A DNA stretch of 64,000 nucleotides from Polytrichum commune (lineage: Eukaryota; Streptophyta; Polytrichopsida; Polytrichales; Polytrichaceae). Within the stretch, counting starts at the first letter, position 1. Every line of letters starts with the position of its first letter. The stretch covers positions 21,408,527-21,472,526 of the forward strand of contig OX485808.1 of assembly GCA_950295325.1 (NCBI GenBank). The letters are read 5' to 3'. The notes under the pieces are model-generated. The model worked only from the letters and a program-made list of their open reading frames with translations. It did not search any database and was not told the origin of the DNA. Positions 1 through 64,000 of this stretch are shown in pieces. The position numbers were made by a program, and so were the translations under genes.

Positions 1-984
1 GAAGGATTTGAGTTTTTTTTTAAAACAAGAAATGATAGGCTTCGCGGTCAAGGAGATTCAACCTACCTTTTTGTATCATGCACTGCAATATGTGAGAAGG
101 ATTTTTCTAAATAAAACCTAATCAAAAGTCATCTACGTACTACTAGTTTGAAGTTCTTCATTTCATGTGCAAATATTCCAGTTGAAAACATCAATTGGAA
201 TGTAGTGATGTTTGTTTGGAGAAACATGAAGAATAGAAGAATTCATCAACTTCTTTGAAGGGTAAGTAGGTCTTCATTTTAAAAATTTTGGACATGTTTA
301 TATATATTAATTCTTGTTCAATTGCTAAGTTTACCTTCAATTATAATATTTGACATTATGTTAAAAAGGGTCTAAATTTTGTGGTTGATGGATTAATGTA
401 TGCAGGTGAATCAAACACTTCAAGATTGATATTATGATTGGGTATTAGTAATTAGATTTCATTATGTTTATATTCACATGTCATATATGACATAATGTAT
501 TGATATTTATACCATTCATTTTTGTAGAAAAATTTATAAACATGTTGATTTTAGAACCCGTCCAAAGTGAATTTGACACGTCCAAAGATTGACCAAAAGA
601 TTGTGAGGACTTTCACTCTTAAATTCATTTGAATTTTAGCAACCTTTCATAGCTTATAATTAACTTTTAAAAAAAAATTGGTTAATCCTTGGCTTTCAAA
701 CGTGGTGAAGGACTTAGCCAGGTTCAATTCCTGCCAAGGATACCATTTAGTACTCAAATTTTGACTTTAAAGCCTACAATTTAAAGATATGAAGGATTTT
801 AACCTACTAAAAATTTGTTTTGAAGGCAATTGGCGGGTAACTTAAAAAACTCAAAAGGTTTTTAACTTACAAAAATTTGATATTGTAGGATGCAACCTAT
901 GCCATGAGAGAAATAGTCTATGCCCTTTTGAAGAGGTAGGCAATTAACCTTAATAACTTCAAAAACTTTTCGGATGCTGGTTTC
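1..984. other. AT-rich non-coding DNA, no gene seen
   Basis: No reading frame of credible length or composition is present on either strand. The stretch is AT-rich with short homopolymers. I recognise no repeat termini or RNA gene in it. Confidence 0.6.
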
Positions 985-1262
985 GGGTGCGGACCGGGGG
1001 GGGGGGGGAGCGCCGGAGCGGGTGCGGACGGTGGGGGAGGGGGGGGGGGCAGGGTCGGGGAGGGTGGGCGGGAGGGCGGGAAAGGGGGGGAGGTCGGGTA
1101 GGGGGGGGGAGGGGCGGGTACGATGGGGGAGGGTCGGGTACCGGGGGAAGGGAGGCGGACGGGGTATATAAGTGGAGGGGCCCACTTGTTTTACCCCACT
1201 CCACTCCTTGTGGGCGCCCGGACGGCCCTCCTCTGAAAAAGAACGCGGGGCAACGGGGGGCT
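985..1262. repeat. G-rich low-complexity tract
   Basis: The + strand consists of long G runs broken by GGTGCGGAC-like and GGGTCGGGTA-like words, giving an extreme G/C strand skew and many closely spaced G runs able to form G-quadruplexes. Proline-rich or glycine-rich frames read through it are a by-product of composition. A compositionally similar tract lies near 16.57 kb, so the word may belong to a dispersed repeat. A TATATAAG string sits at its right edge near 1164, but no gene follows. Confidence 0.75.
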
Positions 1263-1640
1263 CGGGGGAGTGTGGGGTTCTTTTTTGGGGACCCTTTTTC
1301 ACAAACAATATTTATTCATGTGTTTTGTGGGTGTGTTTAGGGTGGCCATTTTTTTGGCACATTCCTTCTGATGCGCCCAGTCAACTGGCCTCTGCGTGAG
1401 CGCGGGTAGCAGGGTGCTCGAAGGGTGTGCTGAATTTTTGAACTTTATTTTTGAACGGCATTTTTGAACTCATTCGACAACAACACTATTTTGAAGTGTA
1501 TGCTTGGATGTTTTTGTAGCACTATTATGAAATGCAATTAGAATTTAAAAAATTAGAGTTCTAGATTAGACTTAGAAACTACAATTGGGGTGGGGACATG
1601 GCAAATGGAGGATCTAGAGACATGGTAAGTGGAGGATCAA
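1263..1640. other. Non-coding spacer, no gene seen
   Basis: Sequence between the G-rich tract and the decayed + strand transposon gene. It contains a short local repeat of a TTTTTGAAC-like word near 1436-1470 and nothing else I can support. Confidence 0.5.
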
Positions 1641-1787
1641 GGGAGCCCAAGAAATATCAACGTAAGGCCGCAGAGTTGGAGTGAGATGTTTATGATGACG
1701 ACACCCAAAAAGCCAGGACAAGTTGAGAGAATGTACCACAGCCGTGGTCAGCGAGGACCACAATGCAGTACGTGAACTTACCTCACT

Positions 1788-3867
1788 TTGATTGGTTGTG
1801 GCCAAGATCTTGTCGAACGACATTACAAATCCAAGTGTGCGAGTTATATCCAACTCGAAGACGTGGAGACAAAATGGAAATTTCTAACAATATTTAGAAA
1901 TATCTCCAATTTGGGAAGATGGTCCAAGAGTGCAATTATGAGGTCTGTGACATGTATGATGTATGCGGAGCACGTGTTGCAAGTAAGAGTGGATTGGTCA
2001 ACTCTGGGTGCTCTGAACAAGAAGAAATTTGGGGGTATTGGAATTGCATTCACTAAGTGTGCAGTTCCAGATATTCCATACACTCCCATTCCGTAGTGGT
2101 TTAGGAGGAATCCCAGACTAGTGAATGAGCCTAGGATCCCAATTCCAGAGGGTCGGAAACTAGAAAAACCACGTCGTCTTGGTCGAACAAACAATGATAT
2201 GGAGAGGGTAATCGATGAGGCGTTTGCAAGTATGGATGACGGCATGGAGGATATGGAAGACCAAGAGAATATGGCAGAAGTTGAGGTTAACAACTTGGTC
2301 AACGAGGTGGTTGACGAGGTAAACTTTGGTGAACTTGGAGCGGATACGATGGAGATCAGAATGGATGAATTGCATAAGCAGCATGCTGAGAAAATTCGTG
2401 AGTACAAAGCAAAGATTCTCGATTTGGAAAATCAAGTTGCAACACTTACCATGGGGGAGGCTGGCAGTTCAAGTAGTTCACCAACAGACATGAACCTTCA
2501 GTCTTTGCAAGCAAAGAGGGACACAGCTTTAGAAGAAGCCATGATTACAAAGTCATAAGCTTTGGATGTTTGTACGATGAATCAAATAATGCAAGAAAAG
2601 ATGGAGGCTTTGCAAAAAGAGGCGGTGGACATGCAGCAACAACGTCAAGTGATCAATGAAATTGTTGTTAATTACAAAGCCAAGATTGACCTTGACGTTC
2701 TTGGTCAACTAGAGGAGCAGAATGCGAGGCTGAATAAATTTCAGTTGGAAGCGATTGTGGATCGCAAGAATATGAGGACTGGCACATTGTTTGCTATGGC
2801 AAAGGTCCGTCAATTTGAAGCTTAGTTTGAGAGCATCCAGAAAGAATGGAACCGCAATCAGAGAATGCGGAACATGATGCTCACGTCATGGCCAGAAGAT
2901 GAGCAGATGTACCCTAGTAGGTGGATGAGAATAGAGAGTGGACATTGCCAAACAGAAGCATTGATTGGCAGCAAGTGTCTGATGAAGATCACCATTGGGA
3001 TGTGGAACAAATGTATAAATATCCATTCCACATGACTGGTGAGAAGTTATGGCCAAATTCATATACAATGGTTTCAGACGGATCCGTATGTGCGATTTGC
3101 CAATGTCCATTTGGCCCAGAGGGATGCGTTCAAATTGGATCATGTGGGGCCCAATTCCATCCACAATGTCTAATAGGGAATATGATCAAGAAACGCCAGT
3201 ATCCTCATTGTAGATCATCTTTTCACCCTCGTTTGTACCTCCAATTTGGCCTTCGGGATTACATGCCTAACGTGTGGGTGTTAAAGCCTAAAGATTTTAC
3301 CTTCGAACTTCAAGAGTTTGATGGGGAGAATGTTGAGTGGAGTTGGTTATATAATTGTGTTAGGTTGAGCTATGGAACGAGAACAAGAATAGAGCATGGA
3401 CACGGAATGCACGTCTAATTACGTATGCTGCAGATGAGTTATATCCCAACAAGCCCCCCAAGCATGGCTTGAAAATATTTTTTTACCAATCTTTTGGTTG
3501 ACATTGGGATATAACAAACAGACAATTAAAGAGAGGTAATCATCCTCATTAGTACAATGCAGCAGGTCTCGAATCAGTATCGGAGCATGATTTGGAACAA
3601 AATGCAGATGACATGCCCATGGAACGGGATCCGAGACTTGAATTGGAATTGGAGCAGGGGTACCACCAGAACATGCTACAGTTGAGTGCAATTAATGCAC
3701 ACTTGCATAGACTTACGGATGATGCGGTTTTGAAATGGCTAAATGGTGGGCCTAGACCACGTAATGCCGTTCCATTGTCTCCTAGAAGTCGTCCATATTT
3801 CACCCGTGGAGTAACGCGAAGCATGAAAGGTGCAAGGGAATCATCACGAGCACGACGGCAGTTTTGA
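1788..3867 (+). pseudogene. Decayed transposon-associated gene with coiled coil and RING-like finger
   Basis: One long coding-like frame, now broken. In-frame stops stand at 2094-2096, 2556-2558 and 2823-2825. The frame shifts near 2915 and again near 3385, and two more stops occur at 3499-3501 and 3550-3552. Translation through the breaks gives an N-terminal part, an acidic segment (about 2220-2340), a long heptad-like coiled coil (about 2345-2825), a RING-like segment (about 3085-3225) and a basic tail. The RING-like part keeps CAIC, SCG and FHPQC but has Ala and Tyr where the central His and the penultimate Cys would be (YPHC), so zinc ligands are missing. I do not recognise the family. 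It faces the hAT transposase gene tail to tail, so it could be a second gene of the same element. Confidence 0.55.
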
Positions 3868-4619
3868 TCCAGCTAATCCAATTGCAATAGACCTCGATTC
3901 AGATTCAAATTAGGAATTTTTATATGATATTTAATTAGGAAGTTGTATAGGAAGGGAGGAAGACTTTGGACACAATGAACATATTTATTGTTCAAATAAT
4001 ATATAATATGAAGAGGATTTACCGGCAAGTTGTCATTTTTAAATGATTAGAACGTGTAAAATATAGCATATGGATGCCACATATTTTAATGTTTTTCGAA
4101 ACTTTTAAAAACGTACTTGAATATTAGTAATTCATATAATGGTCTAACCAAAAATACTATTAACTACATAGTCAATATTGAAAACCACATAAAGATATAA
4201 TTATATAAAACACATAGAAAGGTTATCTAAAAGAGGAAGTCACCAACGAAGCATGTACAATCGAGCAATAGGGGGCTTGCAATATTTATAAAAGCATTTG
4301 CTTTAAGAAGCTCAATAAATAAAAATAAAATCCATGCACAGTAAAAATAATATAAAATATTGTACTAATAATGACATAACATTCTGTTGGAAATTAATTG
4401 CAACGACAAGTTGACAACCATATGGTATTTTAAAAATTTTAAAAAAATATGCAATAAATAACTTTATTACTATAATAAACGATACAACTACGAAGGTAGC
4501 GTTCGCTTTGTGATCTAAATGTCTTACCGAAGGCCCTAAGGTTGTATCAATTTTGACGTAAGTAAAAAAAATTACGGAAATACGTGGGAGCACCGAACGA
4601 CCACATTTGTGCAAAACCA
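3868..4619. other. AT-rich spacer between two convergent transposon genes
   Basis: Very AT-rich sequence between the 3' ends of the + strand RING-like pseudogene and the - strand hAT transposase. No gene or clear inverted repeat is seen. It may carry the polyadenylation signals of both genes. Confidence 0.5.
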
Positions 4620-7600
4620 TTACGTTCGAATCCGTATGGTGGGATCATTTGCTTCGACACACCTTGGGTCCTCTTCAGACTCGTCTGTGCTGAAATTATC
4701 ATCTGTGTGGGGAGTCGCGCTCCGAAGGTGCAACTCTCAGTCATGTTGTGAGATAATTATCTTCTTGGTGGGCCGGGAGCCCTCTGCATCATGTATGCCA
4801 TTTTCATCTAGATGTGGTTTACCCTCATCTTCATTGTAGTCTTCAGCAGTAAACAGAAGTGATCCTCCCTGATACCTCTTTCTAGTATGTTTGACACCTC
4901 TCGTAGTTCTCAGGCGTCCTCCACCCATACCAGGACTTGAGTGCACTTCATCTAGACTTCCATCTATAATTGCATCCCCCATTGTACTTCCACCTCCAAC
5001 TCCGAGACCACCTCTTCCATTGGATTGACTGTGTGGAAGCGAAATTGATGCGGGTGGAATTGCAATTGGTATGTTCTCAACAACATGTCGACGAACAAAT
5101 GGACAACGTGGCGTCTCTATAGTAACATTTCTTGAAACATTGTGTATAGCAACCAAAGTAGCACCCATAACAGCTGCACGTGAAACACCCAATCTAGAAG
5201 TATTGGCAATACTTCGAATGAGAGGATGATGTTAACGTTATGCATGCACTTGCACCATAGAGGTGGATGCAATTCCTTGAAGAGCACGAAATCGAGTTGT
5301 AGGCATTTCAGCAACATTGGGCGTTTGAACTTCTATACGATGGTTGGATATGAGGGAGGCTTCCATGGATTCAGAATGTACTATGGTTGGAAGTGGATCA
5401 TGTTGAACATGCGTTGGCTCATTTGCGGGTAGTACATTGTCACCTCCACCAAAAGAAAGAGAATCGCTATGAGGTTGCAAGGAATCTACTTCAATTCCTA
5501 CATTCTCTATTGCCCCCATAACAACATTATGGTCAGAGGGAAAACCTTGTCCAGTATGAAGGGTTTCAAAAGGTGGTCCTCCAATAGACCCTTCATGATC
5601 GTCATGCATTCCGTCGATATGATGGGGGACATCCTCTTCATCAAAATCAAACACCCCAAGTTTCCATCACTACCATTGCCATCATCATCTTCTGAATCGA
5701 GATCATCCAAATCAAAGTCAATGTCATCAACATTGTTGACATCATCATTTCCGGCCCTATCATTTGGATCCACGTCATCTTCTTCGTCAAGGTCATCGTC
5801 AGAATGGACCTCATTCAATTCGTACCATTGCGCAGGTTTTGGGCCCCTCCGATGTCGAATGAACCTACTATTGGTATATATGTAGACGAGGTCCTCAGCA
5901 CGACTATGCTTCAAGCGATTGCGACTTTTGTTGTGAACATATGAGTACATGCTCCAATTGCGCTCACATGCGGATGCGGACCATACTTGTGCAAAGATAC
6001 GTCTTGCTATTGTTTGGAGGGCCTTAGCTCCACCTCCCATTGCATCCCACCATTCATGGAGAGGTGCGGCATGCACGTTCGGGTCTGTAGAATCAGCAAA
6101 AGGCCCTCGATTTTCAAGGAAATCTTGGTACTGGTGGAGGATTTGGATATAAGTGTCATCATCTGAAGCAAGCTTGCAAAGAACTCGATTTAGGATTGTC
6201 CTCGAATTGTCATCCTCATGGAGTAGGGCCCAACCACGTAGAAGCGGATTTAACATCGCTCCAGCCCAATGAAGATCATTCAACATCAACCTCCATCTAT
6301 TTTGAAACGTTAGTATAGCATTTGCAACAAGCTCAAGGCTTAAGCGAAATGGAGGTTTACTGAATCCACGAATATGGGTTTGTAAATCATGCATGACCCT
6401 CCAAGCCAATCCCATTGCAAGCGCCTTGCCATCAAATACACGAAGAGCTTTAACAACCGGGATCACCATATACAAGAAATTTTCGCACGTGTTCCAGAAT
6501 CCATCGGAACGTATAAAGCGTCGCACTGCAAAGTCCTTGATGTAAGCGGTGCGAGATCTTTTCCTCAAATCACGCATTAGAGTAGGCCAATCCTCATCAA
6601 CCACCATTCTTTCCAAAGCATTGCGTACTTGAAGAAGACGTTCTATCATGATGAAGTTCGTTGCAAAACGGGTCTATACAGGTAGGCGGAGTGAGAGATT
6701 TGGTGACAACCTCCGGAATATAGCTTGAGAAGCATGATGATTTTTAACAAAAACACAAATATGGCGCGCTTTTTTTACCAACTTTTTCACCCATTCCTCC
6801 TTCTCCCAATCTTCTAAGAGAAGATCTAGGCAATGCGCAGCACATCCTTGAAAATATAGATCAGGATTTGCTCGAATCAAGTCGCAAACAGCGGAGGCCA
6901 TAACTGGGGCATTGTCGGTGCAAACTTGGACCACATTATGTCGACCAACCTTTTCCACAAATGGTTGAATTTGAACAGCAACGTACACATGATCCTTGTG
7001 ATTTCCCGTGGTATCAATGGTACCCAAGAAAACGTCTCCCTTTGTGCCACATTGAAGAACGTTTAGGAGAGGTCGGTTTTGCACGTTGTCCCATCCATCC
7101 CAACATATTGTAATGCCATATTGGTCAATGGAATTCCCCAGCTTCTCCTTCATTTGCTTATCTAGATCAACATTTTTAGCAGTTAACAACTTCGTACGGA
7201 TTGCATTGTACGATGGTGGTGTGTAGGCTGGCATTTGATGGCGAGCAGTTTCACGCACAACATGAACAAATGCAGGATGTCTCACAATGTTGAAATGAAT
7301 GTTAGCTTCATAAAAAGCCGTTGCCCATGCTCTATCAAGAAGTTGTTTTGTTGACACATTGAATCCCTCCGTTATGTTGAGTTGACATAGTTCACGAGGA
7401 GGTGTGCCATATGCCACAACACCAAAATGTTGTGTGGATTGGGACATAAGCAAAGGCTCTGTTTCACTATCTACGAAGTCCACTATAATAGGCTCCAGAG
7501 GTACATCATCTCGCACCGGAGGGTCCTCATTTACAATACCTACATGTAAGGGCATAGCGCCTCCGCAATCTTCAAACAAGACCCTAATATGCGGGGGTAC

Positions 7601-7789
7601 CATCCTACATGTGGAAACATCACTAGGACCCCCTAAAGGAGGTCTATAACCAAGGTGGGCCAACATTCTATTTCCTCGGTAAGATATGACGAACGGGCAA
7701 AACCTACATTTAACCTGCCTTTTTGATTTACCAGGAACCATCCCCTTATCCTCGTACCAATGATCCCATGCATCATTTTGGCGTGGCAT
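4620..7789 (-). pseudogene. hAT-superfamily transposase (BED / DUF659 / hAT dimerisation), disrupted
   Basis: Cut-and-paste transposase of the DUF659-type plant hAT families. The ATG at 7787-7789 follows a good acceptor near 7803, so a 5' intron is likely. In order: a BED-like zinc finger (VKCRFC with later Cys and His, first ~75 residues), a DUF659/RNase-H-like core containing ITICWDGW and VCTDNAPVM, a CAAHCLDLLLED segment, then the C-terminal dimerisation region (FAQVWSASACERNWS, then NRLKHSRAEDLVYI) and a strongly acidic tail. The gene is broken by one TAG at 6674-6676 with the frame unchanged on both sides. A one-base frame change occurs at the C4 run 5654-5657 (a G run on the coding strand). 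Stops follow at 5238-5240, 5232-5234 and 4737-4739 before a final stop at 4620-4622. Few lesions in the core suggest a young inactivation; the G-run break could be a sequencing error. Confidence 0.85.
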
Positions 7790-8376
7790 GACTTCAACAA
7801 AACCTGCAAATACAAACAAGGTAGAGCAAGTAACTTTGATCGCATACTAGGTCCTGTTGAAGAGTGCCACAAGGGCAACCCTAATTCACGGTCACTAGAG
7901 TGGACAAAGTATCCTTTGCAATCGGGTCTCACGCATTCAATCCTCACTCCTCATAAGAGAATCAAAAGTCTTGAGACACACTGTGAGGCCAAACCCACCA
8001 CCCTTAAGCGTCCTAGTCCGGGTGATGGTGTTGAGAATCACATGTATTGTTTGTATCGGAAGAATGATCTCTTTGCACCCAAAGGTGTTCATATCATTTT
8101 GAATCACTTTGTTTATTAGTGGTAGGCTCTTGGCTTTGGGCCGCGTTGGCCTTCTCAAGGGTCCAACCGGCGGCCTTGGCAACACAAGCTCTCAAGGATA
8201 TCCCCCTTTGGCCTTTGATTATTCTCTTCGTTACTTGACCATTGCTAGAGTCTTCCGCTTTCTCCATCGGCCTAACCTCCTTTGTCTCGCCAATGTGGAT
8301 GTCCTCCGCTTTCTCCATTTTTTTATAAGTGATCGATTTTCTACCAAAAAGGATGTAAGTGTTGAAAAACACTCCC
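7790..8376. other. Leader of the hAT gene and flank of the piggyBac insertion
   Basis: The first bases hold the probable 3' splice site of a 5' leader intron of the hAT transposase. The rest up to the TTAA at 8377 has no recognisable gene. The terminal inverted repeats of the hAT element could not be located here. Confidence 0.4.
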
Positions 8377-8380
8377 TTAA

Positions 8381-8396
8381 CCCCTAAATGCCCGAG
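8381..8396 (+). repeat. Left terminal inverted repeat of the piggyBac element
   Basis: Reads CCCCTAAATGCCCGAG directly after TTAA. It matches the inverted right end at 14742-14757 with one mismatch. Confidence 0.92.
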
Positions 8397-9006
8397 TCCC
8401 TCCATGGACGTTTTTTCTAATAAAATAGTGCATGTCTTTACTACAATCCCCAAGCCATGAATTGATCTTTGATCCAAAATCTAACCGTATAGATGTGATT
8501 AGAACTTGTATATTAGTAAGTACACCAATTTTGAGTCCTTGATTGCATAATAGTTGTGAAATTCAATGTAGATAAATGTGTGTAATCTTTTTTTAGTATG
8601 CTGCCCCTCCTCACAATGTTGGCTAAAATTGGTCATAAGTATTTTTGGTAGTTAGAGGTGACACAAACAACCCCATCATGTTGAAGAGAACAAAAATGTG
8701 AATCCAATGACCCTATGTGTGCATGTAGACCTACCCAAATCTAATTCGCACTCCTCCTTGCAATTGGTGAAACGCATTTGTTTTTTTTTAACACTTGACA
8801 ATTTCATATGGAAAATTGCTTCACATCAATGGTCGTGATTAGTAATATTTGACGGTGAAAAGAACAAGATTTTTTTACTCTTTCCGGTGCAACAATTCTC
8901 AAAAGAAATGACATACGGGAACTCCGTGGATGTCAAAAATAAGTAAATTGGTCCAATTAGCAAAAACATTTGGGAAATAGTGAAGAACTACCACCGCCCA
9001 TTCCCA

Positions 9007-9124
9007 ACATCATGGGTGGGACCCCTCTCCGCCTACAAGGTACCTTGTCCAACCTACCTCCTATTGCCTACATCATGGGTGGTTCCCTTTTCCCGCTAAC
9101 AAGGTACTTCCTCCAACCTACCAC
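9007..9124. repeat. Direct repeat in the piggyBac subterminal region
   Basis: Two ~55-bp copies (from about 9007 and 9069) share ACATCATGGGTGG, an ACAAGGTAC word and TCCAACCTACC. They lie between the left end and the transposase stop codon, where transposons often carry repeated binding sites. No function is shown. Confidence 0.65.
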
Positions 9125-11308
9125 CTAGTCGTCACCTAATTGCCACCTACTTGCCACCTCAATTGAGCCTATCCACTAAATGAAGTACTTATCTATTCTA
9201 AAATTTAGCCCGCCGCTCCCGGTCCCGCCATACAAGGTGCTGCCCCAATAATCAACATTAGTCAATAGGTCATAACTTCTACATAATCAACTATTTTAGC
9301 GTGCAACTTTTTTTGACCGGTAGCTACAATGTTTGTGCATGTTCTCAGTTGTACAATCCAACAAAAAGGAATCACAGCCCCCTAGAATGTCACTAAAATC
9401 ACTTTCACCTCGTGGTTTTTACATATATTTTCAAACATGCCTAACTTTTACATATGAACATTGTTTCTAATGGCATTTTAGCTGCCTTTTGCATATTGAG
9501 GGTACAAATGTTAAAAAAATAAAACTTATTGATGAGCATTACCTTCAATCGAAAATGGGCCGGTGCACCGCCGCCCAACATTCTCCAATATGCATATGAT
9601 GCCCAAGGCAACAAGGACAATAAGTTTGGCACCGTATGCGGCATTCACAACAAACTTTGCGGTGTGGGCTCCACATGGGCATATGAAGAAGTCTGACATG
9701 CCGATTGTACCGAGAAGTGCACTTGCGGGACCGGAGGTGGTGTGAGGCCAAAACTTTGGCCAAACGCAATTGAAAAGATTTGTGACTCAAAGGTCGGTTT
9801 CCTAGAGTCAAAGACTGTGCGCAATGTAATTTCCACATGTTTACCACGGTAGTGTCCAAAAGAAAGAAAAAAAGCTTGTGCCACCACTTATGAGTCCGAA
9901 CTTGAGAGGAATATTCTCCCCTTAGTTGGTCCGCCACATCTACCCCCCGCATATAGGTTGTGTATTGGTAATGCATAGGGGAGGTCTCAACATCCTTACG
10001 CACGGAACCCACCCGCTGTGAGACCACCGGACATTCCTCCCCTACCCCATGGATTGGTGGGGCCACGGTGGACATCACAAGGACAGGTTTTTTATCCACC
10101 CATACAATAGCACTAAGTTTTTTGGATGCATGCATCCTCCACTCTAAATGTCCTTGAGGGGACTTTGCATAAAGTGATTTTTTAGCGAGGACGGTTGGAA
10201 GGCCAATACGGTCGGCCCTAACCGTGCCCGTCGCATAGGTGCCCTTCCCCAAAAGTTCCATGAACAAGGGCACTGAAGAAAAAAAATTATCCATAACTAC
10301 TATGTGGCCCCTATTCTCCAACCCCTCCAATAATGCGTGTACCACATTTGCCCCTTGCTTAGCCTCCCCTTTCTTAGATCCCTTGATTCCGGGAACCCCC
10401 TTATTGGCCCCACAATATACGTCGAAAGTCCATACGTACCTCGATGTAGAGTCCGTAAGACACCATACCTTGATTCCCCACTTAGTGGGCTTTTAGGCAT
10501 GTATTGACGGATGAGACAATACTTGCCCTTGTATTGTACCATCATCTCGTCTACGGTAACCTTATCCCCTAAATTCCACATGCCCTTACAACGATCCCTA
10601 ATCTCATCCAATAGCCACCGTAATTTTATCAATTTGTCAAAGTCCCCGCTTGACCGATCCGTAGTTGCGGCATGGTCATTATGCACATGTAAGCAACGAA
10701 TAATGTGTTCATAGTGATTCCGGGTCATAATTGAGGATATAACCGGGCACCACAAAAAATCACAAGATTTTTCCCAATAAGACCTTACATTGGGCTCAAT
10801 TTTTATCCCCATATATAAAGAAATTGCTAAAAAGGCCCTCAACTCCGGTGGGTGTAAGGCAAACCACGTATCCCCACCCCGTAACTTTTTGGGAGTGCAT
10901 TTAGAACGTGGGTTTATCTCCGATGCATACCTATTTGTCTCCGCACATATTTTACGTAATGTGTGAGGAGTCCAGAACTTATGGAACAAGGTATACAACG
11001 TGGGCATTTTATTAGAAGGGATTGGCAAGCCTGGTGTCGGACCCCTAAATTTAGCAGGTGCCGGATCAAATGTGGAGACTGTCTTTTGCCACGATGCATC
11101 ACAGTAAATTTCTTTCAAGGTTGGTAATTTTATACGCCCCATCTTCTGTCTACCCACAACTTCATTATCCAACAATTCACCCTTTTTTGCACATGCTGCC
11201 AACACCACAAAAGCATAAACTTTGATAAGCATATGGTTTCAGTCTCTACTGTGAACAAGTCATTTATTTAGAAAAGAGAAAATAACAAAAAAATGCCCTC
11301 TCACATGC

Positions 11309-11527
11309 AATGATCGGGGAGAACCGGCTGGTATTTACATATGAACTGGTTGAGTTCTAGAAATAACCGGTTGAAGTTCTATTTAGCAGAAAAATAACTA
11401 TCATCTTGGAGGAAATTTATAGAATGTACCCCAATTTAATAAAGGAAAACCGGAGGATGTGATCATGTAACAGGTTGGACTTGCAAACACAAGGATCTGA
11501 ACCGGTTATCCCCAAAAATCTTCCGGA
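11309..11527. mobile_element. ~200-bp inverted-repeat element in the piggyBac intron (AACCGG family)
   Basis: The core runs from GGGGAGAACCGG near 11316 to CCGGTTATCCCC ending at 11513, inverted copies with one mismatch. Internal AACCGGTT words recur. A diverged relative sits at 47822-48040 upstream of the receptor kinase, sharing the two ends, the AACCGGTT words and the CCCCAAAAATCT segment. It lies in the intron between transposase exons 2 and 3. Confidence 0.7.
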
Positions 11528-11880
11528 TGACTTCTCAGTGGCTAAATAAACAGAAAAAAAATAGAAAAAAACCAAAGCTTACCAGCAGCCGTTGCCTGCG
11601 CTCCTCGCTGGTTCGCGCTAGGGCGCCTGCTCTGCTGGCCACGCGCTGTGCTGCCGAGCGGCACTGCGCTCCGACACTTCGAAATCTCCTCCCAAGCGCC
11701 TAAATGTGGGAACACCTGCTCTTCTTCGCCCATCCGCCTCGCAACCCCAACATTGTCGACAGGAGCAGGTAAGTTTCTGTCTCGCTCCTCTCTACCTGCT
11801 TTTGTTTTCTGCAATTCAATACATCTGCCAATGTAACTGATAGCTTCTTCGAGTTGGTGCAATAAAAGAAATTTGAGAAT

Positions 11881-11962
11881 GGGTCGGTGTTTGATTCATG
11901 TGAGACTGGGTCGGTGTTTAATTTCATGTCAGACTGGGTCAGTGTTTGATTCATGTGAGACT
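11881..11962. repeat. 27-28-bp tandem repeat, three copies
   Basis: Three units starting at 11881, 11908 and 11936 share GGGTCGGTGTTTGATT and CATGTGAGACT with few changes. They lie in the first intron of the piggyBac gene. No coding role is seen. Confidence 0.8.
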
Positions 11963-14741
11963 TCGCGATTTCAATTCTTCCTGCAGGTTGCTGTCAATCA
12001 CTATGTCTGTTCTCAGAGTGGCATCTATGTATGTTCAATTCATGCGGTCTTTTCTCTAAAATTGCTATCTGTTTCGGAACAGAGACAGATCGCGATTAGA
12101 GATTAGGTCTCCGAAGTGCTCCGCGACAATTAGCTACCTAGCCTGACAGCAACCTCATGAACCGGCTCTCAAGATCAGTAACTTAACTCCAGTCTCGGAA
12201 AAGGACTGCAGGTTGTGTGTGTGGACTGCCACAGACTCGCGTCCCCGTGATGGCATTCGCAGTGCAATGATCTATAATTTAATGCGAGGCAGGTTATGGG
12301 GATGTTGTTATTCAGTTTGTGTTTCGTGTTCATCCAACTTCTACTGATCAAGTTTAGACAACGGAACTTTGTGTTGCATTAGCAGATCTACGATTGAAGA
12401 CTAACAAAAATTGGATTGAAAACCGACAAAAAATGGGTTGAAAATTCGGACATGAATCTTTGATTGGTTGTGATTATCGAAGGTGCATGTTTGTTGATTG
12501 TAACATCACATCAGGGATCCACTTCTTATAGATTTCATTGTGGCTGAGTTTTCAGGTGTGCAGGTGTGCTGAGTTTGCAGGTGTGCACTTGAACTCGTAT
12601 CTTATGTCTGTTCTCAGAGTGGCATCTATGCATCATATAGTGTATTACTGTATTGTTGGATACAAGTGCCTCAATCTTCTCTGTTTTCACAGACGGATCA
12701 GAGGTCTAGGCAATTTTTTGCGACTGATAAAGAAAGATTCAAATCGACCACTATGATAGACTTATAAATATTTTAATGAAAAATGTCACTGCTGACCTGC
12801 TGCGCTGTTTTTGCAGGTGCCACTGCCCGCACCCTCACTGGTGATCGGACATCCTCGACACCAGCTGTAGATGCAATTCCTCCCTGACAATCTGCCTTCG
12901 TGTTGGCCGCTCCAAGGGATTGTGCCCAAGCTTCCCATTCGGCTGCTTCGTCATGAAGGTCATTTTCATATGTTACCGGCCAACTGTCATCTCCATCTCT
13001 ACTGCCATCGTCATCTTCCGACTCGTCATCACTAGAAATGTTACATGTTGGCTCAACATTGTTCGTGGGTTGTATTGCATTTTTTTCATGCCTTAGTATT
13101 TGCTCCGTGAATCCACTTGGAATACATTTTCTATTTCCATCAGCAAATAAAACATCATACATTCTAGTATTTGATTGCTCTTCAATGTAGCTCCTTTGCA
13201 CCACGCCTAATATCCACTCTAAATCTTGTTCTTCCTCTCCCAATTGTACTGACTCACTCACAACATACCTTGGAACTCTCACTGCTACTTCATGGTCTTG
13301 TACTACAAGCTCTGTAAATCTAAAGTCTTTCAAACCACTTTGGGAGTACACGTCCCGTTGTCCCTTTGGACTTGGTTGCAAATCCACTACTTCCGTTGCC
13401 TTCCTCTTCAGGTCTTGATCGTTTCTTGGTGCAGATGCCTTGTCCGCCGTCATGATGCTCCCCTTCTTCGCAACAATCCTCAATCTTTCCCCCGCTCGCT
13501 TCCTTCCCTCTAACCATCCTTTTGTGTATGTGACTTGTGTGGTCGTTGTTATCTTTGATGTGCACCTCCTTACTGCTAACTTGGGCGCCTTCCGACTTAG
13601 ATTCACCTCCCTTGGCAATTGCAGATCGCTCCATTGAAGCCCCAATGTGTGGGCTCCTCTTCTCTCCAATGCCTTGAGAATTATCTGTTGCCATGTCTCT
13701 TTGTTCCTCTCCATGGTCTGGCCACACCTCTTTCCTCAAGGTGTCTCTCACGGCCTCCGAAAATCCATGCACATGTCTCTCCTTCCACCCTAAAATGTGA
13801 GCTACTTGTTGATAGTACCTAGATCTAAACGCTCTATTCTTTGGTATAGTGCCGATCTCTCGCCACTTCTTTGGCTTGGGCAACTTTGCAAGATAGTTTG
13901 AATCCAATGCTGCTAGAATAACTCTCTCTTGTTGTACACTTGCACCTTGCAACCTTACCCAATTTCGAACTATGTCTACTGGTCCTCCGATGTAGCAAAG
14001 AGAGATAGGAGGGTTTGGAATGTCGTCCATTGTGACAAATTTGTATGACAATGAAGACCTGTGAATTGGAATTTGAATGGTTCAAACATATATACACGCT
14101 TTTTGCATTCAACCCATCACTAACCGTTATCTTGCATAATGTTGGTGTTCTTTATGAAATTCCTTACTGATTTGTTAGTTGAACCACTTTGCAACGTTGT
14201 GTTGGTATAAATTTTTCCATTTTTTCTCATTTCAATCCGTTGTGAGCACCGCCATTTTCATGTCTTCATGTTGTGAAAGCAATAGAGGCGGTTGGAAGTG
14301 ATGAGGTTCCCGCCACACCTTGCCACAGTGGCTACAGTGCACTTTTTTTTTCATTTAGGAGGTTGCAAGCATGGAGTGATCTCATTGGTTACAAATTCAT
14401 GATTTACTGCGCCAAACGAAGCGCCATTTTCTCCAATCAAGGGCCCATTACTTTCCACTTTACCAAGAGCCAAACCTATTGCCCCCACAATTTTTTTTTT
14501 GCTTGACCGCTCAATGGATGGGAAATTCTCATTGGTTCTCCAATGCTGCCCTTTTCTACTAGTAGGACATATATGCCTTTGCGACCCTCTCTAAAATCAA
14601 ATATTTAATCTTTTTGGTCAAAAATGCCTCAATCCAAAAGTTGCCCTTTCATACTGCCCGCCAAAAAAAATTTCGCGGTCAAAGGAATTTAACTGCCCAC
14701 ACACAAACGAGCCAAAATTTTTGGTCGACCATATATGGTCG

Positions 14742-14757
14742 CTCGGGCAGTTAGGGG
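14742..14757 (-). repeat. Right terminal inverted repeat of the piggyBac element
   Basis: Reads CTCGGGCAGTTAGGGG directly before TTAA. It is the inverted partner of the left end at 8381-8396. Confidence 0.92.
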
Positions 14758-14761
14758 TTAA

Positions 14762-14995
14762 TGGTTAAACACGCTCCCACACAATTGCCTTGCGGCCACC
14801 CTTAATTCTAACTATACTAAAAGTCCTAACTACTTTCCCATGGCTAATTAAGGTTTTAGGGAATCTAATGTGATAGATGCTAGAATATGTTTGTGCCTTA
14901 TTGATTAGTTCCAACTTCGAGTAGCCTCTTAGCTTAATTAAATGTAAATGGTTTACCCAACCAGGTAACCTTTTAATTTAACTAGCCTACAACTT
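14762..14995. other. Spacer right of the piggyBac insertion
   Basis: Short AT-rich flank between the right TTAA and the tandem array. No gene is seen. Confidence 0.5.
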
Positions 14996-15310
14996 CGGCG
15001 CTCTAGGGGCCTTAAGCCAGACTTCAGTGCTTCAAGGGCTTAGCCCAGCCTCGGCGCTCTAGGGGCCTTAAGCCAGACTTCAGTGCTTCAAGGGCTTAGC
15101 CCAGCCTCGGCGCTCCAGGGGCCTTAAGCTAGACTTCGGTGCTGCAAGGGCTTAGCCCAGCCTCGGCGCTCCAGGGCCTTAAGCCAGACTTCGGTGCTGC
15201 AAGGGCTTAGCCCAGTCTCGGTGATCCAGGGGCCTTAAGCCAAACTTCGGTGCTGCAAGGGCTTAGCCCAGTCTCGGTGATTCAGGGGCCTTAGCCCAGA
15301 CCTCAGTAAC
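14996..15310. repeat. 56-bp tandem repeat, about 5.5 copies
   Basis: The unit begins CGGCGCTCTAGGGGCCTTAA and is repeated from 14996 with a 55-56-bp period. Each unit splits into two alignable ~28-bp halves (one with GGGGCCTTAAGCCAGAC, the other with AAGGGCTTAGCCCAG), so the array is a dimerised shorter repeat. The earliest copies are nearly identical and later ones drift (CGGTGATC in place of CGGCGCTC). The half-unit contains the small palindrome GGGCTTAGCCC. It is GC-richer than its surroundings and has no open frame of note. Confidence 0.9.
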
Positions 15311-15918
15311 CCAGAAGCTTAATCAAGCCGAACTAAAATTTACCACAATCCACCTAATCACCTAATTAGTCAAAGGCCCACATGCGAGCCTTTCAACTAC
15401 ACACTAAATGTAATCCTCTCAAGATGCTTAATCGGACAATGGATAACTCTTTTATTCTTTGTCTAATAAACTAACTAATTAACTAACAACATTAACTAAT
15501 CTACACACGTGGCTCCAAGCTCTAAGAGCTCACCTCCTTGAGAGGACGAGAGAGAGAGCTTAATTCCTTCACTTCACTAAAAACTAATCAACCCACACAC
15601 GTGGCTCAAGCTCTTAAGAGCTCGCTCTCTTGAGAGCACTTGATAGAGAGAGAGGTAAAATGAGAGAAAAACACCTTAAGTAGCAAAGAGAGAGAGAGGG
15701 AGAGAGGGGGAGAGAGGTGAGGATAGGGTGAGAGGATTAGCACCTCCAATCAGAATCCCTTAACCTTCTCCTCCAAAGTAGGGACTAATCCCCATCCACC
15801 AAGCTTCCTCTTTCCTAAACCAACAAGGTGGATCCAAAAGTGGGCATTTAACCCGCGGAGCTCACCTTGCCTCACCTTACCCCTTACTCACATAATCAAG
15901 GCATTCTCTTATTGAAAT
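15311..15918. repeat. Direct repeat and GA-rich microsatellite region
   Basis: Two copies of a ~95-bp segment with CACACGTGGCTC and AAGAGCTC words start near 15504 and 15597. GA-rich runs follow from about 15640 to 15722. The last eight bases (15911-15918) are the left target duplication of the next element. No gene is seen. Confidence 0.6.
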
Positions 15919-16329
15919 CACGGGGGGATCACTCCATTGTCAAGTTGAACACCACGTGCGACCAAAAAAAATCTTCTTTTGGTAAGTTGCACCACCAAAA
16001 TGGGTCAAAATTTTATCAAATTTTTTTCATGAGTAGATATACATAGTACCTATGACATAGTTAAAAGTGGTAACTAAATTTGATGATTTGTTTTTTTCAT
16101 AAAACATACCGTTTCTAACTAGAATGACACAGAATTGAACTAAAACAATTACTAAAAAAAATAAAGATGACTAAAAATTTCAAAAAATATATACAAAAGA
16201 TACTATCAATGGTTATGTATATGTAGAAAAAATATCATAAATTTTAAAATTATATATGGCATGTAATATAGGGGTAGCAAACTTTGTCCGCACGTGGTGT
16301 CAACTTGACAATGAAGTGACCTCCCCGTG
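15919..16329. mobile_element. 411-bp MITE with long inverted ends and 8-bp target duplication
   Basis: It is flanked on both sides by ATTGAAAT (15911-15918 and 16330-16337). The ends begin CACGGGG and are inverted copies over about 40 bp, including CATTGTCAAGTT and CACCACGTGCG, with a few substitutions and a one-base gap. The interior is AT-rich and non-coding. The 8-bp duplication suits a non-autonomous hAT-type element. Confidence 0.88.
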
Positions 16330-16337
16330 ATTGAAAT

Positions 16338-16560
16338 CAAACCTTGAAATAACCACACAACACATTCTAATGCCTAAACTTAAATTCACACCACACTTCA
16401 CTATTTTTATGTTTTGTGAATAATCATAACACCTCAAAGTCAAACTAAAATTGGTTTCGAAGAGTTAATCACCACATGTGGGCACCATTTTGGGCTCACA
16501 CACACTATGACAGTGGAGGCAAAAATGACACCTTGAACCCTCAATTTATAGAGGATGGGG
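16338..16560. other. Spacer, no gene seen
   Basis: Non-coding sequence between the MITE and the second G-rich tract. Confidence 0.5.
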
Positions 16561-16635
16561 GCAGACGGGGGGGGGGGGGGGGGGGTGGGAACGGGGCGGG
16601 AACAGGGGCGGACGGGGGGGCGGACGGGGGCTAGT
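16561..16635. repeat. G-rich tract
   Basis: A G homopolymer of about 19 bases near 16569-16587 is followed by GGGGCGGAC and GGAACGGGG words. Its composition matches the tract at 985-1262 and it has strong G-quadruplex potential. Homopolymer length may be inaccurate. Confidence 0.75.
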
Positions 16636-16780
16636 AATTTTTTCCCCACTTTACCTCTACTTTGCTGACATGTCATCACACGTGGATATCTTACATCCTA
16701 CGTGTCCAAAATGGGGTAATGTAATTACACACAGAATTCAGTAAAATTCAAGTCCGTCAGGATAAAGACAGCATCCACCA

Positions 16781-16820
16781 TAATGTCGTGACGGATACGT
16801 GTCGTGATAGCACGACATTA
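16781..16820. repeat. Perfect 10-bp inverted repeat
   Basis: TAATGTCGTG at 16781-16790 and CACGACATTA at 16811-16820 form a perfect inverted pair around a 20-bp spacer. Related GTCGTGA and CGTCACGACA words occur within and just after it. No gene is adjacent. Confidence 0.7.
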
Positions 16821-19358
16821 CGCCGAGATTAGCCTCCGTCACGACACAATAGACAACCCTGATCCGGGCCTTCAATCCTTGGACCTCGTTCACGTGTTCA
16901 AGGCGGATCAAGTCTAATTCCCGTTCCTATTTTGACTTGCATTTCGCCAATCTCGGCCCTCAATGCCTCCACCACGTCATTGTCGGCAACTACTAATGGT
17001 GGTGTTGGAACCTCTGATCTCATCTCCACATCAACTGGCAAAGATGGTGGACAAACCAATCATGATTCATATTGTAGTGTCATGTGAATTCTTTGTCACA
17101 TGGCAAGTGGTTCAATAGGAACCCCTAACACCTCATTTGCATCGTTGAGGTCTATGCGGTTGGAGGGTGGACTTCCTAGAGGTTGGTGACATGTGATCGG
17201 AAGGAAATCGAAATAAGCTTGGATCATCGAAGGGATCATTGGAGGTTGCCTTGCCAATGGGATTGGTCGGCCAACATTTTGGCCTAGCATGGAACTAGGT
17301 ACGACCCTACTTTGGCGCGTTGCCCTCAAATCTATGTTGGTACGTGGCATGGTTAACCAATCAATATGTAAGCCCAAAATGAACTCAGCATACGCCATTT
17401 AGTACAACCACATGAGTTTATTATAGCTCAGGTGACTTTATTGTGTGCACTGCTCTTTCCAATAGATGATGTCATTTACCTTACCATGACTGGTAGCCTG
17501 ACATTATCCTTTGAGTATATCATCCAACTAGATACTTATTAGGTCAGGGAATAAACTAAGTGGCTAATTCACTCTTGACCTCTCTGCTAATACTCCACTT
17601 ATTGGTACCCAATAATACCTTATTTGTAAAACTTTGTATTTTGAGTAGCTTTTGTTGCTCACTCTATGCTTTATCCTATTGTCACGATCCTTCCAATATT
17701 GCTCACCTTCAAAATGATTGTGCTACCGGTCCACATACCATTACTTCACCAAACTTGTATCCATCATGATTAACTACCATCACATTTATCCTCAAGTCGA
17801 ACTTCCTTATACTATGACTATTCAACATCCTCAAGTTCTTCTTGCCTCCTCATACGTTTCCAGCTCTCTTAGTCGTATACCACTATCTACCATGTTCCAA
17901 GTAATCCATACCTTAATACACCTCAATTCATGCTTGCTGAATACAAATTTGAAGGAACACTCAATCCTATCATTCGACACACACCATCAAGATAGATCTC
18001 CTCATTATTACTATAGAATTCTTCTCTACTATCCATACTTGGAAAACAACTTCAACACACACTCATTCCAAGAGATAACCTAGTATATATTCTTCATTTA
18101 AAAACTGGTCCCAGAAAAATTGTTCCTCTTCACCTTAAATCCCACGCAAGTCCCAACCTAATCCTACTTTCTATCCTCACCAATACATAAAATTATGTTC
18201 CCTTTTTAATGGAACCTTCTATCATATCCTTACCTAATCCTCTTTTTTAATCCTGATCTACTTATTTTTTCCCTTCTCTTACCATTGGTAAAAATACGAC
18301 AATTTTGACCGTTAATAGGGTCCAAATTTTATTTTAAGCTAGTTCCCACCGTCCAAGTCTTACCCACAATAGGTACTAGGTATGAATGCCATGTATGTTA
18401 GTCCTGACTTACATGATCTCATTGTTAGCCAATGCATTCTAATTTCCACTTTTACTCCTCTACAAGGAGAGTAGGCTCTTCTCGCCAATTAGAGTAATGA
18501 TTCTCGTGATGACATTTGAAGATGCAATTTTCTAGTCTTATTTTAGACAATGTTTTGGGTGATTCTCAAATGTTCACCAAGATCCCGTTTCATTTGTATT
18601 AAATTAGTGACCACCATGAGGTGAATTGGACTCTTGGGAGAAAGTTGACCCAAAGTTGGTAACAATGAATTCTTGGAGCGTTGATTGTGATTAACCTTGT
18701 CACTTGTATGTGTTTGGGTTTCAAATCATCGCTTTGGTTACACTAGGTATTCGACTAGAGAGAGAAGATGGGCTCCACCCGACAAACTCCAAATACATTC
18801 CACATTGTTTTTGCCCACCGATGATTGAGAGATGGGTTCAGTCAAAAGTCGGGCGCGGGAAACAAAACTGTAATTGACATGCCAGATCTCGTCGATACCA
18901 GTTACAGGACAGTACAATATTTAAGTTCCATCCAAATCTAATCATTCTGAGTGATTAGCTATAATTAACTCCCACTAAACCTTGGGTAATTGCTGATTTT
19001 GACAGAATTACAATGATCTGTAATTAGTACAGTGAGTATGTTCCATCACTTAAGATTCTGTGCAGGAATTGAATGGCATAAGCAACCAACCAGCTCAGCC
19101 TCAAAGCACTTCATGTGATTGTTCGGCGGCTTTTTCCTTCAAGTACAAATTTCGTCTTAGGTCAAATCTAGATACCTAAAAGTTACCTAAACTCTGCTCT
19201 AACCTCAGCCTGGGCCTCATACACTGTGTCTCACTGCAGAGCGCAATTCGGCGGAGAGCACTCTCTTGCAGGTTTTTGTGCAGAAGGGTGAATTTTGATT
19301 GCCACAAAACACCAGCTCACAGGCCTCAAAGCACTCCAAGTTATTTGTTCAGCTCCTT
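16821..19358. other. Long stretch without a recognised gene
   Basis: A 100-codon - strand frame (17096-17398) has no motif I recognise and is proline-rich. The 17.5-18.3 kb part is C- and T-rich on the + strand. The last ~400 bases may include 3' leader sequence of the DUF688-like gene, since a probable 3'UTR exon would begin near 19370 on the - strand. Confidence 0.45.
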
Positions 19359-19956
19359 GGTGGCAATTATCTGGAGAACTGCAAGGGTCAGCATCTTTGG
19401 TAATCTAGTTTAGAGCTGCTAAAACATTATTGAGAATATTAGTTTGAAGTTGTTTATGTATCTTAAGACTAAAGATTTTAAAGATATTCTAATTTTCTTA
19501 GAATTTGGAAAAAAATAAATGACTTAGCAGAGGGTGTAGATAGGTAGTCTGCTTCAGAAAAATTGCTTCTAATTAGTCTAAAAGGATGTTTGAAGGAAAA
19601 AAAAAAAACTCAAATTCAGACCCAAACCAGAGCATTGGATTCCTGTAAATGCCCTCTTTCCGAGCAAATTGCCTCTGTTTGTAAAGTAACAAGAACATGA
19701 AGTATCTAGGATTCTCTGAAGGTGAAACACCTCTGCCCAATATCTAGGATTCTAGTAGATGTACCACTTCCACTAGTTGCACCATCTACCATTTTCCTAG
19801 ACATTGGGAGAGAGGTAGATGCACTTCTTGTTAAAAAGTCAACAATTGATTAAAAGCATTACCTAGAAGTGCTTTTAAAGGGAATGCCAAAACAAATGGT
19901 ACAAAATACATCATAAAATGAATGTTACAGCTGTTCCAAAGGGAAGAGTTGCTACC
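19359..19956 (-). mobile_element. MITE copy C: probable 3'UTR intron of the DUF688-like gene
   Basis: Member of the GGTGGCAACT family. Read on the - strand it begins GGTAGCAACTCTTCCC just after the stop codon and ends CAG then ATAATTGCCACC. That gives a usable donor (GAG, then GTAGCA) and acceptor (CTCCAG, then ATAATTGCC), so it could be removed as an intron after the stop. Flanking 10-mers TCAGCTCCTT (19349-19358) and TCAGGACCTT (19957-19966) match at 8 positions and may be a decayed target duplication; the right one overlaps the stop codon. The interior aligns with the other copies. Confidence 0.65.
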
Positions 19957-19965
19957 TCAGGACCT

Positions 19966-22900
19966 TCAGCGGCTCTTCCAAGTAAGGGGACGAGCAGACT
20001 TGGTGGAAGCAGGATATCCAATTCCCTTCGCCTTTGACTCCCACTGAGCCACCAAGCTCATCACTGACTTTGGTGGGGCAGCCGCTGATTTCAAGCTAGT
20101 GGAGGATGTAGTTTCCGTTGCGAATATATCTGGAGTATTAGGATGCTTTGCGTGTATACTAACATTGCCTGTGCCCGACATTGGTCTATGTGGAGCAGCA
20201 TTCTGTGTCATTTGGTCCTGATGATGTTTCCGTACTTGGGAACTATTTCTCAAAGATGCCGAAATTTGTGTGACATCGTCCTTAAGGGTGGCAACTATCT
20301 GTAGCACCAATAAGAACTCCACATCTTTAGAACTGGGTTTGGAGCTGCTTCAACATTTTAAAGAAGCATCATGATTTTGAAGTTGCTTTCATATTTCAAC
20401 CATTTTTAAGATTACAAATTTTAAGAAATTTCTATAACTCTTCTTTATAGTGAATATACATGCGTACTAAACTCGGAGTCTGGATGGCAACCCATGCTTT
20501 AGGAAAACTGCTTCTAATGAGTTTTAGAAACAACATTTGAAAGTGCAAACCTTTTCTAATTCAGACAAAATTAATGCTATCCTCTTTCTAAGCATGTTGC
20601 TCCTTTTTGTGAAAATTTCATAATTCATCAGTTCATTAGAAGCCCATTAAAAGTGATTTAGAAATGATTACTGTTCTCAAAGGGAGAGTTGCCTACCCGG
20701 GCGTCATCCACCGCAAAAGAGCTCCTAGGTGACTCATACGTCTGCTCATGCTGGAGCTTGAACTTCACCAAGGGAGAAGATTTTATTGTCTCCTGTGACA
20801 CAACCCATGACGTTACAACTTTCGGCGGAGTAGAAATCATGGAGTCGAACAAATTATTATTATTATTGACATCTGATGCTGTTGATTTGAGGGAACACCG
20901 GCCTGAAATGACGTCCACCTCCTCGATGGATGTGCTGTAACTTTGGTCTGATGGTTTTTCATCTCTAAGGTTGGAAAGCACAGCTGGAGACTTGAACCAC
21001 ATGGATGGAGCCTTCAGCACTTGACCCATCCAGCTTGATGCTCCAGCTTGGGGGCAGCAATTATCTGTAATATTAATACCAGCCATTACTTTGTTAAGCT
21101 AATGTAACATGTGCTCCCATACGTGGCCCACAAAATAAACCATATAGATTGGTGCTCGAATCACTTAGCACAAAGTCTAATATTCTCACATTTTCGATTG
21201 AATCTATAGATAGAGGGGATTGGAGTGGTTTCTGTGAAGTGCATGGATGTCCTTACAGAGGAGTTCTAGAGCTCATTACCTGTCCATGATGAACTTCAGG
21301 GCCCTTGGGTTAGAAGGGGAGACATCCTACAAACACATGATGATTTTTGCTATAGCATTATAAAGTACCTAAGAAATGCTTATTTATAATTAGAAAATGT
21401 CGATTTACTAGGTTGTCCCTCCTTATATTGGTTTTGAAATCAGAAAAGGTAGATTTACTGGGTTGTCCCTCTAGGTTATGTTTTGAACCTCATGTTTTTA
21501 AACCTCATATGGAGCTGGTAAACCATTTTCAAGAAGCGCTATTAATGGAGCTTTCAATTTTGTATTCTAAGCATCCAAGTGAAGAGTCAAGACTACAAAT
21601 CCTCAGAAATTTTAATCAACTTCCTTAGAAGTGAAACTGATTACCTAGGGGGTCCTGGATGGTGCCAACCCATACTGCTTCTAGAATTGCTTCCAGAAAC
21701 AATATTTGAAAGTGTAAAGCTTTTCCAATTTATACACAAATGATAATCTCAATGGGTTCCTTATCTCAGTGCCTGCCATCTTTCCCTAGCATGTTGCTCC
21801 TCTGTATGACATAACAAACCATAGATCAATTCAATAGAAACACTACTATAATAATTTTAGAAACAATTACTGTTCTAGAGGGGAGAGTTTATGATGTCAC
21901 CTGCATTTTGATCCCCCGCATGCACAGCTGGTGGCAGAACGACCGGTTCCTTGATCTGTTCCGGAGGATAAATTGGTTGCTGATGATGATTCTCCAGTTT
22001 CAGTGGATCTTCCTGAGAAGGCACGGAGTTGTTGCGAAATTCTGATGTCAAGCTCCGTAGTTTCGAGGGTGAGTATAATCTGCTACTGGACATCCTACTG
22101 GAGGAATTTGGGGAAATTAGGTCACCCCCACCACCCAGAGCATGAGAGGAGTCCTTAGGTGACGAAGAATTGCTTCCTGCAGGAGAGATTCGGGGGGAGG
22201 TGGTTCGAACAGATTTGGAGAGTTTCCTTGCTTCACCTTGTACAACTCCAGGATCTCCTGCTGTGGGCTTAATCTTATTAGCATGAGGTGTCTGTGAAGA
22301 TTCGTCATTGAGTTTGGTTGGTAAGGTAATTCGTTGCTCAACCTTGCTGCTGCTCCGCAGCATAGATCTTCGTGAAAGCTCGGAATGGCCATGATTCGAC
22401 CTAATTGTTGGCGACGTCAAGGACTTCTCGGAGACTGAGTACCTTTGATTGAGCTGCTGCACCTTGCTGCTTGGATCTGACATAGCCTCTGAATCTTGAT
22501 GGAGTAATTCTTTGGTGGTGGAATTGCTACCTCTTGCAAACACCACATCAGGTGTAAAATTACCATCCTGGTGCTCCCTCTCGGCGGATCTCCACGTTGT
22601 CAATGGATCCTTGGAATTTGCAGAGTTGCAGAAGAAAGAAACCTTTGATGTAGTCCGTTGATGTGGAAACAGCTCAGCTTCCTGAGCTTGTTGTTGCGAC
22701 AGCTTCAATAATGTTGGTGAAGAAGATGACTCCTCGGTGTGATTGGAAAGTAGGATGGGGTTAAGGTTTGATGAAGATGATCCAGAGTAGTTTCTTCTTG
22801 CACTCAAAGAGTGTGGCGATGCAATTTCCTTAAGTTGACTTGAAGAATTCGATCCATCCAGTGTCTCAGTAACGAGTTCCTCGTTACCGTCTGAGGGGCA

Positions 22901-24346
22901 GAGAGAGATTAACATGTTGGCCATAAACTTGCAGCTCGGCTGGTGCTTCTGCCCGAGCTGTTGATGATGATCACCATTTTCTGCCGGGAAATTGAGACAA
23001 GCGTAAGGATCTGCGACATGATGATGTGATTTTGCTGCACCACTCGAGATGCAACCCAAACCTCGTGATGAATTGGTATCAGGTGAAGAATGAGAGCTTC
23101 TCGAAGTATCATGTCCTGAAGACGAAGCAGAAGTGGATTCATTGATGGCAGTACTCGAGGTGTGCAATTCAGACAGATCTGATTTCTTCTCATCTGCTTC
23201 AGAAAGAGAGGGATTCTTCACAGATGACAAGGTTAATGACCTTGTGAGGGATTTTCTGCGGGAAGATGAAGAAGAAGGATGAGGTCGGCAACCACCTCTG
23301 TTCAATTTCTCTGAATGATGAACCCGTGGAGATCTTACACCAGGAGAAGTACTACCACCCTCAAAGTGAAAGCACTTTCGGATATGAGGACGGTTCCTCC
23401 GCAAAGCCGCAATCTTTTTGCTCAATCTTGCTTTTAATCTCTCTGCAACTTCGCTCTCCTGTGAATTAGTGACATCCAAGTATTCAATCCTCCCCTCCTC
23501 CTCACCGCTCATATTACCTGCATCCCTTGAATCTCTCCTACTAACCCTCCCTGCAGAACTGAATTGTTGTTTACTGGGCCACCCCAGTAGTTTCTTCAAC
23601 TTCTTCGGTGCGTGGAGTTTCCTTGGATCTCTTGGCTTGCCGGAGCTTTCATAAGCTTCGACAGATTCAGCTGGCCGGGGGTATTGCAGATAGAATCCAT
23701 CTTCTGGTCGTCTTCCAGGGGGAAGTGGCAGCGGCTCATCTCTTTCATCATCCTTTGCTACTTCTAGTTGCAACAAATCGTCCATTGCATGTGATTTGTT
23801 TACCGGAGGCAAAATCACCGGAGGTAACTCCACTAAGTCGGTCAAAGTTGCAGAAGCATTTCTCCGACCGGAAGCGCAATTATTAACTTCCATAACTGCA
23901 GGGTTGAATCTGGTACTAACCGGTCGTTCGGATCCAAAAAAATTCTGCTCGGCGAAGTCAAGTTCCCCATCCGAGCCATAAGACTGCGACCTGATGATTC
24001 CCTGGGGGGCAGGGTTCCTGACGAGCTTGTGTCCCCAACTCTGTTTGGAGGGTTTAGTGGGGGCCGCATCCACACTTGAGTTTGGGAAGAGAGGGCCAGA
24101 GAAACTCTGCAGATGAGATTGTTGTAAGATCCTTCGGCCGGGAGGCAGAGGTAGAGGGCTTTTGTCGACAGAGGAGGTTGAGGTTGAGGTTCTCTTTGAG
24201 ATGGAACAGGACTTCGGCAGGGGTTTAAGGGGTTTGCCTGGGGCGGATTCCCAGTTGAAGGCCACCATTGTAGGGACAGCTCCACAGTAATCTTCATCGA
24301 AAGATGCGGAGGACACTCTCGCCATTGAATGCCGGATCATGATCAT
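19966..24346 (-). CDS. DUF688-like plant protein, three coding exons (about 1048 aa)
   Basis: Coding exons 24346-21901, 21064-20697 and 20298-19966 join in phase at GT-AG sites to give one open frame ending in a TGA at 19966-19968. The start is preceded by a 3' splice site near 24365, so the 5' leader is spliced. Near residue 30 is VAFNWESAPGKP, resembling the PF05097 DUF688 hallmark (PFxWExxPGKPK). Two PLPPGR boxes (about residues 65 and 200) and one basic KLHAPKKLKKLLGWPSKQ block follow, and most of the remainder is Ser/Asn-rich and probably disordered. The C-terminus (SLVAQWESKAKGIGYPAS) looks folded. Family members are plant-specific and of unknown biochemical role; I infer none. The join at exon 2/3 gives DDAR-IVATL. 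Each of the introns is built from the same repeat family (separate entries). No premature stop is seen, so it looks functional. Confidence 0.75.
20286..20700 (-). mobile_element. MITE copy A coinciding with coding intron 2 of the DUF688-like gene
   Basis: The intron (20696-20299 on the - strand) starts GTAGGCAACTCTCCC and ends GGTGCTACAG, with exon 3 beginning ATAGTTGCCACCC. GGGTAGGCAACT and the inverted ATAGTTGCCACCC are the element's terminal repeats. The donor therefore lies inside one end, and the last ~13 bp of the other end form the first codons of exon 3. The interior matches copy D at 37680-38082 over most of its length (for example GGAGCAACATG and GTTTGCACTTTC). Confidence 0.8.
21065..21900 (-). 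mobile_element. MITE copy B coinciding with coding intron 1 of the DUF688-like gene
   Basis: The intron begins GTGACATCATAAACTCTCCCC, homologous from AACTCTCCC onward with intron 2 (AGAACAGTAAT, TTTCTAAA, GGAGCAACATGCT). It ends TATTACAG, followed by exon 2 beginning ATAATTGCTGCCCC, a diverged form of the ATAGTTGCCACCC end. It is about twice as long as copy A because of roughly 400 extra bases near the acceptor side. The donor-side inverted repeat is decayed. Confidence 0.7.
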
Positions 24347-24399
24347 GAGTAGTCAGCAATCCCCTGTTAGGAAAATAAAATGTCAGGAAATCTTCAGAA

Positions 24400-24890
24400 A
24401 ATTAGTCACAGAAAGCCACTTACTCATAATGAAATTCACAATTCCTGTATAATCAAGTCTCAGATCTGTTTGGAACCTGTATCACATCCTGATCAGTGAT
24501 TGGGAGTAAAGTATTCAATGCAAAATTTCGGGTGTCCAAATCAGAGCTAGACTTGCAACCCAGATGTTATCAAGAATTTTTGCAATTCCTGGACAATACA
24601 GTCTGAGATCAGAGCTCTTGAAATTCCTGTACAATTTGGTCTGTGGGACCTGTGCGGACGCTATGTCACATGCTGATCAGTGATTGCGTCTTAAGTTTCC
24701 GGAAAAAAAAGAAAAAGAGATTGGGTTTGAAAAACTTGCAAAAACCCAGAAGTTATCAAGAATTTTGTAATTCCTTAACAATTCGATCTGAGATCAGAGC
24801 ACTTGCATTCCTTTACAATTTAGTTTTGAGACCTGTTCGGAACCTGCTGATGTATCACATGCTGATCAGTAATTGCGAGCCTATAAGAAT
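24400..24890. repeat. ~180-190-bp tandem repeat, about 2.7 copies
   Basis: The word TGATCAGT(G/A)ATTG recurs at about 24490, 24672 and 24863, with matching blocks between (ATCAAGAATTTT, CAATTCCT, GATCAGAGC). It lies in the probable leader intron of the DUF688-like gene. Confidence 0.75.
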
Positions 24891-25852
24891 CCAAATCAAG
24901 AAATTTGGTTTCGAAATCAGCCATCCAGATGGCTATCAGGTATCGTCAGCAAGGATAGACTCATGTACAGCAGGTGCATCCACTTTACGGAGATAGTAAT
25001 CTTGAAGACTAAATAGAAACCTCCATATATGCTCGGTGAGTTCACTGCACATTAGGATGTAGGGCTTTGCTTCTCTTTCTAATTTCGAAGTTGCAAAACT
25101 TCTTAAATCTGTCGCAGCAAAGCAGATTGGCATAACAAATGCCAACAAGAATCTGTATAATTTCAGGAAGAGATTTAACTTGCGCCTAATTCTCACCTAA
25201 TTCGTGGACGAATTAGGTGCAACTTGCGCAATTATAAGCTGGCACAAAACATCCCTCCATCTTAACAATATAGTGAAGGAAGATGGGAAGTTGGAAGTAA
25301 ACTCACAAGTACCGACACCGTAATTGTATAACAAAACCTCGCACAGTACCTGATGGACGAGCTCGGCATCCAAAGAAAAGTGCGAATTGGGCAGGATCAC
25401 TCTACTTTCTACACAACGGACAACATCTGCTTTCAATTCCTGAGTTAAAAGTGGATCACGAGCGATCGGCACAAAGAACAGGTTAACTCGTGTAATGTTT
25501 TATGCAACACAGTTTCGAGAAAGCAGTGATCTCCTGGTCGAAGCCATACCAATAATTCTCGAAACAAAATCATATCATTCAGCGGCACATAAAGCTCCAA
25601 TGCATCACAACTCAGCTTCTCAGATTTATAGCTACCCTCTTGCTTTGAATGCAGAACCCACAGAGGTGAAGCTATGGAAAAAGTGAATGCTGAAAATGAC
25701 AGGGTTTAGGTGGACGTGAACTGCGAGCTAACTCTTCCATATCTCTTCATGATGTAGACACAACACGAAAAAAAACATTGAATTACACATACAAAATGGC
25801 GAAGTGAAAAAAAGTAGTTACTGGAGAAGAGGTTCACTTACAATGCACTTGC

Positions 25853-25897
25853 CGTCTACACGAGCAACACGCCAGTCATCTCCGAACTGCGAAATGG
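25853..25897 (-). other. Candidate 45-base microexon
   Basis: Bounded by a polypyrimidine-like TTTCGCAG acceptor and a GTAAGT donor on the - strand. Its length is a multiple of three and one frame is open (FGDDWRVARVDGKCI), so it could be coding in a short gene or an alternative N-terminus. I do not recognise the peptide; a leader exon is the simpler reading. Confidence 0.4.
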
Positions 25898-26361
25898 AGA
25901 GGAACGACTCAAATTGGGCAACAATTAAGCACATTGAGAACTAAGCACCTTGCCACAATCCAAAAAGCAAAAGCACACACATTTTACGGCTCTTCAACGA
26001 TTCTAAAAGCTGAAGCTTACCTGGATGATACAGCAATTCTATGCTGCCATGGGAATCCCTTATCCTATTAGACAATTAGTCTGTTACACAACTACAACTC
26101 CTTCTCTTGGACAAAAGATCGCCACGACAAGTTGAAGCTAGTGATGATATATGGTGAGGACGATCTGTTCACTTCTTCCGGACTAATGAATTAAGTAGGT
26201 CTCTTCTTAATATACACCAAATTCTTGTGCAGACTCCCAGCTAACCGAGATTCTCCATTAGGTTAAACCCCCCTCAGGATGCTTCCAAGCACCGGCTCAA
26301 CATCTCCGAATGACCCAATTGGTACCTCATAACCTCAACCCATGGCCATGCAGACACCTAA

Positions 26362-27100
26362 ATTAGGAATCCACCGCAGACATGAAAGAAACAACAAGGG
26401 GGATCTGTACAGATTCCTGTGAAGCAAATAGGTAGCAGCAATAGCACCCATCCCTCCTCCTCTGTGACAACCTATGTCAAAAGAAATCTTCTTCTTCTTT
26501 TTTGCTCCTAGTATACGAGTTCCTTCCCGAACCTGAAACTCTAGCAGTTGTCCGAGTACAACTTTGCCTTCCGGAGGAAAGGAGAAGTGAAAGATTTCTT
26601 AATCCTTTGTAACGCTGCAAATTCCTCTTGTGCATTAGCCTTGCTGTTTTGAGGAAATGTGACCCCTTTTGCTTGAAAGAAAACATAGACTCCAAAACCT
26701 CCTTTCCAGGCAACTTATAAGCTAATTAGGACACTGCAGACACGAAAGGAACATAATTAGGAGGATCACTAGAGATTACTGTGACGCAATTAGCAGCAAT
26801 AGCACCCATCCCTCCCTCCTACTCTGTGAATAGCTAAATATGTCAAAAGGAAACCTCTATTTGTTTTTTGTTTTCGTTTCCTGTGGGAAATCCCTCCCAG
26901 AACCTGGCACTCTCAGATTCACTTACTCGAGTGCAACTTAAATTGCCTCCGACTAGAGGAAAGGATCATGTCAAGTGAAAGATTTTTTCAATCCTTTGTG
27001 GCACTGCAGTTCATTCCTCCTCTCATGAAATTTAACTTGGATGTTTCGAGGACAATTGGACACCCTTTTGCTCGAAGGAAACACAGACTTCGATTCCTGA
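26362..27100. repeat. Direct duplication of ~340 bp upstream of the DUF688-like gene
   Basis: Two diverged copies, about 26362-26700 and 26729-27100, share GCAGCAATAGCACCCATCCC, a GTGAAAGATTT block, AATCCTTTGT and CCCTTTTGCT. They lie just upstream of the candidate leader exons and may represent a duplicated promoter segment or a repeat remnant. Confidence 0.75.
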
Positions 27101-27400
27101 TGAGAGGCCACCAACCGCAGGAGCGTGTCATGTCCCCCGCACCACCATGACTCGTTCTTCCTGCGATGGAATTGGCCACCGAACTGCCCACAGTGATGTC
27201 ACGGATCGATTGGCCCACCCCCAGTCCATCATATTGGGATCATATTGTGGGCGCCGCGGTGACGGTTGGGTTGCGCTAGTAGGATCGATCGGAGGCACCG
27301 GAAGCATGGAAGCAATTAGGAAACTAAGTCAAGTTAGAGCCATTAGGAGGATTGTTGCTGCCAACTTGACAGTGACGGCACCGGCGGAAAGTAAGTAGGT
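27101..27400. other. Spacer, no gene seen
   Basis: An 83-codon + frame here has no recognisable motif. Nothing else is supported. Confidence 0.4.
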
Positions 27401-27409
27401 AACTAAGTA

Positions 27410-28130
27410 AATTTGATGATCATTTCTACACTCATATGTGCACTTGGGTTGACTTTTTACCCATGCACATCAACAATACGTTTGGTGAAAATTACATCAC
27501 CAAAAACCTATATCTTTGTTTATTGGCTCTGCCATGTGGGACGAGACCTATGGGTGGTCTTTGAAATGGACCAAAGTTTGGTCGCCAATCATGACCGGTC
27601 ACATTATATGGTATTAGTAACTCGCTCTGCAAGTGGAGTCCAGTTGTAAGTGATTGTTGATGTAAAGTGGTCTCTAAAATGAGCCAAAGTTTGGTCTTGG
27701 TCAGATAGCCAACTAGATGCGGCCACGAGTGTAAGATAATACTAGGGCGAAGCACTCTTGTGACTAGCTACTTGTTCATCCAGACAGTAGCAACCACCGT
27801 TAACAAAAACAAATTCGTGTGTTTTTGTTATTGTGGTAGCAAATATTCAATATAGTGTGAAATAGTGTGGAATACGGTACACTAATACGTGCAACTAGGG
27901 TGACTCTTAACCCATGCATGTTCGTACCTTGGGTCAAAACAAGATCACCAAAACTTATGAATTTGTTCACTCATCCAAATAGCAATCACACCGTACTAAC
28001 AAAAACAATCTCTTGTATTCTGTAACTGTGAAAATAAATATTCAAAATAATATGGAATAGTGCACGTTGAAATCTGCAACTAAGTTGACCCACTCCAATC
28101 TATCAACAATCCACACTATTTCGAATACAG
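27410..28130. repeat. Diverged ~200-bp direct repeats
   Basis: Blocks with GGGTTGAC/GGGTGACT, CCATGCA and TCACCAAAA recur near 27447 and 27898. A second set (AGCAATCAC/AGCAACCAC, AACAAAAACAA, AATATTCAA, GGAATA) recurs near 27788 and 27984. The copies are strongly diverged and AT-rich. Confidence 0.55.
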
Positions 28131-29038
28131 CAACGACAACAACAACAACTAGAAAATTTTGTACATGAATATGGTTGCTATACAGATGAATAAACAAAGT
28201 TATAAATTTTTATAGTTCTGATTTTGAACATGCATGAGGCAGCCTATTTGTGAAGGGAACGTACCTATTCACAAAGGCAACCTAATTGCACATGGCAGTG
28301 TAGATTTTTCAAGAAAAGTTGTTGGATTAATGTGAAGAGATTTGTGATTTGTGATTCATGGGTCAATGGGCTGGACCTGGTCCTGCTGCATCGAACACTG
28401 CATTGGGGAGGGTACCTAACTTTTCAACTGTTCAACACATCAGCTCTCCTTCAATCTTGGCCTGTAATTTAAAGTCGGTTCGGTCCCCGACTACCAGGAG
28501 TTTCAAGGAGGCAAGTATATATAAGGAGGATATTCGTCATTTCGTCTCGTGATTTCGGTGGATTTGTGAATGCATACAGGATCCATGGAATAAAGGACGA
28601 GGGGTGATCTCATTCGCATCCTCCTCGGTTTCGACGATCCAAGGGTGGGGAGTGTGTGCATGCGGATCCGACACTTATCTCTTTCCGCCGCAAATCGATT
28701 CAATTTGTTTGTTTGTTTGTTTGTTGGGCAATGCCGTAAGCCTTTAGCCCGGGTAAAGTTTTATTACACCTTCCAACCACGGGAGGTGAAAACACTGTGG
28801 ATCTCATTGTTGTCGAGCCCAAGAAATGTGATTTTTAGTCAATAAAACCCTAGTACGCGGTCAAAGGTTTTGAATCAATCTAGTGAGTCACCCACAAACT
28901 TATATGGGATAAGTTTTTATGAAAGCCCCCCCCCCCCCCCCCCCCCTCCCTTCCCCTCCTGCATGCGGTAGGTGTTGTGATCTGAGATTGCCAAGTTACT
29001 CTTTAGTCACTCATCTTATTAGGTGTGACTGGTCCTTA
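28131..29038. other. Non-coding spacer with simple repeats
   Basis: Contains a GTTT microsatellite near 28706-28723 and a C homopolymer of about 20 bases near 28926-28946. No gene is recognised. Confidence 0.5.
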
Positions 29039-29259
29039 CTACACTATATATGGTATTTAGTGTCACTTACTATTTGGAGTTACATAATGTTATATCTTTT
29101 TTACTTTTGATGTACTTTTTTATCAAATAAAGTTAATGTTCTATAATGCCCAAGCAACCAATTTGACATTTGTTAGTATAATATGAGATATACAATAAAA
29201 AGATATTGCATTGCGTAATTCCAAATAGTAAGTGACACTAAATATTGTATTTAGTGTAG
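29039..29259. mobile_element. MITE family 2, copy 1
   Basis: Starts CTACACTA and ends TTTAGTGTAG. The inverted ends extend inward through TATTTAGTGTCACTTA and the TTTGGA(G/A)TTA segment, about 50 bp per arm, leaving a short AT-rich centre. Three more copies lie within the next 2.1 kb. Confidence 0.85.
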
Positions 29260-29695
29260 TTCCCTAGCCCTTAGGACATTAATCACACTAGCGGGAGTAT
29301 GTTTATGAGGTACAAAAAGAAAGAGACTTCATTGGATTTCACAAAGGAGCAAGGTCCTACCACATATGCTAGAGAGGTTTTAGGCTTGGAATTTAGGAAT
29401 AAAGGATCCAAAGAATACGGGTGATATTCTACTTTCAAATGCTACCTTGAGATCTCCAATCCCAGGGTTGGGAGCGTGTGGGGCCTCCTCATACCCAATG
29501 CTAACTATCTCTTTTGGTTGCAATTTTTTTTTTTTTTTTTTTCATTTTTTTCATTGGGCCCATGCCTTAAGGCAAGTCAACAAAACCCCCCATAGAATCT
29601 ACCCCCTTAAGTCATGGTTTTGTAGGAAATACATTGTCCACATTTCTTTGCATCTCAATTAAGTTAATAAGGAGCTCCATTGGGTAGTGAATTTA
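29260..29695. other. Spacer between MITEs
   Basis: Non-coding, with a T homopolymer of about 19 bases near 29525-29543. No gene is seen. Confidence 0.5.
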
Positions 29696-29907
29696 CTACA
29701 CTGTTATGGTATATAGTGTCACTTACTGTTTGGAGTTATGCAATGCTATAACTATTTATTAAGATTGTATTAAGCAAAGTCATTTATGTTCTATAATGTC
29801 CAAACAACTTATTCAACTTTTGTTAGTAAAATTAAACCTCAGAATAAGTAAGTTATTGTAATGTGTAATTCCAAATAGTAATGACACTAAATCCGATAAA
29901 TGGTGTA
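29696..29907. mobile_element. MITE family 2, copy 2
   Basis: Same plan as copy 1 (TATAGTGTCACTTACT and TTTGGAGTTA on the left; TAATTCCAAATAGTA on the right) but more diverged, including an altered right tip (TGGTGTA). Confidence 0.75.
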
Positions 29908-29935
29908 CTTGTTTGTACCTTGAGCAAGATGACAA

Positions 29936-30158
29936 CTACACTACATAAGATATTTAGTGTCGCTTATTATTCAAAATTACGCAATACTATACATTTTTAC
30001 TATTGATGTAATATTTTACCTAGTAAAGTTGCTATTGTTCCATGATGTCCAAACAACCAACTTGACAATTGTTGGTAAAATATGAGATAAACAATAATTA
30101 GATATAGCATTGCGTAATTCCAAATGATAAGTGATACTAAATATCATATTTAGTGTAG
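29936..30158. mobile_element. MITE family 2, copy 3
   Basis: Begins CTACACTACATAAGATATTT and ends TATTTAGTGTAG. The arms pair over about 50 bp and the centre aligns with copy 1 (CCAAACAACCAACTTGACA). Confidence 0.85.
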
Positions 30159-31068
30159 CTAAAGGTTCATCATTGTTTAGCTAAAATACCTATTGAGTTT
30201 TACTACAAAGTGAATTTATTTGTGAAGCTATTCGCCTACCTTGGGGGTTTTAAGTTGGCTCATGCCTCAAGGCAGGTCATCACATCCACTTTGTTTGTTT
30301 GTGATAAGTCGTTAGTCCTTAGCTTCAAACACTTTTCACACTAGCATAGTACATTTGTGTGACACAAAAAGAAATGAAATTTCATTGGTTATCGCACGGG
30401 GACACCTACCACACTATGGGAGAGCTTAATGATATTTTGGTGACTCATTATCCCTTTTCATGCATTTGATTCTAGCCCTGGCAATCTAGATGGCACAAAA
30501 AGGGCCAGCTTATGACAAAGATGAGATAATTTTGGACTTCCATGTAATATTGCCTAGAATCACAACAACCCCGAAGAAGGTTTGTTGATATTGCTTGACT
30601 TCAATTTGAGTGCAAAGTACTTGTTGAGCTAGGCTACCATCAAAGCCTCTTGGCTTGGGCACATGGTCTAGGCTTCCACAGCCTGGGCGGCTCTTGGAGG
30701 ACATGGGTTGCAATTATAAAAGGTAGAAAATCTAAATACAACAAAAGAGTATGGTAAAAGTAGATATTTTTATCATCATGTGAAACATGTGTAATGTCAT
30801 TATTGCGTTGAAGTAGAATATAAGCTACATTCTTATTGCAATTTACAATCTACGCAGTGGCCTACTTGGGCAACAACGTGGAATTAGCTGCATAATACCG
30901 CCAATCAACTAGTTGTCCAACCTCCTAGGCGGGCTGCCTACATTTGAAGCGGCACTCTTTAAACCATTTCACCTATCTACCTAATGCCATGAAGTTAGTG
31001 TGGCATGGACCTTTTTGAACTCCATTGCATAGTGAGGTTACTAGAACTTCGTGTTTGTACCTTATTAA
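30159..31068. other. Spacer, no gene seen
   Basis: No credible coding frame; small frames here lack any motif. Confidence 0.5.
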
Positions 31069-31297
31069 CTACACTAAATACGATATTTAGTGTTAAATAC
31101 TATTTGGAGTTGCACGTTGCTATATCTTTTTTATTATTGATGTATTTTTTTACTACGTAAAGTTATTAGTGTTCTATAATGTTCAAACAATCAATTTGAC
31201 ATTTGTTGGTAAAATGTGACATATATAGTAAATAGATACAACATTGTGTAAAATTTCCAAATAATAAGTGACACTACATACCAAATTTAATGTGGTA
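31069..31297. mobile_element. MITE family 2, copy 4
   Basis: Begins CTACACTAAATACGATATTT. The right arm is diverged (ACTACATACCAAATTTAATG). The centre matches copy 1 (CAATCAATTTGACATTTGTT). Confidence 0.8.
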
Positions 31298-34200
31298 TGG
31301 GCCCATACCATCTTGGCCCTTTTCACCTTTGCATGTGTAAATATGATACATGAATCTCCCCACCTTTCCAAAACGATGAAAACTAGTGTGGAATGGTGGG
31401 GAACGGCGGAGTGACAACCTCACTACCACCACGATGTCTATTGTATGTTAATGAGCAAGGTGGCTACAACTAGCCATAATTTAGTGAGTATCATTACAAC
31501 GTGATGTTATTAGTTGGGTAGTAGTTTCTCCTACCTTGAGGCATGAGCTAATCCATGACTTGAAGCTACAAAACCTCAACTTAACCCTCATCTTTATATA
31601 GTGATTGAACTATTGTAGTTGGTTCTCAATTGCTTTTACCTTTGGAGGCATGATCCAAGCATTCTAAAATAAGATTTGTTTTTAGGTCATCACATATTTG
31701 ATTTAAATTGGTGATTGATACGTGGTTGATACTTAACCCTTAATTGCCAAGAGGCCCAGATTGGGTCTCTCTATGCACAAAGACATGTAATCCCGGGGAG
31801 GGCACTCGCGAAAATTTATTAAACCATGTGAGAAAGAATGTAGGGTATTTTTTATTCATTTGTGATAAAATTTATACAACTCTTCGATATAATGAAGCGC
31901 CTCTTCAATTACAAAGTTGTGTGTATAAAAAAATAAGGGTACCATATAATGCATCAATTTATCTAATTCTTTCAATCTAAAATAGGTTTGGGAATAGTAG
32001 GTAGAGAAAAAAATATTGAGGCAGAGGTATATAATGCATTTTATGGTGGTCAATGAATGAAAAACTATCCATTTTCAATCCAAATTCCCGAATGAAAAAT
32101 TTGGATGACGAGGGTTTTGGTGTTCTTTGCTTTGTGCGTTGTATCTTTGATTTTTGCCTAGGGTTGCTTGCGCCAATGCAGCGCTGCTTGTGAGGCAAGA
32201 TTTGGTGTTGAAGTTCTTGACGTGCATTTTGTGGTTGTGTGCGGTTTTCGGAGTTCTAGTAGTAGAATCTTGTTTTCATTCGTTTTATTTTGGTGCTTCT
32301 CTCAAGTTTACTTGCTTCAAGTTTGTTTGATTTGAACATTGTTTGATGTATGTTTTGGAACAATAGGAGGTCCTAATAATGCTTCAAGTTTTTATGTTTT
32401 GGTACATTGTTTGATGTCTTCAATCTAGACATGGTTTATTGAATTTTCACTACAAACTTTCAAGAGTCCTATGAGTTGTCATTCATGGGGTCAAATATAA
32501 AAATTATAAGGAACATAGGGTACTAGAAACTAGTTCAGTTGCGACTTTATAAATACAAATAGGGTCATCTAAAATGACAAAATTTAGATTTATCTGTATT
32601 GATAGGGTGTAAAGAATTCCAATTTCTTAGATAAATAGCCCCATGATAAATACCCTTCCGTCGCAGATGGGTTATTAAATATATGTATGAGTGCCCTCCC
32701 CGGGCATGTAATTTAATTACATAATTCCATTTCAGGCAAAAAAATCCAAAATGTCACTATTTAAAATTAACTTACACTTCAACTTTGCTTCTCAAATTGG
32801 TAGAAGATCTTAAAGTTATTGATGATTTAAGTTGAAATACGTAGTATAGGTGTTTTTAGATGCAAATGTATACCTTGTATTCTGGTCAACAATGTCAAGT
32901 GCAAGTGTGTTTCTATATTATCCTTGACATAAAAAAATATTAAAACAAGACTCAAATCCATGGCTATATGAACTATGAGTTTTGAACTTGGTGAGGTATG
33001 TGTAAATTGTGTATATGCCCATGTATCTAGACATTGTGTGCTTTAGAAAGAAATTTATTTTTTACAAAAAATTGATGATTAACACCAACATGAATTTGAG
33101 CCATCGGCTCTACTTTGGTTAAGAGTCCCCTTGGTACAAAGTGAGGTTTACTACTTACCTTGCAGTAGGTGGGCCCTAGTTTAGGTAATATGAGTACTAT
33201 GAGAGTGTGTGGGGAGGTTATCCCTAGGGGGGAAGCATATGTATTGTTTGGTAGCATAAATGTTTGTTTATTAAGGCCAAAGCACACGAGGCATTTGATT
33301 GAGGGCTTGGGTATATGTAAGCTTTTGAGTTCTTCGAGACTATTTGTATGGATGGTGCCTCTGACTCTTGCGGTTATGACTTTGAGATGGTTGACTTGCC
33401 ATCCTTATGCTTGAATTGCTTCTGTTAAAGGGTTGTTGTATCATTGTATGGTGAGGTTGGGTATGAGGAAAATGGTCCACTTTGTTCAAATGCCACTCCA
33501 TTTATATTGATGATGTTTGGTTTAGGTTTGGCTAGATATGTACATTTTGAGGTGTTACATGTACATTTAGGGAACCATGGTGGTATGGTGTTGTCGTGGG
33601 GTGTGTTATTATTTGTTCAAGCATTGGTGAGCATGAGGTGTCTTGTATGTGTACATGATCTGAGTAGGTTGGTTTAGGACCATTATTGTGATGTTATGGG
33701 GTTTTTTTTACACCATTTAAGAGTCAACACATCCTAAGCCCTTACTAATTTTTTTGGCTCAATTCAATACATAATGGACTTACTAGTTTTTTTTTGTACC
33801 TTTATAAGCAAGGCTATAATAACATTAACATATTGAGTCTCATTATATAAATGAAGTCATTAATTGCAACTACCTAAAGTGAGGCATAGGCTAATCATTC
33901 CATTGGGCTTATACAACTTCAAATTAGTTCAAATACATTACAATTTAGTGATACAATACAGTTGCTCAACCTTAAGGCAAGATCAAGCATTTTAAATATA
34001 TAAGTTAAGTTCTTCATTTGTTTGAATTCATTATTACCAAAAAAAGTTGGCATGATGGGCCCAATGTGTAAGTAAATTGTTGTTTCATGCAAATGTGTGA
34101 GTTAAATATGCATTTGTTGTTAAATGTGCAATCACTTTAAATTCTACATACCAATGATCCTTATTTAAGGAGAGTTGTCTCTACAGCACTCAGGAAAAAA

Positions 34201-34561
34201 AGAGGATGTTTAATGTCTTTTTCTAATCAAGCCACATTCTTTAAGATTCCAACAATTTCACATAGTGCCAAGTAGCCAGCTCATTCAATTACACATAATT
34301 GACTTCAAACAAAACCCTTCTCTAGAAATTCAAACTTAATTATGTTTATAATTTGTTAATAAAAAATACCAACTGTGATGGACATAGTAGTGTATAGGGC
34401 TCTCTATTGGTAGTGTTCGGCATTGCAAATCAATAATTAAAATTTCATTCATTCCCCGCCAAATTTGCAGTAGTTTCAGCCACCTTATTTCCAATATTCT
34501 TTTATTTCGATAAGAGCAGGTGTAGATGCTTAACAATGTTATGTTCCCTCTCATTGACATT
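31298..34561. other. Long stretch without a recognised gene
   Basis: AT-rich DNA. The short frames on both strands have no motif and poor composition. No strong repeat was noticed apart from simple runs. Confidence 0.5.
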
Positions 34562-34620
34562 TAGTGTGTGTGTTTGTATTTAGTGTATCAAACACTAAAT
34601 ATCATAATTAGTGTACATAT
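34562..34620. repeat. Possible remnant of MITE family 2
   Basis: TATTTAGTGTA and the inverted ACACTAAATATC lie only a few bases apart, like two fused arm tips of MITE family 2. Confidence 0.5.
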
Positions 34621-34947
34621 GTTTAGATTCTTTGTCACAAAGCTTGAGAGGTAAAATTTCCATGTCTTATGTGTAGGGACTTTGTTCATAGGCTACTCCA
34701 TAAAGCCTGACTTAATTTTCCCTTTGTATATAGATACCCATTACAAGGAAGAAACCACACTCGATCCAATATTTTTGGGAAGGCTCATCCATTCTATCAA
34801 CTGAGCCTTCGGGATTTGTCGACACTTGTCCGTCTAATTAGCCAAAAATTAGGTCTGTTCATTGTGAAGGAGAATGGCAGTTAAGGAGAATGGCATCTCC
34901 TTTCGGCCCTTTAACAAATTTCAATTGGTCACTCGGGCTATCATCGC

Positions 34948-36500
34948 CAGTGTTCAAGATTGAAGCCCTCATATGAGTTTCATTTTGAAGGGCTCTAAAA
35001 TTTGAGCCCTTCGGTTGAAGGGCTAGTTCAAATTCAAGACGTCAATTCAGTAATATAGAAATAAAATATAAAAAACTCATATTAAACTTATGCATGATTT
35101 ATATGGTGCATGCTTCCAATACAATGTGAAGAATTAAGAATCAACCATCTAACTCCACCTCTTCTAGTGATAATGCCCTACGCTTGTTGGTTCTTGTGCC
35201 AATTTTCCAAGATTCAAAAATACTATCCCAATCCATGAATTCAACTCCTAACCCATTTAGACTAACCCTCATTAAAGCATCTAGTGTGTCAAGGTTGAGT
35301 CTAGTTCTCCTTTCACTCTTAACCCAATTTTGCTTTGAAAAACCACGCTCACAAACAGCAGTGCTAGTTGGGATCACAAGTATGGCTTGCCATAGCGACA
35401 TCATAGTTGGCCAATTAATCATGAACTCCCGGTCATTGCCACAAAAAACCCAAGCTTCTTGCATACTTCAGCGTTCACAAACGGAACATAACATCTCCAC
35501 GAATTCTAGCAATTCCGCATTGCATTGATTAACAAGGTCATCGCTCCAACGGAAATGTGTCACCAACCGGTTCAACCATTGTTCCATTAATGTCCCTCTG
35601 TCCAATTCATCTACGGGATAGTGCTTTGGGCTAAAAAGCCGGGCCGCATTGAAAATGGACAGGTCAGGAAATCGATCATTGAGTGAATCGATGATCTTCT
35701 GCACATACTGCCTCCCCAACATGATGCATGCCTCCAATGAGCCTCCTACGTCACACTCGGGCATGGAATCATAATGCAAGATATGCATTTTTTCACACCC
35801 AAAACTATCAACATACAATATCTACCCATTGGGTACCACCTCGCGGAGAAACTTTCCTAGGTGTTTGGTTGTCAGGCCAAAACTTACACCCAGATAGTGT
35901 CTACGAAACAAGCTGATTGTTACATCAATCGTAGAAGCTATGCTAGTGATATCTACAAGATCAAACTGAAACTTGCGATTGACCTTATTCAACTCTGATA
36001 ATATATCAGCTAGCATGTGAATGAAAAATTGGAACTGAAGAGAAGTTAGATCCTTGTACCATGTGGGTTCTTCAACCTCCCAAATTTCTAAAATTGCAGG
36101 CATACAAAATACCAATCTCTCCATGACCAAGCCACGGGATAACCATCTCACCCAAATCAGCACTGATTTCACATTGATTGAATCACATCACACTACAACA
36201 CTGACTCAATGCTTACCAAAGAAAGGGTTGGATTCCAATCTTTTGCAAGACCTAAAAAGTTGAATTCCAAGTCAGATCGATGTTGAATGAATCATTTGCT
36301 AGGTGTTGAGGTTGTCACTGTAGCGACCTCCTCGTCACTGTAGCGCTACAGTGTTGACGGGTGTAAAAATTTTGAGGACGTCAAGTGAAGTTTTCATTTT
36401 GAGTTTGGGGTTGCATTTTGAAGGGCTGTTTTGAGAGAGGTATATTTTGAAGGGCCAAATCGCGTTTGAAGGGCATTGAAGACTTCAATCTTGAACACTG
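34948..36500 (-). mobile_element. Internally deleted hAT transposon (1553 bp) with perfect ends
   Basis: The ends CAGTGTTCAAGATTGAAG (34948-34965) and its exact inverse (36483-36500) make an 18-bp perfect terminal inverted repeat. Both sides are flanked by the 8-bp target duplication ATCATCGC (34940-34947 and 36501-36508). GAAGGGC words recur just inside both ends. The interior carries only the C-terminal part of a transposase, so it is non-autonomous and would need a transposase in trans. Confidence 0.95.
35141..36172 (-). pseudogene. C-terminal hAT transposase remnant
   Basis: A single frame is interrupted by stops at 35822-35824 and 35468-35470 with no shift of frame. It resembles the ZNF862-like/hAT group: FFIHMLADILSELNKVNRKF and VDITSIASTIDV upstream, then the dimerisation signature STAVCERGFSKQNWVKSERR and LNLDTLDALMRVSLNG. 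The N-terminal zinc finger and most of the catalytic core are absent. It lies wholly inside the 34948-36500 element and appears to be a deletion derivative. Confidence 0.85.
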
Positions 36501-36508
36501 ATCATCGC

Positions 36509-37231
36509 CCTCGTTCATCTGACACTTAATTTCTAGAAGGGCCTCAAGAGGTGCCATTCGCCTATACATATCCAAACATGGAACTATCCAGAAACCTATA
36601 CAGTGTCTGACATGTTTTTTCAGTCAACACCTAGGTCAACAAAACTCTAGGATTTTGGGACATAGTTGATGCTAAATGCCCTTCAAGATGATTCAATACA
36701 ACAAGAAATGGATTCTCAAAATTGAAGTACCAAAGTTTTGAACTCCTCCTACCTAACTCAATCTGTATTGGTATGTCAATCTGAGTGATTGGCAGAGCCA
36801 AAGGAGCCTAAGCGATTACAATGAAATTAAGACAACACATTTTCTCTCCTTGCCTTCGGGAGCACTTTCCATACGCAAATTCCAATGCTTGCTCCTTGTT
36901 GGTAGACATTAGCTTTACTATGAGGCGTTCTTTTAAGCGTATGATGTCTATCAAATATCATCAGCAAATGGGGTCGGTTGCTTGCTAGGTCAATTTGCCA
37001 ACGAGAACACTAGATGATAGCTGGTGGCAGGCAACCACGTAGCAGAGCTACCAAGCACAACTTTGTTAATCAAAGTGGTTGAAATGGACACGATTTCGCC
37101 TAATGATAGGAGCTTCTGTTGAGAGCTGTTTATGGCAAAGTAGCCATAAAGACGCAAGAACTAAAATGCACCAATTTCACAGTAGAGTTATGCTGAAATT
37201 TAGTGGCTATGGGATTGATGTCCTTCTGCTT
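36509..37231. other. Spacer downstream of the receptor kinase gene
   Basis: No gene is recognised. The part nearest 37231 is expected to hold the kinase 3'UTR. Confidence 0.5.
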
Positions 37232-40200
37232 TTACCTGGGTGTCACATTCATGTTAGTCCCACTCATGAGGTCACTTGTATCTGCACTTGAAGTGAACTG
37301 ATAGCTCGTTGGTAAGTAGGCTGGGTCCACACGGTTTGAGGGTGCCAAGTCCAGAGAGAAAGAGTCTGGGAACATTTCGGCGGTGTTTCGCGCAATTTCT
37401 TCCAAGTCACGCACCACTTCAGCCATGTTTGGGCGCGCGTCAGGCATCTCTCGGCAACAACTCACAGCTAATCTCACCAAAGGTTCAAGTGTCTCAGGTG
37501 GGCAGCGTCCCATGCGCGGGTCTATCATGGTTGCAAACTCTCCAGTGTCGTAGTTTAGCTTTGCCTGACAGATCACATCAGCAAGAAAACCAATATTTAA
37601 ATGTTTCACAATGTATAGAATGTGAATGGTGCATTGCAAAGAAGGCAGGCCGAGACCTTCCGTCACCTGTTTAAGAATTTCCGGGGTGGCAACTATCTAT
37701 GGTACCCCAATGGCCCAGCGTCTTAAAAGCTCGGTTTGGAGTTGTTAAGACACTATTCAGAAGCATGATGATGGAGCTGCTTTCGCATTATTAGCATGTT
37801 TTAGACTACAAAATATAACAGGTTTTCTAAATTTTCTTAGAGGTTTTCTACCCACGCTGTCTAGATGGTGGCCCCTGCTTTAAAAAAATTCTTTTAATTG
37901 GTTTAAAAAACGATATCTGAAAGTGCAAACCTTGTCTAGTTCACGAGCAAGTCGTATCCATGATTTCCTCTTTACAATCATGTTGCTCCTCTTTGTTTTG
38001 CTCAATTCATGTGAAGCATTAGAAGTGATTTAATAGCCCTTTAGATACAATTGATACAAAAAGGGCGAGTTGCCACCCCAGGTAAGAATTATGCGTAGCA
38101 GACTGGTGTACCTCTCGCACAAGGTTCTTGCCCTTATAAATTGGCTGCAGTCCCGTTATGAGCTCCAGAAGAACCACCCCAAAGCTGTATACGTCACTCT
38201 TATCTGTCAGCTTGTGAGTCAGAAAGTACTCGGGGTCCAGGTAACCCTGCATCGACATCATATTCTTCATTTAGTCAATCAAATAATGCAAATTCCAGAA
38301 TGGAAGTACACTTTGATTATTGATTACTTGTGTCCATGTACATCACATGGGGTTTGAGCAGGTCATATGAGAACCTTCCTGGAATGATCAGTGCAATCAT
38401 CTCTTTCATCTTCAGTTCATAGTCCTAACATAAATTATATAGGTAAGAGAAATTACAAACTGCAAAACCAGACACTAATCAACATGCTGTAGAGTTCTTT
38501 GGGTGATTAAACGGGCACCGAATCCAACCAAATGACAAGAAAATGGGAAAGGTACGAGTGAAGGTTGCCAAAGAACTGTATAATTTCCATTTCACACAAA
38601 CTTGAAAAGCCAGAACCTGGTCATGAAACAAAAATCGAGATTTCTGGTACACAAACTGCCATGAGTGGAAGGGAGCTTACCGGAGTGCCCTTCACAACAG
38701 TTGAGACATGACCAGGGGTAGCACCCTCGAGGTCTGGGACAGGTGCAAGCCGTGACAGCCCAAAGTCTGCGACCTTGGCTACCTTCCGAGCATCCAGTAG
38801 TATATTGCTCGCCTTGATATCTCTATGAAATATAGGTGGATCTGCTTCTGTGTGCAGATACAAAATTCCTCTGGCTGACCCAAGTGCGATCCGCACTCGT
38901 GTGGGGAAATCCAAAGGAGCTTCTGACATTGCTGCAGGACACAAAATGGTGGGCAGCAGTCACCTCATATAAGTCACATTCTAATTAGAAGCAAACACTA
39001 GTACCTAATAACATCTGTACAGGGGAGTTCCTTCAAGGAAATTACAAAATTTTCACCAAATATTACATCAAATATTACTGCAAGCCGAGAAAACTGAACT
39101 AAGGCTCTACATGGATGACTGCTTCCTCCTGTCTACTCCATATTGGGTCCGTAATACTTCAGCGCGCCAAAGAAACACTTCTAAGACTGTGCTATATGAT
39201 CAAGAGAATGTTCCTTGAGATAACTTACGCGATAGATGATCCCGTAGTGTGCCGCCAGACATAAACTCATACACCAACATCTGTATGAGCACCCACTTGG
39301 TTATATATCAATTGTGCTGGAATCAAAATGTATTCAGTATCTATGAGTCGCAAGTAACAAGCAGCCAGAAAATTTGAAATGTAGAAAATGTCAGGCTACC
39401 AGAAGATTACACACCTGCTCGCCAACGTCATCACAGTAACCTACAAGGATGACGAGATTACGGTGATGAACTCGAGACAGCAGTTCGATTTCGGTGTAGA
39501 ACTCATGGGCACCTTGAAGTGAGCCTTCCTGTGCCCGCTTGATAGCTACCAATTGTTTACCACTGTCCAAGTTGCCTCTGTACACCTTGCCGTATCCTCC
39601 TTGACCAATTACGTTCTCATCACTGAAATTGTTAGTCGCACTGGCCAACTCTTCGTAAGAGAAGGCTCTGACTCCAGCCACTTTCAAATCTGGATGTCTT
39701 TTCGCCGTTACTGCCACGAGATGCCAAAGTAGCTGTTACCACTCAAAACTTTATTTTTCTTTCACAATCTGTAAGCTTATGGCAGTGGAATATGTAAGAA
39801 AGGGCTCTCAACCCGGAGTTTTTAAATGTAGCTCCCAACAAGCTTTTATATTTACCAAGCTTCTAAGAATCCTTCTTTGGACACTTTCTGGACTAAAATA
39901 GAGATCATGGTCGCTTTTAAAAGCATGGTTCTTCATGCCAATTGGCTGTGCAGTAGCCGGCAGACTCCAAATTCTTTCTTTTTGGATTTATGAACATACA
40001 CTACCAATGTTAGGAGACGTAATTTCAAGTTTAGAGCACTTACTGCGAGCTAATTGTGCTCGTATTTGAGCAGGTGTTTGCTTGCGCCGATACAGTAGGA
40101 ACAACAAGAGGCATGTCACGAGAATTGCGAAGATGGCGACGCCCAGCACGATGCCCGCTATCGCTCCTGCTGACAACCCCTTCTTCGATTTCGTACCTAC

Positions 40201-43200
40201 TCAACGCCCGTTGCCTCACGTCAATTCCATACAAGGACAGAACTGTGTATGATGAAGGATTTGTTGTGCACTAGGTTGTTAACCCATCCACTTTCTCTCT
40301 CAACATACAGACACGTCATGGTAATATATCCACGCATGTTCAGGTAAAATAGTAGACACCCAGTACACATCGCCAAGACCTACTGTCATTATAAGGCTTA
40401 AGCCTTCTTAACCCCTGCACCTTGGTCGATGACAAAGATAGATGTATATAAATTGCCTGCAATTTCAGTACTCGAGATGATATTACAGTGTTTGCATTCT
40501 CGCCCTTCGTCGTGTACTTAGTAAGTGAGCTGCTGGCACGAGGAGTGCAGTTCCTGCTAAGCTGGGCGGACTTGAAAACAAAAGGACACATTTGACCTGA
40601 AAAGGGACGAAATACTACAAACGAAGAAGCAAGGGGGTTTTATGGGAGAGGTATACCTTGAAGACCACGCGGTTGGAATGAAAGGAGTTCATACGGTCCA
40701 AATAGATTACTATCTGGAATCCCCCAGTTGGCGAAAGTTTGGTACAGCCTGTTAAACTCAGACTGGTTGAATGTATTGTTGTCTGCTGGAAGCAACAGTA
40801 TGGACATTTCTAGCCTAGGCCCCAATTGCCATGTGTAGTTTTTCAGTACAACCTGACTTGTACTTAGATTCAGTCCACCGGAAAGATAGCTCACGAACTC
40901 AGCATCGTAGCGATCAAACATGGAGAAGCCTGGACTCTTAAGCCGATACCCAACAGTGATCGGTTGACAAGTTGTGCATGCATCAGGTGGGTATTCTGGT
41001 GTTATGGTGGTATCATAATTTATTACATCTGCGTTGTAATTGGCGACACACAAGGGATTTGTGGCATTACTGTTTGGTCCGCAAATGGCTGGGTTCCCTG
41101 CAAGTCTGTGAAATTAATACAAACGGAAGAAAGTCAGTGGAGGTCATACTTCATATGCAACTAGAAATAAGAAGGGGACAAAGTATGAGCTACAGAAATT
41201 TCAGGCGCACCATTGGTCCTATAATCGATCCCCATTTGTATTAATAACTACCTGCAGAAGCCCATCAAGCACATCTGTGTTTTAACGAGTTTGTATCCAT
41301 ATTTTGATTCTCACAGTCCATGAAATTTTATGTTATGTTGGATGATAATAGCAGTTTACTCTTACCGGACCTTGGTGGTGGAATTACTTTCTAATTTCAC
41401 CAAACTTGGAGCAGATGTCAGCTGATTATTTTGGAGATCTCTGCAAATCATACAAGAACCAGTATTTAAGATCAAATCGAACGACTTCCATTAAATGAAA
41501 GGTCTATAAACTAGTTCACTTCAGAAGCGCACATTCTCAAGGCAATACAACTCGTCCTCGAAAAGCGACGCCTAACCAACATTCAAATCGTGATCAGTTG
41601 TTGATAACTTGTCATAAGTCACAAGAGGTGCCTCATGATACCATTCAGAAATGTAATGGAAACCAACAGAAAGAAACACACATTAGAGGCTTAATTGCTG
41701 ATGTGGCTGTTTGAAAACTATTCGCCGTCCCCAAGTTCGATGGAACGGCCCCGCTCAGTCGATTGCTTCTCAGATTTCTGTTTCATGAGCACATTTAGCT
41801 GATGGTATGGAATGTTATGATGTGTACATATTGTAGAAAATGTATCAACATTCCTAAAAGTAAGTTCCTAAAGTCTCCAACTTTTCACATTCTTCAACCA
41901 AAGCAGTGGACTCCGCAAACAAGTCGCAGTTTCATCCCAAAGAATGTCCAAGGCAAAAAGTAACATAGGAATTAGCCCCGAATTATCTCTCACAATACCT
42001 ACCAAACATAGTTGAGAGTCTGATGCGGATTCAGAAAACTAGAGAAACAGAAAAGAAATCTTACAGCAGGTCCAACTTTTGTAGATTGCCAATCGACACA
42101 GGAATTTGTCCATCTAGTTGGTTGTTTGATAGGTCACTGCATTCACATCCAACAAATATCAGCTAATCTAATTAAATATGAATATAATCGAATCACAGTT
42201 ATTGCACCTTCTTACATAATATGGAATATGTATTGTCACTAACAGAGCTCAACCAAATTCTTGTGCGTATTCTAAGAACTCCCAATTAAATTGGGAGAAT
42301 AATCTGGTGTAAGTGGTTTAAGAGGACGTACAACGATGTAAGATTTGCAGGCAGAGCAGTCTGATTGGGAATGTTCCCTGTAAAATTGTTGCTACCCAAG
42401 TCCCTGCATAGCTCAATAAATCCAAAAACTTCAGTGCTTAGTTGTATAAAGATCTTTGTCATGCAACCCAGGCTTCAATTGTCTTACATTGCCAGTGTTC
42501 TTATTGTACAAGAGAAACATGGATTCTTCGATTGATGGAGCCTCTTTATTCTTATCACTTGAGAAATTCTATTCATTTCCAACATTTCATGTCGCTAAGG
42601 GACGGCACATATTTCCTTAGATCGTGAAATAAATCGATATTGAGAAGCTTACAACACTTCCAAGCTCGTGAGGCCACTCAAATCTGGAAGAGTGCCGGTT
42701 AATCCGCAATTATGCAAGCTCCTGCAAATACCGATTTCCACCCAACTCATCATCTGTTAATATCGTATATTCTGCACGTTGACTACAAGGGGATACTAGC
42801 GGCTGACCCTGTTCTGATATGTCTATGTTTAATTATTACTTTAAAAAGCAAGCCTTGTTTCGTTGTAAAAAACATACAAGGCCACCGGACCCGAGAAAGA
42901 GAGCGGGAAACCTCTTGGGTGCACCCAGTGCAACCGTACCACCCCTAAAAGCGTAAGAATCCTAACCCTGACCCTTTCCTGATAATGGTGCTCTTCCTGC
43001 TGACAAGCGCAGCCTAGAAATATAAGGGCAGTACACATCATTCGTAATATGAGATTAGACTGCAGACGTAACTCACAGCTTCAGGAGCGTGGTGATATTC
43101 CCCCACTGGACAGGAATGGTGGCATTGCTTGCAAACCGGTTGTTGTCAAGCTGACTGCAAACAACATAAAATCCAAGTCACATGTCTCGTCATGGTGACA

Positions 43201-46200
43201 TTTTCAACGTCAAATCACTCCGTCTTGCAACACTAAATACATTGCATCTGAACTTCATTCCTTCTGACGACAGAATTGTAATAGGAAACCTCAACCAAGG
43301 AACACACCAACACCAGGGAAGAATAGGTTGGATATGTTGACTTGGTGTGAGCAATTTACTTACATATGAGGCCTGAGTTATGGGCACTTTCAGATCCATA
43401 GCGGATAGCACTTACATGATGAGAAGGTTAGGTGCATTGTGGATCTCCATGGGCAATTCTCCAGTTATTTGATTGTTGTCCAACAGTCTGCATAAACGTC
43501 AAGGTATAAAATTGGTACTCTCGAGAAAGGCATCTCAAGCTAGTTTGCAATACCTGCTCTGCCAATTCAGTCAGAGAATGAATCCGCTCCTCATCCGTCT
43601 AAATTCCCTCCATACTCGAAGAGTTATCCTAATATTTCATGCTTTCAAAATCATCGCAAGAAATGGATATAAATGACAGGTGAAGGATGTCGTACATGTG
43701 GACAACATTTGGGAGACTGCCAAGTTCTTTTGGAATGCTGCCATTCAGACTGTTGTTGTTCATGTGCCTGCCTCCCACAATCATGTTAGCGTCAGTGTCC
43801 TTGTGATCGAAATACTGGAAGGCTAGGCATTGCACTTTGATTAGCACCACATAAGAGTTAACGCACTGGAACAGTTTTGTTACAAGACGAAGACGACAAT
43901 TAGACTTAACGTTAGAGGATATGTTTTTGCAGTTGCACAAGGAGGAGTTTAGAAATCTATTGTGCTACACATCTGCAGTATAACAAAGTATCTACGACAC
44001 TTTTATGGAAGTTCACAGAATTTAACAAGTCATCGTGAGTTCCTTACAGATGTTTTATATTCGTCAGTCCACCAAACGTATTCGGAACTGGTCCTGAAAT
44101 GTTATTCTGGTCAATCTGAATCCTGTTCAATTTCGACAATGTCCCAAGCTCCGGGGGCAAAATACCAGTGAACTGATTTCCATTCAGCAACCTGTCAAAA
44201 TGCCATTTTTTTCTTCAAACGCCAGACATACCAAAAATACAGCCCACTCATCATGTACGTTAAGATTTTTTCTGTTTTAGATGCCTCAAAAATTTACATC
44301 TAACTAACTGCATACTACAGTTGAGCAACTATGATGTGGTTTTTGTCTCCACACTAATCTGCGAGAGAAAAAACTTCATGAAGGCAGACAAGTCACTATT
44401 CATTCACTCAACAAGCCAGAGAAACACATTTCATTCACTGGAAGTAAATATTAGACGTAGGTACATGGAGTATGGACATCGAATCCCCTCCCATACCTCA
44501 CTTAAGTGGAAGACACCTTACTCTCAGCAACTGAAAAATCGAACCCACAGCCTTCATCACAGATGTACAAATTTCAGGGTCGAGGATGTAAGGTTTGAGT
44601 GTCTTACAGAAGGTACAGATTCGTCAACTTGGAAAAAGATGCTGGAATGCTTCCAGTCATATGGTTCCACATCACGTCCCTGAACACTTACAGAAATGAT
44701 CTCGGAGTTATGCAAAGACACTTCATAAATGCCAGCCACACCAGATCACAATAGTGGGTGCAACACAGTAGACCAGAATCTCGAGTATCTCAATTGAAAC
44801 AAGCTTTAGGATAAACAACTAGCAACCGAAAATTCGAACTGTGCAGAAGATTTCAAATTCAGCGGGACAAACTGAGTTGATGTGCAAATTGCAATGCTCA
44901 CAGGTAAATAAGTGAAGTGAGGTTTCCAAGTTCGGGTGCCAATGTGCCGCCAAGGTTGAGCCCGAACAATCGCCTGTAAATAGACATACAGTATATCAGC
45001 CACGGGGCGTGGTCTTCCCATGAGAAAAAACGAGTCATGAACAGGCTACGCACCTTTGATTTTTGCCCAGGGTGATAACCCTCACCCTTATAACAGTTGT
45101 TTCTAAATCACTTCCAATACTTCTTATGTCTTTATGATTTGTTATTTCACAAAGAGAAGTGACATGCTTGGAAAGATGTCCAAGAGGGCATTGAGAGGAA
45201 TCTATTGATTCAATTTGTCTCCAAAATAGAAAAAAATTGCACTTTCAAATGTCATTTTAAACAACCAATTACAAGCAACATTTTTAAACAAGGGGCACCA
45301 TTTAGACCACCTAGGTATTAATTGTCACTTCTAAATATATATTTTTTTTAATTTCTTTAGAAATATATATGCTTATAATGCAAAAGCAGCTCCAAAATAA
45401 TGCTTCCTGAAAACAGTTTAACCTCTCCAATCCAAGTTCTAAAGACGGTGACCCCTGGGAGTACTACAGATAGTTGCCACCTGGAGTTTTTTAAACTAGA
45501 TGGCGAAGATTTTAATTTCCGGATGATGAAAATTATGCTGTAGCTTAAGCTATACATTCCAACGAACTGTGAGTATAAACGTTATGAGCAACTCAATAAA
45601 GCTAAATCCAATGGCGAGGGTAGAGGAACCTACAACTCCGTGACAAACGTGATATTGCTAGGCCCCGAGGGTGATGAACAGAAGACGTAACTCCAACCTC
45701 CACAAGGGTTGTTGTCTTTCCAGCTAGCCAAATTATTACTCGGGTCTTGCAGAGTCTGGTGGAACGCTTGCAGGGCCAGAGCTGCACACATCAGCGCATG
45801 CATCACAGATAAAACTTCAACAGGAGCTTACAGCAATGTACAAAGGTGAATGAACTCTGTCCGGAACACCAATTGCATCTAGTTGTCAAGACATTTTAGA
45901 TTGATGCCCGCATTTATGATCTCAGCGTTGTTCACATGACTTATTTACCAAAATTACCTGGGAGCAGAAGTAGGGCTAGGTAACCAGAATACTCTGTTTT
46001 CTCGACGCTAAAGTACTTCTTCCATCGCCACAACACGAACGACACGAGGCGATGATCACACAGTTTAGAGAAGACCATATCCCCCTTTATTATGGATTTT
46101 AAGACACTAACAACTAATGTACTGGAAATGAAGAACTGGATTTCTGACTACTAGTAGCTTAGAAGTGCACGGACACTCCATCGCTGGACATACAGGATAC

Positions 46201-46632
46201 GGTGCTCTCATGAGCAAACAACGTGCTAGGCGCAAACGAGGGAGAATACTTTCCAAGCCCGGGGTGGCAACTCTTCTTTTTAGAACAGCCCTGTTCTTCT
46301 CTTCTAATGTACATCAACAATTTGGACCTCCAAAATTTTTTTTGAGAATTTATAGTGAGCGAAATTTCTTAAACAAGTTTCCAAGTTTCAGTACTGGAGG
46401 TCTTTCTCAATAAACCCAATGTGATGTAGAACAACGCTTGTGGTGTGTCGAACAACACTGGCCCGAACTGCTTCTGTGCTGTAGTACCGGGGCTGCAGAT
46501 AAGAACTTCATAGAAACATTTACGAAAGGATATGGTGGAGATGTACTTACTGTCCGTGGGGTTTGTTGTAACACTCGAGTAAGTGACGGGAAGTATCAAT
46601 AATAGCACCAGCAACATTCCGAACCTCGCCAT
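37232..46632 (-). CDS. LRR receptor-like serine/threonine kinase, LRR-VIII type, 20 exons
   Basis: Plasma-membrane receptor kinase. Exons: 46632-46551, 45781-45634, 44973-44902, 44679-44608, 44191-44048, 43767-43696, 43487-43416, 43154-43077, 42721-42653, 42403-42332, 42136-42065, 41777-41682, 41440-41366, 41105-40657, 40196-40044, 39710-39415, 39280-39229, 38931-38681, 38246-38112, 37564-37232. They sum to 2793 bases, 930 codons plus stop, with every phase consistent. Protein: signal peptide (1-20), LRRNT (about 28-76), about 11 LRRs (to 374; several exons are exactly one 72-base repeat), a juxtamembrane ectodomain with [13 protein letters not shown] and FGPYELLSF (375-524), one membrane span (about 535-557), and a kinase with [21 protein letters not shown] and ADFGLS, so an RD kinase with catalytic residues present. 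It is closest in memory to the Arabidopsis At1g06840/At5g01950 group. An in-frame ATG six codons upstream (46650) is an alternative start. The ligand is unknown. Confidence 0.92.
37680..38082 (-). mobile_element. MITE copy D in the last kinase intron, exact 8-bp target duplication
   Basis: It is flanked by TAAGAATT at 37672-37679 and 38083-38090. The ends GGGGTGGCAACT and the inverted AGTTGCCACCCC are intact. It lies 29 bases after the 5' splice site of the intron between exons 19 and 20 and accounts for most of that intron. This is the best-preserved member of the family that also makes up the DUF688-like gene's introns, and it identifies the family as an hAT-type MITE of about 400 bp. Confidence 0.9.
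45068..45489 (+). mobile_element. MITE copy E in a kinase intron
   Basis: The left end CAGGGTGATAACCC is decayed; the right end CTACAGATAGTTGCCACCTGG is well preserved. The interior aligns with copy D (AAATCACTTC, TTGCACTTTCA, GGGGC(C)ACCAT(T/C)TAGAC). It is inserted in the opposite orientation to copies A-D, inside the intron between exons 2 and 3. Splice sites of that intron do not coincide with its ends. Confidence 0.75.
46257..46510 (+). mobile_element. Partial MITE copy F in kinase intron 1
   Basis: Starts CGGGGTGGCAACTCTTC followed by TTTTTAGAACAG, as in the family's left arm. The right end is only loosely similar (GCTGCAGATAAGAAC) and the interior is shorter than in other copies. No target duplication could be assigned. 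Confidence 0.5.
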
Positions 46633-46902
46633 GGCCTCTACGTCCTTCATACTCGCAAATAATAAGTCGGCGCTAGAAGCTCAAAATAATATATCTACTT
46701 TTCCTTTCCTGCAGAGATAAGCAACTTACAAGTAAACTAACCAATCTTTCCGACTTCTTACAGCCTGATACGAAACTTCAATGCGCTCAATTTGGCCGGA
46801 GGCGAGCTGCATTCGAGCCATTTAGAAAGTCCATGGGATGAGGTCCAGAGACATTTGATAACTGTCTTCCATGGTTCTAAATAATTAAGTTTACCTTACA
46901 TC

Positions 46903-46928
46903 GCAAGGAGCACCTAGGGGCTCCTTGC
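46903..46928 (-). promoter_or_regulatory. Perfect 9-bp hairpin in the probable kinase 5' leader
   Basis: GCAAGGAGC and GCTCCTTGC pair perfectly around an 8-base loop containing the palindrome CCTAGG. Outer CATCG and CGATG words could extend the stem past a bulge. It lies about 270 bases upstream of the start codon. Whether it is transcribed is not known. Confidence 0.5.
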
Positions 46929-47059
46929 ACGTAGCGATGAACCTGCTGTCTGGTCTGAATTTTCTTCGACGCATATCGACTGTCTAACTGCTACAGCTCT
47001 GCACACAGACGCGAAAGAGAGAGTATAACCAAGCCTCAAGAACAAAGAAAGAACCTCCG

Positions 47060-49110
47060 GAGCTATGATGCGGGCTCACTAAACACAACGATTTGCACTT
47101 CCTTTCATCCAATCCATTAATCATCCGGATTTTCTATAAATCTCATGTCGCTATAAGTATCTTCTCTTTGTGTTCTGCTCCACTTTTTTTTCGTATAGAT
47201 TTTTCAAGCAATTTGCACTTCGTTAGCAACACAAGAGCTCCAGTTACTCAGCTACAAGCTGAAAACGGCAGCAAGCACGAGACGGCACAACCTTTCTTAG
47301 AATTAAATAAAACCAAAACTGTCTTAACTTGTTACAGACGCATTCTCTTCTCATCTAATGGAAAGCTCCGTATACACCATAAAACTCTTCCTATAGTTCT
47401 CATATTCTTCGCCTTCAAATTTAATCGAGCTTCTACTTCGTGACCAACACAGAAGCTACTAGTGCACACCAGGAGAACTTTCAGAACATGAACACAACCA
47501 ATTCTGTTTCTGTCCTCGTCAAGAAACACTCTCCTAATACAATCTAGCAATCATGCAGATACATCACAAAACTACGTCTGCCCGCCCCTGCCCGCTCACT
47601 ACAAACACTTGGAGCCTTCCCTTGTGGTTCTGTTAGCGTTTCCTCTGACTTCAAGAATTCTCTTAGCTTCCACTTTGTGACTCACGAGCAACACCGTACA
47701 AGCTAGTCCTACCGCACACAGCTACAACCTCAAAAAGTGGCAGCAGCAAGCACGAAAATCCAAAACCTTCCTTAAAGTGAACACAACTACATAGTTCTGT
47801 CCTATTCGTCAAGACACGCTCAATGAACGGGGAGAACCGACCGCTAGTTACAGATGAACCGGTTGAGTTTGAGAAATAACCGGTTCAAGTTCAAGACTAT
47901 AGGAAAATTACCGATAATATTTGAGGAAATTAGAGAATTTACCTCAAATGTATAAAGAATAACTGAAAGATGTCAACGTGTAACCGCTTAAAAACACTAG
48001 GATCCCGACCGCTTATCCCCAAAAATCTCCCCGGACACTCACACGCTCTCCCTTCTCTCATCCAATCTAGTAATCATCCATATTAGTGACATCACGACCG
48101 TCACTCTCCCGCTAAAAACACCTGGCTCCTTCCGCGGTCTGCTCTACTTTTCTTTGCCTCCAAGAACTCCCTCATGACCAATTAGGTTGTAGTAACTCAT
48201 CTCTATTACATGTGGGTAGCGTGTTGAAGAAGAGTGAACACATAAGACATTAACAACTCCACAGCTACCAGCTCAAACCTACCGAAAGAGAGCAACTTAG
48301 CACGAGAAGCATGAATCAACACACCGACGTCAAGATTGCGCTCAAACTTTTCTTGCAAATGTTCTCGAATAAGTAAAATCGCCTGTAATTCTATTAGTGA
48401 AATTTTCCTCTTAAAACCTCCTTAATTTGAAGTCACGACACGCTCTCCCCTCTCTCATCCAATCTATCCATCATCCAGATTAGTGACACCACGACCGTCA
48501 TTCTGCCCGCTACAAACACCTGGCTCCTAATTCCGCGATCTGCTCTACTTTTCTTTTGACTCCAAGAATTCTCTCATGACCAATACAGAAGCTACTACTC
48601 CACAACTACTAGCTCAAACCTGGCGACAGAGAGAAACCGAGCAGGAGAAGCATGGATTAACACACTGACGTCAAGATTGCGCTCAAGTTTTTCCTGCAAA
48701 TGTTCCCGAATATGTAAAATGGCCTGTAAAAAATTCACTAGTGAAATTGTTCTCTGAAAACGTTCCTTAATTTGAACACAACTAGTTCTCTCCTACTCCT
48801 CAGGACACACTCTCCCCTCTCTCATCCAACCTAGCCATCGTGACTCCCAGATTGCAACACGACCGTCACTCTGCCCGTTCCAAACACCTGGCTAATTCCG
48901 GACTCTGCTCCACTTTTTGGTTTGACTCCAAGAATATTCTGCCTTCCATAGTGTCATGACGAAGTCTGAACTACTCCAGTTACAACCTCACTCCCTGAAA
49001 GAGAGCAAACCAAGCACACTGACATGAAATTGTGTCCAAAAGTTTTCCCCGAATATGAAAAATCACCTGAGTTTATTCGTCATTGCGTGAATTTGTTCTC
49101 TTAATTACAG
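47060..49110. repeat. Degenerate ~370-400-bp tandem array upstream of the receptor kinase
   Basis: Units recur near 47085, 47510, 47805/48041, 48438 and 48805. Shared words include ACACGCTCTCCC, TCTCATCCAA, CGACCGTCA(C/T)TCT, AACACCTGGCTC, CTGCTC(T/C)ACTTTT and CTCCAAGAA. The 48.04 and 48.44 kb copies are the most alike. One unit is split by the element at 47822-48040. No coding frame spans the units. It occupies the region where the kinase promoter and leader are expected. Confidence 0.8.
47822..48040. mobile_element. 219-bp element of the AACCGG family, 8-bp target duplication
   Basis: It interrupts one unit of the tandem array and is flanked by ACACGCTC at 47814-47821 and 48041-48048; the uninterrupted array sequence appears in the next unit at 48438. 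It contains CGGGGAGAACCG near its left end, AACCGGTT internally and TTATCCCCAAAAATCTCC near its right end, as in the relative at 11309-11527. It is non-coding. Confidence 0.85.
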
Positions 49111-50341
49111 TACATGCTGTGATTCTCGTAAGACTCTCCAGGATTTAGATAAAAGAAAGGTACAACGTAGGAAGGCACGTGCGGCAGGCGCGTCAAAGGT
49201 ACTGTGCATATGGTGGAGGGCTTGTCTGCATGGCCGATGGCCATCATTGGCCGGGTGGGACCGCCGGGTGACCCGGCCCTTCACTGTGGATGCAGGGTGA
49301 CGGCTACCTTCTGGTAAGGTTCGGCCGAGGGCGCTAATAACTACCTACAGCCTCCAGATATCTCCAAAAGTGGGCCAGAGCTACTGTAGATTACTGGTGC
49401 TCTTTGAGGCTTTGCTCCCGGGTAAAGTTTCATGGCCCACTACACTAAACTTGAGACATCTACTTTAGTGTAGGTTGCACTAAATTAGATGTATTGTGCA
49501 CCATGGAGCAGGGTGAAAATGTAGAGAAACATTGTATAGTCCGGAATTTTTACTTATCCTAAATTGATCTTTGTATTCAGGTGAAAGATCCTCATTTATT
49601 ATAGCCGGAGTCCAGTTGAAACAACTATGCCAATTGGATTTGTTACTCATCGGCATTGTGGCCACACCCGATAAGCCCCTGAAAGTATATGACAAGGTCC
49701 ATCAAAAATCAATCTTGGATCTTATCAATTGTCCACGTGGGGCAAACTATGTAGTTGGAGGGTGGGGGTCAAGATGTTCTTGGAGGGGTTGTCATCGGTA
49801 AGCCGGAAATTGTATGGGCACCCTATTATGGTGGGGTGTTGGTCCAAAATATAGGTTTCAACACCTTCAAGTATTGGTTGACGCCGGGGATATTCAACTT
49901 CTTAACCACTCTCCCATCCAAGGTCATCAACATCATGCAAGGCTTTTGGCTTAGGACCATGCAAAGGGGACCTTGAATATGAACTATATGGTGGCCTAGG
50001 TGTTCTATGCTTTCATGGAATTCCATGGTTATCCACCATTTGGATTGAGCAATGTGAATGAAATGTCAACGACTAGGTCGAAGGTAGAAGAGCTTGCTCT
50101 TGATGCACATTGGGAATCTACCATAGTCCATGTTCTTGGGCATAGAGAAGGGAACCATTGGGTCCCTGGGACAATTCACACATTGAATTGGGACCCCGTT
50201 GAGGTCCTGAACCATGAACCATTGCTTAGCTGCCATGGGAAGGGTGGGCAAATTCGGGGGAGCTGTCACATCGTACTACATGTGATTCGGAGACAAGTGA
50301 GGGGGAGCACCAACACTACGCTTTATACATTGTTAGGATGA
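49111..50341. other. Region without a recognised gene; weak + strand frames
   Basis: Two + frames (49755-49976 and 50000-50341) have moderately gene-like composition and could be remnants of a transposon gene, but I recognise no motif. A CTACACTAAA / TTTAGTGTAG pair near 49441-49474 recalls the arm tips of MITE family 2. Confidence 0.4.
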
Positions 50342-50470
50342 GCGAGTGGGGGAAGCTATGTTATGCTAGGTCCATTTCACATATTATTCATGCAAATTGC
50401 TCATGAAGGGAAAGAAAGCATACAAGGGAGGAGAGAAACCAATTGTCACACAAGGCAATTTGAGAACATT

Positions 50471-50498
50471 ACACACACACACACACACACACACACAA
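50471..50498. repeat. (AC)n microsatellite
   Basis: About 14 uninterrupted AC dinucleotides. Confidence 0.95.
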
Positions 50499-53400
50499 TG
50501 AAAGAAAATGAATGTTTTCTTATTGAAATCTATTTGTACAATTGGTTCAATATCCGGTTTGAACAAGTAGTTCAAAACTTCCTAAGTTGCCTACTCCGAA
50601 ATTGATTTCGTGTGGTGAAGGCAACTTAAGGGTGACCTCACATAATAGACTCTCAGTAGTGGACATTGGGAGGAGTTAGGTGCGCAAAAATATGATACAA
50701 CTGCACACTAACCAGACATGACCAAGGAGGTTTTGAGCGCCCAATCCAAATTGTGAGGATTCAAGGAATTACCTTGTCTTGGTCATGTCCAACATGTGTC
50801 GAAGCCTCCATCATTTGCACCTTCACCAACACTATAAGCAACTTGCTCTACATAGGTGAGGATTGGGCCCTTGTCCCAAACCAATCTCTACATGCACATC
50901 ATGCATTGACTGAACAATTGATTTAGAATTAGAAATATCACCTGGACTTTGTGGACTTTCAACATCTAGGTCCATATCATCATCTGACGTAGTTGCATGT
51001 TCCTCATGCTCTTCCTCCAGTGGGGGTGGCCTCATGGTGCACTATAGAAGGGGGTTGGTTTATGTTGATCACTCAAAACTACTATGAAAAAGGTGGGGTG
51101 TTGCCTCCAACTGGGAGTGTGTCGCCTACACACTAAGGAAGTTTGGGACCAGAGAACTTTTGGGTGGCAACTTGAAACATGGATGGATCATCATCCTAGG
51201 GGCAAGGTGATTGGGGCATTAAGTGGGAGGGGGCCAAAAGTGTTGGGGTCCATGGGTCGTCCATCTGCTGCACGAGGGGATAAGAGTATGGATAGGGATA
51301 GGTGTGGTGAGAGATGTTGTAAGGGAGGTTGTTGCAACATGAAGGGTTGTTATGGGAATTGTTGCATTAGGAAGCACAGTGGTAGGTGCGGGAATGAGGT
51401 CAAGGGAGCAACCACCAATCCTTGAGCAAACATGCCTTGAATGATAAACGTGATGAGGGCTGCCTAGTCGATTTGAGGGTGGGCATTTTCCCTATCTAAG
51501 GTAAGGACCTTCAACTAGGCAACTTCTTCTTTCACCAAAAGTTCATCCATATTAGCAACCTTCTCCTAACAAAGCAAGTTGATCTTCCTCCTTGAGCCTA
51601 CTCTCATTTGTCTATTTCTCAATCAACACCTTTGGCTTGACCCTCATCATACTCGCAAAGGCTGCAGGGAAGGGGGGTTTGACCTAAGCCTCTTTGCCAA
51701 CTCCCGATCATCCTTGTCCTTGTTGAAGATGGCGGTTGTTTCTTCAGGGGCATAGTCATTTTAGAGTTTCTTCCCTTTCTCCTACTGCACTCCCGAAACG
51801 TAGCCATGGCGTTATTGGAGAACATATCCTTCTCATGGGGCACGTTCTTGCTAAGCTCATTCACAATGGTCGTCTTCTTCTTCTTCATGTTGTCTAACAG
51901 TTCCTTCATCGTGTAGTAGAATGGACATTAGCATTTTTGGTTTTGTAAACACAATCTTAGGATGATTCCAATATCTCTTGGTTGTTGGTGCAAGATGGAG
52001 GATGTATCTTGCCGCTCTCTCCATCTCTGTCTTATTGAGACCCTACAACATTAGGAAGAACTCCCTAACCACACGCTTCATCTCCTTGAATGTTGACGTC
52101 AAGCCAAAATGCCCTCCCCATGTTGGGGTCAATGAATTCCCCTACCGTAACACCATAGCAGGTTCGTTTATAAATAATTCCCAAAAAAAAAACGTAAAAA
52201 AACAGAAATTATAGGCAAAGAGAAACAAATAACTCTCAAATTATACTGTGATAAAAACGAAAAGACAGAAAATCAGGATTAGGGTAATGACTTAGGTTTA
52301 AACAAGTTGGGTCGCCATAACTGGATGAAAAACGCAATTAGAATGAAATTTCTGCACATCTTTCCCACCCTAAACACAAATGATTTTTAATCCAATAAAT
52401 GAGAAGACGAATTTCAAAAAAATCTATTTTTGGAACGCGAACCTTAATTTTTCAAAAAAATTAAATATTCGTGCGGCAGGTGGCGAACCTGCTATGGTGT
52501 TACGGTATCTCATGCTTCTCAAACACCACTTTTCACTTGTTCCACACAACGTCCAAAAAAATAATCTAGTAGATTTCTCCAACAAGGTCGATTATTTTTC
52601 TATGAGTGGTAGGCGTTATCAATGGAGTTGGACTTGTTAATCATCTGGTACTTGAAGTCTTGTGTGCAACAATAGAATGGATTAACCAAAAACAATTGCA
52701 TCCTTACATGGTCGGTTTGGATGGCAACGAAACTAGGAAAAAAAAAATTAAAAAATTGAAGCAAGAGGCAAGGGTGAGATTTTGGGCGTAATATTTAGGT
52801 CAATAGCATTCTAAACCATATATTCATATTTGGGTTTTAAATCTAGATATGATAAATAGTGTATGGCATGTTCACCCAAATTGCATTAAAAACAAAACAC
52901 ATCCACTTTATGTAAGTGGCATAAAGTGAAGGTTGTGATGGATCAAAAACATGTGTGAAATAGTCCCAAAACTTTTTAAAACAAATGGAGAAAGTTTGGT
53001 GGAAGAACCTATGTGGTAACATGCCAAGTCCAAGGTAATGTAGGTCCAACTCTTCTATAATAACGGTTATTAGAGTGTTCAAGTAACCATTATTCTACAT
53101 CGAAGTAAAGTATCATAAGGCTAAAGTATCATTATTCTTTGGTGGTCTAAGCCCCCTTACATATTGCCTTGCCATGAGTTTGAAACTCAAAAGTTGCATG
53201 GAATATAATAACTAAGGCACCCTATACCTAGTAACCAAAGAGAACTAATGCAACCTAGTCAGGATGAAACCATATTGGCAATGGATATAGAAATTGCGCA
53301 TAACCCATTGATAGATTTATTCAAAGTAAAGTCTTTTTGGACATTGGAACCATTATCATGACAATTTTATTCTTTGGTTTAGGGTTATGGGTTAAGTGCA

Positions 53401-55987
53401 TATCTGATAATGGATTCCAAACCAAATTAATGCGACACAAATTAGATTACATGTTAAGTAAAAGGTGCCTTAGTTGGATATTTATATCTTGGAAACCACT
53501 TCGCATATGGTATGAAACACAAAAGTAGTCCAAGATGATTGGCAAATTCATATTGTGCATGTAGCCATGATTGTCTCATAGTTTTTGGAACATATGTGAA
53601 ATTTTATTGCGGATCAGAACTTGAAAATTCTCATACTCATTATGTGGGCATACAGGTGCCTCCAATCATGTTTAGACTATTGAGCTTGTAATAGTTGGCA
53701 TGTTTCCACCATGTAGTTGAATCTCTTTTAACCCCTAAGCATCTAAGATGTCTAGCCTAGGCTTCTCCAAGAAAAAAATAGCACATAACTAAGCTACATA
53801 CTTTCATTTTTAGCTAATCATATAAAATGACCTACTATTTGAATAATTTAACACTTTGATGTTATTAAATATTTGAGTTCACATATGCAACCTGGGTGCC
53901 CTTGAATGCAAATACATACGTTGTATTTTGATTATCAATGTCTAGTATGAACATCTTTTAATTTCTCCTTGACATAAGACAATTATATATCAAGGTTTCA
54001 AACAAATATGTCTTTTGTGGGTTGATTCTTAAATCCACACCTAACCACGTACTAAGCAAATATGCTTGTCCATATTATTAATATGCTCAATTAAGGCTAT
54101 ACACCTCTTCAAATTACCGGTTATTCATCATAATATTTTTGGGTTTAGGAGTAATTTATTAATGCCAATAAAATCTTCACTTTGATGATGATTATTATGT
54201 TATTTATTTTTCATTTAATACATGTTTGGCCTTTCAAGTGCATTTGTTGTCATTCTCACATCATCTCAAGTAACCTTGAGCTGGACATTAGGGATCTAGT
54301 TATTGACTTAAACGTTTCAAAGACATTGGATTGCATACTCAAGATAAAATAACTATTAAACTTCCAAGCTAAATAGTGAACATAAATTATTCACTTTGGT
54401 AATGAATGAGAGTTTAATATAAATAAAACTCTCATATTATGAGGAGAGTGCCTACACCTTGATTTGTCTTGCAAATTGAAGTCAAGGCATGAATAATTGA
54501 CTAGGCCCATTTAACCGTTCACTAGGGTCATGTAATGGTAGCATAGATGAGGTATATTATTTATAAGCGAACATAATTAAAGTTTATGTGGTGCAGCTTC
54601 TAATTGGTTGCCTCATAAGAGCTTTGACAATTGTCGTAACCAAGGAGTAGCATTGAGATGAGCGATTTAAGGTTAACTTATAGATCACCTGTATGTAACC
54701 CTAGCAATTCCATATTCATGATTAAAAAAAATTATTGCATTATGTTTAGAATATGTTTCAGACTCTTCACAAGAAAAATAGTTCCCTGTTATGACTCTTC
54801 CGGAACATGTGCAATCTCACTTATTTTATTGGTTATAGATGCCTCAACCTTATCTTGTGGTAATGCATGTTTCATATCATAAGAAAATGAGCTTGGTGTG
54901 ATACATGAAGCAACTATGACCTAGTTTCCTCCATTATCTTGAGCACCTTGATTTATACCGGGTTAACCATTTAAGGCCCATGTCAAGCTTCAGGCACCTT
55001 TTGAGCTGCCTAGCTCGACCCCTCGACAGAACCCTTGCGGCAGAATCTTGCGGGTTGTCTCTGGTGTCTCGATCCTCTCTTCGGTGTCTCGATCCACCGC
55101 ACTCAACAACCTCTCGCTAGTATCACAGCTTACATAGTGTGGTTTGCGTTGCTCATTAGGGTTTGCAGGAAGCTCCATGGGATTATGTGAGCGTGCGTTG
55201 GAGGAGTTAGTAGTTCATTTTGACCCATTTTTTGCACATGGTGGAGCCGTAGTGGTGAGCTGAGAGCAGGTATTGAGACTTCTTGGTCTGCGGTTAGTGC
55301 TCAATAGAATGGCACTCAGTTGTTGCGGTGATCAATACGAGGTATATGGTTCATTGGTTTGTGATGTTGCGTTTGGTTTTGCCTAGACTTGTGCGATTTG
55401 CATCTGGATACCTTCCCTACATTGTCAAAAGGGCAAGGGAAAACAGTAATGTGGTTAGAATCAGAGGATTTCCACAGCCTGTGGGTTTCTCAAGAAGCAA
55501 GCCGGTTACATGTTGTGAGCTTTAGGTTTTTCTTTATTAATTTGAGGTATGTTCTGTAGATTCCTCTAAAATCATCGGTATGCTTTCTGAAGTCAAGGAG
55601 ATTGCCCACAATTCTGACGAGTGATATCTTGCTTAGGAATGGGCAGGGTGCCGAAACTATTCATTGAATTATTTCCATTGCTTCCGAACTCCTTATTCTC
55701 TGTAACCAAGTCTTCATAGTTTGGAAGTTTTAAGTCAGTGTTGTATGCGTGTTTCGTCATTTTGATGAAATGTTGTTGATCATGGTGAACAAAAAATGGG
55801 CAATTCAGTAGTGTGTATCCCTTTCTTTAGTTCAGTTTCCTTTTGATCCTTTCTCGTATCATTTTGTAATTTAGTCTGAGACCAGGTGGGTCTAGTGATG
55901 GGTTCAATAATATCTTGGTGGAGGCCAACCTTGAAAGGAAGGAGGCAGTTGCTCATCAACACTCATGAGCTTATATGGATTGTGTAG
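50499..55987. other. Long stretch without a recognised gene
   Basis: Short - strand frames at 50832-51035 (acidic) and 51619-51909 (lysine-rich) may be fragments of a mobile-element gene, but no family is recognised. A Cys/Gly-rich + frame at 51084-51425 has no matching motif. From 52 to 54.9 kb the DNA is AT-rich and featureless. The 54.99-55.18 kb - frame lacks any motif. Confidence 0.45.
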
Positions 55988-56155
55988 GTGAAGACTGTAG
56001 AACAGAATCCCTTAAAATTATATGTTACACGCGAAGATGACACTTTGATTGAAGCAGCCGTTGTCTTGGATGCCACAGGCCATTCAAGGCGGCTTGTGAA
56101 GAAGAACGAGCCTTTCGACACATGTTACCAAATTGCTTATGGTATTGTCGCCGAG
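55988..56155 (+). pseudogene. Lycopene-cyclase-like exon fragment (56 codons)
   Basis: Bounded by TGTGTAG before 55988 and GAG then GTAGAC after 56155, an exon-like unit of exactly 168 bases. The peptide includes AAVVLDATGHSRRLV and YQIAYGIVAEV, which resembles the conserved VVLDATG.SR and YQ.AYGI.AEVD segment of plant lycopene beta-cyclases (carotenoid ring formation in plastids). No flanking cyclase exons were found within about 1 kb on either side, so it reads as an isolated captured or relic exon. A gene with very long introns cannot be excluded. Confidence 0.65.
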
Positions 56156-57580
56156 GTAGACATTTCTTCCCTTCAAAAACACCTCTGGTTTTTTAAGTGC
56201 TACTTCTCCATGGGAATCGGATTTGTGTAAATATTGTTGTGATAATCAAGGTATGTGGCCCTATTGTTGGTACTTCAAACTCTAGACAATTGTGGCTTTT
56301 GGATCTGGTTGGGAATTGTGTCATCCTCTTAGCACTTCTGAATCACGAAGATTGTAAGATCAAGTTTCAGAGTCCGAGTTGAGATGCAAAAGTTAGATGA
56401 GTTCAAAGTGGAGGATTTGCTTTCTCTTTAAATGACCAAGATCTGAATGGTTGAAATTTTAATGTCAACATACCGTGTGTTCTTGATTATCATGATGAAC
56501 ATATCAGCTGTGAAAATGAGGACAAATTGCAATCCCTTTGAAATGAACTTGAAACATATAAAATTATTGTTTAATATTGAGGCTTTAATGAATCTCCTTT
56601 TATGCACAGTATTGATCCTGCAATGACTCCGCGGCTTGCAGGTTGAATGCATAAGGTGTAGTTAAAGGTCACCGAGTTTAAAGATCTTTTCTTTCAAGAT
56701 TTGATGCTTTCAGGGTTTGCGTAATTCAGGTATGGTCACCTCAAATTTTTGTTTGGTGCATTATGTTTATCAATTAGATGTGAATGGGACTATTTGATGC
56801 ATTATGTTAGTAAAAATGGGGTTAAATTAATATTAACTTGCACCCAATATTATCTTTCATTACATTTCGTTTTTTGTAAGGAAAAAATGAGTTCTCCAAA
56901 AACAATTTAGCTTCCTAGTATGCACTCTACACATTCAAAACATACATACATACATACATAGAAATGGTTATAAAATGCTTTTGTTTCAAAGCACATGCAA
57001 ATGCTTTCAAAATCTGTGTTAAAAAAATATAATTGCATACATACATGTAGCATTAGAACACAACCAACTAACGCTAATCACAAAAGTTTGTTTAGGGTTT
57101 ACACATTCAATTATGAAGCAATCTTTGTCATTGTCCAAGTTCAAGTGGTTAAAAACACTCAATACACAACATCCAACTTTTTATGCTTAAGTCTACACCC
57201 AAAAATTTTGGTGCAAAGACCCCAAGTGCCATTCATGATCCTCCAAGGTTATTACTTTCAAATCTTTCCTAAGTTTCTCTTCAGCTAGCAAATACCTAGC
57301 CATATCCTCAACACTTACCAATGTGGACTTTAGGTGAGATGCCATGTGGTCAATGCTCTCACCACTAACTCTTAGAACCAACAGGTGGAGGCAGTGGTCG
57401 GTTGAAGTCATCAAAGGAAGTAAGATCTTGGATTTTAACCTCCTCGGCTGAGCATTTTAAGAGTTTGCTGGGAGTTTAAAATAAAATCTAGGTCAACCAC
57501 ACGCATGTGCTTTTTGGATTCAAGGTTGGGTTCAACTAGTGGCATGACATATACATATGAAGAAACTCTATTGAGCCCCT
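56156..57580. other. Spacer with an ACAT microsatellite
   Basis: A short tetranucleotide repeat (ACAT)n lies near 56940-56961. No further cyclase exon or other gene is recognised. The CACTA element begins at 57581. Confidence 0.5.
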
Positions 57581-57689
57581 CACTATAAGAAAACGTTGTT
57601 TTTTTGGACATAAAAAAAAATGGCAAATCGCGTTCGCTTTGACATGGAAGTACTCCTCTAAGACGTCACCTAAAATCCGTTATGAAGGA

Positions 57690-58110
57690 CATGGCAAAAA
57701 CGCCCAATAAACATAAATAACATGCCGAATTTCAGCATGTTTTTATGTGACGTCATATAAAACGACATCTTCCATGCTCCCGACATAGGGGCACGTGGAG
57801 GGCACGTGGCCTCCACGTAGGCAAGTTTTAAGCGGGCAGTGCCACAACGGCAAGTTTTGCATTTGTTCCCTTGTTGACGTGGGGTGTCATGTGGACCCCC
57901 TTTAGAAATGATGTGGACCGCCAAACTGCTGACGTGGCTTTCGTTATCGCTGACGTGGGGTGTTACGTGGACCACCTTTGGAAATGATGTGGACCGCCAA
58001 ATTCTGACGTGGACATTGTGTTCTGTGAAGTTATATGTCTTATGCGCGATTTGGCAGACGTCCACTGGGACAGGGAAATGTCATGTGAAACACCTTGGTC
58101 AACGCGGATA
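57690..58110. repeat. CACTA subterminal repeats
   Basis: A 76-bp duplication begins at 57875 and 57951 (TGACGTGGGGTGT, then ATGATGTGGACCGCCAAA). The core word GACGTGG or its relatives ACGTGGA/CACGTGG occurs many times between 57790 and 58015 in both orientations. Such arrays are known binding sites for the accessory protein in En/Spm elements; that role here is inferred. Confidence 0.75.
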
Positions 58111-58789
58111 TTCAATTCGAAGGATTTTGGGTTTTGTACATTGTTATGTTTGACGGCCTATGTGACATAAGAACGTTTTCTGGGGCATCATGTTGGACAT
58201 TACATGTTTTTACGATGTGGTGGGAAAAACATAGCATGTGTGACGGTGAATTCTTGGAGACACCATCCCATTCATGAGAACATCGTTTTCAACATGGGCT
58301 TGAGTTGGTGTGGATGTTGGCCTGAAATACTCAATGACAATGCAGACACAGAGTCTAAGGGCTATTAGATCTACCAATTGTGAGGGGGTCATCTTTTAAG
58401 GCATCTACATGAATCAGCCTCAATGCCACGTGTTGCACATGGCCATTTAACAGACATAAAGGACGCAAGGAACAAATATTGTAGACCAAGGCGTTGCAAA
58501 ATATAAAAAGCATTGTATTGATTGAGTAAACATTTTGCGACCACATGGATGCTATTACATATCGGAAACTAGTCCACCAAAACTTAATGCTTGTTTGCAA
58601 TGTCAAAGTCTACAACGGCTATTGTAGTACTGCAAGGCTAGCTAAAACATGCTTGAGCCACTCCAAACTTCACGATAGGCATTACTGACGATGTCTCATT
58701 TCTTCCGTTGCGGCTGCGGTTTCGTACCACCCCCTACCTGCCACATCCCACCGCCATTCACAATACACCATGACATGTATTAGTGGGTT
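58111..58789. other. CACTA interior, 3' flank of the accessory gene
   Basis: No additional gene is recognised between the subterminal repeats and the stop codon of the accessory gene. Confidence 0.5.
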
Positions 58790-61700
58790 TCATTCCATAT
58801 ACGTGCCATACATACACTGTGCGCATGTGCACTTGTTCATGTCGATGCTCCCGCAAGCAAAGGGAGTCGACCCAAATTGACATACATGCATTGTTTCCCT
58901 CACCTTCGGAGGAATTTGGGGAGGTTTAGGCAAACCAACCGCTTTTGGAGCATTGAGTTTCACCATTGCTGATTTAGCCGCGCTCCTCCCAACGCGGCGA
59001 GGTCTGCCAGCTGACTCTTCAGTTGCCTGTACATCCTCCTGCCATGTGCAACCGCAAGGGTGGGAAGTCTTTATGTCAGAGTAGATGTCCAAAGACATAT
59101 CCTGCCGACAAGGTGTATGTCACGCAGAACATCATTGAGGACGTCAACATGAAGAACGACTTAGCCCAACGTTATTAACAGAATGCCCTGTATGAATTTC
59201 AGCATAGGGTCTTGGTCGATGTTACCTGCTCCGGGTTGGCAATGTCTTCGGGCACATCCGCAATGCCCTCAACCTCGGGCTGCCCTTCGTTGACCTCCTC
59301 CACGGCACACATATGCACATCCTCTGATTCGGGCTCTGCTACGTCCTCAGTTGCTTGTGGATCAATAGATTTTTTACCCTTTTCGTCTAGGATATCCTCA
59401 ATGATGGACGCTATAACGGTGTCAGCGTTGTTGTGGACTCCTTCGTTGTTTGTGGCAACCTCGGTCGCAGCGTCTTCGGCGACGTCACAGGGAACATGAA
59501 CCTCAGACGCCAATCGCGTGTCCGCAGCGGCCAAGGCGGTCACTAGTGCGGCGGGGACGGGATGATGTGGCAACGTTGTGGGTTCTGCCGTGGTGGACGT
59601 CATAGCAGATGTATCCAGAATCTTTGCAGATGACGAAGGTTCTGTAATGTCCTCACCTACATTCGCGTGCTTTTTGCCCTGATTCTGAAGAATCAACTGC
59701 ATCATATCCTCCAGGCGTTTATGGGACGCCGTCACATTCTCCCCGAGGCGTGTGACGCTGCCCTCCAGCTCTGACACACGAGTGCGCACCTCATCTATCT
59801 CGCGGCCATGATTTGGTTTCACCCTGCGTTTTTCCTCCTGTAGGCGTTGGTATTCTTTGGCGACTTCTGCATCGACCTCAGCATCATACGGTGGCCGGCC
59901 TTTCAACATCGTCTGCAAAAACCGCAACCCTTATTTTCGATTACACGTGACAAAAAAAGCTTGACTAGAACATGTGAACGCACCAAGTGCCACCAAAAGG
60001 CCAGCCTCACATGAATGTATGCTCCAATGAATTCAAAAATTAAATGAACATCTTCCACTTCAAGTAAACACTACCCTGAGTCAGACGCAGCTCATAAAAA
60101 ATGACGTCGTTCTTGATGGATGAGGTTACATATACGGACACAACTGATGTCGACACCAACATCTGTTTCAACAAAACCTCGCTGGTTACTTACCAATCGT
60201 GACACGACTTCCCTTTCAATTGCTTTCATCTGAGCTGTGGTCGACCCTTTCCCTTTTGAGATAGTTCGCATGTGGTCAGACTTTACCTGCGCGGCCTCGG
60301 TACCGCGCATAGATACTAGTGTCTTCCAGTGCTCTGCATCCACGTCAGCTGGTTTGGCGGCATTGTTGTCAATAAGCTGATTTAGTCTCCAACGAGTGTT
60401 GATGAGGACCTTTGTGATGATTGGCCGCATCCACTTCTCGCAGACTTTGTCGCTATGCCCGCACAGCTGCCACTCTGGTGTGCAAAGGATACCAACAACA
60501 TCTCATTCTTAGAAACAATGATTGCTCATGCAGAAAGAGGGATTAAAATACAAACGCATTGCCGTCGCAGTGGATGTTCCAAGCGACGTCTTCGTGTCCC
60601 TGCACATGTTCCTAGCGATGACGGTCTGGACACATATCTGAAGGACCAGCGTTAATGTTTAAAGAGACATGAGCCCAAGTACTTTGGCATAAATCATGTG
60701 CTACGCTTACCTGTGTACAAGCGGCGGAATAACCGCTTTTTCTCATGCCGTGGTTGGCCTTCCCACCCCGTCGTGGGATCCAAATCCTTGGCATACTTCT
60801 TGATATCGCTGGCGAGTACGGCCTTCATTGAGCCAAAAGGTTGTCCCTATGCGTCCAGTTCCACTCGTTTCTTCATGCCCGTGCTCCCTTTCGTGATGGT
60901 TTCCGCTGCGAGGTTTCCACCGCATCACTGTTGCCTCCCTCAGAGTCTTCTGTGTCCGAATGTGTTGCGTAGCCTCGGCTGCACACACCACATTCCCTGG
61001 ATCATTACATCCTATCTGTGTGTAGATGATGTCTGAGATAACGTCAGGGCAGCAACATACATTCAGGTGTTTTCCTTAGTCACCGACGCTGGCGTTACCA
61101 AACGCCCCCTACCCAGTTGGACATCAACATAGACATCCTCGCGTCCATGCTGTCAGGTGTTGGACTTGTTTGTGACTCACTTAAACCAGCATGCGAACCC
61201 TACCCAATTTACCCAAATCATTCATCCCTGGATCATTCGCTCTGCCTGCAACGAACCTACACTACACGAAAACGTGAAGGTAGCCAACTGAAAACCAAGT
61301 AAACTCTGTTGGAAGTAAGAGGAAATTGGAAATGGCGATGAGGTTGCGATGGAATCAACAGTAATCAAGTGTGGACAATTAATATCAAGTGGAAATTGTT
61401 GGTATGTGAAGTGCCATAAAGTCTTGGCACATGGTGCCTTAGCCAACCACTTTGAATGAAATTTATGCAAGATTTTATAATGTTGTAACTAATGTGACTA
61501 ATACCCCGGTTGAGTATTAGTCACATTAGTCACATTAGTCAAATCATTCCATGATTTTCTAAAATATTACTTTATTGTATATTAAATTGCATGCAAGCCA
61601 TTCCTATGATAGACATGACACAAACCAACACAATAGCATAAACATTTAGCCATTCTAACCGTTTCTCAATTTAAAATTGAATTAAAAGTTGAATAAACCA

Positions 61701-63017
61701 AAAAATAATAATAATAAGTCACAAAATCCAATGCCCATAAGAACTTGCAAAATTGAAACTTCTTTAATGTGGCAACTACCCCAAAAATTATCACAAAATT
61801 AGGCCTCGGGGTGTGAGAGTTGTGCAAGATTTTATATTGATGTGACTAATGTGACTAATACCCCGGCTGGGTATTAGTCACATTAGGCACATCATTCCAT
61901 AATCTTCTAAAATATTATTTTATTGTATATTAAATTGCATGCAAACCATTCCTATGATAGACATGACACAAACCAACACAATAGCATAAATATTTGGCCA
62001 TTCTAACCATTTCTCAATTTAAAATTGAATTAAAAGTTAAATAAACCAAAAAATAATAATAATAAGTCACAAAATCCAATGCCCATAAGAACTTGCAAAA
62101 TTGAAACTTCTTTGATGTGGCAACTACCCCAAAAATTATCACAAAATTAGGCCTCGGGGTGTGAGAGTTGTGGAAGATTTTATATTGATGTGACTAATGT
62201 GACTAATACCCCGGTTGGGTATTAGTCACATTAGGCACATCATTCGATGATCTTCTAAAATCTTATTTTATTGTATATTAAATTGCATGCAAACCGTTCC
62301 TATGATAGACATGACACAAACCAACACAATAGCATAAATATTTGACCATTCTAACTGTTTCTCAATTTAAAGTTGATTTAAAAGTTAAATAGACCAAAAA
62401 TTTTATAATAATAAGTCACAAAATCCAATGCCCATAAGAACTTGCAAAATTGAAACTTCTTTGATGTGGCAACTACCCTGCCATCATTAATTTTCAGGTT
62501 GGATGTCAACATAGACACTCGCATGTCTAAGGAGATGCACCCGGTGACGCAGACAGCGGCGTCGACGCAGCCAAGTGAGAAATTCTTTGTGGCACACTTA
62601 GAGCACAAACAAACCCTACCCAGTACGAGGAGTCACATGTAGGTGCCGAAAGGCAAGTACAGCCTATGCCGAGGTGAGGCGACAGTGTGAAATAGCGAAA
62701 TTCAAATGCGACAACAACACATACCTCCAGGATTGTTGTCGATCACTCATCCCTTTGCTATGGTCGCCCTCTTCTGCCTCCTCACCCGAAGTGCTCACCT
62801 CAATTACCCTGCTGCGCTTCGGAGGAGGTGAGTGACGCTTCACCTGTGCTCTGCATCTAGAGGGCGGCACGCTCCTCACATCCTCCCTGGCCTTCGACCT
62901 CCTCTCTCCCGCCGCTCGACTGTGCTGCCTCAATGCAGCAACATCCACATCGGGGGGAGCCATGGAATCTGGAGAGGTGGCCTTGCGCTTCCCGCTCCGA
63001 TCGCATGAACGCACCAT
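58790..63017 (-). pseudogene. CACTA accessory protein gene (Ptta/En/Spm plant transposase type), disrupted
   Basis: Recognisable exons on the - strand are about 63017-62725, 60978-60711, ~60460-60195, 59912-59226 and 59029-58790, most with good GT-AG sites. The N-terminus is basic and Ser/Pro-rich with nuclear-localisation-like KRSR and SGKRKA. An acidic stretch follows, then a segment with GSMKAVLASDIKKYA, and KVCEKWMRP through AEHWKTLV and KSDHMRTISKGKGST, which fits the W..LV...KS..MR...KGKGS pattern of PF03004-type proteins. A coiled coil (about 59880-59690), an acidic tail and a basic C-terminal exon (GRPRRVGRSAAKSA) complete it. A TAG interrupts the second exon near 60846 and the frame changes near 60900. 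The join between the second and third exons does not resolve in phase. In En/Spm elements this class of protein binds the subterminal repeats. Confidence 0.6.
61470..62480. repeat. ~350-bp tandem repeat, about 2.9 copies, each with a long hairpin
   Basis: Units start near 61470, 61830 and 62175 (357- and 348-base spacing measured at CCCCGG: 61504, 61861, 62209) and are nearly identical. Each contains TAATGTGACTAATAC and its inverse GTATTAGTCACATTA around CCCCGG(T/C)TG(G/A), forming a stem of about 15 bp or more. The array lies in the first large intron of the CACTA accessory gene. Confidence 0.92.
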
Positions 63018-64000
63018 TTTCGACTATGGGGGGCGGCACAGGAGCGTCGAAGAGAACACCGAAACAAAAACAAAGGACGCATGTGTGAGCATCTGGGCGT
63101 AATGAGGAGGACGGCGTGACCTATGCCTGCGCGGAGTCCTATAGCCGAGCTCTCCTATAGACCTATAACCGTGGATGCCACATGGAGCGCCCTCGGCAGA
63201 AGCCCTAAGGGCATGGAGGTTCCTATGGCCATATGGGGACCCATAGCCGCAATAGAAGACCCTTGTCCGTCCGGACGCCAATACCGCCATTGCCGAGGAG
63301 CTCCGGCAGTGGCGACCGAAAAATTTGAGCATCCCTCAAAAATCCCCCTTTGTTAATTGTAGAAATTATGAAGCACACGTAGGCTAAGTTAGATTCACCT
63401 GTGGCGCAGGTGGATTGTCATGTATGTTTCTTGATGGAGCATCTGCCATGTGGTTTTCACTCCTAAACATTTGGAGCAGGCGTGAGCTACGGCGGCAATG
63501 TGCGGGTTGGGTGGTGTCGAAGGTGTTGAGTTTGGTGGTAGATGTCGTCGCATTGTTCTGTGTACATTGTAACACCAAATTGGATAGCACATGTGCTGCC
63601 TCGGAGTCATCTGCGTCCACCCTACACGCTTGTTGGAATGTGTCGGCATAGTTGACAACCCTAGCCGTCGCACGTGCTGCACGCGACATCGCCATGTTCC
63701 CGAGTGTTGCGTTTTCACAGCAGCAAGGAAGGTTCACCGCCGTGCTTAGGGTTTAGAGGATGCCCGCGAGCCTGCTCGAGCTCTTCTGGGGCATCAAGTT
63801 TGAAGGATACCCTATGGACACGTGGGAAACTGACATTTACATGGGTTTTTTACTCGGGTGGTAGAAACCACTGTTTCCACAGATGTCATGTTGGACACCC
63901 AAATTGGCGTGTGGGTGATTCTCACAAAGTGTGGTGTTCATTGAGCGATGGACTGAAAGTGTCATGCCACCGATAAGATGAATGGCAAAGTGACCTCCAC
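63018..64000. other. CACTA interior upstream of the accessory gene
   Basis: A 117-codon - frame (63737-63384) with alanine-rich composition and no recognised motif could be an upstream exon or leader. No catalytic CACTA transposase gene is visible before the window ends. Confidence 0.45.

Follow-up and report, generated by a model that had tools for sequence, protein, structure and literature searches.

Non-autonomous hAT elements that are spliced out of plant exons have their nearest precedent in maize, where Ds and Ds1 elements are reportedly spliced as introns (in work attributed to Dennis 1988, Wessler 1991 and Giroux 1994). These spliced maize cases are reportedly single mutant alleles. 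The locus described here resembles them in that non-autonomous hAT elements in plant exons are spliced out (predicted here), and it differs in that a number of predicted introns, apparently long established, are involved, spread over several genes.

A second comparison is with introners, i.e. families of similar introns, many of which derive from DNA transposons with terminal inverted repeats (TIRs) and target-site duplications (TSDs) (Gozashti et al. 2022, PMC9860276). According to the excerpted text of that paper, some introners carry a 3' splice site and take the 5' splice site from the target, and those of Aureococcus add codons to the host gene, i.e. 4 bp of the element and the 8-bp TSD. 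The same excerpt, on a survey of 3,325 genomes that is also cited in PMC10487979, reports introners in no land plants. Insertion of a transposon that has splice sites close to its boundaries is also an intron-gain model treated in a 2012 review (PMC3443670), Table 1 of which holds 35 events from Oryza, Drosophila, Oikopleura and Zea; one MITE family giving rise to several introns in a plant genome is not described in the excerpted part of that review. Our literature search, covering introners and introns made by MITEs as well as land plants and mosses, found no land-plant introner family in the titles or the first parts of the abstracts among the matches listed.

The window, i.e. the whole stretch of 64,000 nucleotides of Polytrichum commune that was analysed, carries on its minus strand a gene with three predicted exons. 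Exon 1 (21901..24352; first ATG near 24346) is a long open frame that ends in phase 1; taken alone it is an 825-codon frame running on into a MITE, where a stop follows just after GDIINSPL. Exon 2 (20697..21064, 368 nt) has a phase-1 intron before it and a phase-0 intron after it, and exon 3 (19966..20298) closes with TGA at 19968-19966. Predicted intron 1 (21900-21065, minus strand) is 836 nt long and reads CAG/GTGACA ... TTACAG/ATAATTGC in phase 1, with the slash marking the splice site, and predicted intron 2 (20696-20299, minus strand) is 398 nt long and reads CGG/GTAGGC ... CTACAG/ATAGTTGCC in phase 0. Spliced as predicted, the three exons form one open frame up to the TGA. Under a codon-usage model with the window gene excluded from training, exons 1, 2 and 3 score 0.116, 0.138 and 0.103 per codon, as compared with 0.055 for the best alternative frame of any of the three, and both introns are negative in all frames. 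A Pfam search of the predicted protein returned 0 families at E<=1, and none of the 15 matches listed for DUF688 (PF05097) in the genome is the window gene. The label 'DUF688-like' given in the preliminary description is therefore not upheld and goes back mainly to a short motif, i.e. the NWE.APGKP-type motif that five DUF688-family proteins of the genome mainly have in common with the window gene (the best blastp E values of these proteins range from 0.002 to 0.41). Searching the genome for paralogues of the window gene matched only its own three exons.

The MITE profile was built from 58 copies and has 417 model positions. The element is short and ends in TIRs (CCCGGGGTGGCAACT on the left, AGTTGCCACCCCGGG on the right); its end patterns, with 3 or fewer mismatches, gave 285 and 249 matches across the 408 Mb genome, which has seven large contigs of 42 to 78 Mb and contains plant gene families, versus 1 match for each reversed-pattern control. 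To obtain copies, 154 loci were fetched (L004-L117 and L126-L165), 20 of which (L126-L145) had been picked for stronger, GTA-type 5' sites among the matches listed; since only 4/20 of the latter were this MITE (L126, L132, L134 and L145), that set was mostly chance. The complete copies numbered 87 including those of the window, with the intron 1 and post-stop copies placed by hand. In the fixed register, the target copies of the 82 complete copies from outside the window matched at 8/8 in 11, at 7/8 in 5 and at 6/8 in 9 (null P(>=6/8) = 0.0093), and when offsets of at most 3 were permitted an 8/8 match was seen in 14/78 copies versus 0/2000 mispaired controls. Eight-base duplications and such termini are marks of the hAT superfamily, and both support the hAT-type MITE proposed at the outset. 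The family is old (median divergence from the consensus 0.176), comprises hundreds of copies and sits largely outside coding sequence.

If the consensus is spliced at GGG/GT and ATAG/TT, 6+13+8 = 27 nt would be added and all frames would be free of stops; its right end, when read in phase 2, contains a TAG. A 5' site scoring at least 6/9 lies within the terminus in 9/87 complete copies, one of them that of window intron 2, in a scoring that left out window intron 1. As a sign of selection, 5' site strength did not make the window-gene copies exceptional among the 87.

Five copies and a fragment were found in the window. On the minus strand, the profile matched at 21889-21496, at 20701-20286, at 19961-19824 together with 19692-19355, and at 38082-37681; on the plus strand, it matched at 45066-45484. 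The first of these belongs to the copy of intron 1 (21048..21900; model positions 12-375, 193.8 bits by nhmmer), the second to that of intron 2 (20282..20701; 298.0 bits) and the third, split by an internal insert, to a copy just after the stop codon (19354..19961; 139.8 and 18.7 bits), so that the homology of both coding introns and the post-stop stretch to one MITE family, as first read from the letters, is borne out. The fourth is the element at 37680..38082, used as a reference in the preliminary description and indeed matched by the same profile, which lies inside an ordinary intron, the gene being a receptor kinase as read by eye, and has the TSD AATTCTTA (8/8). Another full-length copy occupies 45066..45486 on the plus strand, and a fragment of a further one 46258-46378. 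As for the words said to be shared by the three copies of the gene, GGAGCAACATG is present in introns 1 and 2 and missing from the post-stop copy. Divergence from the consensus is 0.195 for intron 2, 0.241 for intron 1 and 0.341 for the post-stop copy, the most diverged of the five. All five share 57-70% mutual identity and are no closer to each other than to copies on other chromosomes. They are not mutual nearest relatives, and intron 2 has another candidate target site than the post-stop copy, so that the copies appear to have inserted independently.

The evidence is clearest at intron 2. Directly upstream of the element, in the exon 2 coding sequence, stands the target-site copy GGATGACG (20702..20709, minus strand), and directly downstream, in the exon 3 coding sequence, stands GGACGATG (20274..20281, minus strand). 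The two match at 6/8 in exact register (chance of 6/8 or better, 0.0093); both read Asp-Asp, and the two differences are between synonymous Asp codons. When the element and one target copy are removed, the sequence reads ...SSFAVDD/VTQISASL... in frame. The preliminary description had placed the 5' splice site within the terminal repeat and the last bases of the element among the first codons of the next exon, and both hold: GTAGGC falls inside the left terminus, the intron ends with CTACAG, and exon 2 retains 5 nt (CCCGG) of the element and exon 3 another 17 nt (ATAGTTGCCACCCTTAA). Together with the 8 nt duplication, the insertion adds 30 nt, in frame, and no non-MITE intron sequence remains on either side of the element. 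We infer from these features that the intron is spliced as predicted and that it originated by insertion; with a TSD in both exons and a restored frame, a MITE-generated intron 2 is well supported.

At intron 1 the 3' site again comes from the right end of the MITE (TTACAG/ATAATTGC), and the right-end sequence ATAATTGCTGCCCCCAA (21064-21048) forms the first codons of exon 2; this end is a pattern match with 3/16 mismatches that the profile leaves unaligned. The copy is broken by an insert of around 410 bp (about 21495-21086), which had 3 partial matches elsewhere in our search. Its left end is decayed, as previously noted: the profile match begins at position 12, and the best target match, 5/8 with offsets allowed, is unremarkable against the null. 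Of the earlier suggestion that a MITE generated these introns, the part on intron 2 is well supported; intron 1 lacks a convincing TSD and is a plausible MITE-generated intron. The third copy overlaps the stop codon. A candidate 3'-UTR intron of 585 nt (19955-19371) would read GAG/GTAGCAAC ... CTCCAG/ATAATTGCC, with the junction 10 nt past the stop if spliced at GAG/GTAGC, and the candidate TSD, GCTGAAGG (19970-19963) and GCTGAACA (19353-19346), matches at 6/8 with an offset of 1. It is possible that this copy, too, is an intron.

Exons 2 and 3 have apparently been kept open. Under neutral decay at 0.195, the probability of remaining without a stop or indel is 0.0004 for each, and at half that divergence it is 0.0064 and 0.0118, respectively, given that divergence from the consensus is taken as the time since insertion.

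The same anatomy was found at other loci, suggesting a property of the family that is not peculiar to the window gene. Five further predicted introns, at L145, L067, L153, L060 and L089, have 5' sites that were chosen by us to keep the frame, and their junctions are in frame, in phase 0 or 1. Together with intron 2, they run from model position 1-29 to position 400, where all six end (CTACAG/), with inserts in L067 and L153; predicted introns match pairwise with E down to 3.7e-26 (four of the sequences being one base short). Elements of this family whose ends coincide with predicted introns, as sought in the preliminary description, are seen at these five loci outside the window; many of the sampled copies are not introns.

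In L145/L166 and L067/L167, open coding-like frames lie flush with both sides of the element. The element of L145/L166 is flanked by open frames 477 and 465 codons long, and the predicted 222-nt intron, CAG/GTGGTA ... CTACAG/ATATTTGCC with phase 1 on both sides, would give a spliced frame of 891 codons; the best target match of this locus, which came from the set picked for GTA-type 5' sites, is an unconvincing 4/8. At L067/L167 the junction reads ...CNSPKLRQ / NSPKRQLSG... in phase 1, within a spliced frame of 308 codons. Its candidate TSD (AACTCACC and AACTCGCC) matches at 7/8 with a synonymous difference, both copies reading NSP (Asn-Ser-Pro), and is weakened by the repetitive nature of the protein (SPK repeats).

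Two further loci lie in transcription-factor genes by their Pfam matches. L153/L169 is a WRKY gene (5.2e-11), in which an AAG/GTGAGA 5' site just upstream of the element would be joined to the 3' site of the element (phase 1, 248 codons; best target match 4/8, unconvincing). L060/L118 is a bHLH gene (HLH, 1.2e-8) with a perfect duplication, CACTTCAG (8/8). Its empty-site frame is open for 79 + 148 codons and its spliced frame for 298; two splicing options keep the frame, a downstream ATG could serve instead, and the probability that the upstream 79 codons alone are open by chance is 0.04 to 0.19. At L089/L119, GAG/GTAAGC ahead of the element and the 3' site of the element would give a phase-0 junction and 549 codons, again with an unconvincing best target match of 4/8; an initial label for this gene, heat-shock factor, was dropped as it lacks Pfam support.

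Other candidates were set aside. At L101/L168 the last exon takes its 3' site from the element, around 320 nt in the 5' part of the intron lie outside it, and the locus was retained solely as an example of 3'-site donation. Reading by eye showed that the splice sites of L012 (lectin kinase), L044/L045 (peroxidase), L054, L069 and win_37, which had first seemed flush, are ordinary ones beyond the element, and these loci were rejected. Searches of the genome for paralogues of L145 and L060 gave self matches only, and one concatenated query of L067, L089, L153 and L101 gave self matches and a single L101 paralogue, presumably IDD-like, which matches across the junction (39% identity, 3 stops inside).

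We then asked how far coding sequence flush with the element depends on strand, using ends with enough flank and a model whose training set excluded both the window gene and that of L089. Of the 131 right ends, nine sense (two of the window) and three antisense calls reached a score of 6 or more, two of the latter mirroring the sense frames of their own loci (L153 and L145); sense and antisense calls were 6 vs 3 at a score of 8 and 5 vs 2 at a score of 10. At the 108 left ends, there were 12 sense calls (three of the window) vs four antisense calls at a score of 6 or more, with three of the four at loci that also had a sense call (L060, L145 and L045), followed by 10 vs 1 at a score of 8 and 9 vs 1 at a score of 10. 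Some sense calls (L044, L045 and L069) are exons that end slightly upstream at ordinary 5' sites. Ordinary intronic or gene-adjacent copies have coding neighbours on both strands by eye; we take those on the sense strand to be CHS, CHAT, BTB, carrier and peroxidase genes, and those on the antisense strand WNK, RCC1, ABCG, laccase, peroxidase, KAI2-like and PR-1 genes. Among these neighbours, the KAI2-like protein adjoining L116 has as its nearest solved protein Pp-KAI2-like E (2e-50), presumably from the moss Physcomitrium patens, and a CHS fragment has its matches among chalcone synthases and related type III PKS.

Left and right flanks were also paired into one open frame in 93 copies, with three segmental duplicates dropped, and compared with 500 shuffles. 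At 40 codons, 14 pairs were observed (shuffled mean 11.84, reached in 127 shuffles), at 50 codons 12 (7.10; 10), at 60 codons 6 (3.48; 41), at 70 codons 6 (1.98; 4) and at 80 codons 5/93 (1.55; 3/500), the last five being introns 1 and 2, L060, L089 and L145. Without the window copies, the corresponding values are 12 (10.17; 119), 10 (6.12; 19), 4 (2.71; 131), 4 (1.52; 30) and 3 (1.04; 35). The test is strong only with the window copies included, and the 40-codon threshold shows no excess.

These data can be read in several ways. The introns may be older than the elements, with MITEs having inserted into them and now filling them to the edges, and the splice sites having drifted into the element ends, an alternative already raised in the preliminary description. 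Such a history applies at L024, an ABCG gene (Pfam ABC2_membrane_7) in which the element extends from the 5' splice site to near the 3' site: two paralogues, on C7 and C5, have an intron at the same place, and we therefore rejected it as an intron gain. Copies in ordinary introns, together with the decayed left end of intron 1 and its want of a convincing TSD, fit this history as well. At intron 2, in contrast, the TSD copies and 22 nt of the element lie in coding exons, the empty site is in frame and the intron holds nothing but MITE at either edge, and the flush coding-like frames of L145 and L067 likewise speak against older introns; we regard this history as unlikely, though it deserves the most weight among the alternatives.

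It is less probable still that the gene is broken, its protein ending in intron 1 with exons 2 and 3 as unused remnants behind MITEs. The 825 codons of exon 1 running into the element would suit a broken gene, as would the lack of a Pfam family in exons 2-3, yet both of these exons retain the codon usage of coding sequence, and their frames are open and matched in phase even though the element has diverged by around 20%. The three copies within 2.6 kb in the same orientation could also call to mind a tandem duplication, or an intron transposition, that copied one MITE-bearing intron within the gene; given that the five window copies show no greater likeness to each other than to copies on other chromosomes, and that the candidate target site of intron 2 is not that of the post-stop copy, we consider this very improbable.

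The best explanation, and one that we hold to be reasonably probable, is that a hAT MITE with a 3' splice site at its right end now and then acts as an introner. The element (~417 bp) would carry a ready 3' site in one orientation (TGCTACAG/ATAGTTGCCACCCCGGG), and a copy landing in a coding exon in this splice-competent orientation would be spliced out as an intron. The element would then supply the 3' site, the 5' site would come from its left terminus (GG/GT, or mutated GG/GTAG) or from an exon GT just upstream, and the leftover right-end bases would be read through in two of three frames, lengthening the protein by a few codons. For the window gene, this would mean a coding insertion at intron 2 (the most secure), probably another at intron 1, and a third copy that overlaps the stop. 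The introner reading is best supported for intron 2 and good for intron 1.

By the criteria for introners, the predicted introns comprise at least four similar introns in non-paralogous genes with similarity bounded near the exon edges, and signs of DNA transposition (TIR and/or TSD) are present. The family is like introners in its TIRs and TSDs, its own 3' site, its recruited 5' site and the codons added. It is unlike those in the excerpt of PMC9860276 in that its host is a land plant, intron 2 adds 30 nt, the family is old (median 17.6% from the consensus) and, among the copies sampled, many are not introns. On balance, we lean slightly towards the view that a land plant harbours a true introner family, i.e. 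that a hAT MITE repeatedly made coding introns in unrelated genes, twice in the window gene and also in a WRKY, a bHLH and other genes.

Introners are a leading candidate for mass intron gain. Such a MITE family would explain how plants gain introns one at a time, when a copy lands in an exon, and it could escape surveys that seek families of annotated, similar introns. The aligned cases let the recruitment of 5' and 3' splice sites be followed.

MITE copies are crowded in part of the window: a profile search recovered five copies and one fragment within 27 kb (19354-46378), a density far above that expected from the 285 matched right ends per 408 Mb. Nested and neighbouring copies were also seen outside the window, at loci L051, L068 and L102. 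A search of the genome with the insert that interrupts the MITE of the window gene's intron 1 (21086-21495) gave three partial matches, each roughly 80-130 bases long.

Elsewhere in the genome, the open frame of a DUF688-family gene (L124:3150-3483) stops, at 3157, inside a further MITE copy. The open frame of a bestrophin-like gene (L171:1195-1890, locus L043; Pfam 7.7e-38) reaches up to a sense copy, an arrangement resembling that of the window gene and its post-stop copy.

At L012, L044, L045 and L162, in genes that we take to be a lectin kinase, peroxidases and an ion-channel-like gene, a good 5' splice site was seen by eye within about 25 nt upstream of the start of a sense copy, and the introns holding these copies otherwise look ordinary. 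This proximity may reflect an insertion preference of the MITE, or exonic GTs may have been recruited as splice sites.

The MITE-filled intron of an ABCG-type ABC transporter gene (locus L024; L170:2287-2752) has a counterpart at the same position in two paralogues, on C7 and C5; because of this shared position, the intron is old and predates the MITE occupying it.
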